Assembly: GCF_018607965.1 (NCBI RefSeq)
Contig: NZ_JABBAM010000095.1
Span: forward strand, 24,760 to 81,645
Length of the DNA: 56,886 nucleotides
Origin: Planktotalea sp.
GTDB lineage: Bacteria; Pseudomonadota; Alphaproteobacteria; Rhodobacterales; Rhodobacteraceae
Direction of reading: 5' to 3'
Below are positions 1-56,886 of this stretch, piece by piece. The number at the start of each line of letters is the position of its first letter. Position 1 is the first letter of the stretch. The translations under genes were made by a program, and so were the position numbers. Below the pieces are notes generated by a model. The model was not told the origin of the DNA. It worked only from the letters and a program-made list of their open reading frames with translations, and made no database searches.

Positions 1-706
1 CTCATTGCGCGCGCGACGGCGTGGGTTGTGTTAATCGCACCAAGCTTGAAACGCGCGGACTCGATATAGACCCGAAGCGTATGTTCCGAGATAGACATCG
101 TGTCCGCTGCTTGCGCACGGTTCAGGCCCATCGCAAGGAAGGTCATCGCATCGGTCTCACGCGGGGACAAATTACGCGATGCTTCGGGCACTCTGTCAGG
201 TTCGAATTCCAGCGCTTTTTGGTTAAAGAAATGCGCAAGCAAAATAAGCTGCCTACGGTTTGTTTGGTAAAGCCCTGCCATTCAACATCACTACAATTGT
301 GCGACGCTGTGAACAACGCGTATTGTCCGTTCGGTCCTCGGATCGGAATTGAAAAACCTTGATTTCCAACCCCGTATTCAATTGCTTCGCGTTGAAAGTT
401 CCGCGCTGCTTTTGATGACCAATCGAGCCGCTTCCAATCCACTGGATGAAACCGCTGATAACACCCTAGGATCACAGGATCGATGCGCAGGTATTCCTGA
501 TCAACGTATCGGGTCACCCAATCTGGCGAATAGGTGCCGCAGCCATACTGATCACCCTTAATGTTCACCCAATGGTAAACCATGTGATCAATTTGATATG
601 TATCACGCAGACCGATTATAACGGCCTGCAGGTCTTCAAGCCCTGAAGCGCGTTCCAATGCTGCCAAGCTGCGGTCCACGTCCGCGATGTACAGTTTCTG
701 AGCCAA
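1..706 (-). pseudogene. LuxR-type autoinducer-binding regulator, frameshifted and cut by the window edge
   Basis: The first frame carries an autoinducer-binding domain of about 140 residues, with the family-like stretch HWVNIKGDQYGCGTYSPDW. After DVEWQG the frame goes wrong: the track ORF ends in a basic tail. The frame one base back reads LYQTNRRQLILLAHFFNQKA and then a typical LuxR helix-turn-helix (LSPRETDAMTFLAMGLNRAQ, ISEHTLRVYIESARFKLGA), running to the left edge of the window. One extra G in the GGG run at about 273-275 would rejoin the two. The start is a TTG at 704-706 with GGAAAGG seven bases upstream; there is no ATG in this frame before the preceding stop. As written the product lacks its DNA-binding domain. 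The family senses acyl-homoserine lactones and regulates transcription; the ligand here is unknown. Confidence 0.85.
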
Positions 707-851
707 CGACAGGCCTTTCCATTAATGCGTCAAGTTCTGCGGTTGCAACGCGGTGGGTGCTATCAAGTTCGCCTGCAAGTTGAGTCAGGCCATTAAGTGA
801 AGCAAACGTTTTCAAATCCGTTAGAACGCCGAGTATCCAAGTATTATTCAT
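636..851 (-). CDS. Small hypothetical protein overlapping the LuxR gene start
   Basis: This 71-residue ORF starts at an ATG with GCGAGAG about seven bases upstream. Its N-terminal half (ILGVLTDLKTFASLNGLTQL) looks like a compact helical protein. The last 25 or so residues are arginine- and glycine-rich and overlap the LuxR coding frame by 71 bases, so the natural end may be different or another small lesion may be present. It lies directly upstream of the LuxR-type gene and is probably cotranscribed. I do not recognise a named family. Confidence 0.5.
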   Translation of the reverse strand: MNNTWILGVLTDLKTFASLNGLTQLAGELDSTHRVATAELDALMERPVVGSETVHRGRGPQLGSIGTRFRA

Positions 852-1041
852 TATTACTCTCGCCTGTAGTAGTTAAAGAAACCTTAACACAACCATAACA
901 TGAGTTTGTTAATTTTTGGTATTCGCGAAAAACAACTCCCCAGAAATAGCGAGGTAGGGTTTCGCAACCCATTGTTGTTGTTTTACTCGCGTTCTCGAAC
1001 GCATAGCGCCCACGATCACATGAGCGATTCGCGGGCGCATT

Positions 1042-1058
1042 GTTTCCAAATCGGAAAC
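1042..1058 (-). terminator. Hairpin 10 bases after the ccr stop
   Basis: GTTTCC and GGAAAC form a six-pair stem with a five-base loop just after the ccr stop. A second inverted repeat (GCGCCC...GGGCGC, 1006-1038) follows. No T-tract is present, so this may be a 3' stabiliser or a Rho-dependent end instead of an intrinsic terminator. Confidence 0.4.
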
Positions 1059-1067
1059 ATGTGGGAT

Positions 1068-2351
1068 TTAAGTCGCGTTCAGGACATCTTCAAAAGTGCG
1101 CAGACCCGTCTTTGGGGCCTGTACAAGCACAGACATATTGCCCGGCTTGTGTTCGTTACGCAGCATTTTCATATGGGCGGCTGGCAGATCATCCCATTCA
1201 AAAACCTCAGACATGCATGGGTCAAGACGGCGTTCTAACATTAACTGATTTGCAGCCGAAGCCTGCTTGAGGTGCGCAAAGTGGCTACCTTGCAAACGTT
1301 TTTGGTGCATCCACATATAGCGCACGTCGAACGTCAGATTAAAGCCGGTCGTACCCGCACAAATTACAACCATACCGCCCTTTTTAACCACGAATGTAGA
1401 CACAGGGAACGTCGCTTCGCCGGGATGTTCAAACACCATATCGACGTTGTTGCCCTTGCCTGTGATGTCCCAGATCGCCTTGCCAAACTTGCGCGCTTCT
1501 TTGAACCAATCGGCGTATTCGGGCGTGTTCACTGTGGGCAGTTGTCCCCAGCAATTGAAGTCTTTGCGATTCAAAACACCCTTCGCGCCAAGGCCTATGA
1601 CGAAATCACGCTTGGATTCATCAGAAATAACACCAATCGCATTGGCACCAGCCGTGTTGATCAACTGGATCGCGTAAGATCCAAGACCACCAGATGCGCC
1701 CCAAACAAGGACGTTTTGACCCGGCTTCAAATCATGTGGTTCATGGCCGAACAACATACGGTACGCAGTTGCGAGGGTTAGTGTATAACACGCTGACTCT
1801 TCCCAAGTTAGATGCTTGGGGCGGTGCATAAGCTGTTGGGCTTGTACGTTCGTGAACTGGGCAAATGATCCATCTGGCGTCTCATAGCCCCAGATACGTT
1901 GGCTTGGCGAATACATCGGATCACCGCCATTGCACTCTTCATCGTCGCCATCGTCTTGGTTGCAGTGGATCACAACTTCGTCGCCAATCTTCCAGCGTTT
2001 GACCTTGTCACCGACAGCCCAAACAATGCCCGACGCATCAGAACCAGCAATGTGATAGGCTTGCTTGTGCCCATCAAATGGTGAAATTGGCTGGCCAAGT
2101 GACGCCCAGACACCATTGTAGTTAACGCCTGCGGCCATAACCAAAACCAGTACTTCGTGACTATCCAAAACAGGCACGTCGAGCACTTCTTTTTGCATCG
2201 CTGTATCAGGGTCACCGTGGCGTTCGTGGCGGATCGCCCATGCGTACATTTTCTTGGGAACATAGCCGAGAGGAGGCATTTCGCCCATCTCGTACAGGTC
2301 TTTCTCAGGCGCGTCATACGCCACAATTCCGGTTTCGATATCCAGAGCCAT
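1068..2351 (-). CDS. ccr: Crotonyl-CoA carboxylase/reductase
   Basis: This 427-residue enzyme makes ethylmalonyl-CoA from crotonyl-CoA, CO2 and NADPH, the committing step of the ethylmalonyl-CoA pathway for acetate assimilation. It is a zinc-independent medium-chain dehydrogenase/reductase: N-terminal GroES-like domain, a nucleotide-binding motif GASGGLGSYA, and the conserved FEHPG segment. The length matches the family. The track ORF begins 29 codons earlier, but MALDIETGIVAYDAPEKDL is the family start and GGAGGG lies five bases before that ATG. It is downstream of the PlsB-like gene on the same strand. The 149-base gap holds two motifs shared with other EMC genes (2452-2468 and 2375-2387), implying its own promoter and common regulation. 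Confidence 0.97.
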   Translation of the reverse strand: MALDIETGIVAYDAPEKDLYEMGEMPPLGYVPKKMYAWAIRHERHGDPDTAMQKEVLDVPVLDSHEVLVLVMAAGVNYNGVWASLGQPISPFDGHKQAYHIAGSDASGIVWAVGDKVKRWKIGDEVVIHCNQDDGDDEECNGGDPMYSPSQRIWGYETPDGSFAQFTNVQAQQLMHRPKHLTWEESACYTLTLATAYRMLFGHEPHDLKPGQNVLVWGASGGLGSYAIQLINTAGANAIGVISDESKRDFVIGLGAKGVLNRKDFNCWGQLPTVNTPEYADWFKEARKFGKAIWDITGKGNNVDMVFEHPGEATFPVSTFVVKKGGMVVICAGTTGFNLTFDVRYMWMHQKRLQGSHFAHLKQASAANQLMLERRLDPCMSEVFEWDDLPAAHMKMLRNEHKPGNMSVLVQAPKTGLRTFEDVLNAT

Positions 2352-2374
2352 ATCACCCTCCTGCCAATGTATTT

Positions 2375-2387
2375 GCCGCAACGCAGA
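2375..2387 (-). promoter_or_regulatory. GCYGC-N3-GCRGM element upstream of ccr
   Basis: On the plus strand the sequence is GCCGCAACGCAGA, 24 bases before the ccr start codon. The 12-base core GCYGCAAYGCRG is also found before ecm, mcl2 and mcl1, and a related site precedes mdh. It is the weakest of the set as an inverted repeat (3 of 5 arm pairs) and may lie in the leader. The regulator is unknown. Confidence 0.45.
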
Positions 2388-2451
2388 ATCATTGCTTTCA
2401 AGAAGTGGTAGAGATCGACGCGCAACAATGCAACACATGAAAGTCTTTTTG

Positions 2452-2468
2452 GGTAATTTTATAACCCA
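2452..2468 (-). promoter_or_regulatory. ATTACCC inverted repeat upstream of ccr
   Basis: In gene orientation this reads GGGTTATAAAATTACCC, about 100 bases before the ccr start. Six of seven arm pairs match around a three-base centre. Its right half, ATTACCCAAA, is the same as in the ecm site (4061-4076), and mcl1 has a close copy (55381-55396). It is placed where a promoter operator would be expected. The regulator is unknown. Confidence 0.5.
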
Positions 2469-2500
2469 GCAATCGCAGCAATTGATGCTGCGCCTGCATC

Positions 2501-3856
2501 CTATTTTGCGAGGTGCTCAATCGTGTTCGCATAATAGCGAAGAGCAAAGCGCTGTGCGTCGTCCACGACAACCTTGTCACCCTCAACGCGCAGGATACGG
2601 CGCTCACAAAGATGTTTCAGCGCAATCTCTGAAGCATATTCAATGTTATCGCGCGGCATGTGAACATAAGCGTCTTTCATCCGATCTAGCTGGGCTTGCA
2701 TCAATCCAGGTAAGTCCGCGTGCACAACGCTTTCGCGTTCTTTCATCACGGACGCCAAAAGCGGCACAGGCACAACAGGCACCACATCCGCAATCCGTTG
2801 CATCAACTCTTCGCCCAAATGTTCCGCATCTGCATTTCCGTATTCCTGCGCATGTGCCCGCAAGGAAACGGGCGATCCAAAACTAACAGCCGCATAGCCA
2901 AAGCGATGAAAGCGCCCGATGACACGCAGCCAAAGTTGCTTAAAGAAGAACCCTGCGACAACACTTATACGCGCGCGAAACCTGCGGGTTCCGGCAGCAT
3001 CTGCTGCCATTAGTATGCGATCCTCAAGAACACGGTCATAGTTCAAAGCGACGGGCACAAACAAAACATCGCGCCCACCTTCTTCATAGCCGTCCGTCAG
3101 ATATTTAAGCAGACCCAGCTTTGGCGGCGCAATCTTACCGTCCAACGATAGCCCCCCCTCAGGGAACATCGCCTGCGTCACACCCGCTTGTGTCGCCAGA
3201 TAAACATAGCGCGCCAGAACGCGGCGATAGAGATCACCGCGCGATTTACGGCGAATAAAATACGCACCCATCGCCTTGATCAAACGGCTTAGCGGCCAAA
3301 CCCGCGCCCATTCCCCAACCGCATAAGCCAGCGCGGATCGCTCTGCCGCAAGATATGTGACCAAAACGTAGTCCATGTTCGAGCGATGGTTCATTACAAA
3401 AACAACAGTCGCATCTTTGTCCAACGCACTAAGCCCAGCATCGTCATGATACCCTAAGCGCACAAGATACAGCGCATTGCTAAGACCGCGCGCAATTCGA
3501 ATGGCGATGCCGAAATACGCGGTCGCACTGAACGACGGCACGATCTCGCGCGAATATTTGCGGGCCTGTTCAAACGCGACGTTCTCGGGAACGCTATTAC
3601 GTTTTGCATGATCCGCAATCGCCTGGCTGACTTCGGGATCATAGATCAAGCGTTGGATCATGTCATAGCGCCGCGCCAACTTGAACGGTTCAATCGGACG
3701 TTCAAGCCGCTCGTTTACACGTTTTACGACGCGCTCCATACGGCGGCGAAAGAACCAGCGCACAGAGGGAAACAGAAAATGGGATGCAAAGGTAACCACT
3801 GCAAAAAGCAGGATCAGCGAGAATAGCCAAATGGGAAGTTCCACGGTTTGCATCAT
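2501..3856 (-). CDS. PlsB-like glycerolipid acyltransferase
   Basis: The 451-residue protein has one N-terminal membrane segment (IWLFSLILLFAVVTFASHFL) and a glycerophosphate acyltransferase domain with the HX4D motif in NHRSNMDY and the glycerophosphate-binding motif FPEGG. It should acylate glycerol-3-phosphate or lysophosphatidate at the inner membrane during phospholipid synthesis. The start chosen is the first of two adjacent ATGs after AAGGG; the track start 16 codons upstream lies in a basic, cysteine-containing leader unlike the family. It sits between ecm (divergent) and ccr (same strand). There is no functional link to the EMC pathway beyond proximity. The precise acceptor is not determined. 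Confidence 0.88.
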   Translation of the reverse strand: MMQTVELPIWLFSLILLFAVVTFASHFLFPSVRWFFRRRMERVVKRVNERLERPIEPFKLARRYDMIQRLIYDPEVSQAIADHAKRNSVPENVAFEQARKYSREIVPSFSATAYFGIAIRIARGLSNALYLVRLGYHDDAGLSALDKDATVVFVMNHRSNMDYVLVTYLAAERSALAYAVGEWARVWPLSRLIKAMGAYFIRRKSRGDLYRRVLARYVYLATQAGVTQAMFPEGGLSLDGKIAPPKLGLLKYLTDGYEEGGRDVLFVPVALNYDRVLEDRILMAADAAGTRRFRARISVVAGFFFKQLWLRVIGRFHRFGYAAVSFGSPVSLRAHAQEYGNADAEHLGEELMQRIADVVPVVPVPLLASVMKERESVVHADLPGLMQAQLDRMKDAYVHMPRDNIEYASEIALKHLCERRILRVEGDKVVVDDAQRFALRYYANTIEHLAK

Positions 3857-4006
3857 CAAAGGACCCTTGCAGCATGGCCGCCTAGGGTAAATACGTTTCT
3901 TCACAACGGTGCGCGCATTCCCCAGAGTTGGTGGTGGAATACATCACTTCTATTTTGCTACCGAATGCGCGCCCTAAAGTTACGCTGCGGGCGCATCCCC
4001 GAGAAT

Positions 4007-4019
4007 GCCGCAACGCGGC
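4007..4019 (+). promoter_or_regulatory. GCYGC-N3-GCRGM element upstream of ecm
   Basis: GCCGCAACGCGGC is a perfect five-pair inverted repeat with spacer AAC, 78 bases before the ecm ATG. It is the best-formed member of the set at ccr, mcl2, mcl1 and mdh. It lies in the 241-base divergent gap between the acyltransferase gene and ecm. Confidence 0.5.
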
Positions 4020-4060
4020 GAAATAATGGTTGCGTAAAGTTCCGCTCGCACGTATCAAAA

Positions 4061-4076
4061 CGTAATATTATTACCC
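4061..4076 (+). promoter_or_regulatory. CGTAAT-N3-ATTACCC inverted repeat upstream of ecm
   Basis: CGTAATATTATTACCC contains GTAAT and ATTAC as inverted arms around ATT and ends 21 bases before the ecm ATG. The flanking ATCAAAA is identical to that in front of mcl1, giving 13 identical bases (ATCAAAACGTAAT) plus ATTACCC. The closeness to the start codon suggests repression, or a promoter with a short leader. Confidence 0.6.
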
Positions 4077-4097
4077 AAACGATTCACGAGGCGCCCT

Positions 4098-6077
4098 ATG
4101 TCCGATATCAAAGCAGCCATCACAAAAGACCGCCCTTGGTTGATCCGTACATATGCTGGCCATTCAACTGCCAAAGCCTCAAACGCCTTGTATCGTGGCA
4201 ATCTGGCCAAGGGTCAGACGGGTCTATCGGTCGCCTTCGATTTACCAACCCAAACAGGCTACGATAGTGATCACGTGCTTGCGCGCGGTGAAGTCGGCAA
4301 AGTCGGTGTTCCTGTCTGCCACTTGGGCGATATGCGCACGTTGTTCGACGAAATCCCGCTTGGGGACATGAACACCTCCATGACGATCAACGCGACCGCC
4401 CCTTGGCTGCTTGCGCTTTATGTGGCCGCAGCTGAAGAACAGGACGCGGATGTGTCCAAGCTACAAGGTACGGTTCAAAACGATCTGATCAAGGAATATT
4501 TGTCGCGCGGCACCTATATTTGCCCCCCTGCTCCAAGCCTCAAGATGATTGCGGACGTGGCTGAGTATTGCTACACCAATATCCCCAAATGGAACCCGAT
4601 GAACGTGTGTTCCTACCACTTGCAAGAGGCAGGCGCGACGCCCGAACAAGAGCTGGCGTTTGCTTTGGCAACCGCGACAGCCGTTCTTGATGAACTGCGC
4701 CCACGCGTACCCGCTGAGGACTTTCCCATCCTCGTTGGTCGTATTTCTTTCTTCGTGAACGCAGGCATCCGTTTTGTGACCGAGATGTGCAAGATGCGCG
4801 CCTTCGTGGATCTATGGGACGAAATTTGTCGCGATCGCTACGCTGTAGAGGACCCAAAGATGCGTCGCTTTCGATACGGTGTGCAGGTGAATTCACTCGG
4901 CCTGACCGAACAGCAACCTGAAAATAACGTCTACCGTATCCTGATCGAAATGCTGGCCGTCACACTCTCCAAAAACGCCCGCGCCCGCGCCGTGCAATTG
5001 CCTGCGTGGAACGAAGCGCTTGGCCTGCCGCGTCCTTGGGATCAGCAGTGGTCCATGCGCATGCAACAAATCCTAGCCTATGAAACCGACCTGCTGGAAT
5101 TCGACGATCTATTTGATCAAAACCCAGCCGTAGATCGCAAAGTGGAAGAGCTGAAATCAGGCGCGCGTGCAGAGCTTGCCAACCTCGATTCAATGGGCGG
5201 CGCGATTTACACAATCGACTACATGAAGTCCCGCCTTGTGGATAGCAATGCAGATCGCCTGAACAAGATCGAACGCAATGAGACCATCGTTGTCGGCGTG
5301 AACAAGTGGCAGCAGGGCGAGCAATCGCCTTTGCAAACCGAAGACGGCGGTATCATGGTCGTTGATCCAGCAGTTGAGGGCGAACAGATTAACCGTCTTG
5401 AGGAATGGCGTTCAAACCGTGACCAAGCTGCAGTGAACTGCGCCCTTGCAGCTTTGCGCGAAGCGTCTTCCAAAGGTGAGAACGTCATGCCTGCCTCCAT
5501 CGCCGCCGCAAAAGCAGGCGTGACGACAGGCGAATGGGCCGCTGAAATGCGTGCTGTTCATGGCGAATATCGCGGCCCAACCGGTGTTTCCGCCTCTGTT
5601 TCCAACAAGTCAGAAGGTCTTGATGACATTCGTGAAGCTGTAAATGTTGTCAGCGACAAGCTGGGCCGTCGCCTTAAGTTCCTTGTCGGCAAACCTGGTC
5701 TTGACGGTCACTCGAACGGGTCCGAACAGATTGCGTTTCGCGCGCGCGATTGTGGAATGGACATCGAATACGATGGCATCCGCCTCACGCCTGAAGAACT
5801 CGTTACCTCTGCGGTCGAGACAAAGGCGCATGTTGTTGGGCTGTCTATCCTCTCTGGAAGTCATATCCCATTGGTCGAAGACCTGATGAAACGCATGCGC
5901 GATGCTGGCCTTGGCAACACGCCGGTTATCGTTGGCGGCATTATCCCCGATGACGACGCAGAACGCTTGCTCGCGATGGGTGTGGCACGCGTCTATACGC
6001 CAAAGGATTTCGAACTCAACGCGATCATGAAAGATATCGTTATGCTGGCTGATCCAAGCCCACTTGCGGCTGAGTGA
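4098..6077 (+). CDS. ecm: Ethylmalonyl-CoA mutase, B12-dependent
   Basis: This 659-residue enzyme isomerises (2R)-ethylmalonyl-CoA to methylsuccinyl-CoA in the EMC pathway. The N-terminal 500 or so residues form the acyl-CoA mutase barrel (RTYAGHSTAKASNALYRGNL near the start; SVAFDLPTQTGYDSDH). The C-terminal domain binds adenosylcobalamin through the DXHXXG motif in GLDGHSNG and the later SILSGSH and VGGIIP segments. The length is that of Ecm and shorter than methylmalonyl-CoA mutase. GAGG lies about ten bases before the ATG. It is divergent from the acyltransferase gene, and its promoter region shares two motifs with other EMC genes. A GNAT gene and deoD follow on the same strand. Confidence 0.97.
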   Translation: MSDIKAAITKDRPWLIRTYAGHSTAKASNALYRGNLAKGQTGLSVAFDLPTQTGYDSDHVLARGEVGKVGVPVCHLGDMRTLFDEIPLGDMNTSMTINATAPWLLALYVAAAEEQDADVSKLQGTVQNDLIKEYLSRGTYICPPAPSLKMIADVAEYCYTNIPKWNPMNVCSYHLQEAGATPEQELAFALATATAVLDELRPRVPAEDFPILVGRISFFVNAGIRFVTEMCKMRAFVDLWDEICRDRYAVEDPKMRRFRYGVQVNSLGLTEQQPENNVYRILIEMLAVTLSKNARARAVQLPAWNEALGLPRPWDQQWSMRMQQILAYETDLLEFDDLFDQNPAVDRKVEELKSGARAELANLDSMGGAIYTIDYMKSRLVDSNADRLNKIERNETIVVGVNKWQQGEQSPLQTEDGGIMVVDPAVEGEQINRLEEWRSNRDQAAVNCALAALREASSKGENVMPASIAAAKAGVTTGEWAAEMRAVHGEYRGPTGVSASVSNKSEGLDDIREAVNVVSDKLGRRLKFLVGKPGLDGHSNGSEQIAFRARDCGMDIEYDGIRLTPEELVTSAVETKAHVVGLSILSGSHIPLVEDLMKRMRDAGLGNTPVIVGGIIPDDDAERLLAMGVARVYTPKDFELNAIMKDIVMLADPSPLAAE

Positions 6078-6113
6078 TTGACCCTATCGTGCGGCAGTCC
6101 TACCGTTGCACTA

Positions 6114-6560
6114 ATGAAAAATGACATCATCATCCGCCCCTTGGTCCAGAGCGACGAAGCCGACTGGCGCCGCCTTTGGACCGCGTACTTAGAGTACTAC
6201 GAAAGCTCCGTTACCGAAGCGGTTTACGTGACCACTTTCGAACGCCTCATCGACGCAGACAACACCAAACAATGCGCAGCTTTGGCCGTACAAGGCGATA
6301 CACCTATCGGCCTTGTTCATTGGATTTATCACCCGCACAACTGGAAGATTGAGGACGTGATCTACCTGCAAGATCTCTACACCGACCCAACCGTGCGCGG
6401 CACTGGTGTTGGGCGCACGTTGATCGAACATGTGTACGATGTGGCGGATCAGAGCGAAACGTCCACCGTCTATTGGATGACACAAGAATTCAACACAACC
6501 GCGCGTCTGCTCTACGATCGCATCGCCGCGAAAACCGTCTTTGTGCAGTACAAACGTTAG
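6114..6560 (+). CDS. GNAT-family N-acetyltransferase
   Basis: The 148-residue protein has the GNAT fold signature: an N-terminal IIIRPLVQSDEADWRRLW segment, and the acetyl-CoA loop VRGTGVGRTLIEHV (motif A, pattern RxxGxG/A). It would transfer an acetyl group to an amine; the substrate cannot be told. The track begins at a TTG directly after the ecm stop, but the ATG 12 codons later (MKNDIIIRPL) starts at the family N-terminus. No clear ribosome-binding site is visible for either. It is nine bases ahead of deoD and 36 after ecm, so probably cotranscribed with both. Confidence 0.85.
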   Translation: MKNDIIIRPLVQSDEADWRRLWTAYLEYYESSVTEAVYVTTFERLIDADNTKQCAALAVQGDTPIGLVHWIYHPHNWKIEDVIYLQDLYTDPTVRGTGVGRTLIEHVYDVADQSETSTVYWMTQEFNTTARLLYDRIAAKTVFVQYKR

Positions 6561-6569
6561 GAAATCCCC

Positions 6570-7274
6570 ATGACCATTCACATCGGTGCCAAGCCAGATC
6601 AAATCGCTGAAACTGTTCTTATGCCTGGCGATCCCTACCGCGCCAAATGGGCCGCCGAAACCTTTCTGGAGGGCGCGGAACTCGTGAACGAAGTGCGCGG
6701 CATGCTTGGATTTACTGGCACTTGGAAAGGCAACCGCGTCACGATCCAAGGCAGCGGAATGGGCATGCCTTCCTTGTCGATTTACGCCAATGAACTACTG
6801 AAAGACTATAATGCTAAAACGCTGATCCGTATTGGGTCTTGCGGCGCGATGCAGAACCATGTGGGCATCCGTGACGTTATCATCGCAATGACAGCAACCA
6901 CGCTGTCCACCCCGTCGCGCGGGTTTTTTAAAGAAGTGAACTATGCCCCCTGTGCCGATTGGAGTCTGCTACGCGCCACTGTCACCGCGGCCGAGGCCAA
7001 GGGCACGAAAACCCACGTAGGCGGCATTTATTCATCGGATGTGTTCTATGACGAACGCCCCGACCTGAACGAACAAATGGTGCGCCACGGAATTTTAGGC
7101 GTAGAAATGGAAGCCGCCGAACTCTACACGCTTGCAGCGCGCTATGATGCACGTGCTTTAGCGGTGCTAACAGTGTCTGATCATTTACTAACGGGCGACG
7201 CCTTGCCTGCGTCTGATCGCGAAAGCAGCTTTGGCGAAATGGTCGAAATCGCGCTTGAAGCTGCCTTCGCCTAA
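6570..7274 (+). CDS. deoD: Purine nucleoside phosphorylase, DeoD type
   Basis: At 234 residues this matches the hexameric DeoD class, which cleaves purine (deoxy)nucleosides with phosphate to base and (deoxy)ribose-1-phosphate in salvage. Visible family marks are [18 protein letters not shown] near the N-terminus, the phosphate-binding [16 protein letters not shown] (ribose site), and TVSDHLLTG carrying the catalytic Asp. The start has GGAAATCCCC before the ATG. It is nine bases after the GNAT gene and converges with the DUF1989 gene, whose stop is nine bases away. Confidence 0.96.
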
Positions 7275-7283
7275 CGCCGCATT

Positions 7284-8135
7284 TTATCTACCATGCGAGC
7301 CGTCATAGCCATTTGGTTGCGGCGGCTCCCAACCCTTTAGGCTGGCACTTTTGGGCTTAAACACTTCTACAAGTAACGGATGGCATTGTGCTTCGTCGCT
7401 TGAGTGGATCGTACTGCAATCTCCACCGGGACAGGCGCTAAGCGCACCCAAAAGATCAATTTCTGCGAAAAACTCTAGATAGTCGCCCTGCCGAACGGGG
7501 CTGGCTTTCATAAAATACTGACCCATATCGCGTGTAAAACCTGTACACATGAAAACGTTTAAAACGTCATGAATATATGGCTCTGCCTCTTGCAAGGAGA
7601 CGTTCAAATGATCTGCAAGAGCGCGCGTAAGGTTCGAATGACAGCAATGGTGATACTGCGTGCTGGACAACAGATTACCAGTGTAGGGATCACAGCGCGT
7701 CCCAATCACATCGTGAACAGAACCACCGAAAGCATCGATGCCATACCAGCCAAGCGTGTCCGTAGTGATCGTTGCCATGGGGCGTAGAGTAGGAAAAGAA
7801 CTCCACATAGAGTCACCCGTTGTGATATGGGTTCTATGCAGCGCACGCGTTTTGCCGGAATAAAACCGTTCTGTCAGATCGTGCGCGCTCCACAGATTAA
7901 GGTCGCCGACCTGAGACCCTTCAGGGCACGAAATGCGAAAGAAATGACCTACTGGAACCTTAAAACACCGAGCGTCCCGCGCTGGTACGAGCGTTTCACT
8001 GACTTTCATAGCGGTGGCTCGCGCATTTTCATAAAGAGGCAAATCGCGTTGCGGCAAGCCTTCGACAGGATAGCAAATCACAGGTTCAATAGCACGGCGT
8101 TCGTCGGCATCTGTTGGTCTAATGTGCATCGTCAT
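7284..8135 (-). CDS. DUF1989 / urea carboxylase-associated family protein
   Basis: The 283-residue protein belongs to the DUF1989 family, often found near urea carboxylase genes. Typical features are the central GDLNLWSAHDLTERF and TLRPMATITTDTLGWYGIDA stretches and the C-terminal cysteine motif SACPGGDCS. Two histidine/cysteine pairs (YHHCCHSN) suggest metal binding, but the reaction is not known to me. No urea carboxylase gene is in the window. It lies alone between convergent deoD and the sdhB terminator. The alternative start two codons later (MHIRPTD) is equally possible. Confidence 0.88.
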   Translation of the reverse strand: MTMHIRPTDADERRAIEPVICYPVEGLPQRDLPLYENARATAMKVSETLVPARDARCFKVPVGHFFRISCPEGSQVGDLNLWSAHDLTERFYSGKTRALHRTHITTGDSMWSSFPTLRPMATITTDTLGWYGIDAFGGSVHDVIGTRCDPYTGNLLSSTQYHHCCHSNLTRALADHLNVSLQEAEPYIHDVLNVFMCTGFTRDMGQYFMKASPVRQGDYLEFFAEIDLLGALSACPGGDCSTIHSSDEAQCHPLLVEVFKPKSASLKGWEPPQPNGYDGSHGR

Positions 8136-8172
8136 TCTCGCTAGATTTCAAACAAAGCATACGGACAAAAAA

Positions 8173-8204
8173 GAGACCCCACCACAAAGCTGTGACGGAG
8201 TCTC
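8173..8204 (-). terminator. Bidirectional intrinsic terminator after sdhB
   Basis: GAGAC and GTCTC arms enclose inner pairs CC/GG and CACA/TGTG around AAGC. On the minus strand the hairpin is followed by CTCTTTTTTG, and on the plus strand by CGATTTTTC. It lies 27 bases after the sdhB stop and ends the sdh operon. Confidence 0.85.
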
Positions 8205-8230
8205 GATTTTTCTAGAAAAATCACGCGCAC

Positions 8231-9010
8231 TTAAACTGTGCGCTCAACCATCATCTTTTTGATTTCTGCAATTGCTTTGGCAGGGTTCAGACCTTTGGGA
8301 CATGTCTTTGCGCAGTTCATAATCGTGTGGCAACGGTAGAGCTTAAAGGGATCTTCAAGCTCGTCCAAACGCTCGCCTGTCGCTTCATCGCGGCTATCGA
8401 TGATCCAGCGATACGCATGTAGCAGCGCGGCTGGTCCGAGATAACGATCACCGTTCCACCAGTAAGATGGGCAAGACGTTGAACAGCATGCACACATGAC
8501 GCACTCATACAGACCATCGAGCTTCTTTCGATCACCGATAGACTGCTTCCACTCTTTTGCAGGGCGGTTTGTCTTTGTCTCAAGCCATGGCATGATCGAC
8601 GCGTGTTGTGCGTAGAAATGCGTCAGGTCAGGGATCAAATCCTTAACCACAGACAAGTGAGGCAGCGGGTAAATCTTCACGTCGCCTTTGACTTCATCCA
8701 TGCCATAGATACACGCAAGCGTATTGATCCCATCAATGTTCATCGCGCAAGAACCACAGATGCCTTCGCGGCAAGAACGGCGGAACGTCAGCGTCGGATC
8801 AATCTCGTTCTTGATCTTGATCAAACCATCCAAAATCATCGGACCGCAATTGTCCATATCCACCCAATAGGTATCGATGCTGGGATTTTTACCGTCATCG
8901 GGATTCCAGCGATAGATCTGAAACTTGCGCAAGTTGTTCGCGCCTTCAGGCTTTGGCCAAGTTTTGCCAGTCGTCATGCGGGAATTCTTGGGGAGGGTCA
9001 GTTGTACCAT
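8231..9010 (-). CDS. sdhB: Succinate dehydrogenase iron-sulfur subunit
   Basis: The 259-residue subunit passes electrons from the SdhA flavin to quinone. Three cysteine clusters are complete: CREGICGSC with a further Cys (2Fe-2S, plant-type ferredoxin domain), [11 protein letters not shown] (4Fe-4S) and [11 protein letters not shown] (3Fe-4S). AAGGAG precedes the ATG by seven bases. It is the last gene of the sdhC-sdhD-sdhA-lipoprotein-sdhB operon and is followed by a strong terminator. Confidence 0.98.
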
Positions 9011-9022
9011 CGTCTCACTCCT

Positions 9023-9340
9023 TTACGTAAACAGGCCAAGGCCGTTTTTTGAAATACATTGCACCTTTTCGGGACGCGATGCGATTGCGGTGACGGTTTC
9101 AACAGTGCTTGGTGTGACGCCTGTTGCGCCCGCCTTTGCAATATCAAAAATCTCAAACCGGGACGCATTGTCGATCACGCAGTCGGTGATCGGCGACGCA
9201 TTTACACCTGGAAATTTCTGCGCTACCACACCGTTCACGACACCTTTTGCCGTATTGCGCGCAACAGTGTCCGCAGCATCATTCGCTTGAACACATGCGC
9301 CTAACGCAAAAACCGTCGCAATTGATAAAACCAGAAGCAT
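9023..9340 (-). CDS. Small lipoprotein between sdhA and sdhB
   Basis: This 105-residue protein begins [16 protein letters not shown], a lipoprotein signal with lipobox ALGAC, so the mature protein would be anchored at C16. The rest contains two more cysteines (ITDCVIDNAS and KVQCISKN) that could form a disulfide in the periplasm. Its start overlaps the sdhA stop (TAATG), indicating translational coupling, and sdhB begins 12 bases after its stop. I do not know a function. The position inside the sdh operon suggests a link to the respiratory complex or its expression, but this is inference. Confidence 0.88.
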   Translation of the reverse strand: MLLVLSIATVFALGACVQANDAADTVARNTAKGVVNGVVAQKFPGVNASPITDCVIDNASRFEIFDIAKAGATGVTPSTVETVTAIASRPEKVQCISKNGLGLFT

Positions 9341-11145
9341 TAGAACGTCCGCTCTTTTGGTGCGATTTTCTTCAAACTAATGCCGCCCTCAGCTTCGGTC
9401 GTCAACGGATCGGTCACAACGGGACGATGGGACAATTCAACCTTGTTGCCGTCAACGCGGCTGATCGTGTGTACACGCCAGTTTTCGTCGTCACGCGTTG
9501 CGTAATCTTCGTGGGCATGTGCGCCGCGAGACTCCTTACGCGCCTCAGCACCAACGATTGTTGCCAAAGCGTTTGGCATCAGGTTCGTCAATTCCAGCGT
9601 TTCCATCAGATCAGAGTTCCACACAAGACTGCGATCTGTCACTTTCAGATCAGCAACTTTACCCGCAACATCCGTCATCTTTTCAACACCCTCTTTGAGG
9701 GTTTTGTCGGTGCGGAAAACAGCCGCGTCAGCTTGCATGGTTTTTTGCATTTCCAGACGCAATTCGGCGGTTGTCGTATCACCGCTTGCGTGGCGTAGAC
9801 CATCGAAACGATCAAAGGCCGCATCAACAGAGGACTGGTTTAACGAACCATTCGCCGTTTCTGGATCAATAATCTTACCCGCGCGGATTGCAGCGGCACG
9901 GCCAAAGACCACAAGGTCGATCAAGGAATTTGAACCAAGGCGGTTCGCACCGTGAACTGAAGCACAGCCCGCTTCACCGACGGCCATCAGGCCCGGCACA
10001 ACAGCGTTCGGGTCTTTTGCCGTCGGGTTTAACACTTCGCCAAAGTAGTTCGTCGGGATACCGCCCATGTTATAGTGCACAGTCGGCAGAACCGGAATCG
10101 GCTCTTTATTCAAGTTAACACCTGCGAAGATCTTGGCGGATTCGGAAATACCGGGAAGGCGTTCAGCAAGTGCTTCAGGTGGCAGATGTGACAAGTTCAG
10201 ATGAATGTGATCACCGCCTGCGCCAACACCGCGACCTTCGCGGATCTCCATTGTCATACACCGCGACACGTAATCGCGCGGCGCAAGATCTTTGTAGTTG
10301 GGCGCGTAGCGCTCCATGAAACGCTCGCCCTCAGAGTTGGTCAGATAACCACCCTCCCCACGCGCGCCTTCTGTGATCAAGCAGCCGGAACCGTAGATAC
10401 CAGTCGGGTGGAACTGAACAAACTCCATGTCCTGAAGCGCAAGCCCCTGACGCGCGACCATGCCGCCACCGTCGCCTGTGCATGTATGTGCAGACGTGGC
10501 CGAGAAATACGCGCGACCGTAGCCACCCGTCGCCAGAACGACCGTCTTGGCGTTGAAAATGTGCATCGTGCCGTCATCAAGTTTCCAGCAAACTACGCCT
10601 TGGCAGACGCCGTCATCGGACATGATTAAATCAATCGCGAAGTATTCAATATAGAATTCCGCGTTGTTCTTGAGAGACTGTCCATAAAGCGTATGCAGGA
10701 TCGCGTGACCCGTGCGGTCTGCTGCAGCACATGTGCGCTGAACAGGTGGACCTTCGCCGAACTCTGTCGTGTGACCGCCGAAAGGACGTTGGTAAATCTT
10801 GCCCTCTTCAGTGCGCGAGAACGGCACGCCGTAATGCTCTAGCTCGTACACCGCTTTGGGGGCTTCGCGAGCAAGGTATTCCATCGCGTCTGTATCACCG
10901 AGCCAGTCAGAGCCCTTGACCGTATCATACATGTGCCATTGCCAGTTATCTGGACCCATGTTGGACAAAGATGCCGCAATGCCGCCCTGCGCCGCAACTG
11001 TGTGCGAACGGGTCGGGAAGACCTTGGTTATGCACGCTGTACGCAGGCCCTGTTCGGCCATACCGAGTGTTGCACGAAGACCAGCACCACCAGCGCCAAC
11101 CACCACAACATCATAGTCGTGGGTTTCATATTCATAAGCTGCCAT
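9340..11145 (-). CDS. sdhA: Succinate dehydrogenase flavoprotein subunit
   Basis: The 601-residue subunit oxidises succinate to fumarate. The FAD-binding motif [12 protein letters not shown] is at residues 13-25 and the histidine that carries FAD covalently is H48 in [11 protein letters not shown]. Active-site segments [21 protein letters not shown] and the arginine-rich HRPVV C-terminal part are present. The track start is 17 codons too early. [17 protein letters not shown] is the family start and GGAG lies eight bases upstream. The upstream extension would overlap sdhD. A lipoprotein gene is coupled to its stop. Confidence 0.98.
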
Positions 11146-11161
11146 GGGGTCGCTCCGAAAT

Positions 11162-11533
11162 TTATAGGGCCAGCTTAGCGATGGCAAAAATGCCAACCGC
11201 TGCTGCGCCGTAGCTGAGGCATGTTACAAGAATGATAAGAACTTTTTGCATCGTTCCATGCACGTAGTCTTCGATCAGCACTTGCGCGCCATCGTTGAAG
11301 TGTTTGAAGCCGACGAAGATCGTCAGGGCTGCCACAATCGCGGGGAAGGGTCGTGCGAAGTAGGCTATGACCTCCGCGTAAGTGGAGCCAAGGATACCTC
11401 CGAAGGTGAAGATAAACATCGGGACAAGGAAAAGCAGCGCAACAGAGCTGACTTTCATGGACCAGAAATGATGCGTTCCGCTTTTGGCGCTGCCCATTCC
11501 AGTTGCGCGTTTACGGTCGGTTAAATATGCCAT
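11162..11533 (-). CDS. sdhD: Succinate dehydrogenase membrane anchor
   Basis: The 123-residue protein has three membrane segments, [34 protein letters not shown] and [20 protein letters not shown]. The [16 protein letters not shown] segment includes the histidine expected to bind heme b and the conserved D-Y pair. Together with SdhC it anchors the complex and forms the quinone site. It is 12 bases after sdhC and 16 before sdhA. Confidence 0.95.
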
Positions 11534-11545
11534 TGATTGCGCTCC

Positions 11546-11929
11546 TTAAATGATGATGACAGTTATGATTGTCAGCAGGATTGACCCTCCGATAACCGCG
11601 TAACCCAGCTTGTAGGCTGTATCCAGATCAAGACCCATTGCATTGTCCCAAATCAGGTGACGCACTCCAGCCAGGGTGTGATACCACATGCCCCATAACG
11701 AGAAGAACAGCACCAGATCGCCAAACCAGCTGGTCATGAACCCGTTGGCGACAGCAAAATAGCTCTCGGAAGTTGCAGCGGCGAGAAACCACCAAACAAT
11801 CAACAGCGCCGCAATCAACATGGCATTGCCAGTGATGCGCGTCAGAATCGATGTCATGGAAGTTAGCTGCGGGCGGTAAATCGTCAAATGCGGCGAGAGC
11901 GGGCGGTTGCCCCTGTTCACGTCGGCCAT
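11546..11929 (-). CDS. sdhC: Succinate dehydrogenase cytochrome b556 subunit
   Basis: The 127-residue protein carries the family motif RPLSPHLTIYRPQLTS and the heme-ligand segment HTLAGVRHLIWD, with three membrane helices. It is the first gene of the operon. The 281 bases upstream to the broken DUF4344 gene hold the promoter region, with paired TGTGATCACA palindromes and a CGTAAT-type site. AAAGGACGAC lies just before the ATG. Confidence 0.97.
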   Translation of the reverse strand: MADVNRGNRPLSPHLTIYRPQLTSMTSILTRITGNAMLIAALLIVWWFLAAATSESYFAVANGFMTSWFGDLVLFFSLWGMWYHTLAGVRHLIWDNAMGLDLDTAYKLGYAVIGGSILLTIITVIII

Positions 11930-12026
11930 AAAGTCGTCCTTTCGAGTCTCTTAAGATCATTTTAGCGCAAAAAACTTTCGTGTCACCTAACGCCGCTGCG
12001 TTTAGGCGTGTCTTTTTGGCGCAATT

Positions 12027-12043
12027 CGTAATTTTATTGACCC
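12027..12043 (-). promoter_or_regulatory. Degenerate CGTAAT/ATTACG element upstream of sdhC
   Basis: The plus strand reads CGTAATTTTATTGACCC, which resembles the ecm/mcl1 element but with an extra base in the right arm. It directly borders the first TGTGATCACA site and is about 100 bases before the sdhC start. It is a possible weak member of the EMC-type motif set. Confidence 0.3.
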
Positions 12044-12044
12044 A

Positions 12045-12075
12045 TGTGATCACATGATTACGTGTAGTGATCACA
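12045..12075 (-). promoter_or_regulatory. Paired TGTGATCACA sites upstream of sdhC
   Basis: TGTGATCACA (12045-12054) is a perfect ten-base palindrome within ATGTGATCACAT. A second copy with one change, AGTGATCACA (12066-12075), lies exactly 21 bp further on. The same pair at the same spacing precedes sucC (18175-18205). The pair is 116-146 bases upstream of the sdhC start codon. The spacing of two helical turns suggests cooperative binding by one dimeric regulator. The regulator is unknown to me. Confidence 0.6.
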
Positions 12076-12198
12076 AAAACCAAAACCAAGGCTATCCAAC
12101 CTAGAATTCGCGATCCTTCAGAAATCCCATGGCTCTTAAAGGCAATAGCAGCAAAATAGGCAGATCAAAACTGCGTAACCTAATAGCTCTCACTTCAA

Positions 12199-12208
12199 TG
12201 TGATCACA
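12199..12208. promoter_or_regulatory. Single TGTGATCACA palindrome
   Basis: A third copy of the perfect palindrome lies between the 3' end of the broken DUF4344 gene and the sdhC promoter, 270 bases upstream of sdhC. It could be an auxiliary operator for sdhC. Confidence 0.4.
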
Positions 12209-12210
12209 AA

Positions 12211-12905
12211 TTATTTCAACCCTAATTCTTGCCCAATCGTATCAAGCCAACCCGTCATTTCTGTGCACATCGTTACGCTTTGGTCATCAAGATCGTAGAA
12301 TGCGTTTGCTTCACCGCAAGCTGCGATGTTTACAACAATATCACGGGCCATTTAATCTCGCCGTTCAATGTGGCAATCTCTTCCTCGATAATTTGCATGG
12401 GCACATCGGTCCTCAAAACCAGCTGACCACGTAGCGTTGCATCACTCCCCATCTCATCAAGCACCGTGTTCCAACTGTCCGCAGCCAAAGCGTATTCATC
12501 TTCGCAACCATCAGCGTGCTCTTCTGGTAGGTCCAATTCTTGTGCGAACTCTTCCCGCCCATCCGGGTCTGCACCATAAAACAAGCTACTGTATTAAAAT
12601 AGCGCTGCTCGTCTGGTCCGTGCGTATCCCAATATGCAGGATCATTCTGCGCCTCGGCCCAGAACAAGGCCGCACTATCATAAGCAATTTCTTCGGCTGC
12701 ATCTGGTTCATAAAGCGCATCAATCATCAGGATCGAAAGCGTATCCGCCGCATCTTCTTCCTGACCGAAAATCGGAACCTGCATCTGGTGAATCACTGCG
12801 TGACCTAGTTCATGATAAAAGATCGTTAAAAGATTATTGTCAGTGACAATCAGCAAACGCTGGCGAAGGTAGCAACGCCAATGCTGTCACAAAAGCACGC
12901 ATCAT
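12211..12905 (-). pseudogene. DUF4344 putative metallopeptidase, broken by three frameshifts
   Basis: Pieces in different frames together give a full protein of about 230 residues. They are a signal peptide (MMRAFVTALALLPSPAFA), a zinc-protease segment with HELGH (IFYHELGHAVIHQM), the middle part FYGADPDGREEFAQELDL, and a C-terminal part CGEANAFYDLDDQSVTMC ending at TAA 12211-12213. Frame changes fall at the AAA at 12855-12857 (one base too many), the AAAA at 12578-12581 (one too few) and the GGG at 12345-12347 (one too few). The net length is one base short of a multiple of three, which agrees. The start ATGATG overlaps the mch stop, so it was the last gene of the mcl2-mch operon. As written no full product can be made. 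Confidence 0.85.
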
Positions 12906-13933
12906 TTCGGCATCACCACCCAGTAATCGAGGTCCAACAGAACTTGGGGAACGTATTTGCCGTCGTCTCGTTTCAATTCAAATGCAGCGTCCCCTTTGTA
13001 GGCAACAAGGCGTAATCGCGTCGCTCCAATGCTGGGGTTTGAAGTGTCCGCTTTATCCAAAACTTCCGACCACGCACGCACTGTGTCACCGCTGAAACAA
13101 GGATTCGCATGTGCGCCTGCGTTCAGACCCACGATCATCTGAGCATTTGCCAATCCATTGAACGACAAAGCGCGCGCCATAGAAATCACATGACCTCCGT
13201 AGATCAGACGCTGCCCATCATCGCGGTGCATGGCGTCGAAATGCACTTTCGCCGTATTTTGCCAAAGCCGCGTCGCCAGCATGTGTTCGGCTTCTTCAAT
13301 CGTGACACCGTCGACGTGATCAATCGTTTCACCAATCGCGTAGTCACCCCATCGATGCGGATCACCAGACAGTGCCGTGTCGTAATTCGAGAAATCCAAA
13401 CCCTCTGGCAGCACCAGATCGGCCGCATCGATGGACTGCTTCAATTCTGGGACAACCGTTTCAGGCGCGGGCGCATTTTCATCGCGTTTGCGCACCATAA
13501 CCCAGCGCACAAATTCCATCACCGTTTCGTTGTGCTGGTTCAAGCCAGATGTGCGCACATAGACAACGCCCGTTTTACCGCTCGAATTCTGCTTAAGGCC
13601 GATGACCTCGGAAACAGAACGCAATGTATCACCCTCGTAGACGGGCTTTAGCCATTTACCTTCGGCATATCCAAGGTTCGCAACCGCGTTTAGCGAAATA
13701 TCAGGGACGGATTTTCCGAACACAACGTGAAACGCGGCCAAATCATCAATCGGGGACGCAGGCAGGCCACTCGCACGTGCGAATTCATCCGACGAGTACA
13801 GCGCGTGACGCGCAGGATAAAGCGCATGATACATCGCGCGTTCGCCGCCCGAGATCGTGCGCGGCACGGCGTGATGGATCACATCCCCAATGGTGTAGTC
13901 TTCGAAAAAGCGGCCTGCGTTGGTTTTGAGCAT
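12902..13933 (-). CDS. mch: Mesaconyl-C1-CoA hydratase (beta-methylmalyl-CoA dehydratase)
   Basis: The 343-residue enzyme interconverts mesaconyl-C1-CoA and beta-methylmalyl-CoA in the EMC pathway. It is a two-domain MaoC-like (double hot-dog) protein: the N-terminal half starts FFEDYTIGDVIHHAVPRTIS, and the second MaoC-like repeat starts RWGDYAIGETIDHVDGVTIE, with IYGGHVISMARAL in its core. The length equals that of the R. sphaeroides enzyme as I remember it. Its start is coupled to the DUF1737 stop (TAATG). Its partner lyase-type gene mcl2 is upstream in the same operon. Confidence 0.96.
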   Translation of the reverse strand: MLKTNAGRFFEDYTIGDVIHHAVPRTISGGERAMYHALYPARHALYSSDEFARASGLPASPIDDLAAFHVVFGKSVPDISLNAVANLGYAEGKWLKPVYEGDTLRSVSEVIGLKQNSSGKTGVVYVRTSGLNQHNETVMEFVRWVMVRKRDENAPAPETVVPELKQSIDAADLVLPEGLDFSNYDTALSGDPHRWGDYAIGETIDHVDGVTIEEAEHMLATRLWQNTAKVHFDAMHRDDGQRLIYGGHVISMARALSFNGLANAQMIVGLNAGAHANPCFSGDTVRAWSEVLDKADTSNPSIGATRLRLVAYKGDAAFELKRDDGKYVPQVLLDLDYWVVMPK

Positions 13934-14139
13934 TATTGCACCCCTAATTTCATGTCCGGTGCGTACTCTGCATCTACATCCTTGGTCACGGACTGCCCGC
14001 AGCGCATGATCCCTTTCACCGGATCAAACGTTTGTGTGGGCGAGCCATATAGCGCCCAACCCTTTGCCAAGGCATCACTCACTTTGTGACAAAAGGCGGA
14101 TGTGTCGTCTTCACTGAGAAAGCGGTAAATTTTGCTCAT
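13933..14139 (-). CDS. DUF1737 small protein
   Basis: This 68-residue protein (IYRFLSEDDTSAFCHKVSDA, then GWALYGSPTQTFD) matches the DUF1737 family of short proteins with an aromatic WxLYG-type core. GGAGG lies eight bases before the ATG. It overlaps the mch start by one base and follows nnrU by three bases. Its function is unknown. Confidence 0.9.
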   Translation of the reverse strand: MSKIYRFLSEDDTSAFCHKVSDALAKGWALYGSPTQTFDPVKGIMRCGQSVTKDVDAEYAPDMKLGVQ

Positions 14140-14142
14140 CGG

Positions 14143-14688
14143 TTATCCTCCGAAAGGCGAAACGCCGAGTGCAAAGTGAATAAGGGCAACAACGATAAAG
14201 CTGACCAAAGTGATCACGACCAACAGAATGTCTTTCTTGGCATCGCCCGGTGCAGGGCGCACCCATGCTTCGGCGCGATTGATCAGCGCTATGGACCCGA
14301 CGGCCCAAGCGAACATGCCGCCAAACAAGATGATCGACGCCAGATCACCGTTCACCAACAAATGCGCGATGGTCCAGACCGCAACAGCCATCAACATGGG
14401 ATGCCGCATCTTTCCGCGTAAACGTCCTGTTGTTGCGCTCATCCCAAACAGGAAGAAAGCACATAGCATCAGCAGATTATTTATATGCGTGAAATAAGAG
14501 GGTGGCGACCACACAGGAATGGAGTCCGCCCAGCGATACCCAAAGATCATCAGCAAAAGGCTGACCCCGATCGCGGCTGCGACCAAACCACGGCCCTTGT
14601 CCCCCAATGCCGCGCGACGCGCAGGCATGAGACGTTTGAAATAATGGGCAAATGTCCAAAGAAGAAGTCCGGCGATAAGAAGGATCAT
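14143..14688 (-). CDS. NnrU family integral membrane protein
   Basis: The 181-residue protein has about five hydrophobic segments, beginning ILLIAGLLLWTFAHYFKRL. It carries family marks such as MRHPMLMAVAVWTIAHLLVNGD, in which histidines lie in the membrane, as in the NnrU/isoprenoid-methyltransferase-like group. NnrU was named for nitric-oxide-related loci, but the homologue in this operon has no known role and there are no denitrification genes nearby. It starts six bases after mcl2 and sits in the mcl2-mch operon. Confidence 0.9.
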   Translation of the reverse strand: MILLIAGLLLWTFAHYFKRLMPARRAALGDKGRGLVAAAIGVSLLLMIFGYRWADSIPVWSPPSYFTHINNLLMLCAFFLFGMSATTGRLRGKMRHPMLMAVAVWTIAHLLVNGDLASIILFGGMFAWAVGSIALINRAEAWVRPAPGDAKKDILLVVITLVSFIVVALIHFALGVSPFGG

Positions 14689-14694
14689 GGCTGT

Positions 14695-15552
14695 TTACTC
14701 CGCAGCAAGGGCGTCAATTGCCTTCGCTTTTGCCAGAGTTTCACGTGCGGTGGCAACGTGTAGGTTTTCAACGATGCGTCCATCGACCACTGCAACGCCC
14801 TGTCCACCTGCTTCAGCCTCTTCAAAAGCAGCGATTTGGCGCTGTGCCAGATCAATCTCTTCAGCGCTCGGCGCGAAGGCGGTGTTGGTCACATCGACCT
14901 GTGCAGGATGGATCAAAGTTTTACCATCAAAGCCCATGTCGCGCCCTTGGTCGCACTCAACCTTTAGACCCTCATCATCCTTGAACGCGTTATAAACGCC
15001 GTCCACAATAACCAACCCTTCGGCCTTAGCCGCCAACAGACACAGCCCCAGTGAGGCCTGCATCGGCAAACGGTCCGCGCGAAAGCGGCTTTGCAGCTCT
15101 TTAGCTAGATCATTTGTGCCCATGACCATGCCTTCCAGCTTAGGATGTGCCGCAATTTGCACCGCGTTTAACATTCCACGCGGGTTTTCCATCATCGCCC
15201 AGATCGGTAGATCACCGGTGATCGCAGCCAATGCATCCAGATCAGCGGAGCTTGCAACCTTGGGCAACAGAACTGCATCTGCATCCATCGCGCAAACCGC
15301 TTTGGCGTCATCCACACCCCACTGCGTATCAAGCGCGTTGATGCGCACGATCTTATAGCGCATGCCATATCCACCCGCCGCAAGCGCGTCTTTCAACGTG
15401 TCGCGCGCGCTGACTTTTTCTTCCAGCGAAACTGCGTCCTCCAGATCAAAGATGATCGCATCGACAGGCAGACTACGGGCCTTGTCCAACGCGCGTGGCT
15501 TGGAACCGGGGATATAAAGAACCGAACGATAGGGGCGTTGGCGCATGTCCAT
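14695..15552 (-). CDS. mcl2: (3S)-malyl-CoA thioesterase / CitE-like lyase paralogue
   Basis: This 285-residue CitE-like protein (RSVLYIPGSKPRALDKARSL at the N-terminus, then DAIIFDLEDAVSLEEK) is the shorter malyl-CoA lyase paralogue. In R. sphaeroides the equivalent gene next to mch encodes (3S)-malyl-CoA thioesterase, which pulls the malyl-CoA lyase reaction toward malate. I assign that role by gene order and length. The start chosen (MDMRQRPYRS) has GAGGAAGAG before it; the track start 13 codons earlier adds a cysteine-rich leader. The true lyase, mcl1, is at 55.4 kb. Catalytic acidic residues for Mg binding (E in MMENPRG; D in GTNDLAKE) are visible. Confidence 0.92.
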   Translation of the reverse strand: MDMRQRPYRSVLYIPGSKPRALDKARSLPVDAIIFDLEDAVSLEEKVSARDTLKDALAAGGYGMRYKIVRINALDTQWGVDDAKAVCAMDADAVLLPKVASSADLDALAAITGDLPIWAMMENPRGMLNAVQIAAHPKLEGMVMGTNDLAKELQSRFRADRLPMQASLGLCLLAAKAEGLVIVDGVYNAFKDDEGLKVECDQGRDMGFDGKTLIHPAQVDVTNTAFAPSAEEIDLAQRQIAAFEEAEAGGQGVAVVDGRIVENLHVATARETLAKAKAIDALAAE

Positions 15553-15619
15553 GAACTCTTCCTCGCAATAAAGTTGCGTACAGGTGGTCATTTATTTGCA
15601 TTTCGTTCAAGCACTAAAT

Positions 15620-15632
15620 GCCGCAATGCAGC
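15620..15632 (-). promoter_or_regulatory. GCYGC-N3-GCRGM element upstream of mcl2
   Basis: The plus strand reads GCCGCAATGCAGC, with four of five arm pairs around AAT. It lies 68 bases upstream of the mcl2 start. Within TGCCGCAATGCAGCAA it can also be read as a direct repeat of TGCNGCAA. The same core precedes ccr, ecm and mcl1. Confidence 0.45.
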
Positions 15633-15704
15633 AAATTTAGTTAAATGCTGCCAACTCTAAAGGAACGTACGCTCGGTTAACCGCTTATATACGGCTCAGC
15701 GTGC

Positions 15705-15768
15705 ACTGTGGTCCCATCGGATACTTTGGGTAAACCGACCGGCGCAACGCCGATCATGGGACCGCAGC
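15705..15768 (+). other. Possible structured RNA element upstream of a secreted-protein gene
   Basis: CTGTGGTCCCAT and ATGGGACCGCAG pair over 12 positions with one mismatch. They enclose a small TCGG/CCGA helix and a CGGCG-CAA-CGCCG hairpin, a three-way-junction-like layout. It fills part of the 302-base gap between the mcl2 start and the secreted-protein gene and ends 87 bases before the latter. I do not recognise an RNA family. Confidence 0.4.
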
Positions 15769-15854
15769 ATCGTCCGACCAATTGAACCCTAAGGCGCATC
15801 AGCCAGTGAAGTCTGGTTGGCCCACATCGCGCCCTGATATTGAAGGAAGACGCT

Positions 15855-16172
15855 ATGAAACAGCGAATGATGATTGGTGCACTCGGTTTTGGCATTCTGG
15901 CTTTGGCGGCCTCTACAGGTTTTGCCCAAAGCGCCCCCAACTGCGCACCGCGTGAAGCAGTTGTTGAACGCCTAGCAGAAAAATACGGCGAAGCGCGCCA
16001 GTCTATCGGTCTTGGTGCCAATAACTCCGTTGTCGAAGTTTTTTCGTCCAACGAAACAGGTACATGGACGATAACAGTCACCGTTGCGAGTGGTACAAAC
16101 TGCCTTGTCGCGTCCGGTCAGAACTTTGAAACATTGGCAGAAGCGTTGCCCGCCAAAGGCAACGATGCTTAA
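15855..16172 (+). CDS. Small secreted hypothetical protein
   Basis: The 105-residue protein starts with a clear signal peptide (MIGALGFGILALAASTGFAQ, cleavage after FAQ or AQS). The mature part has two cysteines (PNCAPREAVVERLAEKYGEA and GTNCLVASG) that could pair in the periplasm. The segment TGTWTITVT suggests a small beta-sheet. GGAAG lies before the chosen ATG. The track start five codons earlier is weaker. Such proteins are common in this family of bacteria but I know no function. It converges with the TauE/SafE gene. Confidence 0.85.
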   Translation: MKQRMMIGALGFGILALAASTGFAQSAPNCAPREAVVERLAEKYGEARQSIGLGANNSVVEVFSSNETGTWTITVTVASGTNCLVASGQNFETLAEALPAKGNDA

Positions 16173-16182
16173 GGCGGACCTA

Positions 16183-16213
16183 CTTTGACGCCATTCACGT
16201 GATGGCGTCAAAG
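16183..16213. terminator. Perfect 12-bp hairpin at convergent gene ends
   Basis: CTTTGACGCCAT and ATGGCGTCAAAG form a perfect 12-pair stem with loop TCACGTG. One arm lies in the last codons of the exporter gene and the loop begins with its stop codon. No T-tract follows on either strand, so termination would rely on the hairpin alone or the hairpin protects 3' ends. Confidence 0.6.
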
Positions 16214-16947
16214 ATCAATTTGGATCCAGTAAAGATCAACAAAACATAGGTCAGAATGAAAAACGCACGTTCTGGCACCATGTAATGTGCCTTAACGCCG
16301 ATCCACGCGCCAATCAGCGCGAAGGGTGCAAGATACACGCCCACCATTAGCGTTTGCGCCGTAAAAATCCCCAGATAACTATACCCAACAGCTTTGAGCA
16401 GGTTCACAATCGTAAACACCAGAAGCGTGTTTGCATGATACTCAGTTTTGCTCATTTTCAACGACAGCATATACATTGCAGCCGGTGGCCCACCTGCATG
16501 GCTCACAAAACTGGTAAATCCAGCGACGCATCCCGCCAAAAGCCCTGCCACGACAGGCAATCTGGATTTCGCAACGGGCAAAACACCCAGCGCACGTGCG
16601 CCTTGCCACATCACAAACAGCAAAGCCATCGCGCCAATTAGAAAGCGGATAACGTCATCGTTGGTGATCTTGTAGATCACGACCCCCAAGATCACACCCG
16701 GCACAGATCCTACCATCAAAAGCCGCGCAGTAGGCCACTGCCACTTGCGCCAATATGGCTTGAGCGTGGTCAAATCGATCAAGATCAGCAGTGGCAACAT
16801 TATCCCCAACGCCTGGCCCGGCGCCAGAACCAGCGCAAGAATCGACGCGGACGCAAAAGACGCACCAGAGCCAAATCCGCCTTTAGAGATGCCTGCAAAG
16901 ACCGTAGCAAAGGCTGCAAGAGCAAAAAGTGGTAAATCGAAAATCAC
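16195..16947 (-). CDS. TauE/SafE family sulfite exporter-like permease
   Basis: The 250-residue membrane protein has about eight hydrophobic helices. It shows the repeat-type motif of the TauE/SafE (TSUP) family: AGISKGGFGSGASFASASIL near the N-terminus and GFTSFVSHAGGPPAAMYMLS in the second half. The family exports small sulfur-containing or organic anions; the substrate is unknown. Its start is divergent from mdh, 159 bases away, and its last codons take part in a strong hairpin shared with the convergent secreted-protein gene. Confidence 0.93.
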   Translation of the reverse strand: MIFDLPLFALAAFATVFAGISKGGFGSGASFASASILALVLAPGQALGIMLPLLILIDLTTLKPYWRKWQWPTARLLMVGSVPGVILGVVIYKITNDDVIRFLIGAMALLFVMWQGARALGVLPVAKSRLPVVAGLLAGCVAGFTSFVSHAGGPPAAMYMLSLKMSKTEYHANTLLVFTIVNLLKAVGYSYLGIFTAQTLMVGVYLAPFALIGAWIGVKAHYMVPERAFFILTYVLLIFTGSKLIFDAIT

Positions 16948-17027
16948 ACAGCCCTGCTCTCAAAAATCCAATTAAGATACGGCTTTACCGCGATCCCTGC
17001 ACGTTTGCCAGTTGTGCAGTTGTTAAC

Positions 17028-17040
17028 GCTGCAGCGCAGC
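17028..17040 (+). promoter_or_regulatory. GCTGC-AGC-GCAGC inverted repeat upstream of mdh
   Basis: This is a perfect five-pair inverted repeat with a three-base spacer, 66 bases before the mdh ATG. It fits GCYGC-N3-GCRGM of the EMC genes, but the spacer is AGC instead of AAY. A second inverted repeat, TTGCG-N6-CGCAA, follows at about 17044-17059. Confidence 0.35.
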
Positions 17041-17070
17041 ACCCTTGCGCCACGACGCAAACCGCACTAG

Positions 17071-18069
<999 letters not shown>

Positions 18070-18091
18070 GACACCCAAATATCTTAAGAAT

Positions 18092-18123
18092 AAGCCTCAG
18101 AGCTCCGCTCTGGGGCTTTTTTT
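18092..18123 (+). terminator. Intrinsic terminator after mdh
   Basis: AAGCCTCAGAGC pairs with GCTCTGGGGCTT over 12 positions (one GU) with a three-base loop, followed by a T7 run. It lies 22 bases after the mdh stop and separates mdh from the sucC operon. Confidence 0.93.
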
Positions 18124-18174
18124 ATGCGCTAAGCGAGTCGTTTTTTGAAAGATAAGCGCTCACCTCATAAGATT

Positions 18175-18205
18175 TGTGATCACACGTAAAACTCATGTGA
18201 TCACA
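18175..18205 (+). promoter_or_regulatory. Paired TGTGATCACA sites upstream of sucC
   Basis: Two perfect TGTGATCACA palindromes at 18175-18184 and 18196-18205 are 21 bp apart, both within TTGTGATCACA or TGTGATCACAA contexts. The pair is 100-130 bases upstream of sucC. The spacer contains CACGTAA, as does the sdhC pair in gene orientation. A half-site CCGTAATATTCAC follows at 18251. The arrangement implies that sdh and suc genes share a regulator. Confidence 0.65.
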
Positions 18206-18304
18206 AATGTCGGAATTATTACCTTTACGTCACTTTATCGTTTAATTCATCCGTAATATTCACACTAAGAGGGAAGTAATCGAAGCAAGACGGGACAGTT
18301 TCTT

Positions 18305-19501
18305 ATGAACATCCACGAATATCAGGCAAAAGCACTGCTCAAAAGTTACGGTGCGCCTGTTTCAGACGGTCGTGCCGTACTGAAAGCAGAAGACGCCAAA
18401 ACAGCCGCTGGTGAAATGGACGGACCACTTTGGGTCGTCAAAGCACAGATCCACGCAGGTGGTCGCGGCAAGGGGTCTTTCAAAGAAGCCGACGCTGGCG
18501 AAAAGGGCGGAGTCCGCTTGGCATTCTCCGCGACTGAAGCTGCTGAAGAAGCCAAAAAAATGCTTGGCCGCACATTGGTCACCCACCAGACTGGTCCGGC
18601 AGGTAAGCAAGTCAACCGCATCTACATCGAAGACGGTTCCGACATCGAGGCAGAGCTGTACCTCGCGCTTCTCGTGGATCGCCAAACATCACGCATTTCG
18701 TTCGTGTGCTCCACAGAAGGTGGCATGGATATCGAAGAGGTCGCAGCATCGACCCCAGAGAAAATCATCAGCTTTTCAGTAGATCCCGCGACTGGCTACC
18801 AAGCCTTTCATGGCCGCCGCATCGCTTTTGAACTCGGCCTTAAGGGCGCGCAGGTCAAGCAATGTGTTAAACTGATGGGCCAACTCTACCAAGCCTTCGT
18901 TGAAAAAGACATGGAACAGCTAGAGATCAACCCGTTGATCGTTCTGGAGGGCTCGGGCGATCTGAAAGTTCTCGACGCCAAAGTCGGTTTCGACGGCAAT
19001 GCCCTTTATCGTCATGCGGACATCGTTGCGCTGCGTGATGAAACAGAAGAAGACAGCAAAGAGCTTGAGGCATCCAAACACGACCTTAACTACATCGCTC
19101 TAGACGGTGAAATTGGCTGCATGGTCAATGGTGCGGGTCTTGCGATGGCAACAATGGACATCATCAAACTCTACGGTGCTGAGCCGGCTAACTTCCTTGA
19201 CGTAGGCGGTGGTGCCACCAAAGAGAAAGTGACTGAAGCTTTCAAAATTATTACGTCTGACCCACAGGTCAAAGGCATCCTGGTAAACATCTTCGGCGGC
19301 ATCATGCGCTGCGATGTGATTGCCGAGGGCGTTGTTGCTGCGGTGAAAGAGGTAGGTCTGAAAGTTCCACTTGTCGTTCGCCTTGAAGGCACGAACGTGG
19401 AAGAAGGCAAAGCAATCATCAATAATTCAGACGTTGATGTGATTGCAGCCGATGATCTTAAAGATGGTGCACAAAAAATTGTTAAAGCGGTAAAAGGATG
19501 A
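18305..19501 (+). CDS. sucC: Succinyl-CoA synthetase, beta subunit
   Basis: The 398-residue subunit carries the ATP-grasp nucleotide-binding domain ([29 protein letters not shown]) and the C-terminal CoA-ligase part with [17 protein letters not shown]. With SucD it makes succinate and NTP from succinyl-CoA. The ribosome-binding site is weak (GGGACAG). The stop overlaps the start of a small lipoprotein gene (ATGA). It is the first gene of the suc operon. Confidence 0.98.
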
Positions 19502-19695
19502 AGAACATGAAAAATGTAGTGATTGCTCTTGGTTTGGTTGTTTTGGTCTCAGCATGCGGCGGCCGTTCCGGAGGCGGTTTTGGTGGCGGCTCAGGTGTTG
19601 GTGTCGACTTGGCAACCAACACCGATCTATCCGCCAAACAAAATGGCCCTCAATACACAAGACCCCTACGGTCGAGGCACAGCGCTCGCACCTAA
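19498..19695 (+). CDS. Small lipoprotein between sucC and sucD, possibly frameshifted
   Basis: The 65-residue ORF starts at an ATGA overlap with sucC and has a lipoprotein signal ([14 protein letters not shown], lipobox VSAC) followed by a glycine-rich stretch. The tail in this frame ([11 protein letters not shown]) is arginine-rich and uses codons such as AGG and CTA that are rare in the neighbours. The +1 frame after the AAA at 19636-19638 reads [18 protein letters not shown] and stops at 19699, a more normal ending. A one-base insertion is therefore possible. The function is unknown; the position mirrors the lipoprotein in the sdh operon. Confidence 0.6.
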
Positions 19696-19845
19696 ATAAC
19701 GCATTAGGCGCAAATGAAAATTTGTGTCGGAGCAAGCCCACTATCCGCTTTGGTTTTAAGGTTCCCGAACCAATGGAACTGCTGAACTAATTTGCGCAGG
19801 CATCGCGCCTGCGTCCCATAAAAATACATCTTAGGAGAACGCCAA

Positions 19846-20727
19846 ATGGCAGTCCTCGTAGACGAAAATACAAAAGTAATTTGTCAGGGCCTCACAGGCT
19901 CGCAAGGCACATTCCACTCAGAGCAAGCGATTGCCTACGGCACAAAAATGGTTGGGGGCGTCACGCCTGGCAAAGGTGGCATGACCCACATCGACCTGCC
20001 TGTTTTCAACTCGGTTCACGAAGCCAAGCACGTGACAGAGGCAAATGCCTCCGTAATTTACGTGCCGCCCCCCTTCGCAGCAGACTCCATTCTTGAGGCA
20101 ATTGATGCCGAGATGGAGCTGATCATCTGTATTACAGAAGGCATTCCAGTTCTCGACATGATGCGCGTTCAACGCGCGCTTGAGGGCAGCAAAAGCCGTC
20201 TTATCGGACCAAACTGCCCGGGCGTGATCACACCCGACGCGTGCAAAATCGGCATTATGCCCGGTCACATCCACAAGCGCGGCACATGTGGTGTGGTCTC
20301 CCGTTCTGGCACGCTCACATATGAAGCGGTCAAGCAGACAACGGATCTTGGTCTAGGCCAATCCACAGCGGTCGGTATTGGCGGTGACCCGATCAAGGGC
20401 ACAGAGCATATCGACGTTTTGGAAATGTTCTTGGCAGACCCTGAGACACAGTCAATCATCATGATCGGCGAAATCGGTGGTTCTGCCGAAGAAGAAGCGG
20501 CACAGTTCCTTGCAGATGAGAAAAAGAAAGGCCGTTGGAAGCCAACAGCTGGTTTCATCGCAGGCCGCACAGCCCCTCCCGGCCGCCGCATGGGCCACGC
20601 TGGCGCGATTGTTGCTGGTGGCAAAGGTGGTGCTGAGGACAAGATCAACGCAATGCGCGAAGCCGGTATTGTGGTGGCAGATAGCCCCGCAACACTTGGC
20701 GAAGCTGTTATTGAAGCGATCGGTTAA
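19846..20727 (+). CDS. sucD: Succinyl-CoA synthetase, alpha subunit
   Basis: The 293-residue subunit binds CoA through its N-terminal Rossmann domain ([20 protein letters not shown]) and carries the phosphorylated histidine in [22 protein letters not shown] is also typical. AGGAG precedes the ATG by seven bases. A 150-base gap separates it from the lipoprotein gene. A large hairpin structure follows its stop. Confidence 0.98.
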
Positions 20728-20730
20728 GTG

Positions 20731-20815
20731 AAGCTGCCCCTCTCCATATCGCATTGGGCCGTGCCCATGGTCAGCAAGGTGCCATGCATCTTCCGATGGG
20801 GAGGGGCGGGTGCTT
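20731..20815 (+). other. Long inverted-repeat structure between sucD and the DUF805-sucA genes
   Basis: GCCCCTCTCCAT (20736-20747) pairs with ATGGGGAGGGGC (20796-20807) over 12 positions. It is extended by AAGC/GCTT outside and encloses a TGGGC-CGT-GCCCA hairpin and a TGG/CCA arm. There is no good T-tract. It could be a terminator-like attenuator or processing site that sets suc subunit ratios. I cannot match it to a known family. Confidence 0.45.
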
Positions 20816-20843
20816 TCTGCGTACATCAGAGTGGAATTTCTTA

Positions 20844-21320
20844 ATGTCTTCACTCCAATCAATCGCAACGAGCTTGCGCAAAAGCTTCACGTTTTCTGGC
20901 CGCGCTACGCGAAAGGAATTTTGGACTTTTTTTGTGTTCCACTTTGTTGCACTGATTATTGTATTCTGGGCAATCGTTTTGAATGCAACAGGAAGCGATA
21001 CTGTCGTTGCTCTAACCCTTTTGTGCGCTTTTATGGTCCTGATAATGCCTTTCGTGTCCGTTGGCTGGCGGCGCTACCATGATATTGGTAGAGCAGGTTG
21101 GCCAAGCATCCTACCCTATCTCCTCTGGACATGTGGCATTCTATTTTCATTCATAGAGCGCGAATTTTTTTCATCTGGCCAGTTAGGCGGCATTGTCAGC
21201 GCTATGATGGCCTATTCAAGTTTTATGGTCGCAGGCATCGCCGTGCTTGTACCACTATTCCGCCCCTCCCAGCCCAGCTCAAACCAATACGGTCCTAATC
21301 CTCACAAGGTGTCTTTATGA
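20844..21320 (+). CDS. DUF805 membrane protein
   Basis: The 158-residue protein has the DUF805 layout: the FSGRATRKEFWTFFVFHFVA entry motif, about four membrane helices, and WRRYHDIGRAGWPSIL with the conserved R-R-x-H-D-x-G-x-S/A-G-W pattern. The chosen start (MSSLQSIATSLRKSF) is at the domain start; the track adds 30 residues from the structured leader. Its stop overlaps the sucA start (ATGA), so sucA translation is coupled to it. No function is known for this family. Confidence 0.88.
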   Translation: MSSLQSIATSLRKSFTFSGRATRKEFWTFFVFHFVALIIVFWAIVLNATGSDTVVALTLLCAFMVLIMPFVSVGWRRYHDIGRAGWPSILPYLLWTCGILFSFIEREFFSSGQLGGIVSAMMAYSSFMVAGIAVLVPLFRPSQPSSNQYGPNPHKVSL

Positions 21321-24277
21321 ACGACCAAAGCCCAAACGACGTGTTCCACGCCTCCTCTTTCATGCAAGGCCATAACGCCGAGTATTTAGAGCAGCTTTAT
21401 GCGCAATACGCCAACGACCCGAATGCGGTTGATGCAGCGTGGCAGGAGTTCTTTTCCCAGCTTGGCGACGCAGATATGGACGTAAAAGCAGAGGCCGCTG
21501 GCCCCTCTTGGGCACGCAATGATTGGCCGCCAGTTCCGAATGATGAGTTGACTGCCGCGCTTGATGGCCAATGGGCGGAGCAGGTCGAGACCAAAGCTGC
21601 TGGCAACAAGATCAAATCCAAAGCCGCCGCCGCAGGTGTCGAAGTCAGTGACGAGGCGATCAAACGTGCCGTGCTCGACTCTATCCGCGCGCTCATGATT
21701 ATTCGTGCCTACCGCATCCGTGGCCACTTGGCCGCTGATCTTGACCCCCTTGGCATGCGCGAAGCGTCCAAGCATCCGGAACTCGATGCAAAATCCTACG
21801 GCTTTACCGACGCCGACATGGATCGACCGATCTTCATCGACAACGTGCTAGGTCTACAAATTGCGTCGATGCGCCAAATCTTGGACATTGTGAAACGCAC
21901 GTATTGTGGCACATTCGCCCTGCAATACATGCACATTTCTAATCCAGAAGAAGCCGCATGGCTTAAAGAACGCATCGAAGGCTTGGGGAAAGAAATCCAG
22001 TTTTCCCGTGAGGGCCGCAAAGCAATCCTGAACAAGATGGTCGAAGCCGAAGGTTTTGAGAAATTCTTGCACGTCAAATACATGGGCACCAAACGCTTCG
22101 GCCTAGATGGCGGCGAAAGCCTGATCCCTGCGATGGAGCAAGTCATCAAACGTGGCGGTGCCCTTGGCGTGCAAGATATCGTGATCGGCATGCCCCATCG
22201 TGGTCGTCTTTCGGTGCTTGCCAACGTGATGAGCAAACCCTACCGCGCGATCTTCAACGAATTTCAAGGCGGCAGTTTCAAACCTGAAGATGTCGATGGG
22301 TCCGGCGATGTGAAATATCACCTTGGTGCCAGCTCTGATCGTGAGTTTGACAATAACTCGGTCCACTTGTCGCTAACCGCGAACCCGTCGCATCTTGAGG
22401 CAGTTAACCCAGTTGTGATCGGCAAAGTGCGCGCCAAGCAGGACCAACTGAACGACATCGATCGTACCAAAGTCATGCCAATCTTGCTGCACGGCGACGC
22501 TGCCTTTGCGGGCCAAGGCGTTGTTGCTGAATGTTTCGCGCTGTCTGGTCTGCGGGGTCACAAAACCGGTGGAACGATGCATATCGTTGTGAACAACCAG
22601 ATCGGCTTTACGACCGCACCACATTTCTCGCGGTCCTCGCCCTATCCCACTGACAACGCGCTTGTCGTTGAATCGCCAATCTTCCATGTGAACGGAGATG
22701 ATCCAGAAGCTGTTGTTCACGCTGCAAAAGTTGCGACCGAATTCCGCCAGAGGTTCCACAAAGACGTGGTAATTGATCTTATTTGCTACCGCCGCTTTGG
22801 TCACAACGAGGGCGATGAGCCCATGTTCACAAACCCGGTCATGTACAAAAAGATCAAGACTCACAAAACCACACTTAGCCTCTATACTGAGCGTCTCGTT
22901 AAAGACGGCCTGATCCCAGAAGGCGAGATCGAGGACATGAAAGCTGCGTTCCAAGCGCATCTCAATAATGAATTTGAAGCAGGCAAAGACTACAAACCCA
23001 ACAAGGCCGACTGGCTGGACGGTAAGTGGTCGCATTTGGATCGCAACAAAGACGATTACCAACGTGGCGACACTGCAATTGCATCTGAAACACTGGCCGA
23101 CGTCGGCAAAGCGCTCACAACCGTACCTGACGGTTTCCCAATTCATAAAACGGTTAACCGTATTCTGGATGCCAAGAAGAAGATGCTCGAAACTGGTGAA
23201 GGTTTTGATTGGGCAACGGGCGAAGCACTGGCGTTTGGGTCTTTGCTGACAGAAAATCTTGCGGTTCGTTTGTCTGGACAGGACAGCACGCGCGGCACGT
23301 TCTCGCATCGTCACTCCGGCATCATCAACCAAGATACGGAAGAACGCTACTACCCGCTTAACAATATCCGTGCAGGTCAGGCCAATTACGAGGTCATCGA
23401 TTCAATGCTGTCCGAGTACGCGGTGCTTGGGTTTGAGTACGGGTATTCCATGGCTGAACCAAACGCATTGACCCTTTGGGAAGCGCAATTCGGCGATTTT
23501 GCCAACGGCGCACAGATCATGTTTGACCAATTCATCAGCTCTGGTGAAAGCAAATGGTTGCGCATGTCAGGTCTTGTCGTGCTCTTGCCGCATGGCTTTG
23601 AGGGCCAAGGCCCAGAGCATTCTTCTGCCCGTCTTGAGCGTTTCTTACAGATGTGTGGTCAGGACAACTGGATCGTCGCAAACTGTACAACACCAGCCAA
23701 CTATTTCCACATCCTGCGCCGCCAGTTGCATCGTAATTTCCGCAAGCCACTTGTTCTGATGACGCCCAAATCTTTGTTGCGTCACAAAATGGCCGTCAGC
23801 AAAGCTGAGGAATTCACGACGGGATCTAGCTTCCACCGCGTTCTTTGGGACGACGCACAGTACGGTAATTCAGACACGAAATTGGTTGCGGACAACAAAA
23901 TCAAACGCGTCGTGATGTGTTCGGGCAAGGTCTACTACGATCTGCTGGAAGAACGCGATGCGCGTGGCATCAATGACATCTACATTTTGCGTTACGAGCA
24001 GTTCTACCCGTTCCCCGCCAATTCATCTGTGAACGAGCTGAAACGCTTCAAGAACGCGGAAATGGTCTGGTGTCAGGAAGAACCCAAAAACCAGGGTGCT
24101 TGGACCTTTATGGAGCCAAACATTGAATGGGCTCTCGGCAAAATTGAAGCGAAACATCAGCGCCCCGTTTACGTGGGTCGCACCGCATCGGCGTCACCTG
24201 CAACAGGTCTCGCCAGCATCCACAAAGCACAACAATCAGCGCTCGTTAACGACGCACTGACACTGGAAGGGAAGTAA
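21317..24277 (+). CDS. sucA: 2-oxoglutarate dehydrogenase E1 component
   Basis: The 986-residue thiamine-diphosphate enzyme decarboxylates 2-oxoglutarate and passes the succinyl group to the lipoyl domain of SucB. The N-terminal segment (SFMQGHNAEYLEQLYAQYAN) is the E2-docking region. HLGASSDREF, NPSHLEAVNPVVIGKVRA and LLHGDAAFAGQGVV form the active site, and FGHNEGDEP lies near the cofactor. The start is coupled to the DUF805 stop. sucB follows after three bases with GGAAGGGAAG as its ribosome-binding site. Confidence 0.98.
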   Translation: MNDQSPNDVFHASSFMQGHNAEYLEQLYAQYANDPNAVDAAWQEFFSQLGDADMDVKAEAAGPSWARNDWPPVPNDELTAALDGQWAEQVETKAAGNKIKSKAAAAGVEVSDEAIKRAVLDSIRALMIIRAYRIRGHLAADLDPLGMREASKHPELDAKSYGFTDADMDRPIFIDNVLGLQIASMRQILDIVKRTYCGTFALQYMHISNPEEAAWLKERIEGLGKEIQFSREGRKAILNKMVEAEGFEKFLHVKYMGTKRFGLDGGESLIPAMEQVIKRGGALGVQDIVIGMPHRGRLSVLANVMSKPYRAIFNEFQGGSFKPEDVDGSGDVKYHLGASSDREFDNNSVHLSLTANPSHLEAVNPVVIGKVRAKQDQLNDIDRTKVMPILLHGDAAFAGQGVVAECFALSGLRGHKTGGTMHIVVNNQIGFTTAPHFSRSSPYPTDNALVVESPIFHVNGDDPEAVVHAAKVATEFRQRFHKDVVIDLICYRRFGHNEGDEPMFTNPVMYKKIKTHKTTLSLYTERLVKDGLIPEGEIEDMKAAFQAHLNNEFEAGKDYKPNKADWLDGKWSHLDRNKDDYQRGDTAIASETLADVGKALTTVPDGFPIHKTVNRILDAKKKMLETGEGFDWATGEALAFGSLLTENLAVRLSGQDSTRGTFSHRHSGIINQDTEERYYPLNNIRAGQANYEVIDSMLSEYAVLGFEYGYSMAEPNALTLWEAQFGDFANGAQIMFDQFISSGESKWLRMSGLVVLLPHGFEGQGPEHSSARLERFLQMCGQDNWIVANCTTPANYFHILRRQLHRNFRKPLVLMTPKSLLRHKMAVSKAEEFTTGSSFHRVLWDDAQYGNSDTKLVADNKIKRVVMCSGKVYYDLLEERDARGINDIYILRYEQFYPFPANSSVNELKRFKNAEMVWCQEEPKNQGAWTFMEPNIEWALGKIEAKHQRPVYVGRTASASPATGLASIHKAQQSALVNDALTLEGK

Positions 24278-24280
24278 CCC

Positions 24281-25774
24281 ATGACAACTGAAATTCGCGT
24301 TCCGACGCTGGGCGAGTCTGTCACCGAGGCCACAGTGGCCACATGGTTCAAAAAGCCAGGCGATACGGTCGCAGTTGATGAAATGCTCTGTGAGCTGGAA
24401 ACCGATAAAGTGACCGTTGAGGTCCCTGCGACTGCCGCTGGTATAATGGGTGAAATTGTTGCCGCTGAAGGCGACACCGTTGGTGTTGACGCACTTCTAG
24501 CCACGATCCTTGAAGGATCAGGCAAAAAAAGTGCGCCGACTGAGACCAAAGCAGCAAAAGCTGCACCCGCGAAAGAAACAACAGGCGCTGCAAGCGTTGA
24601 CGTTATGGTTCCCACACTTGGTGAATCTGTAACTGAGGCGACGGTCAGCACTTGGTTCAAAAAGGTCGGCGATACCGTCGCGCAGGATGAAATGCTCTGC
24701 GAACTTGAAACTGACAAAGTTTCTGTCGAAGTCCCTGCACCTGCTGCCGGTGTCTTGTCAGAAATTATCGCCGCTGAAGGCGCAACAGTTGATGCGTCTG
24801 CTAAACTCGCCGTTATCGGCGGCGCAAGTGCGTCCGCAAGTTCAGCACCCGCTGAGGCAGCGGCCGCTCCGTCTGCAGGCGGCAAAGACGTCGAAGATGC
24901 GCCTTCTGCCAAAAAAGCCATGGCCGAAGCAGGTATCAGCCGTGACGCGGTCACTGGCTCGGGCCGTGATGGGCGCATCATGAAAGACGATGTTGCCAAA
25001 GCACTCTCTTCTTCACCTGCTCCTGCCGCGGCTCCCGCAGCGGCCCCACGCGCGCCCGTTGCTGCATCTGACGCATCACGTGAGGAACGTGTGAAGATGA
25101 CACGCCTGCGCCAGACAATCGCGCGTCGCCTGAAAGAAAGCCAGAACACAGCCGCAATGCTGACCACCTATAATGAGGTCGACATGACCGAGGTGATAGC
25201 GCTACGTAACGAATACAAAGACCTGTTTCTCAAGAAGCATGGCGTCAAACTGGGTTTCATGTCTTTCTTCACAAAGGCCTGTATCCATGCCTTGAATGAA
25301 GTGCCCGAAGTGAACGCCGAAATAGATGGCACCGATGTTGTCTACAAGAACTTCGTTCACATGGGCATCGCAGCAGGCACGCCAACTGGTCTGGTCGTTC
25401 CGGTCATCCGTGACGCAGACGCAATGTCCTTTGCGGGCATCGAAAAAGCCATCGCTGAAAAAGGCGCGCGCGCGCGTGACGGCAAATTGTCCATGGCGGA
25501 AATGCAGGGCGGCACGTTCACTATTTCCAACGGTGGTGTTTACGGCTCGCTTATGTCGTCACCAATCTTGAACCCGCCGCAATCTGGCATCCTCGGCATG
25601 CACAAAATCCAAGACCGCCCAATGGCGATTAAAGGGCAGGTTGTGATCCGCCCAATGATGTATCTGGCCCTGTCCTACGATCACCGTATCGTCGACGGCA
25701 AAGGTGCGGTGACGTTCCTTGTGCGCGTGAAAGAAGCCCTGGAAGATCCACGCCGCCTGCTTATGGATCTTTGA
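24281..25774 (+). CDS. sucB: Dihydrolipoamide succinyltransferase E2 with two lipoyl domains
   Basis: The 497-residue protein has two tandem lipoyl domains instead of the single one in E. coli SucB. The first spans about residues 3-77 (lipoylated K43 in ETDKVTVEV) and the second about 106-180 (ETDKVSVEV). Both start [13 protein letters not shown] and are very similar, so they look like an internal duplication. They are joined by Ala/Pro/Lys-rich linkers, then a peripheral subunit-binding domain ([20 protein letters not shown]) and the catalytic domain with [13 protein letters not shown], carrying the catalytic His and Asp. It transfers succinyl groups to CoA in the 2-oxoglutarate dehydrogenase complex. 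Confidence 0.97.
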
Positions 25775-25784
25775 TTCAAGCGCT

Positions 25785-25985
25785 ATGGCCTATCTGAAAC
25801 CTCAAACGCTTACCTGCCCACAGTGTAGTTTTAGCGCAAAGGTGGATTGGGTCATTGGTGTCGGACCAAATAGCAAACCTGGCCAGACGCCCTCGCGGCG
25901 TCTGCTCCATATCACGCCCTTTACGCGTGACCCCGATGACAAGAATGTCCTAATTTGTCCCGAATGCGAGGCACATGTCACATGA
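25785..25985 (+). CDS. Small zinc-ribbon protein
   Basis: This 66-residue ORF has two CPxC pairs, CPQC near residue 11 and CPEC near residue 59, a likely zinc site. It starts ten bases after sucB, and its stop overlaps the start of the glycosyltransferase gene (ATGA). No ribosome-binding site is obvious. It is part of a three-gene block inserted between sucB and lpdA. I do not know a function. Confidence 0.7.
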   Translation: MAYLKPQTLTCPQCSFSAKVDWVIGVGPNSKPGQTPSRRLLHITPFTRDPDDKNVLICPECEAHVT

Positions 25986-26965
25986 ATGCGCTTGAAAAAA
26001 CGGCTGTCGTCGCTTGCATGCGCAATGAGAGGCTCTTCATCGTGGAATGGGTCGCGTATCACCGCGCGATTGGCTTTGATAAGATCGTCATCTGTTCAAA
26101 CGATTGCACGGATGGTTCGGACGCATTGCTTGATGCGCTTGAAACAGCAGGTGTGATTACCCATCTTTACCATAACGTTCCTCAAGGCGACACGCCCCAA
26201 GACAGCGGTATGCGCACCGCGTTTGCGCATCTTGAACAGACCAATATTCAATGGGTCGCGCATATTGACGCCGATGAGTTCATAAATATCTGTCTTGGCG
26301 GCGGGTACGTTGCAGACTTGCTTACTCAAGCGGGTGACGGCGATGTGATTGCCCTGCCTTGGTGGGCCTACGGCGACAACGCCCATGTAGGTTGGCCCGG
26401 CGACGTCCTCACTAAATTCACCCAAGCCGAAGCCACACCATCCGAAAAAACCGCGAAGTTTAAATCAATTTTTCGCTTTCGCAATTTCACCCATGCCAAC
26501 GATAACATGCCCACGGGTCCGAAAGTCAAAAATCCCAAAGTGCGCTCTGCCAATGGTAACCCTCTTAACGACGAAGGTCTCTACGGCGCAAAGCGCGCCA
26601 AGTATCGCCCGCTCGACACGGCGCTTTTCCCCGAAGCTGCGTGCGTGAACCACTATGCAGTTCCCTCGCGTGATGTCTTTCTAATGAAGAATGATCGCGG
26701 TGACGGCCAAGGCAAAGCCAGCGACAAATACCACATCGGTTCACGCTGGCACAAAATCGCAAACCAAAACGCGCAACCAAACCATTCAATTCAACGTCAT
26801 CTCGGCGCAACGCAGATCGAAATGGCACGTCTGCGCGCATACCCCGAAATTGCCATCGCCGAAGCCCATTGCAAGGCTTGGTTCAATGAACGCAGCCAAA
26901 TGCTCCTAACCGCTGATCAAATCGAAAAATGGTCAAAGCCCCACGCCAGAAAGCAACGACAATGA
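25982..26965 (+). CDS. Glycosyltransferase family 2-like protein (Glyco_tranf_2_4/GT92 type)
   Basis: The 327-residue protein begins with a glycosyltransferase fold (TAVVACMRNERLFIVEWVAY; SNDCTDGSDALLDAL) and has the metal-binding DXD-like motif in HIDADEF. The family transfers sugars to unknown acceptors, often in surface polysaccharides. The start is the ATG overlapping the zinc-ribbon stop; the track start is nine codons earlier. Its own stop overlaps the MAPEG start. No other polysaccharide gene is nearby, so the acceptor is unknown. Confidence 0.87.
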   Translation: MNALEKTAVVACMRNERLFIVEWVAYHRAIGFDKIVICSNDCTDGSDALLDALETAGVITHLYHNVPQGDTPQDSGMRTAFAHLEQTNIQWVAHIDADEFINICLGGGYVADLLTQAGDGDVIALPWWAYGDNAHVGWPGDVLTKFTQAEATPSEKTAKFKSIFRFRNFTHANDNMPTGPKVKNPKVRSANGNPLNDEGLYGAKRAKYRPLDTALFPEAACVNHYAVPSRDVFLMKNDRGDGQGKASDKYHIGSRWHKIANQNAQPNHSIQRHLGATQIEMARLRAYPEIAIAEAHCKAWFNERSQMLLTADQIEKWSKPHARKQRQ

Positions 26966-27351
26966 CACCCGAACTCATGGCCCTAACCCTTGCAGCCTTA
27001 CTTCAAGTTCTGCAATTCTGCGCATATTCCGCTACATCTATCCTGCAGGTCGGCGTCTATAAAGCCGCCGGTCCACGCGACAAAAAGATCGAACTCACAG
27101 GCACCGCCGGACGTTTTCAACGCGCGATGAACAATCACTTTGAGGGCCTGATCCTTTTCACAATCGCCGTTGTTGTCGTGACCTACACAGATCAATCCAG
27201 CAACGTAACAATGCTTGCAGCGTTCACATATCTGGGCGCGCGTATTCTATATGTCCCGGCCTACGTCTTTGGCCTTGCGCCTTGGCGTTCGCTCATCTGG
27301 TTCATTGGCCTTCTCGCAATCGTCGTCATGCTTTTGGCGGCGCTCTTTTAA
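26962..27351 (+). CDS. MAPEG family membrane protein
   Basis: The 129-residue protein has four membrane helices and the MAPEG pattern (AGRFQRAMNNHFEGLILFTI, then ARILYVPAYVFGL). The family contains glutathione-dependent transferases and related proteins; the bacterial members are mostly uncharacterised. The start (MTPELMALTL) overlaps the glycosyltransferase stop (ATGA). lpdA starts 46 bases downstream. Confidence 0.92.
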   Translation: MTPELMALTLAALLQVLQFCAYSATSILQVGVYKAAGPRDKKIELTGTAGRFQRAMNNHFEGLILFTIAVVVVTYTDQSSNVTMLAAFTYLGARILYVPAYVFGLAPWRSLIWFIGLLAIVVMLLAALF

Positions 27352-27397
27352 ATCATCCTCCCCATGTCTTGGCTCTTCCCACTGAAAAGGACACATC

Positions 27398-28786
27398 ATG
27401 TCTGACTATGACGTTATCGTAATCGGCTCCGGCCCCGGCGGCTATGTCTGCGCCATTCGCTGCGCGCAGCTCGGCCTCAAGACGGCCTGTGTAGAGGGGC
27501 GTGACACGTTGGGCGGCACTTGCCTAAACGTGGGCTGCATACCATCTAAGGCGCTGCTGCATGCGTCCCATCAGCTGCATGAAGCGGAGCATAACTTTGC
27601 CAAGATGGGCCTTAAGGGCAAAAGCCCTTCGGTAGATTGGACACAGATGCTCGCCTACAAGGACGAGGTGATCGAGGGAAACACCAAAGGCATCGAATTT
27701 CTGTTCAAGAAGAACAAGATTGATTGGCTCAAAGGATGGGGATCCATTCCAGAGGCCGGAAAAGTCAAAGTCGGTGATGACATCCACACTGCCAAGAACA
27801 TCATCGTTGCCTCTGGGTCTGAACCCTCATCTTTGCCCGGCATAGAGGTGGACGAAAAGATGGTCGTGACCTCAACAGGCGCGCTTGAACTTGGAAAAAT
27901 TCCCAAGAAGATGGTTGTCATTGGCGCAGGCGTTATCGGCCTAGAACTCGGCTCTGTCTATGCACGCCTTGGCGCAGAGGTAACGGTTGTTGAATTCCTT
28001 GACGCAATCACCCCTGGCATGGACGCAGAGGTACAAAAGACCTTTAAGCGCATTCTAACCAAGCAGGGTTTGAACTTTATCATGGGTGCTGCTGTGCAAG
28101 GCGTTGAAACCACGAAAACCAAGGCCAAAGTCACCTACAAGTTGCGCAAAGACAACAGCGAACATGTAATCGATGCGGATACCGTTCTCGTCGCGACGGG
28201 TCGACGTCCCTACACGGATGGTCTGGGTCTTGAAGCGCTTGGTGTGGAAATGTCAGACCGCGGCATGATTAAAACCGATAGCGCATGGCAGACCAACGTC
28301 AAAGGTATCTATGCGATCGGTGACGCTATTGATGGTCCAATGCTCGCCCACAAAGCCGAGGACGAGGGCATGGCAGCCGCCGAGCAAGTCGCAGGCAAGC
28401 ATGGTCATGTGAACTACGGCGTCATTCCGGGCGTGATCTACACCCACCCCGAGGTCGCGAATGTTGGCAAGACCGAACAAGAATTGAAAGAGGCTGGCGT
28501 GAACTACAAGGTTGGTAAGTTCTCGTTCATGGGCAACGGTCGTGCAAAAGCTAATTTTGCAGGCGACGGATTTGTAAAAATCCTCGCAGACAAGGATACA
28601 GATCGCATTTTAGGCGCGCACATCATTGGCCCAAGTGCGGGTGATCTGATCCATGAAGTCTGCGTTGCAATGGAATTCGGTGCATCAGCCGAAGACTTGG
28701 CAATGACGTGCCACGCGCACCCGACCTATTCAGAGGCGGTACGCGAAGCAGCCCTTGCCTGCGGCGACGGCGCAATCCACGCCTAA
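27398..28786 (+). CDS. lpdA: Dihydrolipoamide dehydrogenase (E3)
   Basis: The 462-residue flavoprotein reoxidises lipoyl groups of the 2-oxoglutarate dehydrogenase complex and passes electrons to NAD. FAD-binding [10 protein letters not shown] is at residues 10-19, the redox disulfide C42/C47 is in [12 protein letters not shown], the NAD site is in [19 protein letters not shown], and the C-terminal HAHPTYSE holds the catalytic His-Glu pair. AAAAGGACAC precedes the ATG. It is the last gene of the suc operon. Its stop and that of convergent plsC together form the palindrome TAACTTAAGTTA. Confidence 0.98.
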
Positions 28787-28792
28787 CTTAAG

Positions 28793-29533
28793 TTAAGAAA
28801 CATCAAAACCCGCTTCACGCATCAATGCGTTGGAGCGGGCTTCAACCCTCTCTTCCAACAGCGCCATGAACTCATTGCGATCCACACCTGGCTCAATCGG
28901 TTCCAAAAATTCCACAACCGCAACACCCGGCTTGCGGTAAATCCCAGTGCGGGGCCAAAACACACCCACGTTTGTTGCCACTGGAAAACACGTTTGCCCA
29001 AGCTGTTCATACAGAATGCCCGTGCCACCTTTGTACGGTTTCTGCGCGCCCGGCGCGACACGCGTGCCTTGACTGTAGATAATCAACTGACCTGGTTCGA
29101 CCTGACCTACCTTCACATCTGCAACCATCTTTTCAATCGCTGCGCCACGCTTTCCACGATCAACAGCAATGCAATTCAGCAGCTTCGCGTATTGCCCAAC
29201 AACAGGGGTCCACAGGATCGACTTCTTCATGATGAATTTTCCTGAAGGGATCGCCGTGAAGATCATCATGATGTCTAGAAAGCTCTGGTGTTTCGCGGCA
29301 ACCAACCCAGGTTCAGTTGGCGGTGTGCCACGCACCTCAACCTTTAATCCGACCATCCAGCGCGCAGTCCAAAAAACCCAACGGCTATACGTCTTGCAGC
29401 ACGCCCGCGCACCGCGTTTTGAAAACAGTGCCCACGGTGCAAAGGCCAAGCCAATGATGGGCATCATGAAATAGATTTGTCCCACAAACAGCAACGAACG
29501 GACCCATTGCACGGGATTTTTCTTTTCGCTCAT
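28793..29533 (-). CDS. 1-acylglycerol-3-phosphate acyltransferase (PlsC-like)
   Basis: The 246-residue protein has an N-terminal membrane segment and the acyltransferase HX4D motif in KHQSFLD. The second motif is SQGTR instead of the common PEGTR. It should make phosphatidate at the inner membrane. The start chosen (MSEKKNPVQWV) overlaps the ftsX stop (ATGA); the track adds 31 residues lying inside ftsX. It converges with lpdA, with only six bases between the stops. Confidence 0.9.
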   Translation of the reverse strand: MSEKKNPVQWVRSLLFVGQIYFMMPIIGLAFAPWALFSKRGARACCKTYSRWVFWTARWMVGLKVEVRGTPPTEPGLVAAKHQSFLDIMMIFTAIPSGKFIMKKSILWTPVVGQYAKLLNCIAVDRGKRGAAIEKMVADVKVGQVEPGQLIIYSQGTRVAPGAQKPYKGGTGILYEQLGQTCFPVATNVGVFWPRTGIYRKPGVAVVEFLEPIEPGVDRNEFMALLEERVEARSNALMREAGFDVS

Positions 29534-30432
29534 GTGAGGCTCCGTAAGGTGTTGCGCGCGGCCATGCGCGTTGAAAGAAAGGCAACCAAAGCTGCCAAAA
29601 TCGGGACAAGTAACAAGAGCAACCAATGTGCCCCCTGAAAGCCAAGGCCCGTTAGAAAACCACCCTTTTCAGATGCGCTTGGCAGCAACAATAACGCTAT
29701 GGCCCCAAGAACTGTACCAATCGCGGAACCGCCCAAAGCACGCAAAGTGAACCGGCGCACAAAGGCCTGCGCAATATAGGCGTCGCGCGCGCCGACAAGG
29801 CGCATAACCGCGATGACCTGCACGTTTGCAGCTAAGGCTGCATTTGCCGCAAGCGTGATCATCGCGCCCGTCGCCATCCCAATCAGCAGTATCGACACCC
29901 AACCCAATAATCGTAGCGATCCCGCAGCGGACACCAACGGCGCACGCCAGCGCGCGTGATTGTCCAAAACCGCACCAGGCACTTCGCCCGCAAGGCGCAG
30001 GCGTAGACCATCCCCATCGAACCCATCCGCGCTTTCGATCACTTCGATCATCTGCGGCAAAGGCAAGGTATCCAGCGCCAAATCAGACCCAAACCAAGGG
30101 GCCAGCAATGCACGCTGTTCATCAAGCGTCAAAGCGCGTGCAGTTTCGACACCTTCTGTGGTGCGTAAAACATTGAGCGCCGCCTCGGTTTGCGCCGCCA
30201 TCTGTTCAACCGGCGCTGAAATTCGAACCGTCGCACTGCGCGCCAGTTCATCGCCCCACCGATTGGCAAGCCGTCCAGACGCGAGCGCCAGCGCCAGCGC
30301 GAACACGACCAAAAAGGCCATCGCGGCAGAGCTGAAAACCGTCAAACGAACCGTAAATCCTGTGGGCGGAACAACCCGTTCTGCCTGCGCATCGCAAATC
30401 GCAAAGTCTAGGATCGAACGAAGCGCGCTCAT
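29530..30432 (-). CDS. ftsX: Cell division ABC transporter permease FtsX
   Basis: The 300-residue membrane protein has one N-terminal helix (VFSSAAMAFLVVFALALALA), a periplasmic domain and three more helices with the FtsX-type segment NVQVIAVMRLVGARDAYIA. With FtsE it relays signals to cell-wall hydrolases at division. Its start overlaps the ftsE stop and its stop overlaps the plsC start. Confidence 0.93.
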   Translation of the reverse strand: MSALRSILDFAICDAQAERVVPPTGFTVRLTVFSSAAMAFLVVFALALALASGRLANRWGDELARSATVRISAPVEQMAAQTEAALNVLRTTEGVETARALTLDEQRALLAPWFGSDLALDTLPLPQMIEVIESADGFDGDGLRLRLAGEVPGAVLDNHARWRAPLVSAAGSLRLLGWVSILLIGMATGAMITLAANAALAANVQVIAVMRLVGARDAYIAQAFVRRFTLRALGGSAIGTVLGAIALLLLPSASEKGGFLTGLGFQGAHWLLLLLVPILAALVAFLSTRMAARNTLRSLT

Positions 30433-31106
30433 AAATCTGCCCCTGCCAATTGCAACCGACGACCAGAAATCCGCAGGACACGCGCTTGAACATGGTTTTT
30501 AGCAGCGCGAATCAATCCCAAATCATGGGTCGCTATCATGATCGTTTTGCCCATCTTGTTCAGCTCGATCAGCAAACTCAGCAAGCGTTGGGACATTTCC
30601 CAATCTACGTTCCCTGTGGGTTCGTCCGCTAAAATAACATCAGGCGACATGATCAAAGCCCGCGCAAGGGCCGCACGTTGACGTTCCCCTCCAGACAATT
30701 CAGGCGGCATCGCATCAATACGCGAGGTCAGCCCAACCCAACCCATCAATTCCTTGAGGTTCGCATCGTCATCGACCGCTTCTAGCCCACTCACCGTCAA
30801 AGGCAGCAACAAGTTTTCGCGCAAGCTAAGGTGGTCCAAAAACTGACAATCTTGGTGGACCACCCCGACACGGCGACGCGCGATTGCAATGTCATCACGA
30901 CTCATCTGACGTACATCATCGCCGAAAACTCGGACGAAACCCGCAGTGGGAACCAACGCACCGTAGCACAGCTTCAAGAATGTCGTCTTACCAGACCCCG
31001 AAGGGCCCGTCAGAAAATGAAAGGACCCGGGTGCCAATCGCAAGGACACCTCATTGAAAAGCTCTCCACCGCTATAGCTATGGGCAACTGTATCGAACTC
31101 AATCAA
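30429..31106 (-). CDS. ftsE: Cell division ATP-binding protein FtsE
   Basis: The 225-residue ABC ATPase has Walker A GPSGSGKTT, signature LSGGERQRAALARAL, Walker B VILADEP and the switch histidine in IATHDLGLI. It drives FtsX. It is the first gene of the ftsE-ftsX-plsC operon and is divergent from the MJ0042 zinc-ribbon gene. Confidence 0.96.
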   Translation of the reverse strand: MIEFDTVAHSYSGGELFNEVSLRLAPGSFHFLTGPSGSGKTTFLKLCYGALVPTAGFVRVFGDDVRQMSRDDIAIARRRVGVVHQDCQFLDHLSLRENLLLPLTVSGLEAVDDDANLKELMGWVGLTSRIDAMPPELSGGERQRAALARALIMSPDVILADEPTGNVDWEMSQRLLSLLIELNKMGKTIMIATHDLGLIRAAKNHVQARVLRISGRRLQLAGADL

Positions 31107-31212
31107 GGTTTAGCCTTTCCTACGCGCTGCCGACTTAGGCACCAATAGCGCTGTTGTGCCTGACGAACGCGGTGGATTCAATCACTCGTCAACGGATCGT
31201 TGGAATGGGATT

Positions 31213-31240
31213 TACCATATGCGCCGCGCGTCATATGGTA
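31213..31240. promoter_or_regulatory. Inverted repeat in the ftsE / zinc-ribbon divergent promoter region
   Basis: TACCATATG and CATATGGTA are perfect nine-base arms around a ten-base GC-rich spacer. An alternative stem (GCGCG/CGCGC, 31225-31245) overlaps it. It lies 52 bases before the zinc-ribbon gene start and is a candidate operator. Confidence 0.4.
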
Positions 31241-31291
31241 CGCGCTGTATGGATCGCAAGTGGTCCACCTAGATTGTTAATGAGGCTAGGT

Positions 31292-32128
31292 ATGAAAACG
31301 CGTCTGATTTGCCCAAATTGCGGGGCTCAATACGAAGTTCCAACCGAAGTGATCCCCGCTGAGGGCCGTGACGTGCAGTGCTCTGCGTGTTCAAATACTT
31401 GGTTTCAAACGCATCCCGACCACGATGCAGCACTCGCTGACGAAGTAGATACGCCTAGCGTTGAACCTGTCGCGTCCCCACCAGAGCCAGAACCGATTGC
31501 TGAGTCTTTCGAAGAACAACAGCCAATGCCCCAAGCAACGCGGCGTGAGCTTGATCCAAATATTTCCGACGTTCTGCGCGAAGAAGCCGAATTCGAAGCT
31601 GCCGCACGTGCTCAGGATCAAGGAGAATCAATAGAAACCCAGCCCGATCTTGGGCTTGATTCACAAACTGAGGACGAAAGCGAGCGACGTGCGCGCGAAG
31701 CACGCGAACGCATGGCCCGCATGAGCGGTGAACCTGTACCTGCCGAGGTTGCAGTTGCGTCTGCGACAGCAGCGTCGGGCTCGCGCCGCGATCTGTTACC
31801 TGATATCGAAGAGATCAACTCAACTTTGCGATCCTCCGGTGAACGTCGTCGTCCGGCTGAGGCGACCGATGCCGACCTTGCGGGCACCAAGCCGCGCATC
31901 CAGCGTAAAGGCCATGGGTTCCGTCGTAGTTTTACAATGATCATTTTGTTGGCTGCGCTTGCCATCGGCGCATACGTGTTTGGCCCCAAGATTTCTGCGA
32001 TGTTGCCTGCTGCTGAACCCTACGTCGCACAGTACAGCGGCGCAGTTGAAAGCGCGCGCACATGGCTTGGGTCATCAGTTGACAAGGGTCTTGCATGGCT
32101 CGATCAGATGGCATCCGAAAATCTTTAA
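31292..32128 (+). CDS. MJ0042-type zinc-ribbon membrane protein
   Basis: The 278-residue protein starts with an MJ0042 zinc ribbon (LICPNCGAQYEVP and VQCSACSNTWF, four cysteines). A long acidic, low-complexity cytoplasmic stretch follows, then a single membrane helix near residue 218 (SFTMIILLAALAIGAYVFG) and a short outer tail. Such zinc-ribbon membrane proteins are common in Alphaproteobacteria; the function is unknown. The start is the ATG after GAGG; the track start is 46 codons upstream. Its stop is three bases from the convergent TIGR02302 gene stop. Confidence 0.9.
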   Translation: MKTRLICPNCGAQYEVPTEVIPAEGRDVQCSACSNTWFQTHPDHDAALADEVDTPSVEPVASPPEPEPIAESFEEQQPMPQATRRELDPNISDVLREEAEFEAAARAQDQGESIETQPDLGLDSQTEDESERRAREARERMARMSGEPVPAEVAVASATAASGSRRDLLPDIEEINSTLRSSGERRRPAEATDADLAGTKPRIQRKGHGFRRSFTMIILLAALAIGAYVFGPKISAMLPAAEPYVAQYSGAVESARTWLGSSVDKGLAWLDQMASENL

Positions 32129-32131
32129 GAT

Positions 32132-34699
32132 TTAGAAACGATCCAACAAGCGGCGCAGGTAGTCGCGTTCCACTTCGGGACGCACGCTTTCGCCGCTGCG
32201 TTTTCGAATTTCATCCAACAACTCACGCGCGCGGCGATAGACGTCTTCGCCTTGCAACAAGCCTTGATCAGTTCCCGCCTGACCATTCGCACCGGGGGAA
32301 CGACCAAGTGGGTCACGCTGTTCACCACCCTCGCGACCGTCAGCCGTCCCTTGCTGGCCTTCACGACCCTCTGCTTCGGCCATTGCCTCACCAAGATTGC
32401 GCATACCATCACGCAAGGCATCCATGGCCTCTGCTTGGCGATCTATCGCTTCGGCCAAATCATTTTGCTCAATCGCATCGCCTGCACCGCGCATAGCGTC
32501 TTCAGCACGCTCTAACGCATCACGCGCGGCATCCCCCGCCTCGGACCCTTGCCCCGGAAGCGCGCCGCGTTGGCGTTCAATTTCTTGGCGCAAGGCTTCC
32601 TGCCGTTCTGAAAGACTACCTGCGCCGTCCCCAGTTTGTGAACCGTCTTGCCCTTGACCTTCGCCCGACTGGCCCTCGTGGGATTCACCACGCCCTTGGC
32701 CGCCGTTGCTCCCCTCGTTACCTTCGTTTTCGCCAGTTTGTGTATTCGGGTTATATTGCTCTTGCAAGTCACGGAACGCTTGATCGGATAAACCCTGCTG
32801 ACCCCGCAAAGCATCGGCCAAATCATCCATGGCCTGCTGACCTTGGGATTGCTGTTCGCCTTGACCACTCTGTCCCTCGGCGATTTGCATATTCTCCATC
32901 ATTTCCTGAAGCTCTTGCAGCGCTTGTTCGGCCTCGGCCATGCGGCCTTGTTCCATCAGCTCTTGAATGCGGTCCATCATCTTTTGCAGATCGTCCTGCG
33001 TCATTTGCATCGCGTCGTCTTGATTGCCCGCTTGGCGATCTTGCTGTTCCCCATTTTGCGCCGTTTCGCGCTGCAATTGCTGAATATAATTCTCGTTGGC
33101 ACGGCGCAGCTCGTCCATCAGCTCAGCAATTTCTTCGTCGCTGGCACCGTTCTTCATCGCCTCAGATAGACGTTCCTGCGCACGGCGCATCCGCTCTAAC
33201 GCGTCCTCGACATCGCCGTCCTCAATCAACAACGCCAGATCCCAAAGCGCTTGCGCTGCCTCGTCGCGTGTCTCGTTTGTAAAACCGTCGTAAGCAATCT
33301 GCGTTTCAATGCGGCGCAAAATCACCCGCACGCGCAGATACGCCGTTTCCGAGCGGAACATGTCACCCGGGCGATGCGATATTGCTCGGATCATTTGGGC
33401 GGTGCGACCCGCGTTCGTTTTGGACCACATTAGCCACTGACGTTGTTCAATCAATGCCCGCGCCATCGGGTCGAAAAAACGTCGTCCGGGAAGGATCAAA
33501 TGTGTTGTGTTAATTTCAGAGGTTTGTTCCTTTGCATCGCTTACAGTCATTGAAACGAGCGTTGGAAGGTTTGCAAAAGGATGTTCTGAGAAATCACCAA
33601 ACAGCGTTTCGGAGAAATCACTGCGATCCCCAGAAATCGGGAGCGGCAGATCAAGTTCGATGGTCGCGCGCGGCTCTGGATCGACCTCAAAGCCATAGCG
33701 CCGCGTGATCGCACCCAGATCAAGCGCGATTTGCGCTGTTCCGCTGGTCACGTCATAGTCATCCGAGGCCGCGAATGGCAGGCTCATCACCCCGTTCGCA
33801 CCGCGCTCAACGGCACCCGTCACTTCGACACGCGGGGCGCTGTCAGGGACAACCGTGATGTCCCAGCTTGCGCCATTTGGCCCAGCGACGTCTAACGTTC
33901 CACTCTTTTGTGCAAGGAAACTCTGCTCAGGGTCGGCAACACTACCCATATCTTGTAGCCGCGCAGACACCGTCTCAGACACCGTCAGCGCCCCGGTTTC
34001 GCCGTACAAACGCAGGCTGATCTGGCTGCCTTCCGGCACTTCGAATTGCCCATCTTGATCGCTTAAATATAGGCTCGGCTTTCCGGTGTACGCTGGCGGT
34101 TCAACCCAGCCTTCCCAGACAGGACCACTCGCCAAATCGGTACTACCTTGCGCAATCTCGCTCACACTTCCAACGCGCCAAAGCGACCCGAACAGCAAGG
34201 CGACACCCAGTAAAAGCACTGCAACGTAGCGCAGCGCAAATGGATCACGCGCGGCCAGCCGAACGCTTGGCTTTACCGCCTTAGCATTGTTTGCACGCTG
34301 CGCCATGCGCATTTGATGCGCGCGCCAAACGGCTGCAGATGCCTCATCTTGCGGCCCAATCGCTTGGCTATCCATCAACGTTTGAATTGGCCGCCCCTTC
34401 AGGCTGGCATCCAAACGCGCACGCGCTTCAATTCGGCTGGGCAGTCGGAATTTGATAAATCCGCGCACCAGAAAAACAAGCGCAGCGATGCACGACAGAA
34501 CGGCCAAACCCCAAACCGCTTCAATCGGGAACGTCTCGTGCCACCCCAACATCAATGCGCCAAGCACCGCGATCACAAAGCTCCAAAGCGGCCAAAGGGC
34601 GCGTGCAGCACTCTCGGCAATCATCCCAAACCACGTCAGCAGCAAAGGACCGCGCAACCGCGCGAGCGTTTTGGATTGCTGAGACGTATTTTGCGTCAT
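32132..34699 (-). CDS. TIGR02302 / DUF4175 family large membrane protein
   Basis: The 855-residue protein has N-terminal membrane helices (WPLWSFVIAVLGALMLGW; VAVLLLGVALLFGSLW), a large extracytoplasmic central part, and a long C-terminal third rich in Gln, Glu and Gly (for example QELQEMMENMQIAEGQSGQG), probably coiled coil and disordered. This matches the DUF4175/TIGR02302 family of Alphaproteobacteria, which has no known biochemical role. GGAG precedes the chosen ATG; the track start is six codons earlier. It is followed on the left by the convergent zinc-ribbon gene and preceded by lysA on the same strand. Confidence 0.92.
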   Translation of the reverse strand: MTQNTSQQSKTLARLRGPLLLTWFGMIAESAARALWPLWSFVIAVLGALMLGWHETFPIEAVWGLAVLSCIAALVFLVRGFIKFRLPSRIEARARLDASLKGRPIQTLMDSQAIGPQDEASAAVWRAHQMRMAQRANNAKAVKPSVRLAARDPFALRYVAVLLLGVALLFGSLWRVGSVSEIAQGSTDLASGPVWEGWVEPPAYTGKPSLYLSDQDGQFEVPEGSQISLRLYGETGALTVSETVSARLQDMGSVADPEQSFLAQKSGTLDVAGPNGASWDITVVPDSAPRVEVTGAVERGANGVMSLPFAASDDYDVTSGTAQIALDLGAITRRYGFEVDPEPRATIELDLPLPISGDRSDFSETLFGDFSEHPFANLPTLVSMTVSDAKEQTSEINTTHLILPGRRFFDPMARALIEQRQWLMWSKTNAGRTAQMIRAISHRPGDMFRSETAYLRVRVILRRIETQIAYDGFTNETRDEAAQALWDLALLIEDGDVEDALERMRRAQERLSEAMKNGASDEEIAELMDELRRANENYIQQLQRETAQNGEQQDRQAGNQDDAMQMTQDDLQKMMDRIQELMEQGRMAEAEQALQELQEMMENMQIAEGQSGQGEQQSQGQQAMDDLADALRGQQGLSDQAFRDLQEQYNPNTQTGENEGNEGSNGGQGRGESHEGQSGEGQGQDGSQTGDGAGSLSERQEALRQEIERQRGALPGQGSEAGDAARDALERAEDAMRGAGDAIEQNDLAEAIDRQAEAMDALRDGMRNLGEAMAEAEGREGQQGTADGREGGEQRDPLGRSPGANGQAGTDQGLLQGEDVYRRARELLDEIRKRSGESVRPEVERDYLRRLLDRF

Positions 34700-34733
34700 G
34701 CGGTGCTCCACGCTCAAACGCGCGGTGTGCGCG

Positions 34734-35999
34734 TCAAAGCCATTCAGGGATGGTATCTCGATTTATCATTTCGTCAAAGGTAGGGCGTGGTCGAATGACA
34801 GCAAATTGATCGCCCTTCACCAAGACTTCGGGGATCATAGGTCGTGTGTTGTACTCAGACGACATCACAGCGCCGTAGGCACCCGCTGAACGGAACGCGA
34901 CCAAATCACCCGCTTTGAGAGGTGGCAAATGGCGTCCTTTTGCAAACGTGTCACCGCTTTCACAAATAGGTCCAACGACGTCATAAGGTTGCGGCAGCAC
35001 GCCTGCTTCTGCCTCAATAACAGGCACGATATCGTGGTGTGCATCATACATCGCAGGACGAATAAGATCGTTCATCGCCCCATCTATTATGAGAAATTCG
35101 CGATCTTCACCTGATTTCACATAGATCACTTCGCTAACCATCAGACCCGCATTCCCCGAAATCAAACGACCCGGCTCGATCTCGATTTCGCACCCTAGAT
35201 GACCAACACATTTCTTGATCAAAGCACCATATTCCGACGGCAATGGTGGAGCCTCGTTTGAGCGCGCATATGGAATGCCCAACCCGCCTCCAAGGTCCAA
35301 ACGCATGATCTCGTGACCATCGGCGCGAAGTTGCTCAGTCAGCTCCGCGACTTTATTGTAGGCAGCTTCAAACGGCGCAAGATCGGTCAATTGGCTACCG
35401 ATATGCACGTCGATGCCAATCACCTTAAGACCGGGCAACGACGCGGCCAGCGCATAGACTTCGCGCGCTCGGCTGATTGGGATACCAAACTTGTTCTCTG
35501 ATTTACCCGTCGCGATCTTGGCGTGGGTCTTGGCATCAACATCAGGATTCACACGGATCGTGATCGGCGCAATGGCACCAAGCTCACTCGCAATCTCGGA
35601 AATGACCTGCATCTCTGGCTCGCTCTCAACGTTGAACTGGCGAATGCCACCTTCTAACGCCATGCGCACTTCGTCACGCGTTTTACCGATACCGGAAAAG
35701 ACGATTCTATCGCCTTGCACACCCGCCGCCTTCGCGCGCGCGTATTCGCCGCCAGACACAACATCCATGCCTGCGCCAAGGGCCGCCAAGGTTTTAAGGA
35801 TCGCCTGATTGGACGCAGCCTTCATGGCATAACAGACCAAGTGCTCCATGCCCGCGAGCGCTTCATCAAATAGCTTAAAATGCCGCTCCAACGTCGCTGT
35901 TGAATAGACATAAAACGGCGTGCCCACGCTGGCAGCAATCTCGCTGACCGGGACATCTTCGGCGTACAATGCGCCGTCACGATAAAGAAAATGATCCAT
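34734..35999 (-). CDS. lysA: Diaminopimelate decarboxylase
   Basis: The 421-residue PLP enzyme makes L-lysine from meso-diaminopimelate. The PLP lysine is K60 in CYAMKAASN. HIGSQLTD, the glycine-rich LDLGGGLGIPY, EPGRLI, and CESGDTFAKGR (active-site Cys) are all present. The track start is 16 codons early; MDHFLYRDGALYAEDVPV is the family N-terminus. It is in a row with argH, the LptM-like gene and the DUF2834 gene on the minus strand. Confidence 0.97.
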   Translation of the reverse strand: MDHFLYRDGALYAEDVPVSEIAASVGTPFYVYSTATLERHFKLFDEALAGMEHLVCYAMKAASNQAILKTLAALGAGMDVVSGGEYARAKAAGVQGDRIVFSGIGKTRDEVRMALEGGIRQFNVESEPEMQVISEIASELGAIAPITIRVNPDVDAKTHAKIATGKSENKFGIPISRAREVYALAASLPGLKVIGIDVHIGSQLTDLAPFEAAYNKVAELTEQLRADGHEIMRLDLGGGLGIPYARSNEAPPLPSEYGALIKKCVGHLGCEIEIEPGRLISGNAGLMVSEVIYVKSGEDREFLIIDGAMNDLIRPAMYDAHHDIVPVIEAEAGVLPQPYDVVGPICESGDTFAKGRHLPPLKAGDLVAFRSAGAYGAVMSSEYNTRPMIPEVLVKGDQFAVIRPRPTFDEMINRDTIPEWL

Positions 36000-36073
36000 G
36001 CGCGATTGGATAATCAGAATCCAGCGCGCATACAATCGGTATTGCACAGCGTTTGAGGAGTGCTGTGGTTAAA

Positions 36074-36391
36074 CTAGACGACTGGGCGCGTGCGCAAGAA
36101 TAGATATAACGGCAGTCCGCAGCTCACACCGATGCAAAACGTCGCTGGGATAGCAATCAACGCACTCCAATTGCGACGTGTGAAGACCTCCGCCAAAATC
36201 CAAATCGTCAACGCAATTGCCGCAATCGTCAAATCCCAAACCAGACCCGAGCTGGCAGCATTGCTGTGCCACGCATCCACCATTTTCATGATGTCCCACC
36301 CTTCGGCCTGAAACCACTGGACGAAATAATACATTGGGTGGATCGCCCCCCAAACAGCAAGCGCGAGGTAGACCATACGCAAAACAGACAT
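36074..36391 (-). CDS. DUF2834 membrane protein
   Basis: The 105-residue protein has three hydrophobic segments (VYLALAVWGAIHPMYYFVQW; LTIAAIALTIWILAEVF; ALIAIPATFCIGVSCGLPLY) in the DUF2834 pattern. It starts nine bases after the small lipoprotein gene and ends 74 bases before lysA. The function is unknown. Confidence 0.85.
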   Translation of the reverse strand: MSVLRMVYLALAVWGAIHPMYYFVQWFQAEGWDIMKMVDAWHSNAASSGLVWDLTIAAIALTIWILAEVFTRRNWSALIAIPATFCIGVSCGLPLYLFLRTRPVV

Positions 36392-36400
36392 AACAAATCC

Positions 36401-36574
36401 CTACTCTTCGAGTGCGTCTACTAATTCAGCATCTGCTGTATCTTTTGCGACTTGCGCCGCGGCCCTATCAGCAAGACGTTCCTTCAATGACTTGGTGGGT
36501 GTCAACGGAGCTCCATCCGCACCACACGCCGCAAGAAACGCGAGTACCAAAAGACCAGATACAATGCGTATCAT
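36401..36574 (-). CDS. LptM-like small lipoprotein (too short for the ORF track)
   Basis: Reading the minus strand from the ATG that overlaps the argH stop (ATGA) gives a 57-residue ORF. It has a lipoprotein signal [16 protein letters not shown] with lipobox LAAC, then [17 protein letters not shown] and a charged helical tail ending in TAG. The CG-x-x-G-x-x-L-x-P pattern after the lipid-modified cysteine matches the short LPAM/LptM lipoproteins, which in Enterobacteria are encoded beside lysA and help LptD mature. Neighbouring lysA supports the match, but the role here is inference. Confidence 0.8.
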
Positions 36575-37962
36575 GCCAGCACCTCGCGCCAGCGTTTGAT
36601 CTGCGCGCGTACTTGGGTCGGCGCGGTACCGCCATAAGACGTACGCGACGCAACGGACGCTTCGACGGTCAGAACACTAAACACATCTTCAGTTATTTCT
36701 GCATGAACGGTTTGCATCTGCACAAGCGTAAGATCAGGCAAATCGCAGCCCTCGGCCTCTGCCATAGCAACCAGCGACCCCGTCACATGATGCGCATCAC
36801 GAAACGGCATGTTCAACGCGCGCACGCACCAATCTGCCAAATCCGTCGCCGTGGAAAAGCCTGAGCCAGCCGCAGCAGCCAAGCTATCCGTGTTCGCGGA
36901 CATATCCCGTACCATCCCGTCCATCGCAGCCAATGCCAGCATCCAATTGTCCGCCGCATCGAAGACCTGTTCTTTGTCTTCTTGCATGTCTTTGGAATAC
37001 GCCAATGGCAGGCCCTTCATAACGATCATCAACGCTGTATTGGCCCCAAAAATCCGCCCAATCTTGGCACGGATTAACTCAGCCGCATCAGGGTTTTTCT
37101 TTTGCGGCATAATCGACGAGCCTGTGGAAAAGCGATCCGAAAGCGTCACAAACCTAAACTGTGCAGACGACCAAATCACCAACTCCTCGGACAAACGGCT
37201 TAGATGCATCGCGCAGATCGACGCCGTTCCAAGGAAATCCAAAGCAAAATCACGATCACTGACAGCATCGAGTGAGTTCGCAGAAGGGCGATCAAAGCCC
37301 AAGGCCTGTGCCGTTGCATCACGATCAATTGGAAACGACGTTCCCGCCAAGGCAGCGGCGCCCAAGGGACATTCATTCATTCGCGCGCGCGCATCGCGAA
37401 CACGGGACAAATCACGACCCAACATTTCCACATACGCCATCATGTGATGACCCCAAGTCACCGGCTGCGCCGTTTGCAAATGCGTAAATCCGGGCATGAC
37501 CCAATCTGCACCGGCCTCGGCTTGCTCAAGCAAACCGGCAATCAAAGAGAGCAACGCGCCCTCTGCGGCATCAAATTGATCGCGCACCCAAAGTTTGAAA
37601 TCTGTCGCGACCTGATCATTGCGCGAACGCCCCGTATGCAAACGCCCGGCAGGTTCGCCCACAATCTCCTTCAAACGTGCTTCCACATTCATATGAATGT
37701 CTTCTAAAGCGGCGGAATACTGAAACGTTCCACTCTCGATTTCTGACAAGACCGTGAGCAGGCCTTCCCGAATGACCTCCGCATCGGTATCTGTAATAAT
37801 ACCTTGCGCGGCCAACATGCTTGCGTGGGCCCGAGAACCATCAATGTCCTGTCGCGCCATGCGCTTGTCAAATCCGATCGAAGCGTTAATTGCCTCCATG
37901 ATTGCATCGGGTCCGGCAGCAAAACGGCCGCCCCACATCGCGTTCGAAGAAGATTTGGTCAT
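36571..37962 (-). CDS. argH: Argininosuccinate lyase
   Basis: The 463-residue enzyme splits argininosuccinate into arginine and fumarate. [20 protein letters not shown] is the family start. The [13 protein letters not shown] segment and the signature loop [12 protein letters not shown] with the catalytic serine are present. The track start is 48 codons early and lies inside the tlpA-like coding region. The gene is divergent from the TlpA-like gene, with only 21 bases between start codons. Its stop overlaps the LptM-like gene. Confidence 0.97.
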
Positions 37963-37983
37963 ATGCCTACCCTTGGAGGGAAA

Positions 37984-38547
37984 ATGAAAAAGATTGTTGC
38001 TGCGATGATGTATACCGCTCTGCTGATGGGTGCAAACGTTGCACACACTGACATGAGCACGTTTTCCGAGATGCGCAGCGGTGACATGCTCAAACTGAAC
38101 TTCCACACGGAACCCAAACCCGTGTCAGAGCAACCCTACATAAAAAACGATGGCTCAAACGGCTCGCTCGCAGATCATCAAGGCAAGATCGTTCTTTTGA
38201 ATTTCTGGGCCACTTGGTGCGCGCCATGTCGAAAAGAAATGCCGATGCTCTCAGAATTAAAAACCGAACTGGGCGGCGACGCGTTCGAAGTCGTAACGCT
38301 CGCCACAGGCCGCAACGCACCACCTGCGATGAAAAAATTCTTCGACGACATCAATATCGCCAACCTTCCCCTGCACCGTGACCCAAAGCAGAAAATTGCA
38401 CGCGATATGGCTGTCCTCGGCTTGCCCATTACAGTTATCCTAAACACAGAAGGCTTAGAAATCGCACGCTTGCGTGGTGACGCAGACTGGTCCTCCGACA
38501 ACGCAAAAGAAATCCTGCGCGCGCTCATCAATGAAGCGAAACAGTAA
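37984..38547 (+). CDS. TlpA-like periplasmic thioredoxin
   Basis: The 187-residue protein begins with a signal peptide ([20 protein letters not shown]) and has a thioredoxin fold with active site [13 protein letters not shown], as in TlpA/ResA proteins that reduce periplasmic disulfides, often for cytochrome assembly. The cis-proline is in LGLPITV. GGAGGG is three bases before the ATG. The start-to-start gap to argH is 21 bases, so the two promoters must lie inside the opposite genes or overlap. Confidence 0.94.
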
Positions 38548-38576
38548 CGCTTCACCTTTTCAAAATATCCCAGAGT

Positions 38577-38637
38577 TTGAGGCAGCGCCTCAACCCGCCC
38601 CGAAAGGGGCTAAAACTGCGCGTCCCTTTCGGGACGC
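38577..38637. terminator. Three consecutive hairpins after the TlpA-like gene
   Basis: TTGAGGC-AGC-GCCTCAA (38577-38593), GCCCC-GAAA-GGGGC (38597-38610) and GCGTCCC-TTTC-GGGACGC (38620-38637) follow one another in the gap between two convergent genes. None has a T-tract. They probably end or protect both transcripts. Confidence 0.6.
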
Positions 38638-38646
38638 ACAATAAAC

Positions 38647-39707
38647 TTAAGCAGCTTGGTGCGTTAAAATTGCTGCTTCAGATTTGGATAAAATCCGGCG
38701 TGCATACCCACCATAGCTGTTAGGGTCAGACTCAAGTTGGTCATTCACCATGGCCAATCGCGCTCGATCTTTTTCAGGGATCGTCGACAACGCTGTAGAC
38801 GCCGGATGGAAACTTTCTGTCTCGACGCCATTGGCCAAAACAATTTGATGGCTCGGTAACATCAAATGAATATAGGTCACCTGTTTCACTTGCGTGTCCA
38901 ATATAACCGTTGACCCGTTTAGCAAGTCTTTCGCGGCAACAAGAACTTTGGGTGTATTGAACAAATCACGTGCAATTGCGCCTTTGACCAACATCCGGTG
39001 GTTCAGCGAGACCAAAAATTCCTGATCTGGTTGATCAACGTTGAACGCACCCACACTGATTCGAATTGGACGCAGTTCGGGCATCGCAAAAAGCCGCGCA
39101 CCCGTCATACGCCGTGCACCAATCCATTGGATATCTTGCGCTCCGCTATCGCGGGTTTGCAATTGATCCCCTTCGCGTAATTCCTCGACTAAACGCGCAT
39201 TAGGCGTGTCGATCATCGTCCCAAGTGTAAAACAAATGGCACCTCCCTTGGACACCGAAACCATATCGTGGCTGCGGATATCAATTGTGTGATGCACAAT
39301 CCATAGATCAACGTCTCTTGGTGGCATTTCATCAAGAAACATCAGCAACGGCGCCTTACTTCCAGCTAAGTCAATCAAAGTGATTGTGTAACTTTGCGCA
39401 CCATCAGTCGCCACGAAACTACTGTCGCGGATCGGGTGATCTACCTCAACGTCATCTAAGTCATTTACATCAGTCAGCGCCGCGCCAACTAATTTTCGTA
39501 CCATTTTTGCGGCGCGTTTGCGAATCTCGCATCGCCGTTTGCCTCATCCAATCGCAACAAGTCCGCTGGTCCGTCAACGCGTGTCGCGTCGCCAGTCCAA
39601 GCCCATGCCGTACCAACATCCAAGGACTGCAGTGGAACAGCCCTCATACCATCTAACTTTGTTAACGACCAAGATATGACAAACGTGCCTCGAAAGCCCG
39701 TTTTCAT
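38647..39707 (-). pseudogene. Hint-domain protein, frameshifted
   Basis: The upstream ORF (39489-39707) starts MKTGFRGTFVISWSLTKLDG, a family-typical opening, and runs to DARF. The main ORF begins out of frame and includes a Hint_2 domain (AICFTLGTMIDTPNARLVEE, LREGDQLQTRD, IQWIGARRM, SLNHRMLV). The frame one base back reads RKRAAKMVRKLVGAAL across the joint. One missing base at about 39519-39526 explains it, and the total of 1061 bases is one short of a multiple of three. Hint domains self-cleave; roseobacters have many such proteins. As written the domain could be made only from an internal start. Confidence 0.82.
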
Positions 39708-39781
39708 CCTCTAGTCCTGCCTCATCATTTCTTTTTTATTACCAGGAGGTTAACAAGCGAAGTTAAAGCTGGGAAGAATTA

Positions 39782-40750
39782 TTAACTATGCACCTTGGGA
39801 TTGTGGCTAGAATGTCTCAGACATTTCAAAGCCAACCGAACAGACCCAACAAGCTGATCGCTCGCTTGGGATTTAAATTCGCGGCCCAAATAGGTAATTC
39901 CAACAAAGCCATGCCCTTTTTTTCTTTGCCAATGCATACCTGCACGCACACGGTCCCGACGGTCTGTTAAAACCAATCCCTGACTGCTTGGCAAATATGC
40001 GCTTTCAGAAACGATGGCCGTATCAAAACCAACGACAAAAGAAACACCGCCGCTGCCACTGCCAAGACCCATTGTGCGATAGCGCTGCCCCGTGATCCCG
40101 TCACGAACCATAAGATCGCCCCGCGTCATTCGCCCAATTTCAAAATCAACGCCCCCTCGCACCAGCGTTTCAACACCTGCGCGTGCTTCTACAAACGGAC
40201 GCACCTGTGAACGTGAGTCAAGTGCGAAGGGCTTTCCAAATTCAACGACAACACCTGGATAAATTTTGTTTCCAACTTGCGCGTCACGTGTCGATTGGGA
40301 CGGAGGTGCAACGCCTAGTGCATCGTGTAGCGCGGTTTGAAACTGATCCAAACGCGTATTTGGTCCAACAGCAAAAAGCTCACTGCCCATCGCGATTTCA
40401 ATGCCACGCTGCTCATAATGTGTATGTAATCCTAGTGCTACAGACCCAGCAAAAGGTCTATCGCCTGCCGCGGCGTTAACCAAATTCTCGGGCGCTTTGA
40501 TATCAGCCTGCACGCGGAACTCTAAAATTTCGCACGCGCGCGTTGGAAGCGATTCACCCCAAGCCTTACCATAAATGCGACTAGACACGTAGGATCCTGT
40601 TTGGCCACGATCTTTGAAATCACCCAGGAAATCATTGTTCACCAAACGGCCATACCCAAGTTGAACGATGTTTTGAGCATTCACATGAAACGGTGCAAAC
40701 ACGGCAATGCTGACGATCGCTGCTTTCACCGCAATGTAAAATCCACGCAT
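39782..40750 (-). CDS. LpxR-like outer-membrane lipid A deacylase family protein
   Basis: The 322-residue protein has a signal peptide (MRGFYIAVKAAIVSIAVFAP...VNAQ) and the beta-barrel pattern of the LpxR/DUF2219 family: NDFLGDFKDRGQTGSY, GDRPFAGSVALGLHTHYEQRG, and FVGITYLGREFKSQASDQLVG near the end. LpxR removes the 3'-acyloxyacyl group from lipid A in the outer membrane; whether this member does so is not shown. The track start is 29 codons early. It lies downstream of the Lrp-type gene on the same strand. Confidence 0.87.
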   Translation of the reverse strand: MRGFYIAVKAAIVSIAVFAPFHVNAQNIVQLGYGRLVNNDFLGDFKDRGQTGSYVSSRIYGKAWGESLPTRACEILEFRVQADIKAPENLVNAAAGDRPFAGSVALGLHTHYEQRGIEIAMGSELFAVGPNTRLDQFQTALHDALGVAPPSQSTRDAQVGNKIYPGVVVEFGKPFALDSRSQVRPFVEARAGVETLVRGGVDFEIGRMTRGDLMVRDGITGQRYRTMGLGSGSGGVSFVVGFDTAIVSESAYLPSSQGLVLTDRRDRVRAGMHWQRKKGHGFVGITYLGREFKSQASDQLVGSVRLALKCLRHSSHNPKVHS

Positions 40751-40943
40751 ATGAATATTCCCGTTTCTAAGCTTCAAGGTTACCTGCCTACCCGCCTGCC
40801 GTGCATCAAACCAGTCTTCAGCACGCATATCGCGCATCCAAGAATTTTCTGTGCCAATTCAGTCGCGCAGAGCGAGGTCGTACCACCATACAAACTACAC
40901 AATAGTGGCCTGAGTTTGACCCACTACAGAGCGAAAAAACAGT

Positions 40944-41402
40944 CTAGACCGGCAAAGCGGTTGTCTTAAAAACGGTCCTCAGCGCAAACGAACTTTGCAT
41001 TTGTGCAACCCCGGGAAGGCGCGCAAGGTACTGGCGATGAATGCGCGCAAAGTCTTCCGTATCCTCAGCCACAACCTTAAGCAGGTAGTCAGCACTTCCT
41101 GCCATCAGATGGCATTCCAACACATCCGGTATGCGCGCAACCGATTTTTCAAAGGCATCAAGGACATCATCCGCCTGTCCGCGTAGTGTAATTTCAACAA
41201 AAACCGTAGATGGCACACCAATTTTACGAGCATCTAACAACGCCACGTAGTCACGAATGTACCCATCATTTTCCAACCGCTGCACACGCCTATGACACGC
41301 TGACGGCGAAAGGTTCACCTCTTCTGACAAGGTAGCATTCGACATGCGACCGCTTTTTTGTAGCTCCGTTAGAATGCAGCGGTCGATTGAATCAAGGCTC
41401 AT
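40944..41402 (-). CDS. Lrp/AsnC family transcriptional regulator
   Basis: The 152-residue protein has an N-terminal winged helix (DSIDRCILTELQKSGRMSNA; LSPSACHRRVQRLENDGYI) and a C-terminal RAM effector domain (FVEITLRGQAD; HLMAGSADYLLKVVAED). Such regulators respond to amino acids. The effector and targets are not known. It follows mscL after a terminator, so it has its own promoter in the 119-base gap. Confidence 0.95.
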   Translation of the reverse strand: MSLDSIDRCILTELQKSGRMSNATLSEEVNLSPSACHRRVQRLENDGYIRDYVALLDARKIGVPSTVFVEITLRGQADDVLDAFEKSVARIPDVLECHLMAGSADYLLKVVAEDTEDFARIHRQYLARLPGVAQMQSSFALRTVFKTTALPV

Positions 41403-41470
41403 TACGCAGCTTTCCAGTCATAAATGGTGTTTGTCTCAATCGTTATCGCATTAAACACAATGCGCATAAA

Positions 41471-41496
41471 CAAAAAAACCCGCCATCACTGGCTGG
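41471..41496 (-). terminator. Intrinsic terminator after mscL
   Basis: In minus-strand orientation CC(A)GCC-AGTGAT-GGC(G)GG is followed by T7 (GGGTTTTTTTG). It lies 26 bases after the mscL stop. Confidence 0.75.
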
Positions 41497-41521
41497 CCTT
41501 CCAATCTCCCCTGAGGGTAGA

Positions 41522-41893
41522 TTACTTCTTCAACGCTACAAGGATGTCAGCCAAAAGCTCTTCCTGCGTTGGACCCGCAAGTGCCGGTGCTGGTGCTGCT
41601 TCTTCAGCCTTCTTCATTTTGTTGAGCGAACGCACCAACATGAAGACAACGAATGCGATGACCAAGAAGTTGATGATCGCCATGATGAAGTTACCGTAAG
41701 TGAATGTTGCTTCACCAACAGACGCGGACAGACCAGCAAAATCAACGCCGCCCATTAAGAGACCAATCAAAGGATTGATCATGTCTGCAACCAAGATGCC
41801 GACGATTGCAGTGAACGCTGCACCGATGATGATACCAACGGCCATGTCCATGACGTTGCCTTTGGCGATAAAGTCTTTGAATTCGTTTAGCGT
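41522..41893 (-). CDS. mscL: Large-conductance mechanosensitive channel, apparent ACG start
   Basis: The channel opens on membrane stretch to release solutes. The track begins at an internal ATG, but 14 more codons upstream encode [13 protein letters not shown], the conserved N-terminal S1 helix segment. The codon where ATG is expected (MLNEF) is ACG (41891-41893), with AAGGGA seven bases before it, and no ATG exists in this frame up to the stop. Full length is then 123 residues. The two membrane helices ([38 protein letters not shown]) and the C-terminal helical bundle are intact. Whether ACG works or the internal ATG makes a shortened channel is open. Confidence 0.88.
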
Positions 41894-42064
41894 AATATTT
41901 TCCCTTAGTTCCCGTTTCCCTTAAGTGCGCATTTTTTGTTTTTTGCATTTGCGCTGGCGCACCATGAATAGCTCGCACGGAACTGTCACTGTTTTAATGG
42001 GAAAAGAAACATGCATTTGTCGTAATGTTGGAAGAATGTGGCGTGCTAACCCAGCGCGACCAAC

Positions 42065-42511
42065 TCAAGCGGGCAGGCTTCCAGTCAAAACATAACGCAG
42101 AATTTCCGCAACTTGCTGCGGCTCTGAACATACAGCAAGCGCCGCGGCATCCACCTCTTTCAAAGCATGTTGATGATCGTCACCGTGCAACACGATCAAA
42201 GACTTGCCAAGCGCGGCCGCATAGCCTGCATCAAATGCAGCATTCCACTGCTTGTACTTGTCGCCAAAGCGCACAACCACAACGTCCGCATCCGTAATCC
42301 CTTTGCGCGTGCGAATAGCGTTCACCATCGCACCCTTGTGATCATGCCAATACTTGTTGGTTTCCGCGCCCAAGATTGCGACACCGCAATCATCACTCGC
42401 TTCGTGATCTGTCACAGGCGCAGAAAAAGACACATCAAGACCGCGCGCGCTTTCGATTATCTGCTCACGCCAATCGGAATGAATTTCACCCGACAAATAA
42501 ACCTTAAGCAT
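42065..42511 (-). CDS. YtoQ family protein
   Basis: The 148-residue protein (MLKVYLSGEIHSDWREQIIE; SFSAPVTDHEASDDCG; ADVVVVRFGDKYKQWNAAFD) matches the YtoQ family, which resembles nucleoside 2-deoxyribosyltransferases in its fold. No activity is established to my knowledge. It lies between mscL and pheT on the minus strand. Confidence 0.9.
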   Translation of the reverse strand: MLKVYLSGEIHSDWREQIIESARGLDVSFSAPVTDHEASDDCGVAILGAETNKYWHDHKGAMVNAIRTRKGITDADVVVVRFGDKYKQWNAAFDAGYAAALGKSLIVLHGDDHQHALKEVDAAALAVCSEPQQVAEILRYVLTGSLPA

Positions 42512-42567
42512 TGCGTCTTCCTCTCTCGCTAAATATCCCCGCCGGAGGCATTCTTATCAGAACACCA

Positions 42568-44964
42568 TTACCCGCGCAGAACACCGCCTGTTGCCTTGGT
42601 GACTTTTTCGATGATCTTAGCACCAACCGCTTCGATCTCTGCATCTTTTAGTGTCGCATCAACAGGCTGCAAACGCACCGTCACAGCGATGGACTTCTTG
42701 CCCTCGCCTAACGATCCACCAACGAACTCATCGAAAACGCGCACATTTTCAATCAGCGCTTTTTCCGCACCCGCTGCCGCGTTGACCAAAGTCAGCGCTT
42801 CTACATCGCTGTCCACAACAAATGCAAAATCACGCTCAACCGCTTGCAAGTCACGCATCACCAAAGCAGGGCGTGTGGATGTTTTCTTCTTCGGCAAAGG
42901 CACTTCAGCAGGCCAGATCGTAAAGCCCATTGCAGGGCCTTTTACATCCATCGCGGCCAGCACTTTGGGATGAATTTCACCAAACACGCCGAGAACCTTC
43001 TTCGGCCCCAGACAAATTTTTCCATGACGACCAGGATGCCACCATTCTTCTGCACCGCGCAGAATTTGAACCTTCGCAGGCGCGCCAATCGCGGCCAAGA
43101 TCGCCTCTGCATCGGCTTTCACGTCAAACACATCCACCCCGCGCGACGTACCATGCACGTCTTTAGGACCCGTACGACCAACAATCAGGCCAGACACCTG
43201 AACATGCTGTTCACCCGGCTCACCACCGCTGAACGCTGTACCAACCTCGAACAAGGCTTGATCCATCAAGCCACGCGCCTGATTGCGCGCAGCAGCTTGT
43301 AACAAACCGGCCAGCAACGCAGGACGCATATGGCTCATCTCTGAACTGATCGGGTTGGCCAGCATCGTCGCATCAGACCCGCCACCAAAGAGCGCGGCAG
43401 ACGGCTGATCAATGAAGCTATACGTGATGCATTCGTTATACCCCAAAGAGGCCGCCGTACGTTTAGCAGAGCGTTCACGCAATTGCGCAGGCGACAAGAT
43501 CGCGCGCGTCACGCCGTCGTGCAAACGCGGCAAAGGCTTGCCCACAAGGCCCGTCAGCGATTCAATGCGCGCAACTTCTTCAACCAAGTCCGCTTCGCCC
43601 AAAACGTCAGGACGCCAACTCGGCACTTGCGCCATGTCGCCGTCCATCACAAAGCCAAGCGCGGTCAACGTCGCGACCTGCTTTTCGGCGGGGATCACCA
43701 TGCCAACCAAAGACTGCACACTATCTGTATCCAACTTATAGGCGCGCGACACATCAGGAACGGCGCCCGCTTGCAGCACTTCAGATGCTTCACCACCCGC
43801 GTTGTCCACGATCATACGAACCGCGTGCTCCAAACCTTCCAGCGTGAACGCCGGATCAATACCGCGCTCAAAACGATAACGCGCGTCAGAATTAATCTTC
43901 AACGCACGACCCGTGTAGGCGATTTGGATCGGATCCCAATACGCGCTTTCCACGAAGACATTGACAGTCTCTTCGGTGCAGCCCGTTTCAGCACCACCCA
44001 TAACACCCGCAATGCTTTCAGGACCGCTGTCATCAGAAATAACCATCTGACCCGCGAGCAGCGTGTATTCCTTATCATCAAGCGCGACCATCGTTTCGCC
44101 ACCCGCTGCGCGGTGAACGCGCAGGTTTCCGTTGACCTTTGCCATGTCAAACACGTGCAAAGGACGGTTGCGATCGTATGTGAAGAAGTTCGTCACATCG
44201 ACAAGGAAACTAATCGGACGCAGCCCAATCGCGCGCAAAGCGTCTTGCAACCAGACAGGGGACGGTCCGTTTTTCACGCCCTTGATCACACGACCAAAGA
44301 ACACAGGACAGCCATCCAACGTGTCCGCTTCGATGCTGATGTCAATGTCAGCTTTAAAGCTGGCTGCAACAGGTTCAACATCACGCGCCTTGAGCGTACC
44401 CAGACCACGTGCTGCCAGATCACGGGCGATGCCACGAACGCCAAGCGCATCAGGACGGTTCGGCGTGATCGCAATCTCGATCACCGAATCAACTTTGCTC
44501 GGATCATTCTCTGCCAGCCAGCTCACGAAGGTCTGACCCACTTCACCCGAGGGCAATTCGATAATACCGTCGTGCTCTTCCGATAACTCCAACTCACGCT
44601 CGGACGCCATCATCCCGTGGCTTTCAACGCCGCGAATGTTGCCGACCGACAGCGTAACATCAATGCCCGGAACATAATCGCCCGGCTTACAAAGCACGAC
44701 CGTAATCCCCTCGCGCGCGTTCGGCGCACCGCACACGATCTGCTGCATGCCAATGTCCGTCTCGACTTGGCAAACGCGCAAGCGATCCGCATCTGGATGC
44801 TGCTCTGCTGTTTTGACCTTCGCCAATGTGAAGGATTTCAGCTTGTCAGCGGGGTTCGTGACCTCTTCCACTTCCAGACCCAAATCGGTCAAAGCGTAGA
44901 GAATATCATCCAAAGACGCGTCTGTTTCCAGATGATCCTTCAACCAGGACAGTGTGAATTTCAT
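42568..44964 (-). CDS. pheT: Phenylalanyl-tRNA synthetase, beta subunit
   Basis: The 798-residue subunit has an N-terminal tRNA-binding (EMAP-II-like) domain (FTLAKVKTAEQHPDADRLRV; IVCGAPNAREG), B3/B4 editing domain, B5, the catalytic-like core (ECITYSFIDQPSAALFGG) and a C-terminal FDX-ACB domain (QAVERDFAFVVDSD). With PheS it charges tRNA-Phe. It is 14 bases after a small 104-residue gene and not directly next to pheS. Confidence 0.97.
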   Translation of the reverse strand: MKFTLSWLKDHLETDASLDDILYALTDLGLEVEEVTNPADKLKSFTLAKVKTAEQHPDADRLRVCQVETDIGMQQIVCGAPNAREGITVVLCKPGDYVPGIDVTLSVGNIRGVESHGMMASERELELSEEHDGIIELPSGEVGQTFVSWLAENDPSKVDSVIEIAITPNRPDALGVRGIARDLAARGLGTLKARDVEPVAASFKADIDISIEADTLDGCPVFFGRVIKGVKNGPSPVWLQDALRAIGLRPISFLVDVTNFFTYDRNRPLHVFDMAKVNGNLRVHRAAGGETMVALDDKEYTLLAGQMVISDDSGPESIAGVMGGAETGCTEETVNVFVESAYWDPIQIAYTGRALKINSDARYRFERGIDPAFTLEGLEHAVRMIVDNAGGEASEVLQAGAVPDVSRAYKLDTDSVQSLVGMVIPAEKQVATLTALGFVMDGDMAQVPSWRPDVLGEADLVEEVARIESLTGLVGKPLPRLHDGVTRAILSPAQLRERSAKRTAASLGYNECITYSFIDQPSAALFGGGSDATMLANPISSEMSHMRPALLAGLLQAAARNQARGLMDQALFEVGTAFSGGEPGEQHVQVSGLIVGRTGPKDVHGTSRGVDVFDVKADAEAILAAIGAPAKVQILRGAEEWWHPGRHGKICLGPKKVLGVFGEIHPKVLAAMDVKGPAMGFTIWPAEVPLPKKKTSTRPALVMRDLQAVERDFAFVVDSDVEALTLVNAAAGAEKALIENVRVFDEFVGGSLGEGKKSIAVTVRLQPVDATLKDAEIEAVGAKIIEKVTKATGGVLRG

Positions 44965-44978
44965 GTCATATCTTCCTG

Positions 44979-45293
44979 TTACTTAAGGCCAAGCGCTTCA
45001 CGAGCAAGCGCATGCCAATCTGTGTCGATGCGCTCAGGCACCTGTACCCAATCCTTGAACGGCCTGCCCTTGCCCGAAGGGTCAAACGGCACGGCCTCAA
45101 GGTGGGTCGCGAAAATTTCTTGAACGCGTGTCACGCCCAGCTTAAACACCATGCAGTCTTGGAAAAACGACAACACAGGCTTGCCCCCACCCAGCTTTGC
45201 ACAAGTCTTGTCGAACATCTGAGTGATCTCAAGGCTAGGAGACTCGTCGCGCATTTCGTCGATGAAGTCGGTGAAGGCTTGGGGGATAGCCAT
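44979..45293 (-). CDS. Small conserved hypothetical protein between pheS and pheT
   Basis: The 104-residue protein starts MAIPQAFTDFIDEMRDESPS at an ATG overlapping the preceding stop (TAATG); the track start is 27 codons early. It contains GGGKPVLSFFQDCMVFKLG and ends HALAREALGLK. It has no signal or membrane segment. The shape faintly recalls TfoX/MmcQ-like small proteins but I cannot assign it. It is coupled to the membrane protein upstream and probably belongs to the pheST operon. Confidence 0.8.
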   Translation of the reverse strand: MAIPQAFTDFIDEMRDESPSLEITQMFDKTCAKLGGGKPVLSFFQDCMVFKLGVTRVQEIFATHLEAVPFDPSGKGRPFKDWVQVPERIDTDWHALAREALGLK

Positions 45294-45877
45294 TAAACAA
45301 AGCCTTTCGATAGATCTAGCAACAATTGAATTATGAAGGCACCACCAAAAATAATCAGCATCCACAACAACCAATAGGCCCAGTTAGGATATTGGCGAAC
45401 AGTGAAGAAATCAACGAGTTTGCCAATCGCTTCTTCACACCGAACGGACACGATGAATGCAGCGCGCTGATTCAAATAAACACAATCAAGAGAAACTAAT
45501 TCTCGTGCACCCACATAAGGAATCGTGACCAAACACTGCCCATTCTCAATGGTTTCATAGAAAACTTTTTGCGCTGGATTGATAGCAATATTTCTTGGAA
45601 AATGACTAAGGACAAGGCTGATGTCAGTCGCCGCCTTTCTGTCTTCATTCAAAATGAAAAACTGCTCGCTATATATCTCCAAAAAATTGTCAGGCTCTTC
45701 ATCGCTCTTATTCGCAATGTTGAGGTTGTGGAGGCTACTATGTGCTCGGCCAAAAACTAGTTTAGGTTTCAGACGAAACAGATAAAAAACCAAGGCACCA
45801 AAAAGCGAGAACGCTAGAGCAACGTACTGGTCACCGTGTTCGGCAACTAACTCCCAAATGGTTGTTAAAACATCCAT
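45293..45877 (-). CDS. Hypothetical membrane protein inserted in the pheST operon
   Basis: The 194-residue protein has one N-terminal membrane segment (YVALAFSLFGALVFYLFRL) and one near the C-terminus (WLLWMLIIFGGAFIIQLLL), with a soluble part of about 120 residues between. The gene looks richer in A and T than pheS and pheT and has codon use unlike them, suggesting later acquisition. It starts eight bases after pheS and is coupled to the 104-residue gene. No family is recognised. Confidence 0.75.
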   Translation of the reverse strand: MDVLTTIWELVAEHGDQYVALAFSLFGALVFYLFRLKPKLVFGRAHSSLHNLNIANKSDEEPDNFLEIYSEQFFILNEDRKAATDISLVLSHFPRNIAINPAQKVFYETIENGQCLVTIPYVGARELVSLDCVYLNQRAAFIVSVRCEEAIGKLVDFFTVRQYPNWAYWLLWMLIIFGGAFIIQLLLDLSKGFV

Positions 45878-45885
45878 TGATCAGC

Positions 45886-46950
45886 CTAAAACCCCGTCGC
45901 CAAGTTCGGCTGATCCAAACTCGCAAACCCATAATGACGCAACCAGCGCAAATCTGAATCAAAGAACGCCCTCAAATCAGGAATTCCGTATTTCAGCATC
46001 GCCATGCGGTCGATGCCCATGCCGAACGCAAAACCCTGCCATTCAGCGGGATCAATGCCACCCGCTTGCAAGACCTTGGGGTGCACCATGCCAGAACCAA
46101 GCACTTCGAGCCAATCATCGCCCTCGCCCACTTTGACAGAGCCATTTTCCCAGCGGCACTGGATATCCACCTCTGCGGAGGGTTCCGTGAACGGGAAATG
46201 CGAGGCGCGGAAACGGGTTTTGACTTCGGTTCCGAAAAAGACCGAGAAAAACTCTTCCAACGTCCATTTCAGGTTCGCCATTGAGATATCTTTGTCGATG
46301 GCCAAACCTTCGACTTGGTTGAACATGGGCGTGTGCGTTTGGTCGTAATCCGCGCGGTACACGCGACCCGGACAGATGATGCGGCACGGTGCGCCGTGCG
46401 CTTCCATGTGACGGATTTGAACAGGCGATGTGTGCGTGCGCAAAACATGCGGCGGGCGATCATCACCCTCTGCGCGATGCGTGTAGAACGTGTCCATCTC
46501 GGCGCGCGCAGGGTGGTGGCCTGGGATGTTCAACGCATCGAAATTATACCAATCAGACTCAATCTGTGGACCCTCGGCAACCGCAAAACCCAAATCAGCA
46601 AGGATCGCTGTGACCTCATCCGTGACTTGGCTGATCGGGTGGATCGTTCCCGCAGGACGCTGGCGACCGGGCAGCGTCACGTCCAACCATTCACCGCGCA
46701 GACGTTCGTCCAATGCGGCATCCCCTAGCGCTGTTTTCTTCGCAGCCAGCGCCGAATTAATCTCGTCCCTCAACGCATTCAGCATCGGACCCGCCGTTTG
46801 GCGTTCCTCGGGGGACATCTTGCCAAGCTGGCGCATTTGCAGGCTGATTTCGCCCTTTTTGCCAACGGCCTGAACGCGCAAGTCTTCTAGCGTGCTTTCA
46901 TCCGATGCGGCCGCGATTAAGCTGACGTATTTATCTCTTAGATCATCCAT
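45886..46950 (-). CDS. pheS: Phenylalanyl-tRNA synthetase, alpha subunit
   Basis: The 354-residue catalytic subunit has an N-terminal coiled coil, then the class II core with motif 1 ([20 protein letters not shown]), motif 2 ([20 protein letters not shown]) and motif 3 ([19 protein letters not shown]). The start chosen ([11 protein letters not shown]) has GAGG before it; the track start lies 13 codons upstream. It follows rplT after a strong terminator, so it has its own promoter or reads through. Confidence 0.97.
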
Positions 46951-47031
46951 GGCGGGCCTCTTAGAACTTATGCGCAAAACTGCGTGCAAACTGTTGGCTT
47001 GGGATTACCCGCTTGGCCCAGATCGCACAAC

Positions 47032-47061
47032 GAAAAAGGCCCCAACCAATGGTCAGGGCCT
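47032..47061 (-). terminator. Intrinsic terminator between rplT and pheS
   Basis: AGGCCCTGACC pairs with GGTTGGGGCCT over 11 positions (two GU) with loop ATT, followed by T5. It lies 27 bases after the rplT stop. No Phe-rich leader peptide is visible between it and pheS. Confidence 0.92.
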
Positions 47062-47087
47062 CTTAATTCTCTACCCTTCAAGCGCGA

Positions 47088-47453
47088 TTAAGCGGCCAAA
47101 GCTGCTTTCGCTTGTTCAACGATCGCTGTAAATGCGTCTGGCTCGTTTACTGCGAGATCGGACAGAACCTTACGGTCTACTTCGATACCTGCAAGCATCA
47201 GACCATTGATGAAGCGGCTGTATGTCAGCGCCTCGTCGTGGCTGCGCACAGCTGCGTTGATACGCTGGATCCACAATGCACGGAAGCTACGCTTACGATT
47301 CTTGCGGTCGCGTGTCGCGTACTGGTTCGCTTTATCAACGGCCTGTGCTGCGACTTTGAATGTATTTTTACGACGTCCGTAGTAGCCTTTGGCTGCTTTG
47401 ACGACTTTACGGTGACGGGCGTGGGTTACTGTACCACCTTTAACGCGTGACAT
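47088..47453 (-). CDS. rplT: Ribosomal protein bL20
   Basis: The 121-residue basic protein ([54 protein letters not shown]) is full-length L20, a 23S rRNA-binding assembly protein that in several bacteria also represses its own operon. It lies 13 bases after rpmI. infC, its usual partner, is absent from the window. Confidence 0.98.
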
Positions 47454-47466
47454 CTTTCAAATCTCC

Positions 47467-47667
47467 TTAGCGAGCGTAGGGCATCATCGACTTGATGATT
47501 TTCTCATCAGGAGCCGATAGCGTGGTTGTTCCACGTGCGTTGCGAAGGAACTTGTTAGAGCGCTTGATCATACCGTGCTGTTTGCCAGCTTGCGCTGCTA
47601 CAACACGACCGCTCGCCGTTGTTTTGAACCGCTTTTTGCAGCTCGATTTTGTCTTCATCTTGGGCAT
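47467..47667 (-). CDS. rpmI: Ribosomal protein bL35
   Basis: The 66-residue basic protein [20 protein letters not shown] is full-length L35. AAAAGGAGACGGAA precedes the ATG. It is the first gene of the rpmI-rplT pair. The 114 bases upstream contain a GGGCC/GGCCC hairpin (47741-47760) that may end the preceding small gene. Confidence 0.97.
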
Positions 47668-47740
47668 TTCCGTCTCCTTTTAGGGTCGGTAGGAACGCGT
47701 ACACTCGGCATGCCACTTAAGCCGGACTCGCGCATAGAAA

Positions 47741-47760
47741 GGGCCGTTTAGGATAGGCCC
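47741..47760 (-). terminator. Weak terminator-like hairpin upstream of rpmI
   Basis: GGGCC and GGCCC pair around a ten-base loop, followed by TTTC on the minus strand. It lies 21 bases after the stop of the small membrane-protein gene. It is weak as a terminator. Confidence 0.4.
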
Positions 47761-47781
47761 GTAGATTCCGCAAGTACTAAG

Positions 47782-48006
47782 TTAGCCATGCAAGTCGCGT
47801 GTGACCTGCACGAACACATCCGGGATTTCGTCAAAGCTGTACCCACCTGGTTTGCGGGTCACCGCCCACACAACAAGGGACCCACCCACGATAAGCATCA
47901 GGGATCTCATGCGCGGTGTTCTGCTATCAGAAAACGCCGACATTATTGCGGGGATCGCAAACCCCGCAATTAGCGTTCCAAAAAACAAAGCTAGATCATA
48001 ACTCAT
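47782..48006 (-). CDS. Small membrane protein, hypothetical
   Basis: The 74-residue protein has two hydrophobic segments (LALFFGTLIAGFAIPAIMSA and SLMLIVGGSLVVWAVT) and a short C-terminal tail. It lies 35 bases after pyk on the same strand and is likely cotranscribed with it. No family with known function is recognised. Confidence 0.8.
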   Translation of the reverse strand: MSYDLALFFGTLIAGFAIPAIMSAFSDSRTPRMRSLMLIVGGSLVVWAVTRKPGGYSFDEIPDVFVQVTRDLHG

Positions 48007-48041
48007 ACCACATTCCTAACACTTAGAAGGTGATCGCAACA

Positions 48042-49487
48042 CTACTCTGGATCGGATGCGTAAATCAAACGTTCCTCACAGGGTGCAACCCTAAGAATGT
48101 TTGTTGTGCCTGGAATGTTAAACGGAACACCCGCGGTCACAACGATCTGATCTTTCTCCGTTGCCAATCCGCTAGACCGCGCCGCGCGCGCTGCTGACAC
48201 AACTGCGCTCTTAAAGCGCTCAAGCTCAGCGGTTTTTACGCAGAACGTGCCCCATGTCAGTGCAAGGCGACGTGCCGTACGCGTCTCTGAGGTCATCGCA
48301 ATGATCGGAACACGTGGACGTTCCCGCGCTGTCAACAATGCAGTCGTCCCACTTTGCGTAAAACAGCAAATCGCTTTGATTTCGGTCGTTTCCGCAATTT
48401 CACGCGCCGCCGCAACGATGCCATCGGCAACAGTTGTGCGCTTTGCAGTGCGTGAGGCTTCCAGAATTTCTGTATATGTTGGATCGCTCTCAACTTCGCG
48501 CGCCACGTTGTCCATGGTTTGAACTGCATCAATCGGGAAATCACCCGCCGCACTTTCAGCGCTTAGCATGATCGCATCCGCACCTTCATAGATCGCGGTC
48601 GCAACGTCAGACACTTCTGCACGCGTCGGCATTGGGCTTTCGATCATGGATTCCAACATCTGCGTTGCAACAATCACAGGCTTTGCCGCCGCACGACATT
48701 TACGGACCAAACGCTTTTGGATCGGTGGGACGTTCTGCACGGGCAGTTCAACGCCCAGATCGCCACGCGCGACCATGATGCCATCTGAGGCATCCAGAAT
48801 TTCGTCAAAGCTGGTAACCGCGGACGGCTTTTCAATCTTGGACAGCACAGCAGCGCGCCCTTTAACCAGATCACGTGCATCCCAAACATCTTTGGCACGC
48901 TGCACAAAAGACAACGCCAACCAATCAACACCGAGTTCACAAACAAATTCCAGATCCGCGAGATCTTTTTCAGACAGAGCAGCCAAGGGCAGCACTACGT
49001 CCGGCACATTAACCCCTTTGCGATTCGAAATTGTGCCGCCAATAATCACTTCGCAATTGGCAAAATCCGCACCGCAGTCTTTTACCTTAAGACGGATCTT
49101 ACCATCGTTCACCAGCAGGGAGGATCCAGCTTCCAACGCTGCAAAAATCTCGGGGTGGGGCAATGTTATACGCGACAAATCACCTGTTGTGTCATCCAGA
49201 TCCAGACGGAAATCAGCGCCAACAACCAGCTCTTCAGACCCGTTCTCAAATTCTCCAACACGCAACTTAGGCCCTTGAAGGTCTGCAAGAATACCGATCG
49301 GACTATCCAGATCCGCCTCGACCTTGCGAATAATCGCATGCATTTCGCCAATCTTGTCGTGACTACCGTGGCTCATGTTGAGACGGAACACATCTGCGCC
49401 CGCTTCGTGCAATGCACGGATCATTTTATAGTCGCTGGATGCTGGCCCTAGCGTTGCTACGATCTTTACACTGCGGTTGCGTCTCAT
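48042..49487 (-). CDS. pyk: Pyruvate kinase
   Basis: The 481-residue enzyme makes pyruvate and ATP from phosphoenolpyruvate. The N-terminal KIVATLGPASSD and RLNMSHGSHD, GILADLQGPKLRVG, the catalytic lysine segment LSKIEKPSAV, MVARGDLGVELP, and the C-terminal domain with ICCFTQSGTTALL are present. It is divergent from the N-formylglutamate amidohydrolase-like gene, 134 bases away. Confidence 0.97.
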   Translation of the reverse strand: MRRNRSVKIVATLGPASSDYKMIRALHEAGADVFRLNMSHGSHDKIGEMHAIIRKVEADLDSPIGILADLQGPKLRVGEFENGSEELVVGADFRLDLDDTTGDLSRITLPHPEIFAALEAGSSLLVNDGKIRLKVKDCGADFANCEVIIGGTISNRKGVNVPDVVLPLAALSEKDLADLEFVCELGVDWLALSFVQRAKDVWDARDLVKGRAAVLSKIEKPSAVTSFDEILDASDGIMVARGDLGVELPVQNVPPIQKRLVRKCRAAAKPVIVATQMLESMIESPMPTRAEVSDVATAIYEGADAIMLSAESAAGDFPIDAVQTMDNVAREVESDPTYTEILEASRTAKRTTVADGIVAAAREIAETTEIKAICCFTQSGTTALLTARERPRVPIIAMTSETRTARRLALTWGTFCVKTAELERFKSAVVSAARAARSSGLATEKDQIVVTAGVPFNIPGTTNILRVAPCEERLIYASDPE

Positions 49488-49621
49488 ACTTAATTCCTCA
49501 AATCCGGTTCAGCTACGTCAATCACGATAATATGTTACCGCTAACAATTCGTTGTGCTTATTGCGCATTTCCATTTGCTCGGCAACTGCCTTAATGCTTA
49601 GCGAAACTAGGAAACAGATAC

Positions 49622-50362
49622 GTGACATACCAGCCTTTCTTTGAATACGGAACCACGCGTTCCAGCCGTTGGACTGTGACCAGTGATCATGCCGCCAACA
49701 CCGTTCCTGACTTTGTGAACGGTGGCGATCTTGGTATTGCCACGACAGATATGGCCCGCCACATCGCGTTTGATATAGGGGCTGCAGGTCTTGCGCAGAT
49801 GCTAGGCGACTTATTGGACGGCCCAGTGATTTGTTCAAACTTCTCGCGCCTTGTGATTGATCCAAATCGCGGTGCAAATGACCCCACACTTTTGATGAAA
49901 CTCTACGATGGGACAATCATTCCCGCCAACCGCCACGCAGGTCCGAAAGAGCAAGAAAAACGCATGCAGGCCTGTTACCACCCCTATCACAGCGCACTAG
50001 ACACCTTGATGAAACGTCGCGCGGATCCTGTCTTGTTGTCGGTCCACTCTTTCACACCTCAGCTCAAAGGCCGCCCGCTGCGACCTTGGGAAATTGGCGT
50101 CCTTTACGCGGATGACACGCGCCTTTCGTCCTCGCTGCTTGATGTCTTGCGCGCAGAACCTGATTTGACCATTGGCGACAACGAACCCTACACTGGCCAC
50201 CTGCCCGGCGACGCGGTCGATACGCATGCGTTACAGCACGGCCATCTGAATGTGTTGGTAGAGCTTCGCAATGATTTGATCGAAACCGAAGCACAGCAAC
50301 AAGATTGGGCAACCCGCCTCGCGCCTTTGCTTGAAAAAGCTCTCGCGCGCACCAAACACTAA
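49622..50362 (+). CDS. N-formylglutamate amidohydrolase family protein
   Basis: The 246-residue protein has the FGase fold marks SDHAANTVP near the N-terminus, RLVIDPNRGANDPTL, a VHSFTP motif and GHLNVLVELRNDLI near the end. The family is zinc-dependent and hydrolyses N-formylglutamate or related amides. The start is GTG with AGGAAACAG before it. DUF1244 follows after 25 bases. The true substrate is unknown and no hut genes are nearby. Confidence 0.92.
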   Translation: MTYQPFFEYGTTRSSRWTVTSDHAANTVPDFVNGGDLGIATTDMARHIAFDIGAAGLAQMLGDLLDGPVICSNFSRLVIDPNRGANDPTLLMKLYDGTIIPANRHAGPKEQEKRMQACYHPYHSALDTLMKRRADPVLLSVHSFTPQLKGRPLRPWEIGVLYADDTRLSSSLLDVLRAEPDLTIGDNEPYTGHLPGDAVDTHALQHGHLNVLVELRNDLIETEAQQQDWATRLAPLLEKALARTKH

Positions 50363-50387
50363 ATACACACCGCCAGGAGATCCCATC

Positions 50388-50687
50388 ATGGACGAACAAA
50401 CACAGCTTGAACTTGAAGCAGCCGCCTTTCGCCGTATGCGCGATCACTTGGCTAAGCGCACAGATGTGCAAAACATTGACATGATGAATTTGACGGGCTT
50501 TTGCCGCAACTGCTTGTCGCGTTGGTATCAAGAGGCCGCAAACGAGCGCGGCATCGAGATGAGCAAAGATGAAGGCCGCGAAGCATTCTACGGAATGCCC
50601 TTCAACGAATGGCGTGACCAATTTCAGGCCGACGCATCAGACGCGCAAAAAGCGGCGTTTGATGTATCTCACAAACAAGCGACCTAA
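50388..50687 (+). CDS. DUF1244 protein
   Basis: The 99-residue protein has the conserved FRRMRDHLAKRTDVQNIDMM and LTGFCRNCLSRWYQEAANER segments of DUF1244, with a C-x-x-C pair. AGGAGATC precedes the ATG. The track start is 19 codons early, inside the preceding gene. The function is unknown. Its stop is two bases from the convergent OmpA-like gene stop. Confidence 0.93.
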   Translation: MDEQTQLELEAAAFRRMRDHLAKRTDVQNIDMMNLTGFCRNCLSRWYQEAANERGIEMSKDEGREAFYGMPFNEWRDQFQADASDAQKAAFDVSHKQAT

Positions 50688-50689
50688 TT

Positions 50690-52130
50690 TTATCGTTGCC
50701 CCCAACGCAAAGTCACGCGCCGGTTGGCTGCGCGACCTGTGTCGGTGGCATTGTCTGCAATCGGTTTGCTGCCACCGTAACCAATCGCAGAAATCGCATC
50801 CGCAGAAACACCGCTATTGATCAAAGCTGCGCGCACAAAAAGCGCGCGGTTTGCGCTGTGTTCGAACTTGCCATTGCCCGTGTTGTCCGTATGGCCTGCA
50901 AGTTCAGCACTCAGGTTTGCGCCCCGAATGCAACGGTTCAGGATAACCGCCAGCCCACTGATCACGGGCGCGCTACGTGCATCGAAATCGGCAACACCGC
51001 TTGCGAAATTGATCTTAGCGCTTGCGAGGAAACCGTTGGTCTGCTCCGTACAATTGCTCAATGTCGGCGTGAAATCAAACGCCTGCATCCACGCTCCAAA
51101 CTGAAACTGTACTTGCACACCCGTGATCACATTGACCCGCCGCGCGCCATCTTGCGGCAGCGTTTTTAACGTGGATAAAGAAAGCACCGTGCCTTCTGCA
51201 AACTCCGCTTTCATTTGATCAGCAAGCTGCGCAGCATCTACATTTGGTGCAACAACGCCTGTCAGACTGGCAACGTCCTCTTTCATAGTGAATGTGATAT
51301 TTTCCAACTGAGGAAGCCATGGCTTTAACGCACTTAAAGCAGCCAGAACCACTGCCGGATCACCCTTCTCAACAACCACAGCATCACCCGTTGCTTTCAA
51401 TTCGCACAGCGCCTGAGCGATTTGCACCACGTTCAAACCAGTTGGCAACGTCCCTGTCACCGTCACACCACGACCGATATCAAAAGCGATCTCATAGGCC
51501 ACCAGCAGACCATCATCACGCGTTTCAATATCGCTTTCAAACGTGAAGCCATCAGGCAAAGTAACAGAAGCAAGGAGGGCCGCGCGCGCTCGGCTCGTCA
51601 ACCAATCCCGTCAAACGCAGGGTCGCACCGTTCAGCGAAACAGACCCCTCCTCCATTTGCGACAGCGCTTTCAAACCCGCACCAATGGCTTTTTCCCACA
51701 GTTCTGGCGCACCAGAGGCAAGCGTCAAACCCTCAGCACCAGAAACACCGCTGTTAGCAAAAACCGCGCGCAAATCTTCTGTTGGAACATTGCCCTGTAG
51801 CAGAGTTTGCCCGCCCTTGCGCGTTGCAGCGATCATATAGGGTTTAGCAATGGGAAGCAGTGTCAGATCATCGGTGACACCCCGAGCGCCTTCAATCCCG
51901 TTCAACGCACCGAGCAGCGCATCGCGTTCGGCCTCTGTATCGGCAAAGCCAGAAATTCGAATGTCACGGCCAGACACCTCGGCTTGCACATTGTGAACCG
52001 CGTTTTCTGCAACGCTTTGCGCACGTTCTGAAATCGCGGCCTGCACACCTTTGGCACGTTCGCTTACGCGCCACAGGACAAAACCGCCAACTGCTGCGAT
52101 CAAAATGACCCCGCCAATTACTTTTTGCAT
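50690..52130 (-). pseudogene. OmpA-family protein with BON-like repeats, frameshifted
   Basis: The N-terminal ORF starts MQKVIGGVILIAAVGGFVLW (one membrane anchor) and has BON-like repeats (DIRISGFADTEAERDALLGA). It continues to GLVDEPSAR and then fails. The second ORF resumes in another frame at ALLASVTLPDGF and ends with an OmpA-like peptidoglycan-binding domain (LSAELAGHTDNTGNGKFEHS; SAIGYGGSKPIADN; RRVTLRWG). The break lies in the tract CGCGCGCGC at 51580-51589; one extra base or two missing explain it, and the total of 1441 bases leaves a remainder of one. Intact, it would link the inner membrane to the cell wall. Confidence 0.82.
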
Positions 52131-52222
52131 CGCTTCGCCCCTCACATTTCACCACGTGCCCAGATTACAAAAATCCGACACTACGGCAAACACGATAGGC
52201 GAAGCTACGCGCAAAGGCTTTG

Positions 52223-53086
52223 CTAGATCGCTTTCTTGATGCTCTCTTCAAGGTAGATTTCGCGCAAACGCGGCGCAACTTTTCCGGGCGTCCTATCACC
52301 CAACTGCGCCCCGTCGATTTCGACGACTGGCATCACGAATGTGGACGCAGACGTGATAAACGCCTCATCTGCTTGCATCGCTTCTTCAATGGTAAAGTTA
52401 CGCTCTTCCACTTCCATCTGCGCCTCTTTGGCAAACCGCAGAACTGCAGCGCGGGTGATACCGTGCAAGATGTCATTGGATAGGGCGCGCGTGATAATCT
52501 TGTTGCCCTTCACGATATAGGCGTTATTGGATGTGCCCTCGGTGACAAAACCGTCCTCGACCATCCACGCATCATCTGCGCCCGCTTTCTTAGCCATCAT
52601 CTTACCCATAGACGGGTAGAGCAATTGAACCGTTTTGATGTCGCGACGGCCCCAACGGGCGTCCTCGATCGAGATGACTTTGATACCCACCTTCGCAACG
52701 GGTGAATTCGCCAGACCCGGCTTGTTCTGTGTGAACAGAACAATCGTTTGCGGCGTTGTTTCTGGATCAGGGAAGACGAAATCACGATCATCCGGCGCAC
52801 CGCGCGTGATCTGAAGATAGATCATCCCATCCACAATTTTGTTTTCACGCACCAATTCACGGTGGACCTCCAAAAGGTCTTCCTTGGAAATCGGATTGTT
52901 CATGTCCAACTCATCCAGTGAACGGTTCAAACGGACTGCGTGACCGTCAAAATCGATCAGCTTGCCACCCAGAACAGACGTCACCTCATACACACCATCC
53001 GCCATCAGAAAGCCGCGATCAAAGATCGAAACCTTCGCTTCGTTTTCGGGTAGATATTCGCCGTTTAAATAAACAGTACGTGTCAT
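52223..53086 (-). CDS. dat: D-amino acid transaminase
   Basis: The 287-residue fold-type IV PLP enzyme moves the amino group of D-amino acids to 2-oxoglutarate, giving D-glutamate. Marks are VYLNGEYLPENEAKVSIFDR, the PLP lysine segment RRDIKTVQLLYPSMGKMMAK, and EGTSNNAYIV binding the cofactor phosphate. AGGAGAG precedes the ATG. It lies nine bases after dgcA, so its D-glutamate product could feed that pathway. Confidence 0.93.
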   Translation of the reverse strand: MTRTVYLNGEYLPENEAKVSIFDRGFLMADGVYEVTSVLGGKLIDFDGHAVRLNRSLDELDMNNPISKEDLLEVHRELVRENKIVDGMIYLQITRGAPDDRDFVFPDPETTPQTIVLFTQNKPGLANSPVAKVGIKVISIEDARWGRRDIKTVQLLYPSMGKMMAKKAGADDAWMVEDGFVTEGTSNNAYIVKGNKIITRALSNDILHGITRAAVLRFAKEAQMEVEERNFTIEEAMQADEAFITSASTFVMPVVEIDGAQLGDRTPGKVAPRLREIYLEESIKKAI

Positions 53087-53095
53087 CGTTCTCTC

Positions 53096-54061
53096 CTATC
53101 CCCAGAGCTTTGAGCTGGGCGGGTGGACGCCAGCGGCGTCAAATTGAAGGGGTGTCGCGCGGTCTTCGGCCAGAAGCAGCGGGCCGTCAAGGTCTGTTAC
53201 CAATGCGCCTTGTGCAAGCAATGTCGCAGGTGCCATTGCAAGCGAGGACCCAACCATGCAGCCAACCATCACTTGATAGCCCTGCGCCAAGGCCGCCTCT
53301 TTCAGCGCTAGCGCTTCGGTCAAACCACCTGTTTTATCCAGCTTGATGTTCACCACATCATACTTGCCCTTCAGCTTGGGCAGGCTGTCGCGATCATGAC
53401 AGGATTCGTCCGCACACACAGGCAGCGGACGTTCTATCTCGCTTAGGGCATCGTCTTCGCCAGCAGGCAAAGGTTGCTCCACCAGCTCTACGCCAAGGCC
53501 AACTAAATGCGGGGCGAGGTCTGCGTAAACATCTGCGCTCCAGCCCTCATTAGCATCAATGATTATCCGTGATTTCGGCGCACCACGGCGCACTGCCTCA
53601 AGCCGAGGCATGTCGTCGGGTGTGCCCAGTTTAATCTTAAGCAAAGGGCGGAACGCATTTTCGCTGGCCTGCTTTTGCATCGCGTCCCGCGTTCCTAGCG
53701 ATAATGTATAGGCTGTGATCTCTGGCCACGGCTTGTTCAAACCTGCCAGTTGCCAAACGGCTTTGCCCGCACGTTTGGCTTCCATATCCCAAAGCGCACA
53801 ATCAACTGCATTGCGCGCGGCACCTGCGTCTAACAAATCGTAAAGATCAGCGCGCGTGAAGGTTTCAGGAAGCCTGCGAATTTGCGCTTCTACACTTTCT
53901 AACGTTTCATCATAGCGCGCATACGGGACGCATTCGCCCCAGCCCATGTGATGACCGTCTTGCAAGCAAACCGTCAAAACCTTGGCCTCGGTACGCGAAC
54001 CACGCGAAATGGTGAACACCTGCGCGAGCTGAAATACATCGCGCGTGACATCAATTTTCAT
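53096..54061 (-). CDS. dgcA: Enolase-superfamily racemase DgcA (N-acetyl-D-glutamate racemase type)
   Basis: The 321-residue protein is of the dipeptide-epimerase-like enolase group: LLKIKLGTPDD carries the KxK base pair, IIIDANEGW and VELVEQPLP and CADESCHD the metal-binding D/E/D, and VNIKLDKTGGL the other lysine. Beside a DUF1611 gene this fits DgcA, which racemises N-acetyl-D-glutamate to the L-form in marine bacteria. An L-Ala-D/L-Glu epimerase is the alternative. The start chosen (MKIDVTRD) has AAGGA nine bases before it. Confidence 0.85.
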   Translation of the reverse strand: MKIDVTRDVFQLAQVFTISRGSRTEAKVLTVCLQDGHHMGWGECVPYARYDETLESVEAQIRRLPETFTRADLYDLLDAGAARNAVDCALWDMEAKRAGKAVWQLAGLNKPWPEITAYTLSLGTRDAMQKQASENAFRPLLKIKLGTPDDMPRLEAVRRGAPKSRIIIDANEGWSADVYADLAPHLVGLGVELVEQPLPAGEDDALSEIERPLPVCADESCHDRDSLPKLKGKYDVVNIKLDKTGGLTEALALKEAALAQGYQVMVGCMVGSSLAMAPATLLAQGALVTDLDGPLLLAEDRATPLQFDAAGVHPPSSKLWG

Positions 54062-54121
54062 GTTGTTCATTCCTTGGGTCATTCGTGACGCGCGCAGCCG
54101 AGGCCACGCGCGGCAAAAGCA

Positions 54122-55123
54122 TCAGATATCGGCAAGCGCGTCAACCAAGCGATCCGCGCCGTGACGGTATGGATCAACCGCTGGCAAACCCATGCGATCC
54201 TCGACCTCTTTCAGATACGCAACGGCAACGTCCTCGGACATATGCTGTGTGTTCACTGAAATACCGACAACCTTACAGGCTAGGTTTCCAACTTGCGCCA
54301 ACGGCAACGCCGTATCGCGCAACTGCTCAAGCGTTGGCAGTGTGTATGTCGGCAAGCCACGCATGTGTGTGCGTGTTGGTTCGTGGCACAGGATCAACGC
54401 ATCAGGCTGACCACCATGGACAAGCGCCATGGTCACACCGGAATAGGACACGTGGAACAGACTGCCCTGACCTTCAATCATATCCCAGTGATCTTCGTCA
54501 TTGTCAGGTGTGAGATATTCAACTGCACCCGCCATAAAGTCCGCGATCACCGCGTCCAAAGGAACGCCGTTGCCTGTGATCAAGATACCCGTCTGGCCCG
54601 TTGCACGGAACGTGGATTTCAGACCCCGCTCTTGCATGACTTTGTCCATCGCCAAAGCTGTGTACATCTTGCCCGCAGAGCAATCTGTGCCAACCGCCAA
54701 GCAACGCTTGCCTGTGCGTTTGATGCCGTTCGCAATGGGATAGCCAACCGTTGGAACGCGCACGTCGTGCAATGTGCCACCGCTGGTTTGCGCAGCAGCG
54801 ACCAAATCGCCCTCGTCACGCAACAGATTGTGCAGACCGGACGCCAGATCATAGCCCATCTCAAGCGCTTCGATCAGCACTGTTTTCCAAGCTTGGCTAA
54901 TGATGCCGCCACGGTTGGCAACACCGATGACAAGCGTTTTGGCACCGGCTGCTTTGGCCTCAGCCAATGTCATGTCTTTGAGGCCCACGTCAGCGCCGCA
55001 GCCCTCCAAGCGCAACTGACCAACCGAATTTTCAGGGCGCCAATCTTTGATACCCTGCGCAACTTTCGCAGACAGTTGGTCAGGCGCATCGCCCAAGAAA
55101 AGCAGATATGGAGTTTCAATCAT
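54122..55123 (-). CDS. dgcN: DUF1611 protein DgcN (D-glutamate N-acetyltransferase type)
   Basis: The 333-residue DUF1611 protein has a P-loop-like motif VGTDCSAGKMYTALAM, LVIGVANRGGIISQAWKT near the N-terminus and LILCHEPTRTHMRG. In marine Proteobacteria its homologue DgcN acetylates D-glutamate for DgcA. It is the first gene of the dgcN-dgcA-dat row and its promoter shares the 285-base divergent gap with mcl1. The assignment rests on family and gene order. Confidence 0.85.
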   Translation of the reverse strand: MIETPYLLFLGDAPDQLSAKVAQGIKDWRPENSVGQLRLEGCGADVGLKDMTLAEAKAAGAKTLVIGVANRGGIISQAWKTVLIEALEMGYDLASGLHNLLRDEGDLVAAAQTSGGTLHDVRVPTVGYPIANGIKRTGKRCLAVGTDCSAGKMYTALAMDKVMQERGLKSTFRATGQTGILITGNGVPLDAVIADFMAGAVEYLTPDNDEDHWDMIEGQGSLFHVSYSGVTMALVHGGQPDALILCHEPTRTHMRGLPTYTLPTLEQLRDTALPLAQVGNLACKVVGISVNTQHMSEDVAVAYLKEVEDRMGLPAVDPYRHGADRLVDALADI

Positions 55124-55188
55124 GGTAGTCCCCTCGGAATCATAAGTGTCAACGCGGATATTGGCGCGGGAATTGCACGATTATCTCG

Positions 55189-55198
55189 CGTAATTACG
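55189..55198. promoter_or_regulatory. CGTAATTACG palindrome in the dgcN/mcl1 gap
   Basis: A perfect ten-base palindrome made of overlapping CGTAAT and ATTACG half-sites, 66 bases upstream of dgcN. It resembles the ecm/mcl1 element without the spacer. It could be a second site of the same regulator. Confidence 0.3.
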
Positions 55199-55294
55199 TG
55201 GATTTTCATAAATATCGGGAAAATATTGCGTAGATACAAAGTAAATTAGAATTATCTTTCTCAAATCTAGAATTACACACACGCGTCGTGCGTC

Positions 55295-55307
55295 TCTGCA
55301 TTGCAGC
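55295..55307 (-). promoter_or_regulatory. GCYGC-N3-GCRGM element upstream of mcl1
   Basis: The minus strand reads GCTGCAATGCAGA, with four of five arm pairs around AAT, 102 bases before the mcl1 ATG. Its core matches those of ccr, ecm and mcl2, in reverse orientation. Confidence 0.4.
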
Positions 55308-55380
55308 GCGCACGAATGCAGCTGCAGAAAATTCCCTTGCGAACGCTCTCGCAACGAAATAACTCTAACGCAGATCAAAA

Positions 55381-55396
55381 CGTAATTAAATTACCC
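55381..55396 (+). promoter_or_regulatory. CGTAAT-N3-ATTACCC inverted repeat upstream of mcl1
   Basis: CGTAATTAAATTACCC has GTAAT and ATTAC arms around TAA, and ends 12 bases before the mcl1 ATG, touching the ribosome-binding site GAAAGG. The ATCAAAA to its left is identical to that of ecm. Confidence 0.6.
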
Positions 55397-55408
55397 GAAA
55401 GGTCCGCT

Positions 55409-56365
55409 ATGAGCTTCCGCATCCAACCTACACCCGTTGCACGTCCCAACCGCTGCCAGCTTTTCGGACCCGGTTCTCGCCCTGCGATCTTTGAGAAAAT
55501 GGCAGCAAGTGCTGCAGACGTCATCAACCTTGATCTTGAAGACAGCGTCGCACCGTCCGACAAAGACAGCGCGCGTGCCAATGTGATCAAAGCGATCAGC
55601 GATGTGGATTGGGGCGACAAGACGCTGTCCGTGCGCATCAACGGTCTCGATACACCTTATTGGTATCGCGATGTTGTGGACCTTTTGGAACAAGCAGGCG
55701 AGCGATTAGATCAAATCATGATCCCCAAAGTGGGTTGCGCTGCCGATATCTATGCAGTCGACGCACTGGTCACAGCGATCGAAACCGCAAAAGGGCGCAC
55801 CAAGCCGATTTCATTTGAAGTCATCATCGAAAGTGCTGCTGGCATTGCCCACGTCGAAGAGATCGCCGCCGCCTCCCCCCGCCTCCAAGCGATGAGCCTT
55901 GGCGCAGCCGATTTCGCGGCCTCCATGGGCATGGCAACGACGGGCATCGGCGGCACACAAGCCAACTACTACATGATCCACGAAGGCCAGAAACATTGGT
56001 CCGACCCGTGGCACTGGGCACAGGCCGCAATCGTCGCCGCCTGCCGCACGCACGGCGTTTTGCCTGTCGATGGACCGTTCGGCGACTTCTCTGATGACGA
56101 GGGCTTTGTCGCCCAAGCACGCCGTTCCGCAACCCTAGGCATGGTCGGAAAATGGGCAATCCACCCTAAACAAATCGCACTGTCTAACGAGGTGTTCACC
56201 CCCTCCACCGAGGCCGTCGCAGAAGCCCGCGAAATCCTAGCCGCGATGGAAACGGCAAAAGCCAACGGCGAAGGCGCAACCGTTTACAAAGGCCGCTTGG
56301 TCGACATCGCGTCGATCAAACAGGCCGAAGTGATCGTGCGCAGTTCTGAGATGATGGGCGGCTAA
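55409..56365 (+). CDS. mcl1: L-malyl-CoA/beta-methylmalyl-CoA lyase
   Basis: The 318-residue CitE-like enzyme splits beta-methylmalyl-CoA to glyoxylate and propionyl-CoA and condenses glyoxylate with acetyl-CoA to malyl-CoA, ending the EMC pathway. PTPVARPNRCQLFGPGSRPA at the N-terminus, DVINLDLEDSVAPSDKDSAR, SFEVIIESAAGIAHVEEIAA (metal-binding Glu) and MVGKWAIHPKQIALSNEVF are typical. Length and sequence agree closely with R. sphaeroides Mcl1 as I remember it. The track start is 36 codons early; GAAAGG is six bases before the chosen ATG. Its stop overlaps the stop of the znuA-like gene. Confidence 0.96.
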   Translation: MSFRIQPTPVARPNRCQLFGPGSRPAIFEKMAASAADVINLDLEDSVAPSDKDSARANVIKAISDVDWGDKTLSVRINGLDTPYWYRDVVDLLEQAGERLDQIMIPKVGCAADIYAVDALVTAIETAKGRTKPISFEVIIESAAGIAHVEEIAAASPRLQAMSLGAADFAASMGMATTGIGGTQANYYMIHEGQKHWSDPWHWAQAAIVAACRTHGVLPVDGPFGDFSDDEGFVAQARRSATLGMVGKWAIHPKQIALSNEVFTPSTEAVAEAREILAAMETAKANGEGATVYKGRLVDIASIKQAEVIVRSSEMMGG

Positions 56366-56886
56366 CCCGCCAAACATTCCGTGAAGCTATCTGCAAGTCC
56401 TTGCAGCAGTTCGAAATACAGATCAGGGCCGGGCGAAAGTCTGGCCCCCATTGCATCCAGCTCACCTATTTTCGTATCCGTTCCCTCGATCACGACATCC
56501 ACAAGCCGCGCGCTTTGCTGCAGCTCAGTAAACACACACGCCAATCCATGTTCACGCAACTGATCACGTGCAGTCGCGATCCGCTTCGGGCTTGGCGCTG
56601 TCGCATCGCCCAGCGCGATTGAGCCTTCAAATTCAGGACCAAAGCGGCGATCAAAATACTGAAATCCATCATGAAGAACCATTTAGAGCTGCGACTTTAC
56701 CGCGCTCAATTGCGAATCAATGCGCGCCGTCAGCGCTGTCAAACTCTGCACCGCTTTCAACGCATTCGCGCCGTAAGCATCGGAATTTTCGGGATCAGCG
56801 GCACTTAGGCACGTTTCAATTGCACCAATCCATAGTTTGGCATTCGCAGGATCCAACCACCCATGCGGATCAAGATCATCGTCGCC
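56362..56886 (-). pseudogene. znuA: Zinc ABC transporter substrate-binding protein (ZnuA-like), in-frame stop, partial
   Basis: Reading the minus strand from the right edge gives DPHGWLDPANAKLWIG, the ZnuA motif DPHxWLDP, then helices to AVKSQL followed by TAA at 56683-56685. The same frame continues at once with MVLHDGFQYFDRRFGPEF and ends GPDLYFELLQGLADSFTECL, the normal ZnuA C-terminus with its cysteine. TAC or TAT instead of TAA would give the expected tyrosine. No frameshift is needed, so it is a single nonsense change. The N-terminus with the signal peptide and His-rich loop is outside the window. Confidence 0.82.

Follow-up and report, generated by a model that had tools for sequence, protein, structure and literature searches.

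The window, that is, the whole 56,886-nucleotide stretch of Planktotalea sp. DNA analysed here, carries ccr, ecm, mcl2, mch and mcl1 (Table 1), genes of the ethylmalonyl-CoA (EMC) pathway. This pathway plays a central role in how abundant marine bacteria assimilate acetate, and it has been put to use in metabolic engineering. Between ccr and ecm, a glycerol-3-phosphate-acyltransferase-like gene (2501-3904, minus strand) is encoded on the same strand as ccr, and mcl1 is divergent from a DUF1611-family gene (54122-55123, minus strand; dgcN in the original prediction).

Table 1. Genes, predicted operator sites and other promoter features at the EMC loci (window coordinates)
Feature	Position	Strand	Remarks
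ccr, crotonyl-CoA carboxylase/reductase	1068..2351	-	Start corrected to conserved ATG (MALDIETG) at 2351; ORF call began too early
PhaR-like box before ccr	2376..2386
Second ccr site	2420..2435	-	TGTTGCATTGTTGCGC; 31 bp downstream of the first; right half only
Divergent site upstream of ccr	2451..2466	-	GGTTATAAAATTACCC
PhaR-like box before ecm	4008..4018		CCGCAACGCGG
Inferred ecm promoter	4030..4058	+	-35 TTGCGT (4030-4035), 17-bp spacer, -10 TATCAA (4053-4058); read from the sequence against relatives
Second, weak ecm site	4030..4045	+	Right half only here; exactly 31 bp upstream of strong site; offset scan of 91 ecm promoters
Strong predicted operator site before ecm	4061..4076	+	CGTAATATTATTACCC; exact genome match, family conservation, PWM rank
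ecm, ethylmalonyl-CoA mutase	4098..6077	+	ATG at 4098; B12-dependent acyl-CoA mutase domains; name from original prediction and known EMC enzymes
mch, mesaconyl-CoA hydratase	12902..13933	-	Downstream of mcl2
mcl2, CitE-like malyl-CoA thioesterase	14695..15552	-	True start at 15552
Predicted operator site before mcl2	15563..15578	-	CGCAACTTTATTGCGA; PWM scan; kept in 34/48 mcl2 promoters
PhaR-like box before mcl2	15621..15631
Exact PhaR consensus box before mcl1	55296..55306		CTGCATTGCAG
Second mcl1 site	55350..55365	+	CGCAACGAAATAACTC; exactly 31 bp upstream of strong site
Strong predicted operator site before mcl1	55381..55396	+	CGTAATTAAATTACCC; exact genome match, family conservation, PWM rank
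mcl1, L-malyl-CoA/beta-methylmalyl-CoA lyase	55409..56365	+	ATG at 55409

A conserved palindrome upstream of ecm and mcl1

The leaders of ecm and mcl1 have ATCAAAACGTAAT-N3-ATTACCC in common, with 20 of 23 positions identical when the flank is included, and the shared inverted repeat of the original prediction is indeed present at both genes. A pattern search of the whole 3.0 Mb genome retrieved CGTAATNNNATTACSY without mismatch only twice, at these two sites, both of them in front of EMC genes, which is not the distribution of a motif occurring at random. When up to three mismatches were allowed, the 15 matches obtained were unremarkable in view of the 8.5 expected within the window alone.

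Orthologues of ecm were drawn from 80 named genomes and those of mcl1 from relatives; in both sets the element is found at a constant position immediately before the gene, confirming the conservation on which the original prediction had been staked. The family-wide consensus reads CGnAA-N5-TTnC(C/G), with G2, A4, A5, T11, T12 and C14 being near-invariant in ecm. In a cross-validated PWM scan, in which the gene under test was never part of the training set, a threshold of 12 bits was reached by 84/97 ecm, 18/34 mcl1, 34/48 mcl2, 23/32 coaD and 38/39 lrp promoters, and by about 1% of dinucleotide-shuffled promoters; conservation at this threshold thus extends to only about half of the mcl1 orthologues. 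The element lies at about -26 in ecm, mcl1 and mcl2, at -63 in lrp and at -42 in coaD. We conclude from these sequence comparisons that the palindrome is a predicted control element conserved better than chance would allow.

Other genes carrying the motif

Within the window, a PWM trained on the ecm and mcl1 sites ranked these first and second and placed third a site absent from the original list, 11 bp before the mcl2 ATG. Since the matrix had been built from the ecm and mcl1 sites and the match falls on another EMC gene, the mcl2 site represents an out-of-sample match. Judging from gene order and strand, mcl2 and mch are presumably co-transcribed, with mcl2 heading the operon.

Outside the window, CGCAATATTGTTGCG precedes coaD, encoding phosphopantetheine adenylyltransferase (G000:C103:12192-12206), a sequence that most family genomes share with few or no changes. 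The predicted regulon is therefore not purely devoted to the EMC pathway, as coaD and the gene of the presumed regulator itself (see below) also bear the site; via coaD, the operator seems to extend to CoA synthesis as well. Only two congeners have sites at a CBS-domain gene that neighbours coaD.

An identical palindrome is located outside the window at G000:C27:33637-33651, between genes for a D-2-hydroxyacid dehydrogenase (glyoxylate-reductase-like) and an SH3-type protein, in three congeners. This site is not kept outside the genus; the dehydrogenase gene was therefore rejected as a regulon member and used as a control, for which 4/32 promoters reached 12 bits, including matches from the window's own genus.

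Paired sites and promoter architecture

The strong ecm site would span about -4 to +12 of the predicted promoter. Many relatives have TTGACA-N18-TATAAT-like elements directly before the palindrome in their ecm promoters, which would likewise put the site at about +1. When all offsets around the strong site were scanned, the best second position was -31 in ecm (91 promoters) and mcl1 (27 promoters) and -21 in lrp (39 promoters), these offsets standing approximately 4 to 6 standard deviations above the remaining ones. For mcl2, -31 was again the top offset, but weak, and coaD displayed no clear partner. Spacings of 21 and 31 bp correspond to two and three helical turns, and since ecm, mcl1 and ccr differ in where the pair sits with respect to the promoter, promoter geometry does not suffice to explain the common spacing.

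The relaxed copy claimed for ccr survives only in part. It is present approximately 100 bp upstream of the conserved ccr start and retains a conserved core, and a scan anchored on this core (GGTYATAAAATTAC) yielded +31 as the best other offset, that is, the same 31-bp geometry; the element is, however, divergent and below threshold, with 1/81 ccr promoters attaining 12 bits (median 5.6, against 1.1 for shuffles). Based on this divergent upstream pair and its spacing, ccr probably belongs to the regulon. The proposed operator of an EMC-pathway regulator is thus supported for ecm and mcl1, to which mcl2(-mch) can be added, whereas ccr possesses only a divergent relative of it and sdhC has to be withdrawn (see the last section).

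An Lrp/AsnC-family protein as the candidate regulator

The original prediction could not name the regulator. We searched a tightened pattern across the Planktotalea genome and two congeners; the total number of matches was not above that of a reversed control, and the argument therefore rests on recurrence at the same genes and not on the raw count. In all three genomes, matches precede coaD and a gene (hereafter lrp) for a regulator of the Lrp/AsnC family. Residues 4-149 of the Planktotalea protein, P0004 (166 aa; G000:C123:1191-1691, in the same genome but outside the window), match the Lrp and AsnC models, and most of its length is matched by solved Lrp/AsnC structures; these profile and structure matches cover the N-terminal HTH and the RAM ligand domain typical of the family. 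While HMM and PDB matches place it in one family with E. coli Lrp, AsnC and PutR, P0004 differs from E. coli Lrp in not being its equivalog (121.2 bits against the NCBIfam NF008370 cut-off of 233).

Members of the Lrp/AsnC family recognize palindromic, AT-centred sites, often in tandem, helically phased copies, and autoregulation is usual. Both the phasing (-31 in ecm and mcl1, -21 in lrp) and the presence of the motif in the regulator's own promoter are observed here. Orthologues of lrp with at least 69% identity occur in 37/41 family genomes, and all 32 of the family lrp promoters inspected first contained the motif, mostly as a pair exactly 21 bp apart. In other alphaproteobacterial families, 18/28 lrp promoters scored at least 12 bits, a level reached by 0.3% of shuffles and likewise by 0.3% of other stretches taken from these loci. 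In alphaproteobacteria lrp usually resides beside trxB; where trxB was not found adjacent, the site was still present in 9/16 loci, indicating that lrp, and not trxB alone, is the target. The promoter of an Lrp paralogue encoded inside the window was without the motif in the same scan.

Four of the 41 family genomes (G013, G019, G034 and G062) have no lrp orthologue. Of their EMC promoters, 1/11 reached 11 bits, versus 63/76 in the remaining genomes (Fisher 2.7e-6, a value that is indicative only, as related promoters were counted as independent and the 11-bit threshold was chosen after inspection). Completeness is high for G019 (98%) and G034 (97%) and lower for G013 (82%) and G062 (74%), from which lrp may be missing in the assembly only; G013 retains a good ecm site. 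The four genomes do not form one clade in the ecm protein tree, where G034 is placed within the roseobacters at modest support and the partner of G013 is G022, a genome that possesses an lrp orthologue. The motif in the lrp promoter and this co-loss together point to an Lrp/AsnC-family protein as the candidate for the regulator.

PhaR-like boxes suggest a second input

Boxes of the CTGCN3GCRG type were detected in 92/97 ecm, 78/81 ccr, 38/48 mcl2, 9/34 mcl1 and 0/39 lrp promoters (2-5% in shuffles). They match the published site of the PHB-sensing repressor PhaR/AniA and constitute an element separate from the palindrome, located in the same promoters. In the window, CTGCNNNGCAG is exact at mcl1 and mdh and relaxed at ccr, ecm and mcl2; the mdh box lies at 17029-17039. 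As R. sphaeroides PhaR binds CTGCNNNGCAG (PMC12542648) and a phaR gene is present in the Planktotalea genome, it is plausible that the EMC genes also receive a parallel input from PhaR. PhaR has also been reported to influence the partitioning of acetyl-CoA flux in Methylorubrum extorquens (PMC6520949).

Which protein reads the palindrome?

We consider it likely that the protein reading the palindrome as its operator is an Lrp/AsnC-family factor that regulates its own gene and is orthologous to P0004. A motif upstream of a regulator gene is by itself no demonstration of autoregulation, and the metabolic genes bear the same sites; lrp might accordingly be a member of the regulon and not its head, with another DNA-binding protein reading the palindrome. 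We regard this as rather unlikely, given that the site tracks lrp across other alphaproteobacterial families, also without adjacent trxB, that it is mostly gone from the EMC promoters of genomes devoid of lrp, and that an Lrp oligomer would fit sites paired in helical phase. The letters of the operator would, at first sight, suggest a HexR/RccR-like regulator of the RpiR family, as the mcl1 site resembles that of HexR and is almost the HexR consensus. There is, however, no PF01418 protein in the Planktotalea genome, and the family is lacking in a quarter (9/36) of the near-complete family genomes, including G028, which retains the motif in its mcl1 and ecm promoters; with the protein family absent where the motif is present, an RpiR-family binder was ruled out and has next to no chance of being correct.

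It is very unlikely that PhaR is the main EMC regulator and the palindrome secondary: despite its boxes in most ecm, ccr and mcl2 promoters and the availability of phaR in the genome, such a scheme leaves the palindrome, a separate element, unexplained, not least in the lrp promoters, which carry it without any PhaR-type box. PhaR is plausibly a parallel input more than a rival. Still less credible, indeed highly improbable, is that the palindrome arose by chance or belongs to the core promoter or leader and is no operator; in ecm, mcl1 and mcl2 the site does adjoin the inferred -10 and sits a short distance from the ATG, but its position varies from gene to gene and the control dehydrogenase promoters are mostly without it.

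Comparison with known systems

In Rhodobacterales, the ScfR regulators PccR, RamB and MccR control neighbouring acyl-CoA pathways (PMC10370305). RamB class 2 is characterized by two near-identical boxes with an 18-bp spacer (PMC10370305); the palindromes observed here are paired at 31 or 21 bp, start to start. Deletion of Pden_4472 (PccR-like) or Pden_1350 (MccR-like) left expression of a ccr reporter unchanged (PMC10370305); this 2023 Paracoccus study thus found two ScfR candidates to be without effect on Ccr expression, and it describes the signal that turns the EMC pathway down as unknown (PMC10370305). CcrR of Methylobacterium extorquens, cited there as a dedicated ccr activator of the TetR family, would be like our candidate in acting on ccr, but belongs to another protein family and another order. 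In the open-licence literature, we found no paper linking Lrp to the EMC pathway or describing a CGnAA-N5-TTnCG site and EMC targets. The specific regulator gene, operator and target list proposed here from sequence for EMC control in Rhodobacterales would supply a missing piece in the control of this pathway by these marine bacteria.

A model for EMC control

If the Lrp/AsnC-family factor does read the palindrome, dimers within a larger Lrp oligomer would be expected to occupy both sites along one face of the helix. The direction of control can be suggested from site position alone. With the strong site over the inferred transcription start in ecm, and just before the gene in mcl1 and mcl2, effector-controlled repression would be likeliest at these three genes, and the overlap of the site with the inferred -35 in lrp makes negative autoregulation likely. 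The divergent pair lies upstream of ccr, and there the factor may activate. As a guess, the effector might be an amino acid or a different cue reporting acetyl-CoA/C2 supply, and PhaR would probably provide a second input on the same promoters. We advance more tentatively the wider possibility that an ancient Lrp of the alphaproteobacteria, autoregulated and usually encoded beside trxB, serves as the dedicated Rhodobacterales regulator coupling CoA synthesis (coaD) to acetyl-CoA assimilation (ecm, mcl1, mcl2-mch and ccr) jointly with PhaR, such that EMC flux might be set by PHB status together with the status of amino acids or CoA esters.

A distinct element at sdhC and sucC

A partial copy of the palindrome had also been claimed for sdhC and half-sites for sucC and dgcN. 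The sdhC copy exists in the window (12027-12042), but is not conserved in relatives, and the half-sites have no prominence in the PWM scan of the window. As a regulon member, sdhC was rejected: 1/45 promoters scores high, and that locus is apparently misassigned, the match being the ecm site on the same contig. Paired GTGATCAC boxes, 20-21 bp apart, are carried by 44/45 promoters of sdhC orthologues, and this pair looks like the operator of a separate TCA-cycle regulator. In the window, the (T)GTGATCAC(A) palindrome pair, 21 bp apart, is found before both sdhC (12045-12075) and sucC (18175-18205).
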